DNA of 39,249 nt from NCBI GenBank assembly GCA_003152875.1, contig PMBF01000010.1, positions 1 through 39,249 of the forward strand, written 5' to 3'. Both the position numbers and the translations under genes were made by a program. Under the pieces are notes generated by a model. It made no database searches. It was given only the letters and a program-made list of their open reading frames with translations, and had not been told where the DNA came from. Shown piece by piece: positions 1-39,249 of this stretch (its first letter is position 1; every line of letters starts with the position of its first letter). Source of the DNA: Ignavibacteriota bacterium (GTDB lineage Bacteria; Bacteroidota; Ignavibacteria; UBA10030; UBA6906).

Positions 1-723
1 ACGGGAGGGACTCTTACGATCTTGGCTGAGAACGTGGACCTGGACGAGAATTACTCGCGCGTGCATCTCGAGGCGAAACCAGGGGCGTATGTATCCATTG
101 CGATCACTGATACGGGAACGGGAATTCCCGCGGATATCCGGGAGAGGATTTTTGAGCCCTTCTTCACGACAAAGGAAATCGGTATGGGAACTGGCCTCGG
201 CCTCTCAACGACGCTTGCCATCGTAAAGAGTCATAAGGGGTTTATCAACCTGTACAGTGAACTAGGGAAAGGGACAACGTTTAGAGTATATATCCCGGCG
301 ACAAAAAAGGCCTCAAATGTAGCGGGAGAAGATAAGGTAGCGGATCTCCCGACGGGGAATGGTGAGCTGATCCTCATCATTGATGATGAAACAGCCATCC
401 GGGTGATCACGAAAGAAACTCTGCAGGCCTATGGCTACAATGCCATAACGGCCAGCGACGGCGCGGAGGGAGTTGCGGCCTTTGCTGAAAACAAGAAACA
501 AATCAAGGCTGTGATTACTGACATCATGATGCCTGTCATGGATGGAACGGCTGCGATTCTTGTCTTGAAAAAGATAAGTCCAGATGTCAAGATCATTGCG
601 GTCAGCGGATTAACAACCAAAGGGCAAGTCGGATCTCCGTCAGAATTCGACGTGCAGGCATTCTTGACAAAGCCGACCACTGCGGAGAGTTTGCTCAAAA
701 CTCTGGCAGCGGTGCTACGATGA
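1..723 (+). CDS. Hybrid sensor histidine kinase, 3' part (HATPase_c + receiver)
   Basis: The reading frame is open from base 1, so the gene starts outside the window; 240 residues are visible. The first ~95 are the end of a histidine-kinase ATPase domain: G1 box DTGTGIP, F box FEPFFTTK and G2 box GTGLGLS are all present. A linker leads to a receiver domain (about residues 120-240) with the acidic pair in IIDDE, the phospho-acceptor Asp in ITDIMMP, a switch Ser in AVSG and the conserved Lys in LTKP. This is a cytosolic phosphorelay kinase in which the attached receiver probably takes the phosphate from the missing DHp histidine. Sensor domains and signal are not visible. No partner response regulator follows within 800 bases. 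Confidence 0.93.
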
Positions 724-1527
724 TTGCAGACGCCATATTCAAGCGCTCATGTGGCATGGTCCCTTTCTCGGGAACTCAAGGTTTGGACCGTGTGTCAATG
801 CTGACGGATAGGCAGAATTGAAATCGCGGAAAGTCGCCATTCTTTTGAAACGATAGTGGCGTGTACAAGATGAAATCCAAGCTATCTCGTAAATAGTATA
901 GATCGAACCCGTTCGCTCCGCGCTTCATTCGCGGCCATATGGCTAGTGGCCGCCACCATCGTTGCTCACTTCTCTCTTCTCCTTCCTGAGGGTAGCTTCA
1001 TCCAGTCCTACAGTTCTTCCTAAACTGCGCCGATTTGTTCACAATTCTCACCTGTCTGCGACACCCATGGCTCTTCATTTTGGTGGCACATCGTTTGACT
1101 TTAGTCTAGCTATAGGCAACAACTGGACTTACTCATCGGACAGAATTGCCCGGTAGGAAGGCCAGCGGAAGACCGTTGAAGAAAAGGGAATAGAGCAACT
1201 CCAGAACATCTCCACATGGGTCTGCTGGAATTGTCGATCGCAATTCAAACATCCTGAGCACTGAAGACTCCCAATCGGATTAGCCACTCTTGCATCCTTT
1301 GGGCTGATCCAATTTGCTAAGATCAATTGGTATTCTATTAACATCGAAGATAGTTCATTGCCATAGGCCTTTTGTCCAATCGGATGAATGGCTTTCGTGT
1401 TTATTAGAAGGGTACGTCGACCGGTCATCAATAGGGACGCTATCGTTCAGGTACCGGCTGAATTGAGGACCATCATAATTGTGGTGAGTAACCAAACCAG
1501 AAGTGAAACAAGGAATAGGGAGGTTAG
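724..1527. other. Intergenic, 800 bases, no supported gene
   Basis: All reading frames here are short, lack a convincing ribosome site and have low-complexity or shadow-like products. The 3' end (about 1505-1527) holds the GGGAGG ribosome site of the next gene. A promoter for that gene is expected here but no box was clear enough to call. Confidence 0.5.
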
Positions 1528-2937
1528 ATGAAAAGAGCCTATGCAATAGTCACCGCGTTACTACTTCTAGTCGCAATCGGTTCAGCGCAGGAGGCGTCTA
1601 AAACCGGAACAGTGGTTGGATTTGCCACGGCTGGCAATGGTTATCTCTATGAGGCGGTTTACGGCAGTGGAGTCTTTCCGATAAACGGTGGACCCGCTCT
1701 TACCGGACAGATTCCCAATTCGCCTGATATTGAGAATGTCATTACCAGTATTATACCTTTCGCGTACGGTGGCAACTACGGTTTTGTGGCCGGACTTGCG
1801 GCTCTCAGGAACAATGGCGGGAGTGACGGTGGCGTCTACACTTATGGTTTTGAATCTGGTCCACAGGCTGGTTGGATGAAAATTGGCGGTGGTGGTGCCC
1901 TAAGCCCCGGACTTCCGCAAGGGAAGAGTGTGGAATCGTTGGCATGGCACGATTCGACTGTTCTTGCCGGCATGGGTGGATATGACCTATCCGTCCAACC
2001 TCCGACCCCAGGTGGGTTGTACAGCTGTACGTATCGTATCGGTTGGAATTCGTGTAATGGTCCCGTCCTGATAGATTCTTCCGTCGTCACCTCGCTCTAC
2101 CTCGATGGCTCGACTCTTTATGCAGGGATGTTGTCGAATTACCTGGCATCCAAATCTGGAGGATTCTCAAACCAGGGCCACCTTGGGCCTGGTGGCGTCC
2201 TTCGTTCATCTGACTGGGGACAAACGTGGGTTGATATGAGTCCTGACCAAAATTCTTTTCCGCATAGCCGGGACGTGAATAACGTATTCAAGGTGGGATC
2301 GAAGTTGTTTATCTCCACATTTTTTAGCGGTGTCCTCTACCGAGATGACAATACCAATTCTTGGACATATGCAAATCTTCCCTATTTGGTTTCACGTTTT
2401 GCGACCGACGGAACAAATCTGTATGCCGGCATTTTCACCTTTGACAGCTCGGCAAGTTCGCCGTACATACCCGGAAGAGTATACAGATATGTCGAATCAA
2501 CCAATACGTGGACGACGATCTTTGAGAAGGATTCCACATCAGTGTCAGCACTCTATGTATCCAACAACACTCTATACATCGGGACCGGACAGCTTTGGGG
2601 AATTCCATCAAAGACATTGGGCTACTTCACTCTTTCCACTTCGACGAGTGTAGGCCAGGCTGCAAGTGTTCCTCAGACACTTAAGCTGGAACAGAATTAC
2701 CCTAACCCGTTCAATCCATCAACAATAATCCGCTACAGCTTGCCGCACCGCTCACACGTTACGATTACCGTCTTCAACACGCTCGGCCAGAAATTGTCAG
2801 AACTCGTCAACAGCGACATCGACGCAGGCTACCATGAAGTCCAGTTCAATGCTGGAAACCTTGCGTCCGGCGTGTACTTCTATCGCCTTCAAGCTGGAGC
2901 CTTTGTGGAGTCGAAGAAACTCGTCTTAGCCCGGTGA
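1528..2937 (+). CDS. T9SS-exported beta-propeller-like protein with C-terminal sorting domain
   Basis: A 469-residue secreted protein. The start is fixed by GGGAGG four bases upstream of the ATG and by a signal peptide (residues 1-20, hydrophobic core ending in GSAQ). The middle (about 30-370) is rich in Gly, Tyr, Ser and Trp, with recurring short segments such as LYAGMLSN, LYAGIFT and LYIGTG, each resembling one strand of a beta-propeller (BNR/sialidase-like or sortilin-like) blade. Residues ~385-469 form a type A T9SS sorting domain: linker NYPNPFNPST, strands with TITVFNTLGQ, then ASGVYFYRLQAG. It should cross the outer membrane by type IX secretion and be released or anchored at the surface. 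The ligand or enzymatic role cannot be deduced. It is apparently monocistronic. Confidence 0.9.
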   Translation: MKRAYAIVTALLLLVAIGSAQEASKTGTVVGFATAGNGYLYEAVYGSGVFPINGGPALTGQIPNSPDIENVITSIIPFAYGGNYGFVAGLAALRNNGGSDGGVYTYGFESGPQAGWMKIGGGGALSPGLPQGKSVESLAWHDSTVLAGMGGYDLSVQPPTPGGLYSCTYRIGWNSCNGPVLIDSSVVTSLYLDGSTLYAGMLSNYLASKSGGFSNQGHLGPGGVLRSSDWGQTWVDMSPDQNSFPHSRDVNNVFKVGSKLFISTFFSGVLYRDDNTNSWTYANLPYLVSRFATDGTNLYAGIFTFDSSASSPYIPGRVYRYVESTNTWTTIFEKDSTSVSALYVSNNTLYIGTGQLWGIPSKTLGYFTLSTSTSVGQAASVPQTLKLEQNYPNPFNPSTIIRYSLPHRSHVTITVFNTLGQKLSELVNSDIDAGYHEVQFNAGNLASGVYFYRLQAGAFVESKKLVLAR

Positions 2938-2997
2938 CGATCCACACCTGAAATCCTATACATCCGGGCGATGGTACATTAGATTGGTCGCCTTTTG

Positions 2998-3018
2998 CAG
3001 GCCCCATTGACGGGCCTG
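2998..3018 (+). terminator. Perfect 7-bp hairpin after the T9SS gene (no T-run)
   Basis: CAGGCCC (2998-3004) and GGGCCTG (3012-3018) pair perfectly around a seven-base loop, 60 bases after the stop codon. No T-run follows, so this may protect the 3' end or pause transcription rather than terminate by itself. Confidence 0.35.
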
Positions 3019-3149
3019 AGACATAGTCAGAACTAAACGAACCGTCGCAGCAATTCTCATTAGGAGGATTCTCTGGCAACTATTCAGCCATTTGACTTTT
3101 GCTGAACCAAAGGTTATTATAAATTGATCCTCTGCTCTCTCAGGTAATT

Positions 3150-3184
3150 GCCTTCTATTCGTCCGAATGGAAGGCTTTTCTTTT
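3150..3184 (+). terminator. Rho-independent terminator
   Basis: An 11-bp stem (3150-3160 with 3165-3175, one G-T wobble, four-base loop GTCC) is followed directly by TTTTCTTTT. This is the canonical intrinsic-terminator form on the plus strand and probably ends the transcript of the T9SS gene at 1528-2937. Confidence 0.75.
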
Positions 3185-3274
3185 CCTGCTGTACCTACCT
3201 CGTTTTTCTTTCTCGACACGAACCTGACAGCTACTACCATGCCACAGACCAACCTTGGGGAGGATTCCCGGGTA

Positions 3275-3493
3275 ATGGCCGAGAACGTCAATCAGACAAT
3301 CGTACTCTGTGCCGAGGACACAGAAAGCAGTAAGACTCAACTAAGGAGCTTTATTTAGGGAAAACAAAGACCGCTTCTCAGAACAAAATATCGCCCTATT
3401 GCTCGACAAATGGGAGAGTTTGGATCTGATGGAGGAGAGGTTGGAAAGTGCAGGTGAAGATCTAAGCGATATCCTAATTGGTAGTGATGACTA
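3275..3493 (+). pseudogene. Possible small acidic protein interrupted by a frameshift
   Basis: An ATG at 3275 opens a short frame that stops at 3358 (27 residues). In another frame, 3345-3493 reads without a good start as a compact acidic, helical sequence (segments LLLDKWESLDL and RLESAGEDLSDIL), ending 14 bases before the next gene. Joining the two near 3345 needs one shift and would give a protein of about 75 residues. The second half has the codon pattern and amphipathic composition of a real protein. It may be a decayed gene, a sequencing error or chance. No family is recognised. Confidence 0.3.
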
Positions 3494-3507
3494 ACACGAG
3501 GTAGCCA

Positions 3508-3696
3508 ATGTCTCAAGTCACGGTTTCAATCAATTGCCCCAAATGCAGACATCTCATAGCCCAGAGTTTGGCGCCACTGAGGGCAGGAGTTGTTCTACGA
3601 TGTCCGGGATGCGGCAACGTACATCAGGTAATGTTTGAAAGTCTTCGTAAGCCGCAACTATCAATTGATGTACATGGTAAACTAGTTCTCAAGTAA
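3508..3696 (+). CDS. Small zinc-ribbon protein
   Basis: A 62-residue soluble protein starting after a modest GAGG ribosome site. Two CxxC pairs, CPKC near residue 10 and CPGC near residue 33, lie about 20 residues apart and form a one-zinc ribbon; the remainder is a short beta-rich tail. Such mini zinc ribbons often bind nucleic acid or act as adaptors, but no specific role can be given. It sits 14 bases after the suspected broken small acidic gene, so the two may once have been co-transcribed. Confidence 0.6.
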   Translation: MSQVTVSINCPKCRHLIAQSLAPLRAGVVLRCPGCGNVHQVMFESLRKPQLSIDVHGKLVLK

Positions 3697-3958
3697 ATGG
3701 TGTGGTGGCACCAGGGAAGTAAACCCTTTAGTCGAACTTCACAAATATCGCATTGATCGTAGTGAACATCTCGGGCCATCGATGGCGGAGTTCTTCGTTT
3801 TTGATTTATCCTCTTGGATGAATCTTCCCGGCACTTTCAAGCATATTGAATGGCCCAATCTGATTTAACTCAAAGATCACCTTTTCAATTGAATGAAGAT
3901 CGTGGCTACGCCTGATACCTGAAGCCGCCGATCAGTTTGAAGGACGTATGTGCGTCAG

Positions 3959-4234
3959 TCAAGCGCCACCGGTTGTAGGATCAATGATCGACTTAACTTC
4001 GGATACTACATTAGCCGGGAAGCCCCCTTGCTTTGCGTGGTCACGTACCATCTGCTCGTTAGGAGCAATGTAGACACAATAGATCTTGTCCCCAGCAACA
4101 TAACTTTGGACCCACTGTATTTGTGGGCCCATCTTGTTGAGCACACTGCATGACTTCTGCGAGATGGCTTGAAGTTCTTGCTGGGACAGCTTGCTCGCTC
4201 CCAGAATATTGCGTTCAATGATGTATTTTGGCAT
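3959..4234 (-). CDS. DUF4242-type small protein (nickel-binding-like fold)
   Basis: A 91-residue protein on the minus strand with GGAGA upstream of its ATG. It begins MPKYIIER, continues with a helix containing SQQELQAISQKSC and has the segments IQWVQSYV, KIYCVYIAPNE and GGFPANVV, then IDPTTGG near the end. This is the signature of the DUF4242 family, dimeric ferredoxin-like alpha-beta proteins; a Streptomyces member binds nickel. The Asn/Glu after IAP and the conserved His in VRDHA are candidate ligands. Physiological role is unknown. It is flanked by non-coding DNA and is probably transcribed alone. Confidence 0.82.
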   Translation of the reverse strand: MPKYIIERNILGASKLSQQELQAISQKSCSVLNKMGPQIQWVQSYVAGDKIYCVYIAPNEQMVRDHAKQGGFPANVVSEVKSIIDPTTGGA

Positions 4235-4299
4235 AGGAGATCTCCTTTTGAATCTGAGCTGAACACAGAATTGCCGATTAGTTCGGCGGTCTCAGCTAG

Positions 4300-4503
4300 C
4301 TACGTTAAGAATGAACCCTTGCATTGTGATCCCTTCCCTCGAGCCGCCTTATCCATCTTGCCGTAAACCCCATCCTCTTCACCAAACGCTCGCCATTTCT
4401 TCTTCAGTTCCACGCCTTGGCACGCCGCGCAAATATGATCCCAGGTGGTCAGCACACCGTCCTTCCACATCGAATGCAAGTGAACTTCGTATCTCCGTAG
4501 CAC
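4300..4503 (-). CDS. Doubtful short ORF upstream of the DUF4242 gene
   Basis: A 67-codon frame beginning with GTG, with no visible ribosome site. It contains WKDGVLTTWDHICAACQG and a basic, Gly-rich tail, and lies 65 bases upstream of the DUF4242 gene on the same strand. The frame stays open a few codons further upstream to a TAA. It could be the remnant of a larger gene or chance; the composition is more protein-like than that of the overlapping plus-strand frame. No family is recognised. Confidence 0.2.
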   Translation of the reverse strand: MLRRYEVHLHSMWKDGVLTTWDHICAACQGVELKKKWRAFGEEDGVYGKMDKAARGKGSQCKGSFLT

Positions 4504-4634
4504 GGCATTTACCCACTCATGTTAGACGCGACAACCATCAATCTTCAGCCATGGATGCGGTTTTGTTGACATTCGTCGAACTTGGGACTATCTTTCCTCT
4601 ATAGCTTTTGTGCTGACGGTAAGGCTTCAGGCAT

Positions 4635-4670
4635 GGCCCATTCTTCTGGTGAGGATGGGCCTTTATCGTT
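4635..4670 (+). terminator. Terminator-like hairpin
   Basis: GGCCCAT (4635-4641) pairs perfectly with ATGGGCC (4655-4661), with extra possible pairs inside, and is followed by TTTATCGTT. No plus-strand gene that it would serve is obvious just upstream; it may insulate the small membrane-protein gene at 4792. Confidence 0.45.
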
Positions 4671-4791
4671 CGATCCAAGCAGGGGGCGTCGTGGAGGCTT
4701 AGCCGCTATCCATGAGTTGGCATGGCAATAGCAGGAAAAAGTACCATAGACGATCGATACTAACCCAAATCAATCGTGCAAGGAGATTATA

Positions 4792-4980
4792 ATGAATATA
4801 ACACCCATCATTGTAAGGAATATTGCTCTGATGGTAATGTTCAGTGTGATAGGATTGACAATGTTCACTGAAAATGTGCGCACAGTCCAAATAGTCGGAT
4901 TATTCGCCTGCGGGGCAGGTTTCGGTGCTGCGCTTACAGCGTTAATTTCTGCGTTCAAGTCAAAAAAGACAAAAGCATAG
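4792..4980 (+). CDS. Small two-helix inner-membrane protein
   Basis: A 62-residue protein with AGGAG seven bases upstream of the ATG. Residues ~5-24 and ~32-53 are hydrophobic segments separated by the polar stretch ENVRTVQ, and the C-terminus is strongly basic (KSKKTKA), predicting both ends in the cytoplasm. The second helix contains CGAGFG, a Gly-rich pattern allowing tight packing. No family is recognised. It is a single gene followed by a perfect palindrome. Confidence 0.6.
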   Translation: MNITPIIVRNIALMVMFSVIGLTMFTENVRTVQIVGLFACGAGFGAALTALISAFKSKKTKA

Positions 4981-4988
4981 ATTCAGAC

Positions 4989-5006
4989 CCAGCAACTCGT
5001 TGCTGG
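4989..5006. repeat. Perfect 18-bp palindrome-like inverted repeat
   Basis: CCAGCAAC (4989-4996) and GTTGCTGG (4999-5006) are exact inverted copies separated by two bases, eight bases after the stop of the small membrane-protein gene. No T-run follows. It could be a transcript-end hairpin or a binding site for a dimeric protein. Confidence 0.4.
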
Positions 5007-5465
5007 CGGTCATGCCGTCTACCACCTTCACAAAGGAGAGAGTCAATAGCAAAGAGATCCGCCGTTGCGAAGTGTAGCCGTGGTTCACACACATGATGTG
5101 CGGACTGTTCTTCGACTCACTATCCCGACCAGCCCTACGTCCCACAAGAAATTCGAGAGGTCAGCTCTATCGGTTACCAAGCACCTAACCGGGCGCCTGT
5201 CATGGCGGCCGAGATGTCAAAAATCATGCGTAGTAGCCAGGTAGGATGTTGCAGGCTTCGGTTTTCACCCTCTTTTGGCTGGAGCCGCCTTGAATATGTC
5301 GCGCTTCAAACCTAACTTGGTTCCGATGGGTTGTCATTCTTGATGAAGTCCTCATGCCCTGCTCACAAGAGACCGGGATCGTTCTTTTCAATCGACATTC
5401 CCGCTCCGGTGGACTGCGTGGCGCACTCCCAGATCCCAACGAAGAATCACAAGAAGGAACACTCA
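5007..5465. other. Intergenic region before the beta-propeller gene
   Basis: About 460 bases without a supported gene. The frame of the following gene stays open back to 5331, but the only start with both a ribosome site and a signal peptide is at 5466. No clear promoter box or hairpin was identified. Confidence 0.4.
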
Positions 5466-6464
5466 ATGCATAGGTTTTCCTGGTCCTTGCTGATCGCTGT
5501 ATTCCTGTCGACTTTGCCCGTTCAGGTGTTCCCCGCCATGGGACCCGGTTCCCTTCCGGGCAAAGGTGCGGCCCAACACCCATTCCTCTATGCCGGCGAG
5601 TGGGACACGCGCAAGCCCGACAAGCAGTCGATGTTCATTGTACGCGACGGAAAAGTTGTCTGGTCATATTCCATTCCTTTGCATCCAACGCCGGGTGCCA
5701 ACCAGGAATTTGATGACGCCACCTTGCTGTCGAATGGCAACGTCGTATTCTCTCGGATGTCGGGTGCAGGAGAAGTGACCCCTGACAAGAATTTGGTGTG
5801 GGAGTATCCTGCCCCTCCCGGAACAGAGATTCATTCGGCCCAGCCGATTGGCAAGGAGAGGGTCCTGATCATGCGCAACGGGAATCCGGCGCAAGCAATG
5901 ATCTTTAACACAACGACTGGAAAAGTCGAGAAAGAAATTCCGATTCCCACGCCAGTGACGGGCACTCACGGGCAATTCCGGCACATTCGCATGACCCCTG
6001 CCGGCACCCTCCTGGTCCCTCATCTCGGCGAAGGCAAAGTTGTCGAGTATACTCTGGAGGGCAAGGTCCTGTGGTCAGTTGAAGCCAAGTCGCCGTGGTC
6101 CGCGGTGCGACTCAAGAACGGCAATACGCTGATTGCCGGAGATTGGAGCGGCTATGTGCGCGAGGTGAATCCAAAGGGCGAAACCGTCTGGGAACTCACG
6201 CAAAAGGACGTTCCGGATTTCAAACTCTTCAACCTCCAAACCGCCGGCCGCCTGGCAAATGGCAACACCGTCATCTGCAACTGGTGTGCCGGCAATCCCA
6301 AGACAGAAGAATGGGCGGGTACGGTACAGGTGTTCGAAGTGACCCCAGAGAAGAAGATCGTATGGGCTTTGTCTTCATGGTCGGACCCGGATCTCGGCCC
6401 CTCTTCGTCAATACAGCTGCTCGACGAGCCTGGTGTCGTCGAGAACAATGAGCTACAACGATGA
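5466..6464 (+). CDS. Secreted beta-propeller (PQQ/arylsulfotransferase-like) protein
   Basis: A 332-residue secreted protein. The ATG at 5466 follows AAGGAA and starts a signal peptide (basic MHR, hydrophobic to about residue 22). The rest is a repeating four-stranded pattern: segments such as GKVVWSYS, KNLVWEYPAP, GKVLWSVEAK, GETVWELTQ and KKIVWALSS each end a blade with a Trp, and LSNGNVVFS, LKNGNTLIAG and LANGNTVICN start the next. This is the layout of PQQ-like and arylsulfotransferase-type propellers. No catalytic His/Arg set can be assigned, so binding or enzymatic activity remains open. Its stop overlaps the upstream extension of the DUF362 frame, and the two genes probably share a transcript. 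Confidence 0.8.
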   Translation: MHRFSWSLLIAVFLSTLPVQVFPAMGPGSLPGKGAAQHPFLYAGEWDTRKPDKQSMFIVRDGKVVWSYSIPLHPTPGANQEFDDATLLSNGNVVFSRMSGAGEVTPDKNLVWEYPAPPGTEIHSAQPIGKERVLIMRNGNPAQAMIFNTTTGKVEKEIPIPTPVTGTHGQFRHIRMTPAGTLLVPHLGEGKVVEYTLEGKVLWSVEAKSPWSAVRLKNGNTLIAGDWSGYVREVNPKGETVWELTQKDVPDFKLFNLQTAGRLANGNTVICNWCAGNPKTEEWAGTVQVFEVTPEKKIVWALSSWSDPDLGPSSSIQLLDEPGVVENNELQR

Positions 6465-6534
6465 CACTCGACTTACTAGCGATGAAGATCCAGCGAACCG
6501 TATCCAGTATTCACAATCTAGGCTCTACACTCCG

Positions 6535-7932
6535 ATGCGCATATATATAGATTCCACGACGCTCATCTGCACCTTTCTCATTTTGCCATTCTTGTTCACA
6601 GAGGTTTCACGCACGCAACCCGCGGATACCGTGAAGGCACCACTCTGGGTTCCGTCCGACCCGCCCAATACGCCGATGGGAACGGGCAAGGGGATCTTCC
6701 CGGGAAGAGTCGTATGGGCTCGAGACATAGCCGCCACACCATGGGACGGCAAGACGGGCCACTGGTGGGAAGATGGCACCGGCATCAACCAAGACATTGT
6801 AAGTTCGATGATGTCGCGATCGCTTCTTACACTATCAGGAACCGCCTCTGAGAAGGCATCATGGGAGGCATTGTTCAGATACCACAATCGCACGTGCGGC
6901 AGGGGAGAGAAGGGGTATGTTACAGGCGAGAAGATCGCCATCAAGATCAACTGCAACAATGCATACGAAGGGTATGGAGACGCCGACAACCAGATCGACG
7001 CTTCGCCTCAAATGCTTTTTGCTTTGCTGGACCAGTTGGTGCGTGTGGCCCATGTGCCTGAGAACATGATCACGGTATATGAGGCAACCCGCGTCATCCC
7101 GGACCGCGTGTTTACCAAATCTCACAATGCGTTCCCCGGGGTTCTGTTCGTCGATTCGAAGGGCGACGGGAAGAATGGCCGCTATCCGATCGAGTATCAG
7201 AAAAACACCCTGCACTACTCCGTGGAGAAGCCGATGGTCGGGAAGGATCTCCCCAGGTGCGTTACTGAGGCATCCTACCTGATCAATATGTCGCTTGTGA
7301 AAGGCCACCCGACGACGGGAGTGACACTCACTGCCAAAAACCACTACGGAACAGTTGATGTCCGCGACCACGATGTGTATGTGAACTCCCATTCCCACCC
7401 GATGGGGACCTACCATCCGTTTGTAGACATGATCGGATCGAGAGAATTGGGCGGGAAGACCCTGCTCTTCATTCTCGATGGATTGTATGGGATCCGCGAC
7501 GTAAACGACAACGTTGCACAATACGCCCACTGGGAAAAGATGTTCCACGGTGAATGGCTCGCCAGTGTATTCCTTTCGCAGGATCCCATTGCCATTGATG
7601 CAGTCGGGCTCGATTTTCTGCGCGCCGAATTTCCCTGGGGACGCGGCAATGTGCCGCAGGCAATGACCAACGCCGATAATTACATGCACGAGGCTGCTCT
7701 GGCTGACCATCCGCCATCTGGCACGGTCTATGCTCCCGATGGAGAGCGGCTTAAGAGCCTGGGCGTGCACGAACATTGGAACGACCCGGTGCAAAGACAA
7801 TACAGCCGCAACCTCAGTCCCGCAGGAACCGGCATAGAATTGGTGTCGATTTCCAAAGCACCGGACGGCAGGATCAGGGTCACCGGGGTACAGTTACCCC
7901 CGGGTAAAGTGACGCAGCAAGAGAAGGAATGA
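6535..7932 (+). CDS. Secreted DUF362 domain protein
   Basis: A 465-residue protein with an N-terminal signal peptide if started at 6535 (MRIYIDSTTL, hydrophobic to ~22). The frame is open to 6433, where an ATG would overlap the previous gene by 32 bases; that start would bury the signal sequence behind 34 polar residues. Features of the DUF362 family: KIAIKINCNN early, a central segment with INMSLVKGHPTTGVTLTAKNH, and a late FLSQDPIAIDAVGLDFLR. These acidic and basic residues form the conserved core of DUF362, whose members often sit beside ferredoxins; here no Fe-S cysteines are seen. Biochemical function is unknown. It is 70 bases after the beta-propeller gene, with which it probably works in the cell envelope. 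Confidence 0.83.
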   Translation: MRIYIDSTTLICTFLILPFLFTEVSRTQPADTVKAPLWVPSDPPNTPMGTGKGIFPGRVVWARDIAATPWDGKTGHWWEDGTGINQDIVSSMMSRSLLTLSGTASEKASWEALFRYHNRTCGRGEKGYVTGEKIAIKINCNNAYEGYGDADNQIDASPQMLFALLDQLVRVAHVPENMITVYEATRVIPDRVFTKSHNAFPGVLFVDSKGDGKNGRYPIEYQKNTLHYSVEKPMVGKDLPRCVTEASYLINMSLVKGHPTTGVTLTAKNHYGTVDVRDHDVYVNSHSHPMGTYHPFVDMIGSRELGGKTLLFILDGLYGIRDVNDNVAQYAHWEKMFHGEWLASVFLSQDPIAIDAVGLDFLRAEFPWGRGNVPQAMTNADNYMHEAALADHPPSGTVYAPDGERLKSLGVHEHWNDPVQRQYSRNLSPAGTGIELVSISKAPDGRIRVTGVQLPPGKVTQQEKE

Positions 7933-8445
7933 ATTCCGCAATTTCATCTGCACTTCCACGGTTGAACCTATTTGCCTGCCGTTCCCTCATGTGCAGCAAC
8001 GGCCAGGTCAGAGCGGTTCCTCTCCAGCAGGCACCATTTGTGTCGTCCTGTCTTCTCCGTGCCTAAGCAACTGCCCCGCCTCGCAGCTCGAATCAAGGAT
8101 CCCGCCTTGATAAGCACACCGTGGAATTGCCGCGTGAACTATTCGATGTGTCTATTCTCTCCCGGAGAGTCCGATTCGAGAAAGAGTGTCTTGATGCAAA
8201 ACATTTGCAGCCCTTGACGCATCAACTGAGCTTTTCAGTAAAGTCTTTAGGAATCAACGGAACGATTCAGGCCGGTAGGGTGTTCGATGTCCCATGGTGG
8301 CATGATGGCGTTCTGCTTCCGCCTCTAGGCTTTCTCCTGCACCAGCCCAACATAACCTGCAAGGCATAAGATCAGCAAGTGTTGGGTGACCCTTCCATAT
8401 CATTTCCTGTTTCACTTCATATTCTTACCAATTCAGGAGGTTGTT
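7933..8445. other. Intergenic, 510 bases, nothing recognised
   Basis: Only short frames without ribosome sites are present. The final 20 bases hold the strong AGGAGG site of the LysM gene. Confidence 0.4.
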
Positions 8446-8820
8446 ATGTTGACAGACAAGTATCGTCCGCTATTGGACCTCGCGAACAAGCTTCATATCG
8501 GCAACATCAACACGGCTGAGGAAAACGGGAAGTTGGTAATCAAAGGGACCGCCACATATCAGCTTGAAAAGGATGCACTTTGGGACCAGATTAAGAGCTT
8601 CAGCGGCTGGGAGAACGAAGTCGCGGCTGACATCCAGGTCGCCAACAACGACATATACGGTGAATACAAGGTCCAATCAGGTGACACGCTTTCCAAGATC
8701 GCCAGGAAATATCTGGGCAACGCCAACAAGTACATGGACATCGTCAAGACAAATAGCGGTACAATCACAGATCCCGATAAGATCAGTGTTGGCCAGACGA
8801 TCAAGATCCCCAACAAGTAG
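8446..8820 (+). CDS. BON-LysM domain protein
   Basis: A 124-residue soluble protein; the start is set by AGGAGG seven bases before the ATG (an upstream ATG at 8386 lacks one). Residues ~1-65 resemble a BON domain (helix, then NGKLVIKGTA and NEVAADIQV strands), and residues ~72-123 are a LysM domain: YKVQSGDTLSKIARKYLG, then ISVGQTIKIPNK. The same BON + LysM order is found in the Escherichia coli potassium-binding protein Kbp (YgaU), although here there is no signal peptide either. It probably acts as a small cytoplasmic or envelope-linked stress or ion-sensing protein. The YidB-like gene follows after 75 bases. Confidence 0.87.
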   Translation: MLTDKYRPLLDLANKLHIGNINTAEENGKLVIKGTATYQLEKDALWDQIKSFSGWENEVAADIQVANNDIYGEYKVQSGDTLSKIARKYLGNANKYMDIVKTNSGTITDPDKISVGQTIKIPNK

Positions 8821-8895
8821 CCCGACCGATTAAAGGTTTTTTCTCGAAGTACAGATGCAGCAAGCCTTAGTTGATCTCATCATAGAGGAGGCATT

Positions 8896-9294
8896 ATGGG
8901 CATTCTCGATAGTATCATCGGTCAGGCATCAGGCGGCGGCGGCACTCAGACCTTGCTTGTCAACGCTGTCATAGGGCTTATTAACAATCAACAAACGGGT
9001 GGTCTTGCCGGCCTTGTCAAACAGTTTGCTGGATCGGGTCTGGGGGACATCGTGAATTCCTGGGTGAGCACGGGAAAGAACTTGCCCGTCACTCCCCAGC
9101 AGATTCAGCAAGGCCTGGGTTCAGATGTGATCAGTCAACTCGCTGCGAAAGTAGGCCTTTCGCCTCAAGATCTGACTTCGCATCTGTCGAATGTCCTGCC
9201 TCAGATTGTCGACAAACTGACTCCGGATGGGAAGATCCCTCAAGGCGATCTGATGTCGAAAGGCATGTCCATCCTGGAAGGCCTGATGAAGTGA
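8896..9294 (+). CDS. YidB-like DUF937 protein
   Basis: A 132-residue protein preceded by GAGGAGG six bases before the ATG. It begins MGILDSIIGQA, followed by a Gly-rich turn, the segment LAGLVKQFAGSGLGDIVNSW, the GKNLPVTPQQIQQGLG loop and a C-terminal helical part with HLSNVLPQIVDKLTP. This matches the DUF937/YidB family of small helical proteins of unknown function, close to full length. It lies downstream of the BON-LysM gene and is followed by a strong hairpin, so the two genes likely form one short operon. Confidence 0.85.
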   Translation: MGILDSIIGQASGGGGTQTLLVNAVIGLINNQQTGGLAGLVKQFAGSGLGDIVNSWVSTGKNLPVTPQQIQQGLGSDVISQLAAKVGLSPQDLTSHLSNVLPQIVDKLTPDGKIPQGDLMSKGMSILEGLMK

Positions 9295-9307
9295 CGAGTT
9301 TCAGGGC

Positions 9308-9345
9308 GGAGGGGATTGTATTTCATCCCCTCCTGCTCTGGTCTC
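9308..9345 (+). terminator. Strong hairpin terminator after the YidB-like gene
   Basis: GGAGGGGAT (9308-9316) pairs perfectly with ATCCCCTCC (9325-9333) across an eight-base loop, 14 bases after the stop codon. The tail is T/C-rich but not a pure T-run. Confidence 0.6.
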
Positions 9346-9676
9346 TTATCACGGGATTTATCATCGAGTTGATCGCGCGCTCCTGCCTGGCACTGAAATT
9401 CGATCCGAATCAACCTCCGTCTCTCCGGCGGGTACTCCCGCAATCTGACGCGTCAAAGCCCGCTCACACCTGGATCCGACTAATATTTCCCGGCCTCCCG
9501 GGATGACAGGGCCGCATCGATGCCATTCATCACTTCTGGAGCACGGTATGTGGATTCGGGTGCGTACTCAGAGGCCGCCATCGAGGCTCTGCCCGCTCTG
9601 AGCATTGATCGTCCGGCCCGGTTCAAATTCGGGCCTTTAGCATTGGGAAATCCCTTTTCTGGATCGTTCGCGATTG
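9346..9676. other. Convergent intergenic region
   Basis: About 330 bases between the plus-strand YidB-like gene and the 3' end of the minus-strand ubiquitin-like operon. It contains a second hairpin, GGCCCG (9615-9620) with CGGGCC (9630-9635), that could act in either direction. No gene is supported. Confidence 0.45.
9615..9640. terminator. Hairpin between convergent transcripts
   Basis: A perfect 6-bp G/C stem with a nine-base loop, followed on the plus strand by TTTAG. It lies about 40 bases beyond the stop of the minus-strand operon's last gene, so it may end that operon although the minus-strand tail is not T-rich. Confidence 0.35.
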
Positions 9677-10426
9677 CTATGCCGCGAGATCTGCTACCTT
9701 TCTCCTTACAGGCACCATCGACCCCTTGCTGATACTCAGATACAGCTCCTCGTAGGTAAGCTCGTCGAAAAGACAGCAGCGGAACGTGTTCAGCATCGCG
9801 CTGGCGACGGCCAGATTGGTGAACAGGAGTTGCGGCGCAGATCCCTGGGAGAGGGCATCACACCCCGGGTCCCGGGGTTCGCGCGGTGCCGGATGCTCAA
9901 TTTCAGGATGAAAACGCGTGAGGGCATTGGTGATGGTGTTGCCGTCACTGCGTATGAAAATCTGGACGTTTCCGAATGTACCGTCTTTGCCTTCCTCAAC
10001 TCCGTCATTGCTTCCGGAAATGAGAATAACATTCTGCAATCCTTCGCAGTGCCGGCTCACTGCCAGCCGGGTAGCGTGGTTGTCAACGCAGAGAAATACC
10101 AGGTCATGCTCTCCGATCACACTCCCGATATTGGTGACCGTCACATCATCGGGAACCGGACGGTAGTGAGTGAATTCAGGAAAGGCTTTCGCCAGCTCTT
10201 CTGATTTTGCCATAGCCTTGTTTGTCATGCTGCTGAAGAGCATCCGCTCTTGATTGCGAGGCTCATAGCTGTCGCCATCAACAAGAAACATCGTGCATTC
10301 ACGTTTCAGAGAATGAAGGAACTGGCTCAAGAACAGGCTCACAATCGACCCTATCCCGCCAAGCCCGATCATAACAATCTTGCTGTGCTGAAGACCGCCT
10401 CGTGTGTGTAGCGGCTCGTTCGTCAT
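9677..10426 (-). CDS. ThiF-family E1-like activating enzyme (module B)
   Basis: A 249-residue protein; ATG at 10426 follows GGAGG nine bases upstream. It has the adenylation core of E1/ThiF/MoeB enzymes: nucleotide loop GLGGIGS (21-27), acidic Asp50/Asp52 in VDGDSYEPRNQERM with Asn58 and Arg61, Lys70 and Lys74, and Asp115 in CVDNHATR. Cys189 in DPGCDALSQG is a candidate thioester cysteine; the following LLFTNLAVASAMLN and YLSISKGSMVPV resemble the C-terminal part of ThiF proteins of PRTRC cassettes. It lacks a rhodanese or zinc domain. Expected reaction: ATP-dependent adenylation of a modifier C-terminus, likely the Gly-Gly protein at 12280-12648. It is the last gene of the operon. Confidence 0.88.
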   Translation of the reverse strand: MTNEPLHTRGGLQHSKIVMIGLGGIGSIVSLFLSQFLHSLKRECTMFLVDGDSYEPRNQERMLFSSMTNKAMAKSEELAKAFPEFTHYRPVPDDVTVTNIGSVIGEHDLVFLCVDNHATRLAVSRHCEGLQNVILISGSNDGVEEGKDGTFGNVQIFIRSDGNTITNALTRFHPEIEHPAPREPRDPGCDALSQGSAPQLLFTNLAVASAMLNTFRCCLFDELTYEELYLSISKGSMVPVRRKVADLAA

Positions 10427-10773
10427 AGTGTTTCCCGCCTCCTTTCTTGTTGGCGATCGCACAAGACGGAGTGACTCTCCAGGCCCCTCTCCGGTGTCGC
10501 TTTACCGTCTTTTCGATCCTGAGATGAGGTCCCATAGTGACTTTGATTGATCATCTCCGGGTATGCTATCGTGCCCCCGTCCGGGGATTGTGCTCGAGTC
10601 AAGCAGAAATCTTTCGAGTGGAAGATCGTACCCGGCAGTCCCGGTCTTTGGTCATGCACATCCGCTGAAGGTCCCACGACACTACCGCTGCAGCTGTCTC
10701 GCCGCATGACTCCACACAGCGCCTGCACCCGCGTCGAACTACCATCGATCGTCGTCATGTGGGGGTTGTGCAT
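10423..10773 (-). CDS. Candidate 116-residue gene between JAMM peptidase and E1
   Basis: This frame fills the only sizeable gap in the operon. Its stop overlaps the start of the E1 gene in an ATGA arrangement, typical of translational coupling, and its start would overlap the end of the JAMM gene. The product is polar and unrecognised (it contains GVMRRDSCSG and LPGTIFHSKDFCLTRAQ) with a very basic C-terminus that contains the E1 gene's ribosome site. No good ribosome site precedes its ATG at 10773. It may be a fast-evolving component or simply an untranslated spacer. Confidence 0.3.
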   Translation of the reverse strand: MHNPHMTTIDGSSTRVQALCGVMRRDSCSGSVVGPSADVHDQRPGLPGTIFHSKDFCLTRAQSPDGGTIAYPEMINQSHYGTSSQDRKDGKATPERGLESHSVLCDRQQERRRETL

Positions 10774-11479
10774 GACGCGTCTCTGGTGTTTTTTGTGTTC
10801 CTTCTTTCCGCCCGGGACCGGAGACACAACTGATCTTCGAAAGCCATGAATCAGGCGGCAGCAGCGGCGCGTAGCGTTCATGGCCGGCGAGGACATCATC
10901 GGGGTGCAGCATGAATCTCCTCCCATTGACAACGAATGAGACACTGACATCGGGGCGGGCCCTGTCCACCTCACCTATGGTAATGTGGAGACCGTCCTCG
11001 TGTTCTTCATCACGATCATCAATGAAACTGTGAAACGCGGGAAAGCCGGCATGGGAATGGACCGTGCCGAGTTTCACATACTGTGGAGGACGTTCACAGC
11101 TTTCATAGACCACATGGCCCGTCGAGTCCTTGCTCCCAGTTGCCGCACTGCTGTAGATCTGTTGTGGAGGGACCTTGATGCAGAATGAGCGGGTGTCTTT
11201 CGAGTAGTAGAGAAAAACAATTGCCTCTCCTCCGTGCAGGCAGAATGCAGCCCGGAAGAACCCGAGAACCCGGCACATCAGCGAATATGGTACCCTACCG
11301 AACTCCCGCGTGAGGTCCTCGGTATGGTTCAGGAGGCCGAGGACGCTTCCGTCGGGCCGCACAGAAGCCGAATAGAGCCCCATCTTCTTGACCAAAAAGG
11401 TTCCGTTTCCGGCGACAAGGAGATAAACGGGGTCCCTGGGCTCTCGGAAATCCCTGTTCTTGACGTAGATCGGCAGCAT
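10739..11479 (-). CDS. JAMM/JAB metallopeptidase (module B)
   Basis: A 246-residue protein, start chosen at 11479 because AAGGA lies seven bases upstream and the gap to the previous gene becomes 10 bases (an upstream in-frame start exists). The JAMM zinc motif is intact: Glu85 in GGEAIVF, His141-Ser-His143 in TVHSHAG, Ser151 and Asp154 in SFIDD. JAMM enzymes hydrolyse (iso)peptide bonds after ubiquitin-like C-termini. In this operon it would trim the tail after Gly-Gly of the modifier or reverse conjugation. N-terminal 1-75 is a beta-rich extension, resembling the layout of PRTRC protein A. The C-terminal ~30 residues are polar and probably disordered. Confidence 0.83.
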   Translation of the reverse strand: MLPIYVKNRDFREPRDPVYLLVAGNGTFLVKKMGLYSASVRPDGSVLGLLNHTEDLTREFGRVPYSLMCRVLGFFRAAFCLHGGEAIVFLYYSKDTRSFCIKVPPQQIYSSAATGSKDSTGHVVYESCERPPQYVKLGTVHSHAGFPAFHSFIDDRDEEHEDGLHITIGEVDRARPDVSVSFVVNGRRFMLHPDDVLAGHERYAPLLPPDSWLSKISCVSGPGRKEGTQKTPETRHAQPPHDDDRW

Positions 11480-11489
11480 CGCAGTTCCT

Positions 11490-12302
11490 TCATTCTTCAG
11501 GATATGGGCATTGGTTGATGACATCGACAAGATCACCGGAGCAGGAAATGTCGGAGCCCGGGGCAACGATGTTCAGCATGGTATCCATGACCTCTTCGAT
11601 CGTTGAGGCGGCAGGGGGCCACTCAACCTTCAGAGGAAAGGAATGATCCTCTGCGCTTGCTTTCTCCCAGTTTTCGATGCTTCCGATCCGTGGGTCCAGA
11701 TCGCGCAGCCTGGTCCACTGGGAGATCAAATCGCTTGCCTCCGGGCTCTTGTTGAATGCCCGGGTCCAGAAGTACTCCACGAAGAGACCGATCTTCTGGT
11801 CCCACGGGAGATGGGCGACGATAAGGCTCTCTCCCGTATGCGTGATGCACAGCCAGCAGGCCAACCCTCCACGCCGTGTGCAGTTTCGCAGGTTCGAAAG
11901 AAACAGGGAATCCTTCAACGACCGTATCGGGGCGTTCCGATAATATGCCTGTTGATAGTTGGAGAGGTTTCCGCCGCTGAAGAGGATGAAAAGAACCACG
12001 TACGGAAATGCCAGTCGAACCGTCTGATAGTCAGCGCGCGGGCCGTACGGCGCCTCCGACGAATCTTTGATCCATCGTACCTGCCGGTACTGAGGGCGCA
12101 GTTCAAGGACAACCAGGACGTGGTCTCCACGTCTCCGGACAAACCGGACGCTGTCGGGCAACGGATCCTTAAAGAGATCTCTCTCAGACATATGGTTCAT
12201 TCTCCGGACGAAATCCGAGACCCGGATCCGGCGAGCCGCCGTTTGGCCCTTGAAGAGAGTGACGAGTTCGTCTTCGATTTCAATGCGGTAGTCGGCTTCC
12301 AC
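11490..12302 (-). CDS. Probable second E2-like (UBC-fold) protein, PRTRC-B-like
   Basis: A 270-residue protein. The likely start is GTG at 12302, eight bases after AGGAGG located inside the end of the modifier gene, giving a 23-base overlap and translational coupling. The centre reads RLAFPYVVLFILF (97-109), AYYRNAPIRS (119-128), LFLSNLRNC (133-141) and LACWLC (147-152). This order, a hydrophobic Pro-containing strand, a Tyr-Arg-x-Ala-Pro turn, an Asn-Leu-x-Asn segment and then Cys, resembles the divergent prokaryotic E2 families such as the one in PRTRC protein B. Cys141, Cys149 or Cys152 could carry the thioester. Classical HPN is absent, so the assignment rests on pattern and gene context. 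Confidence 0.55.
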   Translation of the reverse strand: MEADYRIEIEDELVTLFKGQTAARRIRVSDFVRRMNHMSERDLFKDPLPDSVRFVRRRGDHVLVVLELRPQYRQVRWIKDSSEAPYGPRADYQTVRLAFPYVVLFILFSGGNLSNYQQAYYRNAPIRSLKDSLFLSNLRNCTRRGGLACWLCITHTGESLIVAHLPWDQKIGLFVEYFWTRAFNKSPEASDLISQWTRLRDLDPRIGSIENWEKASAEDHSFPLKVEWPPAASTIEEVMDTMLNIVAPGSDISCSGDLVDVINQCPYPEE

Positions 12303-12648
12303 CTTTTTCGCCTCCTTCCTTGGTGAATTCCAGCATATCGTCCTGCTGCAGAATGTGGTCGGGGGCAACAGCAGCCCCGTTCACGAGCGCAATGGCGCCG
12401 GGTCCGATGTTCATCACATATTGAAGCATCGCGCGCACCTCGCCAACTGTCCGGGTCGCCACCGGAAAGGGCTGGCTGTTTGCGCCGCTGATGATGAAGA
12501 CATCCCCTTCCTGCATCGCATTGCCAAGAGCTCTGTTCACATGATCGATCGCCTCGTCCAGCGGTTCCGGGGCCGTCTCTTCCGCCGGCGGGAGCTTCTG
12601 GTCCGCCCCGCTATTGTCCTTTCGATAACGCTCCTGACTGATGGTCAT
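12280..12648 (-). CDS. Ubiquitin-like modifier with Gly-Gly and C-terminal tail (module B)
   Basis: A 122-residue protein; GGGAGAGA precedes the ATG. Residues 1-45 are polar (disordered or helical). Residues 48-117 look like a beta-grasp domain of MoaD/ThiS/ubiquitin type: DVFIISGANSQPF strand pair, helix with VGEVRAMLQYV, then AIALVNGAAVAPDHILQQDD and MLEFTKEGG. The end is Gly116-Gly117 followed by Ser-Arg-Leu-Pro-His. A five-residue tail after Gly-Gly means that a peptidase must expose the Gly-Gly before E1 activation, as in eukaryotic pro-ubiquitin-like proteins; two JAMM peptidases are encoded alongside. It is 13 bases after the AAA+ gene and overlaps the E2-like gene. Confidence 0.78.
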   Translation of the reverse strand: MTISQERYRKDNSGADQKLPPAEETAPEPLDEAIDHVNRALGNAMQEGDVFIISGANSQPFPVATRTVGEVRAMLQYVMNIGPGAIALVNGAAVAPDHILQQDDMLEFTKEGGEKGGSRLPH

Positions 12649-12661
12649 GGCTGTCTCTCCC

Positions 12662-14383
12662 TTAGAATATGAGGAAGTGTTTTTCCACACTCAGTACTGT
12701 GCTGCCTTCCGGGATATCGACGTAGTCGCCCGCATCGTTCCTGTCGATATTCCCGATGACGCTGTTGAAGCGCCGGATACACGCCTCGCGCACATCGTCC
12801 CACCGGATGCCGAGGAACTCCTCGTCGAGGGATGCTCCTGCAGTTTCATCGCGCTTCAGGGCTGCTTGCGCGGCAGGGGTGATGATTCCTTCGACAAGAT
12901 CCGCGCCGGTTACCAGATCGCGGCCGGCATAGGCTCGTTGTGTCCCACCCGCGAATCGTACCCTCACCAGTTCGAGGAATTGTTCCGACAGGAATATGAA
13001 ATCGCACAATGCCATTGCAAGTGATTGAGGCGTCTCGCCGGCGCTGATGAGCGTCTTGGCGAGATTTCGACGTGCAATCTCCACGCACTGGCGATAACCA
13101 GGCCGTTCTGCCCTGACAAGGGGTAGACGGCCGGGTCGCAGGATAGCGGGGTCAATGCATGAGGAGTTGTTGTCGATGGCTATGGTGAGAACGTCCGTCG
13201 TCCCGATGATATGGAGCAGCGTATTCGTCAAATCGCTGTGCGCCTGGACGCCGCCGTTGTCGGCCGCAGCGGCGGACCGGCGCATGAATGCGGGGCTGGC
13301 CTCGTCAATGACGACCACGGGAACGCGTTGGGTTCGCCGGGCTATCGCCGACAAACGGCGATAGAGCGAAAGGGCGCGATGTTCCGATTCGCCGAACCAT
13401 TTGCTTGCGAAGTAAGCGCCCGTTACGTATTTGACAAGAACCTTGGTCCCGCTCAGCCTCTCTACTTCGTGGAGCGCGGCGGCGGCAAGCATGCTCTTCC
13501 CCGTGCCAGTGGGACCCGAGATGAAGACACCATGATTGCGGGCCAGAGTGCCACCATGGCCATTCAAGTTGTACAGACGAAGGCCGGCAGGGTTCCGCAT
13601 CTGGTGAAGCAACAGGGTCTCGAGCTCCTCCCACGCACGATCCTGGCCGACCACGTCATTGCGGCCGTATGCGGGCAGCGCGTCGAGTCCATCGGCAAAC
13701 AACTCGTCCCCATCGCAGTCTGGGATGATCTCCACCGCCAGCAGGAAGTTGTTTGTCACCTCGATGACGCGGACCGCCGTTTCCTCGGGCTTCATCGCCT
13801 CCTGGCTGAGCTCACTGCTGAGAGACACAAGCATTTCTCCCTGCCCGTTATCGAATCGGACGCACGCCCTCCGGTCCCCCACCAGACGCACGACGGTTCC
13901 AATACGGCCGAAAGAGGATGAGACGGACCGGCCGGTCAGCCGTGTCACATATCGGCATTGCTGATCGAGCCAGAGGAGAGAATGTCCCGGTGTGAGCGTC
14001 TCTGATGACAGCTCGGCACTCATGGGGACTTCGAGCAGCGACCCGCGGCAAGCAACGATGACGTTGCGGGCGCTTGTGCTGTGACCGTTGTCATGCCGCT
14101 CAAGCATCCCGCCCTCGGAGACGTACATCGCGCCCACGAGACCGCCGTCGCGAATCCTTTCGAGCTCGTCTCGTGCCTCTCTCAGGGCGCTCTCCACCTC
14201 TCCGCTCCGCTGGTAGGTCGTGCGCCAGCCGCTCAAGAGATAGGCGAGCGTTGCCGGCAGTTCTTCATGATGGCGAGCCAGCAGGAGAAATAGTTCCTCC
14301 TGAGTCTCCGGCAGTCCTGCTTCGCCTTCGTCCTTCGTGACAAAGGCCTGAATTGCCGCATGTATGCTTTCGTGTTCACTCAT
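12662..14383 (-). CDS. AAA+ ATPase, proteasomal-ATPase-like (coiled coil, OB-like, AAA)
   Basis: A 573-residue protein; ATG at 14383 with AGGAAGG upstream. A helical N-terminus (1-80), ending in a charged heptad-like helix VESALREARDELERIRDGG, is followed by about 110 residues of beta-rich sequence that read as one or two OB-like barrels (SLLEVPMS..., GTVVRLVGDRRACVRFDNG). The AAA module has Walker A GPTGTGKS (290-297), Walker B VVVIDEAS (~356-363), SKWFGESE and the DPAILRPGR segment with the Arg finger. Coiled coil, then OB, then AAA is the order in PAN, ARC and Mpa, which unfold substrates for proteasomes. The last residues are FLIF, hydrophobic but not a strict hydrophobic-Tyr-X ending. 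It lies in the centre of the operon and probably handles the tagged proteins. Confidence 0.85.
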   Translation of the reverse strand: MSEHESIHAAIQAFVTKDEGEAGLPETQEELFLLLARHHEELPATLAYLLSGWRTTYQRSGEVESALREARDELERIRDGGLVGAMYVSEGGMLERHDNGHSTSARNVIVACRGSLLEVPMSAELSSETLTPGHSLLWLDQQCRYVTRLTGRSVSSSFGRIGTVVRLVGDRRACVRFDNGQGEMLVSLSSELSQEAMKPEETAVRVIEVTNNFLLAVEIIPDCDGDELFADGLDALPAYGRNDVVGQDRAWEELETLLLHQMRNPAGLRLYNLNGHGGTLARNHGVFISGPTGTGKSMLAAAALHEVERLSGTKVLVKYVTGAYFASKWFGESEHRALSLYRRLSAIARRTQRVPVVVIDEASPAFMRRSAAAADNGGVQAHSDLTNTLLHIIGTTDVLTIAIDNNSSCIDPAILRPGRLPLVRAERPGYRQCVEIARRNLAKTLISAGETPQSLAMALCDFIFLSEQFLELVRVRFAGGTQRAYAGRDLVTGADLVEGIITPAAQAALKRDETAGASLDEEFLGIRWDDVREACIRRFNSVIGNIDRNDAGDYVDIPEGSTVLSVEKHFLIF

Positions 14384-14411
14384 GGGAATACCCTTCCTCC
14401 TGTCGCGGTGA

Positions 14412-15467
14412 TCAGTCATCGAAGACAAAAGCCTCATGCTCGGGGATGATGAACCCGTTGTACCATCCCCAGATGCCGATTTGCACCTCCTGTGCAGCCG
14501 GCTTCGAAACAATGCACGTGCACTGGAAGTGCTGCCAGAAGAATTGACGGTGGATCCCTCGATCAGAGGGGCTCATGAACACAGCCGTCCTGCGCGGCAC
14601 CAGCATGCTCGGATGGGAGTGACCTTCGCCCAGAAGGATTCCTCTCCCCGAACGGGTTCTACGGTAGTGAGACCAGCACAACCCGTTGATCGTGACAGAG
14701 GCACCGGTTTGCTTCGCACCCACGGCAGGGATGCATTCGCTGATGACCCGTGCAAAACTTGCGGATCGGGAGTCGTAGAGAACATCGCCCTCAAGGAAGC
14801 ATGCCTCCTCGGCGTTGTCCTGCTCACTCCGTTCGCCCAGGGCTTCGAGTGCGCGATGGACCTCTCTGCTCATGAATGTGGTCACCGGGGCGGGGCAGGC
14901 ATCCGAGTCCTGCCGGGAGAGCTGGATGCGGTTCGACCGGTTTTTCAGAGCGTCGATGTCGGTCTCCAGAATCGGCGGCACCTTGAGATGAAGGCTCATG
15001 GGCGGCCCGGCCGGGTCGAAATGAAGACAATACCTGACTTCGGGGGGGACAACCGCGATGCCGTCCCGCTGTTCCGGTGTAAGCGGTTGTCTGGTCTGCG
15101 CTGCATGGCGAGCCGCCAGATCACTGACCAGGTCTATGAGCGTCACGCGCTTGAAGTCGCATGTTCCAACCAGCTCACCGCGCGCATTCTCCATGTCGAT
15201 GAGGAAGGATAGCAGGCACCTCGTCTGTGGGGAGGAGGCGCACCTGTCCTCGCCCGGCCTTATCCGGAAGTTCAGATGATCCCCCGGGTGGGCCTGCCGC
15301 CCCCCATAATGGAGGGACAGGCAGGCTGAGGCGTACGGACGAAGATGCGCCGTCGAGAGCATCTCAGTCGCCGCCATCGGATCTTCTCCCAGGCGCGCCT
15401 CCAGGTAAAGCTGCGATGGCGCGACCCGTGACTCTGCAGCAGAAGGCATCTGTTCGGAGATCTCCAT
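14412..15467 (-). CDS. JAMM/JAB metallopeptidase with N-terminal extension (module A)
   Basis: A 351-residue protein. Residues 1-195 are an unrecognised domain with a beta-rich part (RYCLHFDPAGPPMSLHLKVPP). The C-terminal ~150 residues hold a JAMM core: Glu222 in AEEACFLEGDV, His283-Ser-His285 in EGHSHPS, Ser299 and Asp302 in FMSPSDRG, followed by FQCTCIVSKPAAQEVQIGIWGWYNG, typical of the last JAB strands. Expected activity is zinc-dependent removal or maturation of a ubiquitin-like protein. It differs clearly from the second JAMM peptidase in the same operon, so the pair is not a recent duplication. It starts eight bases after the small beta-grasp-like gene. Confidence 0.85.
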   Translation of the reverse strand: MEISEQMPSAAESRVAPSQLYLEARLGEDPMAATEMLSTAHLRPYASACLSLHYGGRQAHPGDHLNFRIRPGEDRCASSPQTRCLLSFLIDMENARGELVGTCDFKRVTLIDLVSDLAARHAAQTRQPLTPEQRDGIAVVPPEVRYCLHFDPAGPPMSLHLKVPPILETDIDALKNRSNRIQLSRQDSDACPAPVTTFMSREVHRALEALGERSEQDNAEEACFLEGDVLYDSRSASFARVISECIPAVGAKQTGASVTINGLCWSHYRRTRSGRGILLGEGHSHPSMLVPRRTAVFMSPSDRGIHRQFFWQHFQCTCIVSKPAAQEVQIGIWGWYNGFIIPEHEAFVFDD

Positions 15468-15475
15468 GACAGGCC

Positions 15476-15742
15476 TCAGGCGGGCGTCAGGTCGGGTGCA
15501 ATCGTATACGCCTCGTCAGAATCCAGCTCAGACACATCAGCGCTCGGCGCGATGATGTTCCCATGCGAATCCTGGACGCTCCACTCGACGATGTTTCCCT
15601 CAACAGTGCGGGAGGCAAGCTGGAGCCTGTCGACCCAGGCGGGAATGGCTCGTTCAACAGTTGTTGTCGGAACGACGGGGACCTCCACCTCGTCTACTCC
15701 ATCGTAACTGCGTACACGGATCGCTCTCGCTCGGTGTTCCAT
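15476..15742 (-). CDS. Small ubiquitin-like (beta-grasp-like) protein (module A)
   Basis: An 88-residue protein with AGAGG seven bases upstream of its ATG. Predicted order is strand (ARAIRVRSYDG), strand (VEVPVVPTTTV), a helix (RAIPAWVDRLQL), then strands around NIVEWSVQDSHGNII and a Ser/Asp-rich turn, ending DEAYTIAPDLTPA. Size and order fit a minimal beta-grasp protein such as YukD/ubiquitin, and its place between E2-like and JAMM genes supports that. There is no Gly-Gly or even a C-terminal Gly, so if it is a conjugated modifier it needs processing at an unusual residue; otherwise it may be a non-covalent adaptor. Sequence similarity alone is too weak for certainty. Confidence 0.6.
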   Translation of the reverse strand: MEHRARAIRVRSYDGVDEVEVPVVPTTTVERAIPAWVDRLQLASRTVEGNIVEWSVQDSHGNIIAPSADVSELDSDEAYTIAPDLTPA

Positions 15743-15760
15743 GACGGACCTCTCTTTCTT

Positions 15761-16582
15761 TTAGTGGACGTTGAATGCATGATAGAGCCGGCTGACGACG
15801 GGATCATGCAGGAATGACAAATTGCGGAGCTCGTGTAATCCCTGGAGAAACATCTCAGAGCGTCGGCCAAACCCGCCGAGTTCTATGGCACAGAACGGCA
15901 CGAAGGCAATAAGCATGGGATGACCCTCATGATCGATCGCCGCGCGGCAACCCGTGAACTCTCTGCTCCTGTCCAGCAGGTAATGACGTAATGACTCAGA
16001 GTGGATGGGTGTTTCCGATACCTGCGAGCGGAGTTCCACCATTGGACCTGGTACGGTGTTGCACTGCAGCCGGTATGGTGCACTGCGGCGCGTAACCACA
16101 ATTTCTGCGGTAAGACTGCCGTCATCCTGCGCCGCAAACTTTATGACTTCCGACTCGAGCGCGCACCGGAGTCGCTGCATACGGCGCGGGTCTTTATCCT
16201 CTATGCCGTCCGGATGCGGCGCCCTGCACTGCTTCCCGCCTTTGACGCACGTCAACGGAGCACTGAGGTCGGCCATGATCTCTCGGGTGACTTCAAGATC
16301 TTCCGCGAAGATGTCAGCCTGGACGGTCACCCGACCACCGGCAACGGCGAACCCCCAATACCGGCTTGCAGCGTTGGCCGCAAGCATGTCTGTGCGTGAA
16401 CTGTCACAGGACGGGTCATACCGTGTCAACCTGAGAACGTCACGATGCAGCTGCTCCACGCTGACGTTGTAGGGTCCGCCCTGGCCGCAGATCTGATACT
16501 CCTTCTGCGCGACGCTGCCGTCTGACGCCGTTACGCGCAGATCACCGAGTGCAGCGTCAAATCGTTCCCAGAGTGTTGTCAT
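15761..16582 (-). CDS. Unknown operon component, two-repeat protein
   Basis: A 273-residue soluble protein with AAGGAGAA upstream of the ATG. Two similar halves can be suspected: RYWGFAVAGGRVTVQADIF followed by helix DLEVTREIMADL, and GCRAAIDHEGHPMLIAFVPF followed by helix RSEMFLQGLHEL. A pair of strands followed by an amphipathic helix in each half resembles the YbjN/type III secretion chaperone fold, but this is only a pattern impression. The protein sits between the E2-like and the small beta-grasp-like genes with 11- and 18-base gaps, so it is certainly part of the operon. Possible roles are chaperone, substrate adaptor or modifier-binding subunit. Confidence 0.6.
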   Translation of the reverse strand: MTTLWERFDAALGDLRVTASDGSVAQKEYQICGQGGPYNVSVEQLHRDVLRLTRYDPSCDSSRTDMLAANAASRYWGFAVAGGRVTVQADIFAEDLEVTREIMADLSAPLTCVKGGKQCRAPHPDGIEDKDPRRMQRLRCALESEVIKFAAQDDGSLTAEIVVTRRSAPYRLQCNTVPGPMVELRSQVSETPIHSESLRHYLLDRSREFTGCRAAIDHEGHPMLIAFVPFCAIELGGFGRRSEMFLQGLHELRNLSFLHDPVVSRLYHAFNVH

Positions 16583-16593
16583 ATCCGTTCTCC

Positions 16594-17091
16594 TTAAAAC
16601 AACGGTCTCGGATCCGTGGGGAAAGTTTCCGGCGGCTGTTCAAGCACAAACCTTACGATCTCCGCATTGACGGCGCTCTTGAGATTGAATTTCTGATATG
16701 TCAGGATGCGGTATGCGTGGAGAAGAAGTGTCTCCGCGGGGATGTATAGGGGCATGGCTTCGCCGAGACAGATGCCGAACCCGTCGCTGTTCGGATGAGC
16801 GAACAAGCCACAGGGCTCATGGATAAAGCTGTGGAGCGGCACGGGTTCCGCTTCGCCTGCATAGAACCCAAGGATGAAGGGACTGCTTCCCAGGGTGAAC
16901 GTATCATGTCCGGGAGGATGATGCAGCACGGTTCGGATATCGCTCAAAGCCACAAGAACGGATTCATTGACCGTATTGCAGTGCAGAAAGGTCGCGCGGC
17001 CATGTGTCCTGGCGCATGCCTCCTTTATTCCCTCCGCATAGTTACGAAGGATCTGGCTCCGGTGGTGAAGATCGCTGGCGAATCTCTCCAT
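16594..17091 (-). CDS. E2-like ubiquitin-conjugating-fold protein (module A)
   Basis: A 165-residue protein, about the length of a bare UBC domain. ATG at 17091 lies one base after the E1 stop and is preceded by AGGAGAGG. Residues 72-110 read ILGFYAGE, then PCGLFAHPNSDGFGICLG: this is the E2 signature, with His99-Pro100-Asn101 and a Cys108 seven residues later in G-x-C-L. The following YIPAETLLLHAYRILTYQKF helix and the NLKSAVNAEIVRFV end match the C-terminal helices of E2s. It should accept the activated modifier from the neighbouring E1 on Cys108 and pass it to a target lysine or to the RING-bound substrate. The N-terminal 50 residues are helical. Confidence 0.82.
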   Translation of the reverse strand: MERFASDLHHRSQILRNYAEGIKEACARTHGRATFLHCNTVNESVLVALSDIRTVLHHPPGHDTFTLGSSPFILGFYAGEAEPVPLHSFIHEPCGLFAHPNSDGFGICLGEAMPLYIPAETLLLHAYRILTYQKFNLKSAVNAEIVRFVLEQPPETFPTDPRPLF

Positions 17092-17092
17092 G

Positions 17093-18196
17093 TTAGCCTC
17101 TCCTGAGCAAAGCCTCTTTGCAGGCGGCGCTGATCTCTGTTGCGAAATAGAGATAACGGCCATGTCCTACTCCCAACACCACGTCTCCCTCCGGCAGCCC
17201 GAACTCAGAGAGTGTAAGGGCGGCGGCATCGGAACGCCTTTCCCCGGCCAGGATCCGGTGGTATGCGCCGATGGGAGTCAGGCCCGTTCCGCACTGACAG
17301 ATCGGGGCTTCGTCGGCCAGACGCAGCATGGCACGTTCGGTTGAGCAGCCGGCACAGAAGAAGTGGTCGGACCACCGCCGGTCGCCAAGCTCAATGAAAG
17401 CGTCGGGGCCCAGCATCTCGGCGATAATGCCGAATAATTCCTGGAGAAGGATCTCGTGTATACTCCTTCCCAGCTCAATTGTATTGTCCGGGCGGCGCTC
17501 GAACGTGTGGTAGAATGCCGGGCATGCGGTGCTGAACGAGAGCCTCGCCTTGAGGGCGACGCCCGCAGTCGGGTTCACGATCAGGCTCTCCCCCGCGCGT
17601 TCCTCCTGGCGGTGCGGCGCCCTCAAAAGGTCTGCAATGACGTTCACTTGAAGTGCGGAGGCGAACCTTGCCGCCTCACCACTCGCCCGCGGGCCGCCCC
17701 GGGTGCAGCTGTGGGGAGCCGAGACAGGAGCCTCCCATCTCCCGCGCGGCCGGGCGCAGCCTATGCATGCATGTGATGCTCGGAAATTCAACACTCGGAC
17801 CTGTCCGGCTCCCGAACGAGGATCGCAATTTGCAAAGACGATGCATGGCTTTTTCTCTGACTGAGAGACAATGCGGCAAATCGTATAGGCCGCGGCATCG
17901 TTGTCGGTGGCCGCGGAAACCAGATCGAAGCTGTCAACGATCCCCGGGCTGATGCGGCTCACATCGGCGTCCAGCTCCGTCACCAGCATGTCCGGACGAT
18001 GTGTGCGAAGATGGTCGCTGACAACCGCAACCTTGCGACGGCCGACGTCGCGGGAGGAAACATTCGCGATCCCGACGTTGCCTGCGGCCACATAGTCCTT
18101 GTCACACAAGAGCAGGAACTCAACATCTGCCGGAAGACCGGCGGCGGTATGGGAGCCTATCGCCCCGCACCCTATGTGCAATACGTTCTTGCCCAT
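17093..18196 (-). CDS. ThiF/E1-like activating enzyme with zinc ribbon (module A)
   Basis: A 367-residue protein. ATG at 18196 has GGAG eight bases upstream; an alternative ATG at 18202 overlaps the previous stop in an ATGA arrangement. The nucleotide fold shows GCGAIGS (9-15), Asp32/Asp34 in CDKDYV, Asn40, Lys55 and Asp98 in TDNDAA. Cys164 in APHSCTRGG is the best candidate active-site cysteine. Zinc ligands are probably CIGC (144, 147) and the late set CAGC (281, 284) with CQC (300, 302). It lacks the canonical Arg-Gln after Asn40, so it is divergent. Expected role: ATP-dependent activation of a ubiquitin-like C-terminus for the adjoining E2-like protein. Confidence 0.86.
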   Translation of the reverse strand: MGKNVLHIGCGAIGSHTAAGLPADVEFLLLCDKDYVAAGNVGIANVSSRDVGRRKVAVVSDHLRTHRPDMLVTELDADVSRISPGIVDSFDLVSAATDNDAAAYTICRIVSQSEKKPCIVFANCDPRSGAGQVRVLNFRASHACIGCARPRGRWEAPVSAPHSCTRGGPRASGEAARFASALQVNVIADLLRAPHRQEERAGESLIVNPTAGVALKARLSFSTACPAFYHTFERRPDNTIELGRSIHEILLQELFGIIAEMLGPDAFIELGDRRWSDHFFCAGCSTERAMLRLADEAPICQCGTGLTPIGAYHRILAGERRSDAAALTLSEFGLPEGDVVLGVGHGRYLYFATEISAACKEALLRRG

Positions 18197-18198
18197 TG

Positions 18199-18711
18199 TC
18201 ATGTCTCCGGGAAATAGTCCCGAATGAGCCTTGAAGTCTTCTCAGATTGGGGGGTATCCTGCAACTCCTTTCCACATGTCATGCACTTGCCGCCGAACGC
18301 CTCTATACAGCGCTGACAGTGGTTCTTGGCGCAATGACGTTTTCCCGGTTCATCGATCCTCAGTCCGCATCCATCGCAGCGCGTCCCTGCAAGCGCGTCG
18401 GATGCCGTGTCTTCAAACACAATTCCAAACGCGAGCATCTGCCCGTCTTCGCGCATACGGCACACGGCGGTTCCGTCGATATTGTAGAGCCCCCCTGTCA
18501 CCCTGTTGCCGTTGATCGTAAGGGATCCACTTCCTGCTGTCCGGATTGCCACAACGTTTCTTGCATCTGTCCGGTACATGACCAGGCGCTTGCCTCGCCA
18601 TCCGGTTCCAGGATCGAAGGGCCCGACACTCCCGTCCTGACAGTCAACAGTCACGGGGCACGCCTCCGTGAGAGTGAGTTGCGTCGACGATGTCACCAGC
18701 AGGATTGTCAT
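18199..18711 (-). CDS. RING-like zinc-finger protein with FHA-like N-terminus (putative E3)
   Basis: A 170-residue protein, start at 18711 (weak GGGAA site; an in-frame TTG at 18768 is possible). Residues 1-105 are beta-rich, with SLTINGNRVTGGLYNIDGTAV resembling the latter strands of an FHA-like fold. Residues 112-146 hold a compact cluster: Cys112, Cys115, His126, Cys127, His131, Cys132, Cys135, Cys143, Cys146. At least eight of these can form two zinc sites as in a RING or related treble-clef finger. Prokaryotic RING fingers linked to E1/E2 operons are documented. Its stop is two bases from the E1 start. A substrate-recruiting E3 role is inferred. Confidence 0.72.
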   Translation of the reverse strand: MTILLVTSSTQLTLTEACPVTVDCQDGSVGPFDPGTGWRGKRLVMYRTDARNVVAIRTAGSGSLTINGNRVTGGLYNIDGTAVCRMREDGQMLAFGIVFEDTASDALAGTRCDGCGLRIDEPGKRHCAKNHCQRCIEAFGGKCMTCGKELQDTPQSEKTSRLIRDYFPET

Positions 18712-18808
18712 GATGAGTTCCCGAAGATCAGTGGGCTCACAATACGCAATGGACCGGCCTTGAATCAATACCGCGATGATCCTGTCATCATTCCACCTTC
18801 GATGAGGT

Positions 18809-19333
18809 TCATGGGAGAACGAGCCTTAGGTTCCCCGGTGCGGTGCTGATTCGGTACGACGTGCTCCCCCTCAGACCCGTGTCCACAAGTTTACGGGACA
18901 CACCATGGGCCGCAAACTTGTTCCTCAAATCGTAGACACCGCGGGCAAGTTCATGGTCGGCGAACCTTGCGCTCTCGCCGGACTTTTGCAGCGATGTGCC
19001 AGGCCCGGTTTCGCTGGCGAGGGTCTCTTTGGTCACCCATCCCATTCCCGAGGGCGCCCGCGACCCATCTCTCTCGTCCTTCTGCATTTGATCGATCAAG
19101 GCTTTCAAGAATGAATATTGCCTCTCTGTAATTCCAAACGAGGTAGTGTCCACGATGATGTCATATATCCTTTTGTTTCCGGCGAGAGTCTTACGAAGCG
19201 TTACCTTGTACGAGGTTTCAAAATCACCGGAAGCCTTCGGGTGTGAGTCCGCCTTATCGCCGCCCTGCTCGCTCACCAGGACGTTGATCTCAATGCGGAG
19301 AACTTCTTTGAGAGGTAGTCCCTGTCGATCCAT
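18809..19333 (-). CDS. Winged-helix-like protein at the head of the operon
   Basis: A 174-residue protein; ATG at 19333 follows GGAGGTGACC, an excellent ribosome site (the frame extends upstream to a GTG at 19573 but with atypical sequence). Residues 1-65 form beta-strands (LRIEINVLVSE, SYKVTLRKTL, RIYDIIVDTT). Residues 69-174 read as a winged helix: helix ERQYSFLKALIDQMQ, helix KETLA, long helix ARGVYDLRNKFAAHG, then the wing STSYRISTAPGNLRLVLP. It probably binds DNA and regulates the operon, or serves as a DNA-recognition subunit. The 97-base gap to the RING gene is the widest inside the array. Confidence 0.6.
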   Translation of the reverse strand: MDRQGLPLKEVLRIEINVLVSEQGGDKADSHPKASGDFETSYKVTLRKTLAGNKRIYDIIVDTTSFGITERQYSFLKALIDQMQKDERDGSRAPSGMGWVTKETLASETGPGTSLQKSGESARFADHELARGVYDLRNKFAAHGVSRKLVDTGLRGSTSYRISTAPGNLRLVLP

Positions 19334-19569
19334 GGTCACCTCCATATGCTCTGTGTGGTGTCCGTTCACGGCGATTCTCTCTGCGTCTAGTGTTTCCAGG
19401 AGATTCTGACGTCGAAGGACCTTCGTGGGATGCGAAGATGTCCGGCTGTACTGACGCACGACGCGAGGGCTCCCCCTGGCGGTCTGCAGGGAACAGGGCG
19501 AGCGTGGCCAGCAACAAGAGTCGACAAAGGAGGGCGGCGGTAGAGTGTCATGCATGGAGTTTGCATCAT
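19290..19569 (-). pseudogene. Possible frameshifted signal-peptide ORF upstream of the winged-helix gene
   Basis: A ribosome site GGAGG (19573-19577) precedes two tandem ATGs (19569, 19566) whose frame begins MQTPCMTLYRR and stops at 19387. In a second frame the DNA immediately after reads LLCRLLLLATLALFPADRQG, an ideal signal-peptide core, and continues to a stop at 19290. One shift near 19540 would join them into a secreted protein of about 90 residues. This might be decay, an assembly error or coincidence. It also lies where an operon promoter could be. Confidence 0.22.
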
Positions 19570-19744
19570 GCACCTCCAGGAATGCTATGAGATGCGACTG
19601 CAGAGGCCTTGCGGCGCCCGTAATCTACGACGTCTTCACCCGATTGGGTTTCTGATCCAGACCATAGATTGCCTCCCAAGCATGAAATGGCCCAGAAATA
19701 TTCCTGGACCAGATCAGCAGGTGTAGGTTGTGTGCTGGGAATGG
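19334..19744. other. Leader region between the two minus-strand genes
   Basis: A 410-base stretch between the unknown gene at 19745-20512 and the winged-helix gene. Apart from the doubtful signal-peptide ORF it holds no supported gene and is the most likely place for an operon promoter; no clear boxes were identified. Confidence 0.4.
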
Positions 19745-20512
19745 TCAGAGAGGAACATCAAGCAGGAATTCAACCTGCCATGTGTCGGCGAAGGAGAAGT
19801 CGATTGGAGCGAGGGGAACCCTGTGAGTGGTCAATTCCGCCATGACAAAGCGTGGTGCATCAAGAGTCAATTTGTCCGGAAACTTTGTCCGCAGGAGATA
19901 CGCCCAGATCAGCGTTTCTGTCCCCCCCATGCCGAAAGCGCATAGAATGTCAGGGTCATCCTTGTGACGTTTTGGCGGATGAACGAGATACATCGCGGTC
20001 CTGGAAGGGAATCCCGCCTTCTGCATCGAGAGCAATCCGTGACTGCTGTAGCTCTTGTATGTTGCGCCGTAGCCCCCCTTGAACTCGATGCACGCTCTGT
20101 TGGCCACCGCGACAGGGAGCTGCTCCGCAAGTCTTGGAGAGAGCTCGACAATCAGTCGAGTGCAGGATCTCAAATACGGTCTCAATGCCGCGAATACCTT
20201 GTTCTCCAGAGTGGTGTGGCTGCGGGAGATCAACTTTTTCCCCTTCGCTTTTTCGTCGTCCAGCGGCGGCCGGGTTGTGAGAACAATGAGATCATTTGAT
20301 GTGACAAAACTCGTATCGACTCTTCGCGGACGGGCTCCTTTCTTTGGAGGGAAATTGAGGATCAGCCCGCCGTAGGTGTATCCCTTCTGATTCAAGAGCG
20401 CGGAGATTTCATTGAACGCATCTGCATCACGGAGCTGATGGGGGCGCAGCTGCCGATCGTTTTTGCTCGGCATGAAATATCCGAATCTGAAGAGTCTGGG
20501 CTTCTCAATCAT
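19745..20512 (-). CDS. Unknown protein upstream of the ubiquitin-like operon
   Basis: A 255-residue protein if started at the ATG 20512, where TGGAG lies seven bases upstream; the same frame is open to 20605 through TTG and GTG codons. No family is recognised. Visible segments: FRFGYFMPSKND near the start, YTYGGLILNFPPKKG, ENKVFAALRPYLRSCTRLIVELSP, FKGGYGATYKSYSSHG, ILCAFGMGGTETLIWAYLLR and a beta-rich end. It is soluble, with no signal peptide. A 411-base gap separates it from the operon, so membership is uncertain, but orientation is the same. The open frame upstream of the ATG also looks coding, so the gene may be longer and damaged (see findings). Confidence 0.55.
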   Translation of the reverse strand: MIEKPRLFRFGYFMPSKNDRQLRPHQLRDADAFNEISALLNQKGYTYGGLILNFPPKKGARPRRVDTSFVTSNDLIVLTTRPPLDDEKAKGKKLISRSHTTLENKVFAALRPYLRSCTRLIVELSPRLAEQLPVAVANRACIEFKGGYGATYKSYSSHGLLSMQKAGFPSRTAMYLVHPPKRHKDDPDILCAFGMGGTETLIWAYLLRTKFPDKLTLDAPRFVMAELTTHRVPLAPIDFSFADTWQVEFLLDVPL

Positions 20513-21651
20513 GTGGCGACTCCACTCATCGTTTTTGGCGCACTCAAGATCGAAAAGAAGAACGCAAAATGCCACCGGGTGCCGGGAATATTCTCCCCTC
20601 CGCAATCTTTATCAAATCCTGAGTGTCGATCTTAACAGTGAATGTTGCATTTCGGGGGTCGGTGCTGATTCCGCCGGTTTCTTTGCTGCCATGACCAGCG
20701 CACGGCTCGAGGAAATACTCAACCCGGACAGGGCAGGCGTGCTCTCCCCGGAGGGATGGTATATTTTCGGAGCACTTCATCATCGTGGGTGATAGGAGGG
20801 AAACATAACCTGAGCACTAACAACGCCGGCCCGAAAGTCCGATGCATCATGACTACGTGGCTCCGTGCAACAAGACCAGGCATTCGGAGTCGTGTGCAGG
20901 TACGGGAAACTTTGATATACGATTCCATGTTGTCGAACTCAGAAATCATGATCACCTCTTCAATATCGCCGATGATGGTCTGCCAACCAGCGACGAAGTG
21001 ATATCCGCTTTTCTCCTATCTCAGATTCCCGAGCCAGGGATTACGCACCTCAAGTTTCTCCGGAACCACCCCTGCTGAATGCTCGCGATAATCCGCGAGG
21101 TCCTATCCGGGCTCAGGCTCTCCCCACATGATTGCCTCTTTGCCGGCGACCGGTTTTCGTCTTGGCGACCGCCAGCTCGAGACTATACGTTCGGAAGTGT
21201 CTCGTCATGATCCAATCCACAATATCTATCATTTTGGTCCCCTGGACCCTTCTGGTGTCCGACTCCGGGCACTCATCTGCATCAAGGAAAATGCGTTGAA
21301 GGAGATGATCCGGAGGTCCCGCATCAATGAGTGGCGAGCCTTGTCCAGGAGAACCTTATCTCACGGCCAACGTATACTCTTTCATGTGCCGTTGGCTTGA
21401 GACGTTTGCCTCCGCATCCAGACGAGCTGGCGGGGAGCGCTGCGGCCTTCGTCCTGGCAGAGATCCCTGTGCAGCTCTATGTGTCGTACCAGACTCCCCG
21501 GTTAGCGGCTGAAATACCGGTGGAATCCATACGATATGAACACGTTGGTGCGGGTGTTGAGGAGTGTGATGCGGCTTCTTGTTGGATGTAAACGGCTCTT
21601 AGGTTGTCGCGTGTCGGATCCATCCTGAATGAATTCCTCATAGGAGCATGC
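20513..21651. other. Poorly coding region with protein-like fragments in several frames
   Basis: About 1.1 kb without a gene that has a good start and continuous frame. The minus strand has a 79-codon frame (20544-20783) and a 78-codon frame (20719-20955); the plus strand has fragments at 20842-21078, 21079-21207, 21128-21400 and 21331-21591. Some have plausible protein composition, such as DEVISAFLLSQIPEPG and AAAFVLAEIPVQLYVSYQ. This is the appearance of a decayed gene or of several remnants. The final bases carry the AGGAGC site of the next gene. Confidence 0.4.
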
Positions 21652-24033
21652 ATGGGACATCGATTGAAACACATGGGCACATTCGTCCTCGCGCTCGGTA
21701 TCGTCGTCAGTGTGTTGGCTGCCTCTCAAGGTCATGCGGGCCAGCGTGACAACAAACGCTATGATCTCCTGTTGAAGACCAGTGATTCCTGGAAAATGGT
21801 CAATAAGGAATTCACGGTATCACGGGACCTTCATTCCGATGACGCGCAACATCTTCCCGGCAAATTTTTCCACGGAGCCCTTCTCAAGAAAGAAATCGAC
21901 GGAAGAAAACCCGGGCCTGTTCTCTTTCATGTTGATTTCCCCTCTCCAGGAGGCCTGGTCTTCTTCCTTGAAACCGTCTCTGATACCGGAGCAGTCAGAA
22001 TCAGCCTGGATAAGAAAGAACTGAAGACGTTTATGTTTTTGACAGGCCCGGCAAATCAGGGTCCGTGGGTCGCGAGCAGATTGTTAGGCAATGGACTGTA
22101 TCAATGTGATTATAATAAGGAGTATAGCGTCGACATTCCCGCAGGGAAGCATGATGTAGTAATACAGAACATGGGAACGGACTGGTTGAGTATCGGCTAC
22201 CTCGTGTTCACCGAATACTCCGACAGCATAGTGAGTCAGGAGTATGAGGACTGGAAGAGCTACAAGACGGGGTTGGACAATATCGGCGGGCGGCTGGAGC
22301 TGTACAGGGAGAAAGCTCACAAGGTGTACCTCCTGGAACCGGGAGATGTAAACTACGATCTCACGCCAACCCTGAAACTTCAGATTGAGAATCTTGAGCG
22401 GCTTGCGAAGCATCCCGCTCCCGTTGATTTCAATCTACTCAGGACCGAAAATGAACTAAAGGAATTGCTCGAGTATGTGGATTCTGGCAAAGAGTATGTC
22501 AAGCTCAAGAGGGGCAGGATAAAATTCGGATATATATCTGAAATAGACAGTACGGTCCAACCGTACGACGTGTTGATCCCGAACAGTTACGATCCATCCA
22601 GGAAATATGCCTTGATGCTTTCTCTGCACGGCTACCAGAATGAAATCCGAAAATACACCGATCTGGTCAGGGATGTCACGAAATCCGCCCTGGACTCTCT
22701 GGGCATCATCAAAGTCGCACTGTACGGGAGAAGAAACCATTCGTACCTGGGGGCAGCCGAGGAAGATGTGTTGACAGTCTTGACCAGGGTTCAAGCGAGG
22801 TATTCGATCGATTCCGACAGAGTCTATCTTACGGGTTCTTCCATGGGTGGGTATGGAACCTGGTTCATCGGGTTGAACTATCCTCATCTCTTTGCGGCCG
22901 TCAGTCCTGTCTGCGCTCCTTCGATGTTTGGAGGCACACCATTCCTCAATTCCATAAGTCCGATTGAATATATCTCAAATGCGCGGAATCTTCCGGCAAG
23001 AATATATCATGGTGCGATGGATTCAACTGTCAATGTCAAGAATTCGCATCGGATGGCCGACAGGTTGAAGGAGATGCAGTACGATTATGTCTATACGGAG
23101 TATCCTGATGTAGGGCATGATTCCTGGAATAGAGCCGATGCGGATGGCGATCGTCTCCCATGGTTGTTGAAATACACACGAAACCCCTATGCGGCGCAGG
23201 TCCAACATAAGGCTTTCTATCTGAGATACGGGAGAGCTTACTGGCTGCGGATAACAGGCAAGGGAGACTGGAACAAGTTCTCCGAAATCCAGGGAGAGAT
23301 TACGGGCAAGAATGAGATTTCAATTCACACGAACAATGTATCATCCTTTTCGATCGATGCGAGACATCCGAGCTTGAACCCTGACGACCCGCTGAGAGTG
23401 ATTATTGACGGGGACTCACTTGCCATTGACGATCACCCGGAAGGATTAGATTTTCATGCGTTGACAAAGTCGGAATGGACCGCGGGCAAACCGAGTGAAA
23501 AAGGTCTCGTGAAGAAGCTGGGGATGGAAGGGCCATTTGGCGCCGTGGAAACCGGGCCGTTTCTTCTTGTGTACGGAACAGGGAGACCCGATAAAGTCGG
23601 CCTGCTGAAGCACATCGGAACCATTTTGCAGAACGACTATTCCGATTCCGATATTGAACCTAAGTTGGTTCCGGATACCCTGGTGATCGAAGGAGGATTA
23701 GCGGAGAAATATCACCTCTATTTGATTGGCTCGCCGGATGAAAATATCTATTTGAAGAGGATAGTATCCCGTCTTCCTGTCTCCTTCAGCAAGGACTCCA
23801 TGATGTTCAATGGAGTCTACAGCCGACTGGAAACAGGCTTCAAGATGATCTACCCGAATCCAGAGCAGACAGACAAATACATTCTCATTGACAAATACCC
23901 TGAATTCCTGCCCGGTATCGACCGGCTCGTGAATTATCCCGTGGCGGATTACCTTGTCTATTCTCTCAAAGGAGGCAGGTTCGAGGTTCTTCAGGATGGA
24001 TATTTCGGTTCAGATTGGCGGGTCGCAAAATAG
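21652..24033 (+). CDS. Secreted serine esterase/peptidase (alpha/beta hydrolase)
   Basis: A 793-residue secreted protein; the ATG at 21652 follows AGGAGC and opens a signal peptide (MGHRLKHMG, hydrophobic to ~30). Residues ~30-200 are an N-terminal beta-rich domain, followed by a helical linker. The alpha/beta-hydrolase domain (about 290-520) has the oxyanion HGYQ segment, the nucleophile elbow GSSMGG with Ser397, Asp457 in GAMDSTVN and His489 in VGHDSW: a complete triad. It belongs to the prolyl-oligopeptidase/feruloyl-esterase-like (PHB depolymerase-like) group. The remaining ~250 residues are a second beta-rich domain of unknown role. Likely substrate: an ester-linked plant polysaccharide or peptide. 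It appears to be a single gene. Confidence 0.88.
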   Translation: MGHRLKHMGTFVLALGIVVSVLAASQGHAGQRDNKRYDLLLKTSDSWKMVNKEFTVSRDLHSDDAQHLPGKFFHGALLKKEIDGRKPGPVLFHVDFPSPGGLVFFLETVSDTGAVRISLDKKELKTFMFLTGPANQGPWVASRLLGNGLYQCDYNKEYSVDIPAGKHDVVIQNMGTDWLSIGYLVFTEYSDSIVSQEYEDWKSYKTGLDNIGGRLELYREKAHKVYLLEPGDVNYDLTPTLKLQIENLERLAKHPAPVDFNLLRTENELKELLEYVDSGKEYVKLKRGRIKFGYISEIDSTVQPYDVLIPNSYDPSRKYALMLSLHGYQNEIRKYTDLVRDVTKSALDSLGIIKVALYGRRNHSYLGAAEEDVLTVLTRVQARYSIDSDRVYLTGSSMGGYGTWFIGLNYPHLFAAVSPVCAPSMFGGTPFLNSISPIEYISNARNLPARIYHGAMDSTVNVKNSHRMADRLKEMQYDYVYTEYPDVGHDSWNRADADGDRLPWLLKYTRNPYAAQVQHKAFYLRYGRAYWLRITGKGDWNKFSEIQGEITGKNEISIHTNNVSSFSIDARHPSLNPDDPLRVIIDGDSLAIDDHPEGLDFHALTKSEWTAGKPSEKGLVKKLGMEGPFGAVETGPFLLVYGTGRPDKVGLLKHIGTILQNDYSDSDIEPKLVPDTLVIEGGLAEKYHLYLIGSPDENIYLKRIVSRLPVSFSKDSMMFNGVYSRLETGFKMIYPNPEQTDKYILIDKYPEFLPGIDRLVNYPVADYLVYSLKGGRFEVLQDGYFGSDWRVAK

Positions 24034-24165
24034 TCGTCCACTGGCAAGTGCATTCAGGTGTCAGGTTGATATGCGGGCAGGGAGGCGTGGGTCCGCGAAC
24101 GCTCGTGATGATATCCCGGGCCGCTGATTGCAGGCATGCTCAATCGTACCATGAAGTGCAGCAAT

Positions 24166-24390
24166 TCATCGCCTCCGTGGTGCGCTGCCAGGCGCGGACG
24201 GCCAAATGACTGAGAAGGCAAATCCATTGATTGCAGCCATGCCCGTCAAAGCCAATCCAACATAGACTATCACACGAATGTCATGATAGTACCCATACGC
24301 CATCAAAAGCACGCCCACGAGGAGAATTGCCGCAACAAATACGGTCCTCCTCGGTATTGCCTTCCGGGATGTGGAAAGTCTCTTTGGCAT
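24166..24390 (-). CDS. Small two-helix membrane protein
   Basis: A 74-residue protein with GGGAG six bases before the ATG. A basic start (MPKRLSTSRKAIPRR) precedes two hydrophobic helices (about 17-35 and 41-62) with a short YYHDIR turn; the tail is basic. Both ends should be cytoplasmic. No family is recognised. The 131-residue membrane-protein gene lies 90 bases upstream on the same strand. Confidence 0.55.
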   Translation of the reverse strand: MPKRLSTSRKAIPRRTVFVAAILLVGVLLMAYGYYHDIRVIVYVGLALTGMAAINGFAFSVIWPSAPGSAPRRR

Positions 24391-24481
24391 CTTGCGCTCC
24401 CGAATATAGGTTTGTCACCACTCACACGGATCTGACGAACTCTCATCGACAGCCTGAAGATCCGGCGATTATCGACGGGCC

Positions 24482-24877
24482 TCAGACGCTTGGCGCTGAT
24501 GTGACATTTATCTGATGTGTCTTGAAAAGGCCTATGGTCTCATCATCAAACAGAGTGATAAGCGTGTAGATCCCCAGGGCCGTTCCGAAAGGAATATCGA
24601 AGAGGCTGATGCAGCCCACGACGGTCGCAAGTATCCGGGCCCATTCCTGGAATTTCAGAAGTCCGATTCCTGCAACAATACTCGGGAGGCTCAGAAGAAG
24701 CATGAGTCCTGCAGCGAGCGATCCGATCAACCCGAGAATGCTCAGCGCTGTGCTGTCACCACTCAGCGCCCCGATTGCCGTCAGCACCAGAAACGCTCCA
24801 ATTCCAATCAGCAGCACGACACAGCCACGAACAATGAACAGAATCCCGAGAATGGTGACATGCTTGTCTTTGGTCAT
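24482..24877 (-). CDS. Four-helix membrane protein
   Basis: A 131-residue membrane protein with GAGG nine bases before the ATG. Four hydrophobic segments lie at about 8-34, 44-70, 76-98 and 100-112, rich in Gly, Leu and Ile; the third includes KFQEWARILATVVGC, a pattern common in small uncharacterised bacterial membrane proteins in which the EWAR segment lies at the membrane face. The tail FKTHQINVTSAPSV is polar. It resembles other short FCB-group membrane proteins of unknown function, and no transport motif is visible. Confidence 0.65.
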   Translation of the reverse strand: MTKDKHVTILGILFIVRGCVVLLIGIGAFLVLTAIGALSGDSTALSILGLIGSLAAGLMLLLSLPSIVAGIGLLKFQEWARILATVVGCISLFDIPFGTALGIYTLITLFDDETIGLFKTHQINVTSAPSV

Positions 24878-25408
24878 GGGTCGCCTCAGGAAAGTGTCTC
24901 ATTTGAACGCGCACGATATGAACATCTGAAAGATACCCGGAGCAATCGCAATGTCAAGGTTTTCTGCCAGAGGTGCGGGAATTGAGAGATAAGAATCGAA
25001 ATTGCCGACTCCCTGCATGAATGACCCCTGGTCTTACCCCCCTTCGCAGTCCTGGGTAAGCCCTACACAGTAAAAAGGTCTGCTCTTGCTGCTCCGTGAA
25101 CTCATCGCGGGTAAGGAATTTCTCAGCACCACACCAGCCCCCCGATCAACCCGGAGCCAGGAGAAGCCCCCCAGGTGTCGAAGTGCGTTCGCTTCGATGG
25201 CCGACGAATCCCCGGCTCATCCTCCCGTGAACATGCCGGGCGGAATCATCTCCCCGTTTCAGCCCTCCGGTCCAGTCCTTCCACGGAACGATTCGTGTAC
25301 CACGCGGGTTCGGAGAATAAAGCCCCCCTCTATGTCCGGTCTCCCAGAAAGGCGTTCAATGAGACCTCAAGTCTCAATCCGGTGTATATACATCTCCAGG
25401 AGGTCTGC
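24878..25408. other. Divergent intergenic region
   Basis: A 530-base gap between the minus-strand membrane gene and the plus-strand VOC gene. It contains a 7-bp inverted repeat (25033-25039 with 25054-25060) and the AGGAGG ribosome site of the VOC gene. Plus-strand frames here are short or shadow-like. Confidence 0.4.
25033..25060 (+). repeat. Hairpin in the region upstream of the VOC gene
   Basis: CTTACCC (25033-25039) and GGGTAAG (25054-25060) pair perfectly with a 14-base loop, about 350 bases before the VOC start. It might be a leader structure or a leftover terminator; no T-run follows. Confidence 0.3.
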
Positions 25409-25909
25409 ATGACAGGTGCAAGCCAGGAATACGTTGTTCCCGCCCAGACTCGAATCGGGCACATCCATCTGAAGGTGTCGGATATTGACCGCTCGATCCG
25501 GTTCTACCGCGACGTGCTGGGTTTTCAGCTTACCACAATGTACGGGAACCAGGCGGCGTTTCTCTCGGCGGGCGGGTATCATCACCATATTGGCCTTAAC
25601 ACCTGGCACAGCGAGGGGGCGCCGCCAGCCCCCCAGAATACCGCGGGATTGTATCATGCGGCAATACTCTATCCGACGCGGAAAGACCTGGCTCTCGCGT
25701 TGAGACGGTTGCTGGACGCGCGGTATCCCCTGACGGGCGCCTCCGACCATGGCGTTTCTGAAGCGATCTACCTCCATGATCCCGATGGGAATGGCCTGGA
25801 ACTTTACTGGGACAAGCCCCAGGAAGCTTGGCCTCACAAAGCGGATGGCTCGCTCGAGATGGGAACAAACCCCCTCGATCTAAGAGAACTGCTGAAAGAG
25901 GCCGAATGA
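25409..25909 (+). CDS. VOC-superfamily (glyoxalase/dioxygenase-fold) protein
   Basis: A 166-residue protein; the ATG at 25409 follows CCAGGAGG. It has one glyoxalase-type half-barrel pair: IGHIHLKVSDIDRSIRFYRDVLGF (metal His in GHIHL), a loop with GGYHHHIGLNTW, a second half starting GLYHAAILYP and the closing DPDGNGLELYWDKP with the metal Glu. This matches the VOC family, especially catechol-2,3-dioxygenase-like members, which are close in length to this one-domain protein. Metal-dependent chemistry on a small ring compound is expected; the substrate is unknown. It has no operon partner. Confidence 0.9.
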   Translation: MTGASQEYVVPAQTRIGHIHLKVSDIDRSIRFYRDVLGFQLTTMYGNQAAFLSAGGYHHHIGLNTWHSEGAPPAPQNTAGLYHAAILYPTRKDLALALRRLLDARYPLTGASDHGVSEAIYLHDPDGNGLELYWDKPQEAWPHKADGSLEMGTNPLDLRELLKEAE

Positions 25910-26455
25910 AGGGACTGACCGTCCCACCCTCCCCTCCCCCCTGGAATCGTTACCCCTGATCGTAAACTGAATCCGGTAGGGAATTCTGGGCCAGGGGCGC
26001 GCCCTTGCGCCGAACGTTCCTGAACATTGGAGAATCCCTAGTTTTCCCCCAAGTTGATATAAAAAAAACGAATCGCACCCCCCAACCCGGAACTTTACCT
26101 GCTGTTACCGAGGTTCTTTTAACCAAGACTCCCCCCAGATATGTTGGCGTGCTCTCGTCGTAGTCGAGGGCAGAGTAATTCATTTGCACTCCAGGCATGA
26201 GTACGGCCAGACCCTCACGCTCCGGAACCGTGGTCTATCTTTACAGGCTGATGCAGTGGTTCCCGGTCTTGCTAGTCGGAGTTCCTCAATGATGGACTTC
26301 CGTTGCCTCAGCGCCTGGTATCATGGCTGATCCTTTGCACCGTCTGTCGGTCTGGCGCGTAGCGAATTGTCGTGTGTCACGACGCTTGGCCGATCAGGCC
26401 GGTGAGTGACCTTTGAGAAGAACCACTTGACAGGTCCAACCGGACGCTTTCTACT
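25910..26455. other. Intergenic region before the polysaccharide cluster
   Basis: About 545 bases with no supported gene. It includes an A-rich run at 26060-26068 in the context TTGATATAAAAAAAACG, possibly part of a promoter or of a minus-strand transcript end. An 82-codon minus-strand frame (25950-26198) has no ribosome site and was not accepted. Confidence 0.4.
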
Positions 26456-29416
26456 ATGATCGGACGCTGGATGTCTTTTGCATTTTCGTACGTTCCCTTA
26501 CGCACGTACGCCGGTCGCGCCGTAGTCCATGCTGCCCGGCTCTCCCTCCTGGTTGTTCTCCTCATCGCCATGCCAGGGTTTCTCCTGGCACAGACAGATC
26601 CCGCAGCGCTCAAGCGGGAGGCCTCGCGGCATGTTGATGCGGGGCGGTTCGGCGAGGCGATCGTGCTCCTGGATCGCTATATCAGCATAAGACCTGACGA
26701 AGCTGATGGCTACAGGCTCCGCGGCCTCTGCTACGAGGAGAGGGGGCAAATGGAACGCGCAGTCCAGGATTTCAGAAAAGCAGTGAGCCTGGACCCCGGC
26801 AACGCCCAGTTGAAGCTTCTCCTTACGCGCGCCGACAAGTCGCTCCATGGCACAGCGGCCCAACAAATTGAAGGGTACAGGAGAGAACTGGCGAGGAATC
26901 CCAATGCCGCAGGTCCATATTTGGCGATTGCGGAGGCGTACCGAAGCGTGGAATCATGGCAAGACGCCGAAAAATGGTACGAGGACTATTTCCGGCGGAC
27001 CGAGGGGACCAGCGACGAACTCCTGAACTATTGCGAGGTCCTTGCAAAGACCAATGATCTTCAGAAGGGTGAGACAATCCTGCCACACTACATCGAGAAA
27101 TTTCCGCAGGATTCGAGGCTTCAGTCCAGGTATGGCTTTTTCCTGCTATGGCTTGGCAAGTATGAAGCCTCCCAGAAGGCGTTCGAACGGGCCATAAACC
27201 TGAACCCCAACCTTGCGGAAGCGCACGACGGACTTGAACGGGCGCGCTCTTCGGAGAGCAATGCTCGAAGAACTGCTGCCGCGGCCCGGGAAGCACACGC
27301 TCAGTCGATCCCAGAGAATCCCGTCGACAGGCTCACGAGGGTCGTCCGGGGCAATCCCCACGATGAGGAGAACCGGTTCGCACTTGCGCAAACGCTGTAC
27401 AAGGTCAACAGGTTTGATGAGGCGTCGCGTCAGCTCGATACACTCGCTCGGGGAGGAGCAGACAGCCTGCGCGTGGAAGACATGCGCCTCGCTGCAGCCA
27501 TGCAGCGCGAAAGTGTCTACCGGAGAAGCATCCTCGATGATATGGAGGTCTTGAAAGAGGACCCGGAAAACAAACGGGTCATGCTGCGCTTGGCCGGATA
27601 CTACGGGGAGCTCGGAGAATATCAGAACGCGCTTGATTACATGGACCGTTACCTGAAGGGCATCCCTGATTCCTCCGCGACCGATGTGAGGTTTCGCTAC
27701 GCTCAGTATGCGGCCTGGGGTAAATATTTCGACAGGTCGCTCTCGGCCCTGGCCCCTCTTCTGAAGGGGACCCCGGGCAACCTCGACTACCAGCAGCTCC
27801 GGGGCCAGATCGCCGTCTGGACCGTCAGGGATCTTGACCAGGCTGTGAGATACCTGTCTAACGTCGTGCGCCTGTCGCCAGGCAGGGTTCAGGCTGTCCT
27901 GGCACTCTCTTCTGCGCTGGCCCTGGAGGGGAATCTGCAGGCTTCGAAGGATTATCTCGACCGTGCGCGGAAGCTCGAAGGTCCCAGCAGAGATGTGCGC
28001 GCTGCGCAGCAGCTGTATGATGATGCGGTCAAGACGGGAAGGGAGCGGGAGCTGTATGCTATTCTGGAGAATGCACGGGACCTCGTGGCCTCGGGAGATT
28101 GCCAGAAAGCCGTCAAGAAATACGAGGAGTATCTTGCCAAGGTGCCGGATCCCGGCAAAACGGTGATGCTTGCATACGCCGACGTACAGTCATGCGCCAA
28201 GAACCACATGAAAGCCATCCAGATCTATGACCAGATCCTGGAACAGGGTGTGGATTTCGACGTGGCCATGTTGAGGGCGAAGAATGTCCTCTGGAACGGT
28301 GATTCGCTGGGAGCGTTGATGGAATTCCGGAAGCTTTCCGCCCAGAAGCCCGAGGATTTCTTTGCCAATCTCTATTTGGGTGAATCATACCAGCGCCTGG
28401 GACGCTACCCCGAAGCCAGGGAGCTCTATCAAAAGCTGCTGGAGAAATCGAGTAGTCACGAGGAACAGGACCTCGTCCTTTCCAGGATGAAGTTTCTTCC
28501 CATCACGGGTTTCTCAGCGGTGCTCTCAGCATTTCCTACGAGGTTGGCTTTCTCCCCGCCGGCGACGTTCTATTCCGATAACGCTAAATTCAGACTCGCG
28601 AGCTACGGTGGTCGGATGGAGATCGGCCTTGCGCCCATGCTGTCGATCGGAGGCTCCTTCGGCAGGACTCAGTTGAGTTCGCTGACAAGCATCAGGTTTT
28701 ACAACGCCTACAAAGGCCAGCTCTTTGTAAGACTCTCAGATCGCTTCACCATGGCGGGCGGGCTCGGAACACTTGAGACCCCCGGCAGGAAGGGACTCGC
28801 AATAGGCGATGCCAATGTCGTGTACGAGCGTCCGGGAATATTCCGGGTGGGGGGATACTTCGAAAGGACAGACGCGGCGATCATGCTCTATTCGCCCTTC
28901 CTCCTGGAAATCCCGTTCGCTGCCGAACTGTTCAAACTACAGGGCTACTATGTCTCACCATCCCATTTGCGCCTTGAAGGGTCCTTCAAAGCGATCATGG
29001 TCTCCGACGGCAACAATGGGTCGGAGTTCCAGTTTCGTATCGCCCATCTCGTCTTCGAAGAGTTCTATGCAGGTTATGAATACACATATAGCGATTTCAA
29101 CCACGAGGCGCCTTTCATCCCGTTCACCAATCATGTGAACAGACTGTATTACGCGCCTCAGGTCCTCGAATCACACTGTCTCGTGGTCCAATGGCAGCCT
29201 CAGAAAGACCAGGAGGTGGCCTTTGGCCTCACTGGGAAAGTCGGCTACCTCCCCAAGTATCGAGCCTCGGTACGGGAGATGGACGGAGATCTGGATTACC
29301 GACCTATTGGGAATCTCGTCATGAACGGCTCACTCTCCCTGGGCAGCACATACAGGGATGACTCAAGCTACAACTTTGTCTCCTTTACGATCTCATTCTA
29401 CTGGAGCGTCCTGTAG
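26456..29416 (+). CDS. TPR protein with C-terminal outer-membrane barrel (EPS export, BcsC/PgaA-like)
   Basis: A 986-residue protein. A signal-like hydrophobic stretch lies at about residues 24-46, ending LLAQTDPA; the start is uncertain (ATG 26456 or 26471, no strong ribosome site). Residues ~50-680 are repeated TPR helices (for example GEAIVLLDRYISIRPDEADGY, KYEASQKAFERAINLNPNLA), at least 12 units. Residues ~690-986 are amphipathic beta-strands with aromatic girdle residues, ending ISFYWSVL, with aromatic residues near the C-terminus typical of outer-membrane barrels. A TPR-barrel fusion is the architecture of BcsC and PgaA, which guide a polymer through the periplasm and outer membrane. 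It is followed directly by the GT2 synthase gene. Confidence 0.85.
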   Translation: MIGRWMSFAFSYVPLRTYAGRAVVHAARLSLLVVLLIAMPGFLLAQTDPAALKREASRHVDAGRFGEAIVLLDRYISIRPDEADGYRLRGLCYEERGQMERAVQDFRKAVSLDPGNAQLKLLLTRADKSLHGTAAQQIEGYRRELARNPNAAGPYLAIAEAYRSVESWQDAEKWYEDYFRRTEGTSDELLNYCEVLAKTNDLQKGETILPHYIEKFPQDSRLQSRYGFFLLWLGKYEASQKAFERAINLNPNLAEAHDGLERARSSESNARRTAAAAREAHAQSIPENPVDRLTRVVRGNPHDEENRFALAQTLYKVNRFDEASRQLDTLARGGADSLRVEDMRLAAAMQRESVYRRSILDDMEVLKEDPENKRVMLRLAGYYGELGEYQNALDYMDRYLKGIPDSSATDVRFRYAQYAAWGKYFDRSLSALAPLLKGTPGNLDYQQLRGQIAVWTVRDLDQAVRYLSNVVRLSPGRVQAVLALSSALALEGNLQASKDYLDRARKLEGPSRDVRAAQQLYDDAVKTGRERELYAILENARDLVASGDCQKAVKKYEEYLAKVPDPGKTVMLAYADVQSCAKNHMKAIQIYDQILEQGVDFDVAMLRAKNVLWNGDSLGALMEFRKLSAQKPEDFFANLYLGESYQRLGRYPEARELYQKLLEKSSSHEEQDLVLSRMKFLPITGFSAVLSAFPTRLAFSPPATFYSDNAKFRLASYGGRMEIGLAPMLSIGGSFGRTQLSSLTSIRFYNAYKGQLFVRLSDRFTMAGGLGTLETPGRKGLAIGDANVVYERPGIFRVGGYFERTDAAIMLYSPFLLEIPFAAELFKLQGYYVSPSHLRLEGSFKAIMVSDGNNGSEFQFRIAHLVFEEFYAGYEYTYSDFNHEAPFIPFTNHVNRLYYAPQVLESHCLVVQWQPQKDQEVAFGLTGKVGYLPKYRASVREMDGDLDYRPIGNLVMNGSLSLGSTYRDDSSYNFVSFTISFYWSVL

Positions 29417-29461
29417 GGCGCCTTTTTTCAGGTCCAGTCCCTCTGAGAAGGAAACGGCAAT

Positions 29462-30865
29462 ATGTCCACTGCTGCACCATTGCTTCTCAAGACCCGGTTG
29501 CGGTTCAGGAATGTCTCGCACCGGAAGAGCGAAGGGAACAGGGGCGCACAGCTTCTCAGGCTGATCGCGGGGTCCGGCGCAGCCTCGCTGGTCGTCGGAT
29601 TGGTGATTCTCTACACTCTGCCCAGAACGGTGCTCACGGTCGAGGGGTTGATCGTGCATGCTTCAGGGATAGCCCTGGCTCTCTTCCTCCTTGCTCTCTT
29701 GTTCAGATACTGCACTGTGCTGAGCTCGGCGTTCATCTTTGTGGCCCGCAACTCTCCGAAGACGGACAGGAAGTTCATCCCCTTTGTCTCAATCATCATC
29801 CCTGCCTACAACGAGGCGAAGATACTCCAGCAATCTGTCGAATCGCTGATTCATCAGGACTACGAGAGGTTCGAGATCATCATCGTGAACGACGGGTCCA
29901 CAGACGATACGACTGCCGTGGCGGAAGCGCTCGCGGGCTACAGGAGCGGGAAATACGGACCGATCAGGATCGTCCTGATCGACAAACCGAACGGCGGGAA
30001 AGCCAGCGCTCTCAATGCCGGCGTCCAGTACTCAACCGCCGACCTCGTGCTGTGCATGGACGGCGACTCGCAGCTCGCTCCTGAAACCCTCAGGGTGTCG
30101 GTGAGACACTTCCTGGATCCTTCCGTGGGCGCGGTGGCCGGCAATGTCAAAGTGTTGAACCGCCGGAAGATTATCTCGACACTCCAGGCGCTGGAATACG
30201 TGGAAGGCTTGAACCTCCTCAGAAGCGCTCAGAGCGCATTGGGAATGGTCAGCATCATCCCGGGGCCGATCGGCGTCTTCCGGAAGGAAGCCATTGGCAA
30301 CGCCGGCTGGTACTCCGACGATACATTTGCGGAAGATGCCGATCTCACACTGAACCTCCGCCTTTCAGGCTGGAAAATCCTCTATGAGCCCCGGGCGATT
30401 TCCTATACGGAAGCCCCGGAATCCCTCCACCAGCTCCTGAAGCAAAGGTACCGGTGGACACGGGGTATCCTCCAGTCCCTCCGCAAGCACCGGCGGGAAC
30501 TCTTCCGACCGCTGGTCGATTTTAAGAATACCCTCGTCCTCTGGTCTCTGTTCTACGAGGCTATTATCTGGCCAACGATGAACATCTTCGCCAATCTTTT
30601 CTTTATCATTGTCGGCCTGTTCTTCGGCCTCTCCACGACCATCATCCTCTGGTGGGCGAGTATGGCCTTGCTCGATGTGATGACGGCCCTGTATTGCGTT
30701 GCCGTGGACCGGGAAGAGCTGCGGCTGGTTCTCTATGCGATTGTTTACCGCATGGTGTTCATCCTTATCGTCGACATCACGAAGGCGGCCGCCACCGTCG
30801 AAGAGTTCCTGGGAGTAGATATGACCTGGGGAAAACTCGAACGGATCGGCGCTTCAAGCCTCTAA
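29462..30865 (+). CDS. Processive GT2 polysaccharide synthase (PgaC-like)
   Basis: A 467-residue membrane glycosyltransferase; AAGGAAAC precedes the ATG. Hydrophobic helices at ~37-60 and ~65-100 precede the GT-A domain, which contains SIIIPAYNEAKIL, the VNDGSTDDT nucleotide site, MDGDSQL (DxD), FAEDADLTLNL and the processivity motif QRYRWTRG. Three or four helices follow at the C-terminus. These features define synthases that elongate beta-linked chains while passing them through the membrane (PNAG, chitin, hyaluronan, cellulose); absence of a PilZ domain and the size fit a PgaC-like enzyme better than BcsA. It follows the export barrel by 45 bases; NodB deacetylase and GH18 genes downstream point to a GlcNAc-containing polymer. 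Confidence 0.92.
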   Translation: MSTAAPLLLKTRLRFRNVSHRKSEGNRGAQLLRLIAGSGAASLVVGLVILYTLPRTVLTVEGLIVHASGIALALFLLALLFRYCTVLSSAFIFVARNSPKTDRKFIPFVSIIIPAYNEAKILQQSVESLIHQDYERFEIIIVNDGSTDDTTAVAEALAGYRSGKYGPIRIVLIDKPNGGKASALNAGVQYSTADLVLCMDGDSQLAPETLRVSVRHFLDPSVGAVAGNVKVLNRRKIISTLQALEYVEGLNLLRSAQSALGMVSIIPGPIGVFRKEAIGNAGWYSDDTFAEDADLTLNLRLSGWKILYEPRAISYTEAPESLHQLLKQRYRWTRGILQSLRKHRRELFRPLVDFKNTLVLWSLFYEAIIWPTMNIFANLFFIIVGLFFGLSTTIILWWASMALLDVMTALYCVAVDREELRLVLYAIVYRMVFILIVDITKAAATVEEFLGVDMTWGKLERIGASSL

Positions 30866-30890
30866 GTCACTCACTTTCGGGTATACGATC

Positions 30891-31202
30891 ATGGAACTGA
30901 TACCGGTTTTTTCGCTGATCATTCTCGTTGCAACGATCGGCACATTCATCCTGGCAATCGGAGCGTATGTGATCTTCCGGGTGCGGGAATCCAGGGGAAG
31001 GGAGAAGCTGCCCCGCCGGGCCGACTCGTACGCCGCGGACGTCTTCGCCCCAGAACCACTCGATTCTCCCCAGCCGGTGACCGGTCCCACCGGAAGGAGC
31101 CGGCGGGATATCCCGGGGGACCAAAAGCTGATGCAGCTTCCCTCCGATGGATATGGACCAAGCGAAATCCCTTCACCCGATGACCGGAGACGCTGGCGAT
31201 GA
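30891..31202 (+). CDS. Small single-helix membrane protein of the EPS cluster
   Basis: A 103-residue protein with one N-terminal membrane helix (about 4-28, VFSLIILVATIGTFILAIGA) and a cytoplasmic, basic then Pro-rich polar tail. It starts 25 bases after the GT2 gene and its stop overlaps the start of the next gene as ATGA, so it is co-translated. By position it resembles the small PgaD/BcsX-type partners of synthases, but no sequence match is recognised. Confidence 0.7.
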   Translation: MELIPVFSLIILVATIGTFILAIGAYVIFRVRESRGREKLPRRADSYAADVFAPEPLDSPQPVTGPTGRSRRDIPGDQKLMQLPSDGYGPSEIPSPDDRRRWR

Positions 31203-33088
31203 GCCTTCCGGATCGCCCCCAGGCCCATCCGTTCGTGTTCGGTCTTACCGGCGTGGCAATCCTGGGCGCCTCAATATGGATATTCCTGCTCATTCTGGAG
31301 AGCGTGTACGGACGATATGACACAGCAGATTTGCTCCCGACCATGAAGCGGCTCCGGGCGGCGCTAGGCTCAAAGCGAGTCGCCGTGGTCATGTCCCGCT
31401 ACTCTGAACAGGTGCTGCCCGAAGGGAGCCTCTGGCTTCGAGACAACATCAATGCCTGGGATCATCTTCTTGCCTCCAGCGACCTTTCCTATGACCTGCT
31501 CGATGACCAGGCAGTGGAGACCGGACGGCTGGCCGACTACGGCCTCGTTGTCCTCCCGGGCGGCCGCGCGGTCAGCGACCGGGAAATCGTGGAAATCAAG
31601 AAGTACCTCGAACACGGGGGAAGCGTCTTTGCCACCGGCGGCACTGCATCGCTGACCGAGAAAGGCGAGTGGAGAGGGTGGGATTTCCTCTCCCAGGTGT
31701 ACGGACTGCAGTTCACCGAAGAGATCAGCCCTGAGCAGGCGACCAGGCAGCTTACCCTCCGCGGGGGACTACCCGTCACCGCGGGCATCCCCACCGGCTA
31801 CACCCTGAGCGTGGCGACATGGGACAAGCCGATCGCCTGCAGGGTGCTGGAGCCGCGCACGACTCAGGCTAGCACATGGTACAGCTCCCTGAGCGAAGGC
31901 GGGCTCGCGCGGGAAGCCATCGAGAAAACCGCGGGAACAGCGTTCGGGACATACGGCCGCGGCCGCTTCCTCTGGCTGGGATTCGAACTGAACGCGGTGT
32001 TGGGAGACCGGAATGACTATGTGTTCTTCGAGACGCTCTGCAGGCGCTCGCTCGACTGGCTGGCCTACACGCCAACGATCCTGATCCACGATTGGCCCTC
32101 GACCTACAAGGCGGCGGCCATGATTGCGGTCTCCGTATCGAACGAGCCGGCCAACGCAGTCCGGCTCATCGGCTCGTTCCAGGGTGAGAAAGTCCCGCTG
32201 ACATTCTTCGTGGACCCGGATACTTCCACCGTGTCCCGCTCCCTTGCCTCGGCTCTGGCCTCCGGCGGCGACTTGGGAACGATGATCAGCACCGTTTCCT
32301 CAACCGGTTTGCAGGGTGGGGCCTCCATCCAGGTCTCTCCCCGGAAAACAGAGTCGGATCACCTGACGAGACTCCGTGAACACATTGGTGAGTTGGGAGG
32401 TTTTGCCGTTGCAGGAGCATACATCCCATCGGGATCCATCGACGAACCGGAGGTTTCTTCGCTGCGTCAGGCGGGATACAGATACCTCGTGGGAGACTTC
32501 ATTTCCGATCGCTCAGTTCCGGGGATAGCCGTGAGGGACGGCCTTCCTCTTGTGACCATCGCGCGGACAGCGCGGGGAGATGAAGACATTATAAGCCGTT
32601 TCGGGCTTGCCGACACAGCCCTTCAGCTGTACACGTACAACGAGGACGCCGACCGCGTGCTCTTCCAGGGAGGGCTGTATACAGTACGCTTGCACTCGGA
32701 CCTTCAGTGCCGTCCGGAATACGTCCGGGTAGTGAAAAACCTGGCACACTACGTCCGGAGCAATGGGTTTTGGCTGGCGACGGGGAGCGACATCGCACGC
32801 TGGTGGGTGAGCCGTAACGCCCTGGAAGTCAGCGCAAGGGTGCGCAGCAACCGGCGGATCGCGCTGGTCATGACAAACCCCTCGAATCTGGCCAGTGAGA
32901 ATGCGGTCGTCCAGCTGAATATCAACAAGGCCGTGTCAAACGTTACCCTGACATCTGATATCCTCGGGACAACCGTGCCGCCGTACCGCTACAATCCGGC
33001 TACACAGGTGTTGGAAATTACCATTCCGTTCCTCGGCGGAGGCAAATCGCTTTCGCTTTTCGTCGATTACGACAACGTATCAGTCTGA
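31199..33088 (+). CDS. Membrane-anchored amidotransferase-like + degenerate NodB-fold protein
   Basis: A 629-residue protein overlapping the previous gene by four bases. An uncleaved membrane helix lies at ~13-34. Residues ~55-285 have a class-I amidotransferase-like (DUF4350/ThuA-like) pattern: KRVAVVMSRYSE, YGLVVLPGGRAVSD, YLEHGGSVFATGG, GRGRFLWLGFELNAV. Residues ~295-480 look like a NodB/polysaccharide-deacetylase fold in strand order (KAAAMIAVSVSNEP, VPLTFFVDPDT, LRQAGYRYLVGDF) but lack the Asp-Asp and His-x3-His metal residues. The last 100 residues are a beta-sandwich. It is probably a periplasmic scaffold or sensor that helps synthesis; catalysis is doubtful. Confidence 0.75.
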   Translation: MSLPDRPQAHPFVFGLTGVAILGASIWIFLLILESVYGRYDTADLLPTMKRLRAALGSKRVAVVMSRYSEQVLPEGSLWLRDNINAWDHLLASSDLSYDLLDDQAVETGRLADYGLVVLPGGRAVSDREIVEIKKYLEHGGSVFATGGTASLTEKGEWRGWDFLSQVYGLQFTEEISPEQATRQLTLRGGLPVTAGIPTGYTLSVATWDKPIACRVLEPRTTQASTWYSSLSEGGLAREAIEKTAGTAFGTYGRGRFLWLGFELNAVLGDRNDYVFFETLCRRSLDWLAYTPTILIHDWPSTYKAAAMIAVSVSNEPANAVRLIGSFQGEKVPLTFFVDPDTSTVSRSLASALASGGDLGTMISTVSSTGLQGGASIQVSPRKTESDHLTRLREHIGELGGFAVAGAYIPSGSIDEPEVSSLRQAGYRYLVGDFISDRSVPGIAVRDGLPLVTIARTARGDEDIISRFGLADTALQLYTYNEDADRVLFQGGLYTVRLHSDLQCRPEYVRVVKNLAHYVRSNGFWLATGSDIARWWVSRNALEVSARVRSNRRIALVMTNPSNLASENAVVQLNINKAVSNVTLTSDILGTTVPPYRYNPATQVLEITIPFLGGGKSLSLFVDYDNVSV

Positions 33089-33091
33089 ACC

Positions 33092-34426
33092 ATGACGAAT
33101 GCTCGCACCTCAGGGATGCTCAGGAAACTTCATCTCTCAATCCCGGGTCTCTGCATGCTGCCGCTCCTCCTCGCCTCCGGATGCCTGGACCGCACACTAG
33201 ACAATGGCATGACTCCTTTAACCCCTCCGGTCGCGATACAATGGCCTGTAACAGGCGATACCCTGAACCCCGGCGTGCTGGAGATCCGTTACGACATTCA
33301 GGGAGCCTCCGGTTTCGACCGCTGCGAGCTCTACGTCAACGATACGCTCCAGGGTACATTCGCTGTGCCTGTCGGCGGCATGAAGCCCTCCATCGTCTGG
33401 AAGGTGGACACGTCGCTGATCGGGGCCCGGGTGAAATACTATATCAAGGCATATGACGTCGACGGCAACGCGACAAGCAGCTCAACGATGACCAACATTC
33501 TGGTCATGGTAAGCCGCACACCTCCCGCCGCTCCGTACAACCTGGCACTGTGGAAAGTCAGCCCGTCCATGGTGAATCTGTCGTGGTTCGACTCCTCGTA
33601 CAACGAGACGGGGTTGGAGGTGTGGAGGAAATCCGGCAGTGCTCCGTCCGTGATGATCCAGAGGCTCCCGCCCCATTCGATCAGCACCAATGACACTGGC
33701 CTTGTCAATGGGGTCTCCTACCGCTACGTCGTGCGCGCAGTGAACGCGTACGGCTTCGCGCAGTCGAATGAAGTAAGTACGGGGAACGATATTACGGCCA
33801 CACTCGCGCCGACGAACCTGGTCGCCACAGCCCTTGGCACGCATCAGGTCCAGTTGCAGTGGGACGACAATTCGACCGCCGAGCTCGGCTTCGTCATCCA
33901 GAGAAGGATCAGCTCCGGATCCCTCTACAGTCAGATTGCTGTTACACAGCCTAACGTCACGGTCTATTCCGACACTGCTGGCTTGGTCGGCGGAACCTCC
34001 TATACCTACAGAATTGCTGCCCGGGGGCAGTTCGACCAGTCCGAATGGTCGAACGAGGAAATTGTTCTCACGCTCTACGTGGATACCGCACCCCCAACCA
34101 ACCTGCTCGCGGAGTACCAGGCCGGTCCGCGAAACGTGAAGCTCTCATGGAGGAGCAACACGATCTACGATTCACAGACGAGGGTGGAGCGACGCTTGAA
34201 CACCGCCGCATTCCTCGAGATCGGCAAGGTGGGATCGACCGTTTCGACATACATCGATTCGACGGTGCAAAACGGGTTCACCTACACATACCGCGTGAGG
34301 GTCTACTCCGTGGACGGCCACTTCACACTGTACTCCAACGAGGCCTCCATCGGTATCCCCTCCACCACGGGCAGCTCGGGAGGTTTAAGTGCCGACGAGG
34401 CAGCCATCCTGCGCCGGAACCGGTGA
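33092..34426 (+). CDS. Lipoprotein with three fibronectin type III domains
   Basis: A 444-residue secreted lipoprotein. A signal peptide ends with the lipobox LLASGC (cysteine near residue 31). After an Ig-like first domain (residues ~45-145), three fibronectin III repeats follow, each with PTNL or PYNL at its start and a YRYVVRAVN, YTYRIAARG or YTYRVRVYS strand near its end. It lacks a T9SS sorting domain. FnIII proteins of this kind bind polysaccharide or scaffold enzymes. It begins four bases after the previous gene and is followed six bases later by the GH9 gene, so it is inside the same transcript. Confidence 0.87.
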   Translation: MTNARTSGMLRKLHLSIPGLCMLPLLLASGCLDRTLDNGMTPLTPPVAIQWPVTGDTLNPGVLEIRYDIQGASGFDRCELYVNDTLQGTFAVPVGGMKPSIVWKVDTSLIGARVKYYIKAYDVDGNATSSSTMTNILVMVSRTPPAAPYNLALWKVSPSMVNLSWFDSSYNETGLEVWRKSGSAPSVMIQRLPPHSISTNDTGLVNGVSYRYVVRAVNAYGFAQSNEVSTGNDITATLAPTNLVATALGTHQVQLQWDDNSTAELGFVIQRRISSGSLYSQIAVTQPNVTVYSDTAGLVGGTSYTYRIAARGQFDQSEWSNEEIVLTLYVDTAPPTNLLAEYQAGPRNVKLSWRSNTIYDSQTRVERRLNTAAFLEIGKVGSTVSTYIDSTVQNGFTYTYRVRVYSVDGHFTLYSNEASIGIPSTTGSSGGLSADEAAILRRNR

Positions 34427-34432
34427 GCCGCC

Positions 34433-36103
34433 ATGTCCCTCCTTCGAACTCTGCCCATGGTGCTTCTGGTGGCTTCGGTGGTGAACGCGTCGCCGTCTCC
34501 GTCGTTCTTCATACGGACCAACCAGCTGGGGTTTCGTCCGGATGACCTGAAGAGCGCAGTGATCCTCTCACACCAAGATCTTTCGGGAGGCCGTTTCGAA
34601 ATCGTGCGAGCGGGGGAAAATGCCGCGGTGTTCAATGGCGGGATCGGCCGCACGCGTGGATCGTACGGAAAGTTTGAGTATCAGTACCGGGTAGAGTTTT
34701 CAATGTTTGAAGATCCTGGGATCTACGTAGTGAGAGTCCTGGGGGAGGCATCCTGTCCTTTCACGATCAATGAGGCTGTCTACGACAGGGTGGTGGATTC
34801 TTTGATGCTGTTCTTCCGCGTTCAACGGTGCGGATCTGCCGGCGCTCTCCTGCACGGTCCATGCCATCCTCACGATATCACCGGACTCATAACGGGGGGG
34901 ATCGTCCACCGGAAAATGATCGGCGCCTCGGGAGGCTGGCACGACGCGGGCGACTATGTGAAATTCCTGAACACCACGGCCTATACCACATACACCTTGC
35001 TGTTCGCGTACGAGTTCGACCCAAAGGTCTTCAGTTTCGACCACGATGGCAATGGCGTGCCGGATGTTCTCGATGAGGCGACTGTCGGGCTGGAGTGGCT
35101 CCTGAAGCTCCGCCTGGGGGATCAAACGCTGATCACGCAGGTCCAGGACTTGCGCGACCACGACCAGGGATGGCGTCTTCCTGAGAACGATGAGTTGAGC
35201 GACGACCGGCCGGGCTTCACCGGGATGGGAAAGAACCTCATCGGCATCCTCTCTGCCACGATGGCGCTCGCCTACAGACTCAGGGTCAATGATCTCCATG
35301 ACCACACATTTGCCGAACGGTGCCTGACGCTGGCCGAGAATCTCTACTCGGTCAGGAAGTCGGTCCCTGATCTCGATTCGAGCGGCTCCGGAATGTACAG
35401 AGATAAAGGGTACACAGGGAAGATGGCGCTGGGAGCCGTTGAACTCTATTTGGCAACAGGCAGGGCCGCCTATTTGTCGGATGCGAGGAAGTACGCAATG
35501 GCGGCTGGCTCCGATTTCTGGTGGAGCTGGGGGGACATCAATTCGTACGCACACTACCGGCTCGCGTCCCTGGATACGAAGTTTGGATCCTACGTGAAGA
35601 AGAATCTCCTGGCTTCGAACGATCTTTCACACAGCCATCCCTTCGGGGAATCGGCTACAGGGACCTGGGGCTCCTGCAACGCCATGCTCGGCGCGGCCCT
35701 CCAGGCGGCTCTCTGGAAACGGCTGACCGGCCAGTCCGTGTTCGACACTCTCGCCGCCCGGCAGCGCGACTATGTGCTCGGCTGCAATCCCTGGGGGGTC
35801 AGCTTCATTTCAGGCATAGGGGTGAACCCGGCCGCTCACTTCCATTCGCAAGTTGCATACCTCAACGGAGGATACCTCCCCGGCGGTCTGGCCGCCGGCC
35901 CGGTAACCGCCTCGGTGCTCAGGCAGTACTCCATCAAGGTGGAGCGACCCGACCCCTATCAGGAGTTTCAGACCGAGGAATCCGTGTACAGGGACGACCG
36001 GATGGACTATGTGACGAACGAACCGACAATCGCCGCAGCGGCGACGGCCGTGTTTGTCATGGGATGCCAGTCCAGCCGCGGACGGAGCCATGTCACGAAC
36101 TGA
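34433..36103 (+). CDS. Glycoside hydrolase family 9 endoglucanase-like enzyme
   Basis: A 556-residue secreted protein with a signal peptide (LLRTLPMVLLVASVVNAS). Residues ~22-110 are the N-terminal Ig-like domain of CelD-type enzymes (IRTNQLGFRPDDLKSAV). The (alpha/alpha)6 barrel follows: GGWHDAGDYVKF with Asp171 and Asp174, the GH9 base-site Asp pair, the GVPDVLDEA segment, the HPFGESATGTWGSCN segment and the late acid Glu530 in YVTNEPTIA. The first-half TEESVYRDDRMDYV also fits the family. It should cleave beta-1,4-glucan or a related beta-glycan. Its last 14 bases overlap the next gene. There is no T9SS domain, so it may act in the periplasm on nascent polymer, as BcsZ does in cellulose operons. 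Confidence 0.93.
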   Translation: MSLLRTLPMVLLVASVVNASPSPSFFIRTNQLGFRPDDLKSAVILSHQDLSGGRFEIVRAGENAAVFNGGIGRTRGSYGKFEYQYRVEFSMFEDPGIYVVRVLGEASCPFTINEAVYDRVVDSLMLFFRVQRCGSAGALLHGPCHPHDITGLITGGIVHRKMIGASGGWHDAGDYVKFLNTTAYTTYTLLFAYEFDPKVFSFDHDGNGVPDVLDEATVGLEWLLKLRLGDQTLITQVQDLRDHDQGWRLPENDELSDDRPGFTGMGKNLIGILSATMALAYRLRVNDLHDHTFAERCLTLAENLYSVRKSVPDLDSSGSGMYRDKGYTGKMALGAVELYLATGRAAYLSDARKYAMAAGSDFWWSWGDINSYAHYRLASLDTKFGSYVKKNLLASNDLSHSHPFGESATGTWGSCNAMLGAALQAALWKRLTGQSVFDTLAARQRDYVLGCNPWGVSFISGIGVNPAAHFHSQVAYLNGGYLPGGLAAGPVTASVLRQYSIKVERPDPYQEFQTEESVYRDDRMDYVTNEPTIAAAATAVFVMGCQSSRGRSHVTN

Positions 36104-37742
36104 CTACACGCTACGGCCGGGGCCGGGCCGCCTGTTTCCCCGTCGGCTGCTTCTCCTGGCATGCATTCTTCTCACGGCCGCAGTAATGCGCTCTTCCGGC
36201 GAGGCGGATTCAGGCGCCTCCGCCGACCGCTGTCCTCCGAGCCGCACCATTCCAGGTGGATTGCCCCACGATGAAACGCCCCAGTTCATCCTTGTGACCT
36301 TCGACGATGGAATCACCCCCTTTGCGGAGAGTCTCATTCAGCCCGTTCTGCAGGATCTGCACAACCCCGATGGGTCCAAGGCCCATTACACGTATTTCCT
36401 CACGAGGGTGAATACCGTAGCCGCGCTCGCCAGACAGAGGTACCTCGAGGGGAATGAGCTTGCAAGCCACACCATGACTCATTCAACGGGGAACCAGACC
36501 AATGCGGCAGAGTGGCTGTGGGAACTGAACGGACTGAACAGATTTCTCGTCGATACGGTCGGGATCCCTTCGAACCAGATCGCAGGGTTTCGCGCCCCTG
36601 AACTCGCCACGAATGGAGCAATGTGGCGGACACTGCTGAACCTGCAGTTCATCTACGACGCAAGCCTTCCGGAAGTTATCGCAACCCCTCCTCGCATTTC
36701 CACCGGATTGGATTCTTTGGTCTGGCCCCATACCCTCGAGGGTGGGTCCGGGACATCATGTTCCTCCGGGAACTGTCCGGATACTTCTCTCCCCGGTCTC
36801 TGGAGCATCCCTCTCTGGATGTTCTACGACACGCTGAACAATGAGGTGGGGGCTATGGACCCCGCTGCCGGAGATGACTCCCTGTTGCAGGAGGTGTTGG
36901 AGTTCACTTTTCAGAAGCGTTACAATGGCAACAAATGCCCGCTCGGGTTGTTCATGCATGCGGGTCAGCTGGGACTTCCCGGACGGCGGCAGATCCTCAC
37001 CACATTTCTTCAGGAAAAACTCAAGCTTCCCGATGTCTGGATGATCACCATGCGTGGGCTGATCGAGTGGATGCGCAATCCCGTTCCGGTTTCGCAGCTT
37101 TCCGCCTGGTTTGCCCGTGGCGCGGATCGCGGTTCCGGCCGGCCTGACTTGGCCCCGCCTCCCAGCGTCTCACTTGCCGCCCCGGATGATGGATCTCCGA
37201 TATCACCAAAGACCGCTCTGTTGCAATGGGACGTTCAGCTGAAATCCGCGGCGTATCAGCTTCAGGTGTCGAGTGCCTCCGATTTCTCCCAGAACGTTCT
37301 TGATTCTGCCGGAATTTCGCGAGCCTCATACTCCTTCAGGATCCCCGCAAGTCCGGCGAGCTACTTCTGGCGGGTGAGGGGCGTGAATACACGCGGGCCG
37401 GGAGATTGGTCCTTGCCCAGAACCTTCACCAGCGGGGTCTTGTCGCATGTTTCAGAATCTCCGGCGCGGCCGCTCGAATATGGCCTGGAGCAGAACTTCC
37501 CCAATCCATTCAATCCGAGTACCGTCATCAGTTGCAGTTTTCCATCGTCCGGCCGGGCGCGCCTCGCAATCTACGACATGCTTGGCCGGGAAGTCGCCGT
37601 GCTGATCGACGGCCCGGTCCAGGCTGGGCGGCAGGGAGTGGTCTGGAACGCCGCCGGAAAAGCGAGCGGAACCTTCCTCTGCAGGCTGGAATTCGACGGA
37701 ACGAGGTCCACCCTGACCCGCAAGATCGTTTTTCTCAAGTGA
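36090..37742 (+). CDS. T9SS-exported NodB polysaccharide deacetylase with FnIII domain
   Basis: A 550-residue protein; the ATG at 36090 overlaps the GH9 gene by 14 bases and has GGACGGAG upstream. After an N-terminal signal (FPRRLLLLACILLTAAVMRSS) comes a NodB domain: FILVTFDDG with Asp72-Asp73, the SHTMTHS motif with metal His127 and His131, and AGFRAPEL. Residues ~370-455 are a fibronectin-III-like domain (SAAYQLQVSSASDF). Residues ~468-550 are a T9SS sorting domain (EQNFPNPFNPST, then AIYDMLGREVAVL). It should remove acetyl groups from N-acetylated sugars at the cell surface, so the polymer is probably partly GlcNAc-based. Confidence 0.92.
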   Translation: MSRTDYTLRPGPGRLFPRRLLLLACILLTAAVMRSSGEADSGASADRCPPSRTIPGGLPHDETPQFILVTFDDGITPFAESLIQPVLQDLHNPDGSKAHYTYFLTRVNTVAALARQRYLEGNELASHTMTHSTGNQTNAAEWLWELNGLNRFLVDTVGIPSNQIAGFRAPELATNGAMWRTLLNLQFIYDASLPEVIATPPRISTGLDSLVWPHTLEGGSGTSCSSGNCPDTSLPGLWSIPLWMFYDTLNNEVGAMDPAAGDDSLLQEVLEFTFQKRYNGNKCPLGLFMHAGQLGLPGRRQILTTFLQEKLKLPDVWMITMRGLIEWMRNPVPVSQLSAWFARGADRGSGRPDLAPPPSVSLAAPDDGSPISPKTALLQWDVQLKSAAYQLQVSSASDFSQNVLDSAGISRASYSFRIPASPASYFWRVRGVNTRGPGDWSLPRTFTSGVLSHVSESPARPLEYGLEQNFPNPFNPSTVISCSFPSSGRARLAIYDMLGREVAVLIDGPVQAGRQGVVWNAAGKASGTFLCRLEFDGTRSTLTRKIVFLK

Positions 37743-37815
37743 ATGTCATTTCGCTCAGAGCTTGCCTGTGCCGGCCGGCATACAAGGGCGCCCCTTCATC
37801 CAGCCGGGGGCTTGC

Positions 37816-39231
37816 GTGATCAGGATTCCTCTCTCGCGTAGTGCCGTCATGGCTCTGCTCATCCTTCGCGCCGCCGTGGCGGCCGGACCGCCCGATTCAC
37901 TGCCCCCCCGTCTCCTGGTTGGATACTGGCACAACTTCACGGACGGGGCCGGTGGGTTCCCGCTCGCCGGAGTTCCCCCGGCATATGACGTGGTGGACGT
38001 GGCATTCGCCGAGGCCTCGCCTTCCGGCTCTACTATCACGTTCATCCCCGCCCCAACGATTTATCCATCCTCCCTGGATTTTATCGCCGATGTGGCCGCA
38101 TTGAAGGCGAGAGGCAAGAAAGTGCTGATTTCTATTGGCGGCGCGAATTCTGTGGTGCAGCTGAAGAATGAAACCGACATCCAGAGTTTCGTTTCATCGA
38201 TGTCCTCGATTATCACTACATTCGGTTTCGATGGGGTGGATATCGACCTTGAAGGGCCGTCGATCTCGCTGATCAACGGGGACACCGACTTCAGAAATCC
38301 GACGAGCCCTGAAATCGTCAACATGATCAGGGCGGTGAATCTTCTCATCGATCAATTCCCAAACCTGCTGCTCACCATGGCCCCCGAAACAGCCCACGTG
38401 CAGGGGGGCATTTCGAAGTATGAGGGCACCTTCGGGGCCTATCTGCCTCTCATCTATGCCCTGCGGACCCGGCTGACGTTCATTCATGTGCAGGACTACA
38501 ATACAGGCTCGATGTATGGCCGCGATGGCAAGGTCTATCAACCCGGAACCGCTGATTTCCATGCGGCGATGGCAGATGCCCTGCTTGCCGGATTCCCCGT
38601 CGATGTTTTCAAGCAGAAATCCAATTCGTTTCCCGCTCTTGCCCAGAACCAGGTCCTCATCGGCCTTCCGGCCTCCACCAATGCGGCGGGCTCGGGGTTT
38701 ACCCCCTCCTCCGTCATGCTCTCCGTCCTGGACTACCTCATGAAGGGGAAGCCGTACGGGGGGTCTTATCATATTGCCAACCCAAAAGGATACTGGGGGT
38801 TCAGGGGGCTGATGACCTGGTCGATCAATTGGGATGTCTTTAGTAACCTGCAGTTTTCGAATGCCTACAGGACATATCTGGATACCGTTGTGACTGCGAT
38901 TGAACCCGGACAGATCTCAAATCTCGAGCCCTCCGGGTTCGCACTCGATCAGAACTATCCCAATCCCTTCAACCCATCGACCGTCATCGGCATGCGATGG
39001 CCGGCTTCAAGCCGGGTCAAGCTTGCAGTCTACGATATGCTCGGGAGGCAGGTCTCTGTGCTCATGGACGGGGTGTATACGGCCGGCAAATACACCGAGA
39101 CGTTTGACGCAAGAGGATTGGCGTCCGGAGTTTACCTCTGCAGACTCTCCGTCAACCCTCTCGCCTCTGCGGCGGAACATGATGGGGGGCGGCCCTTCGT
39201 TGCCTCCCGGTTCATGACTCTCGTGAAGTGA
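37816..39231 (+). CDS. T9SS-exported GH18 chitinase-like enzyme
   Basis: A 471-residue secreted protein. The GTG at 37816 gives a tidy signal peptide (IRIPLSRSAVMALLILRAAVAA); the frame extends to a TTG at 37762 and an ATG at 37849 is also possible. The GH18 barrel shows GYWHNFTDG (first strand), KVLISIGGAN and the catalytic DGVDIDLEG with acid Glu146, then LTMAPETAHVQGG, the VQDYNTG segment and the late RGLMTWSINWD strand. Residues ~385-471 are a T9SS sorting domain (DQNYPNPFNPST, VYDMLGRQVSVL, ASGVYLCRLSV). It should cleave beta-1,4-GlcNAc links, releasing or shortening the polymer. It is 73 bases after the deacetylase gene. Confidence 0.93.
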   Translation: MIRIPLSRSAVMALLILRAAVAAGPPDSLPPRLLVGYWHNFTDGAGGFPLAGVPPAYDVVDVAFAEASPSGSTITFIPAPTIYPSSLDFIADVAALKARGKKVLISIGGANSVVQLKNETDIQSFVSSMSSIITTFGFDGVDIDLEGPSISLINGDTDFRNPTSPEIVNMIRAVNLLIDQFPNLLLTMAPETAHVQGGISKYEGTFGAYLPLIYALRTRLTFIHVQDYNTGSMYGRDGKVYQPGTADFHAAMADALLAGFPVDVFKQKSNSFPALAQNQVLIGLPASTNAAGSGFTPSSVMLSVLDYLMKGKPYGGSYHIANPKGYWGFRGLMTWSINWDVFSNLQFSNAYRTYLDTVVTAIEPGQISNLEPSGFALDQNYPNPFNPSTVIGMRWPASSRVKLAVYDMLGRQVSVLMDGVYTAGKYTETFDARGLASGVYLCRLSVNPLASAAEHDGGRPFVASRFMTLVK

Positions 39232-39249
39232 GTGCCAAGCTAAGCTGTT

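Follow-up and report, generated by a model that had tools for sequence, protein, structure and literature searches.

The stretch of DNA that we analysed (the window; 39,249 nucleotides from an Ignavibacteriota bacterium) carries 11 consecutive genes, g01 to g11, all of them on the minus strand between positions 18711 and 9677 and all with sensible start sites, so that the operon can be regarded as real. The original prediction had counted 11 or 12 genes; 11 stand, and ahead of them lies an ORF, g00 (18809..19345, minus strand), which looks by eye like a possible winged-helix regulator, had no Pfam match and is an uncertain member of the operon. Gaps of 1-97 bases had also been described. From g01 to g10 the junctions measure 1-28 nt or overlap (-4 and -23), while the 97 nt spacing lies between g00 and g01 and the widest, 312 nt with no convincing ORF inside, lies between g10 and g11. 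The contig encodes T9SS sorting domains on both of its flanks, which argues for one chromosome and against contamination. Repeats typical of insertion were not found around the operon, and the flanking gene that was tested for synteny is unique to the source genome within its family. Across 98 genomes of the order g11 was found in the source genome only, and since no other searched member of the order has the operon, it was probably acquired. The functional roles given below, for this operon as a whole, are predicted ones.

The genes g08 to g11 (set 2) make up a complete and conserved conjugation cassette of the PRTRC type, class '6d' in the scheme of Iyer et al. 2006 (PMC1779556). The product of g08 (12280..12648) is a predicted beta-grasp ubiquitin-like modifier with homologues in phage, CPR and Planctomycetota loci: its AF2 model has a beta-grasp fold with a pLDDT of ~95 over residues 48-112, and in Foldseek comparisons the model matched SUMO1, ubiquitin and MoaD with a probability of 1.00 (E ~2e-3). 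It had been described as a Gly-Gly modifier, but GG pairs are not its conserved feature, which is instead G113-E-K115-G116 (G-x-K-G), followed by the tail GSRLPH. The E2-like gene g09 (11490..12302) overlaps g08 by 23 nt and is a candidate of the Prok-E2_D type, with N140 and a putative catalytic C152; seven of the 12 aligned members of its family match Prok-E2_D (PF14460; best 1.8e-6), whereas g09 itself does not. The PRTRC_A-like JAMM peptidase g10 (10739..11479; Prok-JAB 1.8e-4, PRTRC_A 1.5e-7) fits the catalytic E / HxHx7SxxD pattern through E85, H141, H143, S151 and D154, residues that are kept at 96-97% in 75 relatives. The E1-like, PRTRC_ThiF-like g11 (9677..10426; Pfam ThiF 3.6e-16) has GxGGxG and DGD motifs, R61, K70 and D115, together with an invariant C189 as the candidate catalytic cysteine. 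Over 41-75 distinct relatives the residues retained include G113 and G116 of the modifier, the G, D, R, K and C189 of the E1 and the E, HxH, S and D of the JAMM peptidase, the catalytic residues of the two enzymes being conserved in 73-75 of them. Profile searches of the PDB with the modifier, the E2 and the JAMM peptidase gave no significant match.

The kinship with PRTRC shows in the pHG1 genes of Cupriavidus necator, whose order C-(F)-B-A-ThiF equals g08-g09-g10-g11 except for protein F between C and B. The modifiers have in common an end of the form ...F-x-R/K-x-x-G-x-KG with a tail; PRTRC modifiers carry AG-x-KG and a short tail, seen as AGAKG-AHARI in pHG1 C against GGEKG-GSRLPH in g08. 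The matches of g10 to PRTRC_A and of g11 to PRTRC_ThiF are weak and fall below the NCBIfam cut-offs (31.1 bits against 101.8, and 32.0 against 144.75, respectively). In the E1 tree g11 sits in a branch with phage, CPR and Planctomycetota sequences, outside the pHG1 ThiF, and PRTRC E and F were unmatched among the window genes scanned. What further distinguishes the locus from PRTRC is the presence of an Mpa-like ATPase.

This ATPase, g07 (12662..14383), bears out the expectation of a proteasome-ATPase-like AAA+ protein encoded in the same operon as ubiquitin-like genes. It matches Pfam AAA (4.6e-12), and its best full-length model is pup_AAA/Mpa (TIGR03689, 7.3e-26 over residues 60-515), with a score of 90.9 bits that lies below the threshold of 504.75. 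It also has an OB-like region (Pfam Prot_ATP_ID_OB_C, 3e-4). On inspection both Walker A (GPTGTGKS) and Walker B (VVVIDEA) are intact, an arginine-finger region reads LRPGRL, and an aromatic pore loop (KWFGESE) resembles that of Cdc48 D2. The best model and the OB-like region ally g07 with the Mpa/ARC ATPases of the Pup-proteasome system, from which it differs in its sub-threshold score, in a C-terminus (...KHFLIF) that lacks the HbYX motif, and in its place beside ubiquitin-like conjugation genes. No ubiquitin-like-binding domain was recognised in the protein. Relatives of g07 were absent from 296 genomes of the phylum, and a single-protein scan of viral contigs gave no match.

Set 1, g01 to g06, is weaker than set 2, since a family model backs only its E1; of the two full modifier sets initially proposed, the second is complete and conserved and the first is confirmed in its E1 alone. 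That E1, g02 (17093..18202), is a ThiF protein with CxxC pairs (Pfam ThiF 1.7e-12; PADLOC E1-E2 2e-14). The other two enzymes that had been assigned to the set stand on motifs: g03 (16594..17091) is a putative E2 with H99-P100-N101...C108 (HPNSDGFGIC) and no family or PDB match, and g06 (14412..15467) is a putative JAMM peptidase (EGHSHP...SPSD) with 13 residues before the S of its HxH...S..D motif against the standard 7, and no family match. The 170-aa product of g01 (18199..18711), previously taken for an E3-like RING protein, ends in a Cys/His cluster that is RING-like by eye only; its ligand spacing is non-canonical (C112-x2-C115-x11-C127-x3-H131-C132-x2-C135-x7-C143-x2-C146), RING and Prok-RING models gave nothing at E<=1, and the sole Pfam match was Cript, at an E-value of 0.97. 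Similarly, of the two beta-grasp modifiers suggested, g08 has the predicted fold, while g05 (15476..15742) is an unproven, 88-aa candidate ubiquitin-like protein ending in ...DLTPA, for which a single-sequence AF2 model reached a pLDDT of 48 and no PDB fold matched. Searches of Pfam, NCBIfam and PADLOC with the 273-aa product of g04 (15761..16582) returned nothing significant.

The two sets had been seen as divergent copies of each step, which would suggest duplication. In the tree, however, g02 groups with the E1 domains of CBASS Cap2 (support 100/98, on long branches) and g11 with PRTRC-like E1s; the duplication of one set was rejected on these grounds, and the sets look combined instead. 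Phage E1b and E2b were likewise rejected as relatives of g02 and g03, as the tree places g02 with the CBASS E1s and not with E1b; profile comparison of g03 with phage E2b was insignificant beyond the motif (1.8% probability). As in CBASS Cap2/Cap3, in which an E1-E2 fusion is paired with a JAB protein, E2 and JAMM motifs occur in genes adjoining the E1 of set 1, but here E1 and E2 are separate genes, and a Cys-rich protein, the g04 protein and a candidate modifier are added. No operon protein matched models of the CBASS nucleotidyltransferase (CD-NTase), and no effector gene was recognised. Among the BilA-D models the only match was a weak one of g11 to BilD (6e-4), of a kind common to other E1 models. 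Prokaryotic operons of RING, E1, E2 and JAB genes, reportedly described by Burroughs et al. in 2011, are similar in outline, given that set 1 also has separate genes for E1, E2, JAB, RING-like and small candidate ubiquitin-like proteins; they differ in that the RING-like character of g01 is an impression by eye and in that a PRTRC-type set and an ATPase are added here. The ubiquitin/E1/E2/RING/deubiquitinase operon of Caldiarchaeum subterraneum (PMC5654768, PMC11354881) likewise holds a full cascade with an E3-like protein in one operon, but it is archaeal, is described without an ATPase and draws on other families.

Searches of other genomes, in which the scans that worked needed motif-guided alignments (two of these, A1 and A8, contain some rows with randomised non-motif positions and served for aimed searches only, never as evidence), recovered no other copy of the 11-gene order, whereas the order of g07 to g11 does occur elsewhere. 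By the original prediction's own test of gene order, this counts half against the two-set reading. In a genome of the Planctomycetota (G733) it reads AAA-(441-aa gene)-Ub-E2-JAB-E1, that is, with one inserted gene; the contig breaks off within the ATPase gene, and the E1 is sister to g11 (96/92). The planctomycetotal relative of g07 is L110, and an Mpa-like ATPase together with the cassette was found in two genomes only. Close to the cassette in 34 phage contigs, and in two further Planctomycetota genomes (L114, L115), there is an ATPase of a second AAA family; no ATPase was seen in the vicinity of the CPR cassettes or of many others. The recurrence of the pairing in another phylum indicates that the ATPase is not a chance neighbour. 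As regards set 1, no full relative was found elsewhere: g02 was missing from 341 genomes of the class and, in a search that had no positive control, from 392 Planctomycetota (nothing above 1e-10), and gave no match in a single-protein scan of viral contigs; a scan for the HPN pattern of g03 returned six pattern matches and no relatives, and neither g03 nor g06 matched plasmids. For g11 there was no match in 50,697 annotated phage records.

The best reading of these data is of a mobile PRTRC-like tagging cassette coupled to an unfoldase, combined at this locus with a second conjugation set. More specifically, we lean on balance towards g07-g11 being a PRTRC-type conjugation cassette coupled to an Mpa/ARC-like unfoldase, and g01-g06 a second, CBASS-E1-like conjugation set. 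In such a pathway the modifier g08 would, by prediction, be cut behind the glycine of GEKG by the JAMM peptidase g10; the E1 g11 would adenylate g08 and bind it through a thioester, with C189 as the probable site; and the E2 g09 would take it onto C152 and attach it to target proteins. Hexameric g07 would then recognise the tagged proteins and unfold or extract them through its aromatic pore loop, and g10 might also recycle the tag. Such a 'tag and remodel' route would resemble those of Cdc48 and Mpa but have no 20S protease of its own. For set 1 the modifier could be g05, g08 or another protein. Since plasmids and phages carry the cassette from host to host, it could plausibly serve either in phage-host conflict or in maintenance of the element. 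Going further, it is conceivable, and we put it forward tentatively, that this is a complete tag-and-unfold pathway in which a PRTRC-type modifier is read by a dedicated Mpa/Cdc48-like ATPase with no proteasome, the CBASS-like set (which may bring an E3-like protein of its own) feeds the same machine, and the coupling to ATPases has at least two origins, among bacteria and among large phages.

The ties of bacterial ubiquitin-like systems to ATP-dependent proteolytic machines were called 'less clear' by Iyer et al. (PMC1779556). The present loci add, in two phyla, a bacterial conjugation cassette that shares its gene neighbourhood with an ATPase of the proteasome family; in phages and in other Planctomycetota a second family of ATPases lies near the same cassette. 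Because related cassettes stand beside ATPases both in another phylum and in large phages, the idea of a bacterial 'tag, then unfold' pathway can be tested. Should the ATPase indeed read the tag, ubiquitin-unfoldase coupling would not be confined to the proteasome, and a testable function would be at hand for the PRTRC genes, which have long gone uncharacterised.

The strongest competing view, which we find rather doubtful, is that the cassette is a plasmid or phage maintenance or DNA-linked module, with the ATPase and set 1 as island neighbours, mobile or defensive, that do not act on the tag. The PRTRC genes of pHG1 sit with a ParB-family gene, the cassettes occur on plasmids and also in phages, where RNA polymerase genes lie close by on the contigs, and the probable acquisition of the operon would suit such a history. 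Hitchhiking, however, explains poorly why AAA genes of two families stand beside the cassette in separate settings; the genes here are tightly packed or overlapping, and none of the window genes tested matched the ParB family.

That the locus is instead a degradative pathway, with g07 feeding tagged proteins to HslV or another chamber protease, is unlikely. It would accord with the original suggestion of a possible bacterial parallel to the ubiquitin-proteasome route, with the resemblance of g07 to proteasome ATPases and with the presence of HslV; but the suggested genome search for 20S-type, HslV or Anbu peptidases (PF00227, in a 97%-complete genome) returned HslV only, next to its own HslU, with no 20S core found, the operon has no peptidase genes other than those of JAMM type, and g07 lacks the C-terminal motif noted above. 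Least probable is sulfur-carrier or cofactor biosynthesis of the ThiS/MoaD-ThiF type in place of protein tagging: the E1 and modifier folds are indeed common to ThiF/ThiS and MoeB/MoaD, but rhodanese, ThiG and MoaE families were unmatched in the operon, JAB genes are noted never to occur in operons for thiamine or the molybdenum cofactor (Iyer 2006; PMC1779556), and the E2-like protein and the JAMM peptidase are conserved partners in the cassette.

The second gene set of this operon (g08-g11: modifier, E2, JAMM peptidase and E1) is a PRTRC-type cassette. The JAMM peptidase g10 matches PRTRC_A (1.5e-7) and the E1 g11 matches PRTRC_ThiF (7.2e-8), both well under the curated cut-offs, and the modifier-E2-JAMM-E1 order is that of the annotated PRTRC genes on Cupriavidus plasmid pHG1 (C-F-B-A-ThiF) minus F, which there sits between C and B. 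The C-terminus of PRTRC C reads FVRAAGAKG-AHARI on pHG1, as against FTKEGGEKG-GSRLPH in g08. Operon class 6d (Iyer et al. 2006, PMC1779556) is the counterpart of this cassette, and the window operon is a new variant of PRTRC/6d conjugation cassettes rather than a categorically new system.

A motif-guided scan identified 77 viral and 17 genomic contigs carrying set-2 genes. Across 73 distinct relatives of the E1, conservation reaches 99-100% at the nucleotide-binding glycines, DGD, R61, K70, D115 and C189 (g11 numbering); since viral loci were picked by their E1 motif, DGDxYExxN, the selection itself accounts for part of the conservation of those few residues, but C189, R61, K70 and the JAMM residues lie outside the motif. 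The catalytic Glu, both His, Ser and Asp are retained at 96-97% in 75 JAMM relatives, and in 41 modifiers G113 is invariant, with K115 and G116 at 98%. At the sequence level, this conservation supports a functional set 2. In a 12-row E2 alignment N140 and C152 are invariant, while a second alignment, of 10 sequences only, places the Cys column at C149, which makes it less certain which Cys of g09 is catalytic; Prok-E2_D matches 7 of the 12 rows and does not match g09 itself. Confidence in the structure predicted for g08 is confined to its domain (residues 48-112, pLDDT about 95), and the nearest solved structures are SUMO1, FUBI, ubiquitin, MoaD and TtuB (probability 1.00, but E-values near 2e-3).

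The first set (g01-g06) is less certain, and the original prediction of two complete sets was therefore too broad: it holds for the conserved set 2, whereas the identities of g01, g03, g05 and g06 are uncertain. The E1-like ThiF protein g02 groups with CBASS Cap2 E1 domains (100/98), provisionally given the long branches. g05, which could be a second modifier, ends in Ala, consistent with a CBASS-like E1 since the cGAS proteins of CBASS have a C-terminal Gly or Ala (PMC10097602); structure prediction and fold search could not show a beta-grasp fold. g03 has HPN and Cys at E2-like spacing, with neither a family nor a structure match, g06 has JAMM residues at unusual spacing, and no RING model matches the g01 Cys/His cluster. 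The 273-aa g04 gave no significant hit to Pfam, NCBIfam or PADLOC models. No relative of the complete set 1 was found.

The AAA+ ATPase g07 best matches Mpa/ARC TIGR03689 (7.3e-26, residues 60-515), with PAN (4e-14) and CDC48 (1e-12) far poorer; its nearest solved relatives by sequence search are Cdc48/p97 D2 domains, and it retains Walker A, Walker B, the D2-like pore loop WFGESE and LRPGRL. The pairing seen originally is real and recurs more widely than first proposed, as other genomes, too, repeatedly have an AAA ATPase close to the same cassette. In a planctomycetotal genome (G733, locus L110), a g07-related ATPase (23% identity across 357 columns, running through the distinctive C-terminal region; likewise best matched by TIGR03689, 4e-18) precedes modifier, E2, JAMM and E1, with an extra 441-aa gene inserted, and the E1s of G733 and G646 are sister to g11 (96/92). 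That insert (L110:11538-12863), between ATPase and modifier, is a degenerate AAA/STAND-like NTPase. In 34 phage contigs the ATPase near the cassette belongs to another AAA family, F7, relatives of which lie 2-3 genes past the cassette in Planctomycetota L114 and L115; these two loci count as one event, since their copies of this ATPase are 76% identical. ATPases are thus joined separately to the same kind of cassette, a co-occurrence, not an enrichment statistic, among loci not selected for ATPases. A terminase-like ORF seen by eye near L115 suggests a prophage or phage-like element.

Beyond gene-family assignment we infer throughout, and the likeliest mechanism is tag and remodel: g08 would be trimmed by g10 and conjugated by g11 and g09, g07 would unfold the tagged proteins, and g10 would recycle the tag. 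Proteasomal degradation is unlikely, since HslV, followed by HslU, is the sole proteasome-family gene found in the genome and g07 lacks HbYX; the proposed ubiquitin-proteasome parallel was accordingly too broad.

The eleven genes occupy 18711 to 9677 on the minus strand, most preceded by ribosome-binding sites, with the regulator-like ORF g00 97 nt upstream. Junctions are mostly overlaps or 1-28 nt, but g10 and g11 are 312 nt apart (10427-10738), which corrects the gaps of 1-97 bases first described. No convincing ORF was found within this gap, which may contain a promoter, a small RNA or the decayed remains of a JAMM extension; in phages the C-terminal part of the JAMM proteins is much longer. 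Type IX secretion sorting domains occur in proteins encoded on both flanks, so the operon is most likely chromosomal, neither a phage contig nor a binning error. With g11 as query it was not found in any of 97 further genomes from the order, which suggests acquisition; GC3 showed no clear difference from the right-hand flank. Upstream, at 19745-20605 (minus strand), lies a 286-aa protein without Pfam or PADLOC match.

Searching g11 against 50,697 annotated phage records gave no match. L004-L026, L028, L031-L036 and similar viral loci form one lineage of large uncultivated phage contigs (e.g. L012:7123-14009), whose proteins PHROGs covers weakly. Just ahead of RNA polymerase beta' (Pfam RNA_pol_Rpb1), they carry E2 (~860 aa)-JAMM-E1-modifier and, after it, another ThiF protein with GAA or GGA at its end and a small E2-like protein with HPN...C. 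A second phage lineage (L027, L030, L037-L039, L041-L046, L048-L055, L057-L063, L068-L071, L076, L077) has E2-JAMM-E1-modifier-F7 ATPase (~534 aa), then several small, conserved genes and another two E2-like proteins. A minimal cassette of four genes, modifier-E2-JAMM-E1, occurs in CPR (Patescibacteria) and similar small-genome MAGs (L082, L085, L086, L087, L093, L094), that of L093 adjoining ordinary chromosomal-looking genes, without an ATPase. The small genome G984 carries a tandem pair of divergent E2-JAMM-E1 copies (L116:137-5862), and the modifier at L078:7744-8373 comprises two tandem ubiquitin-like units, each with a GxKG end.
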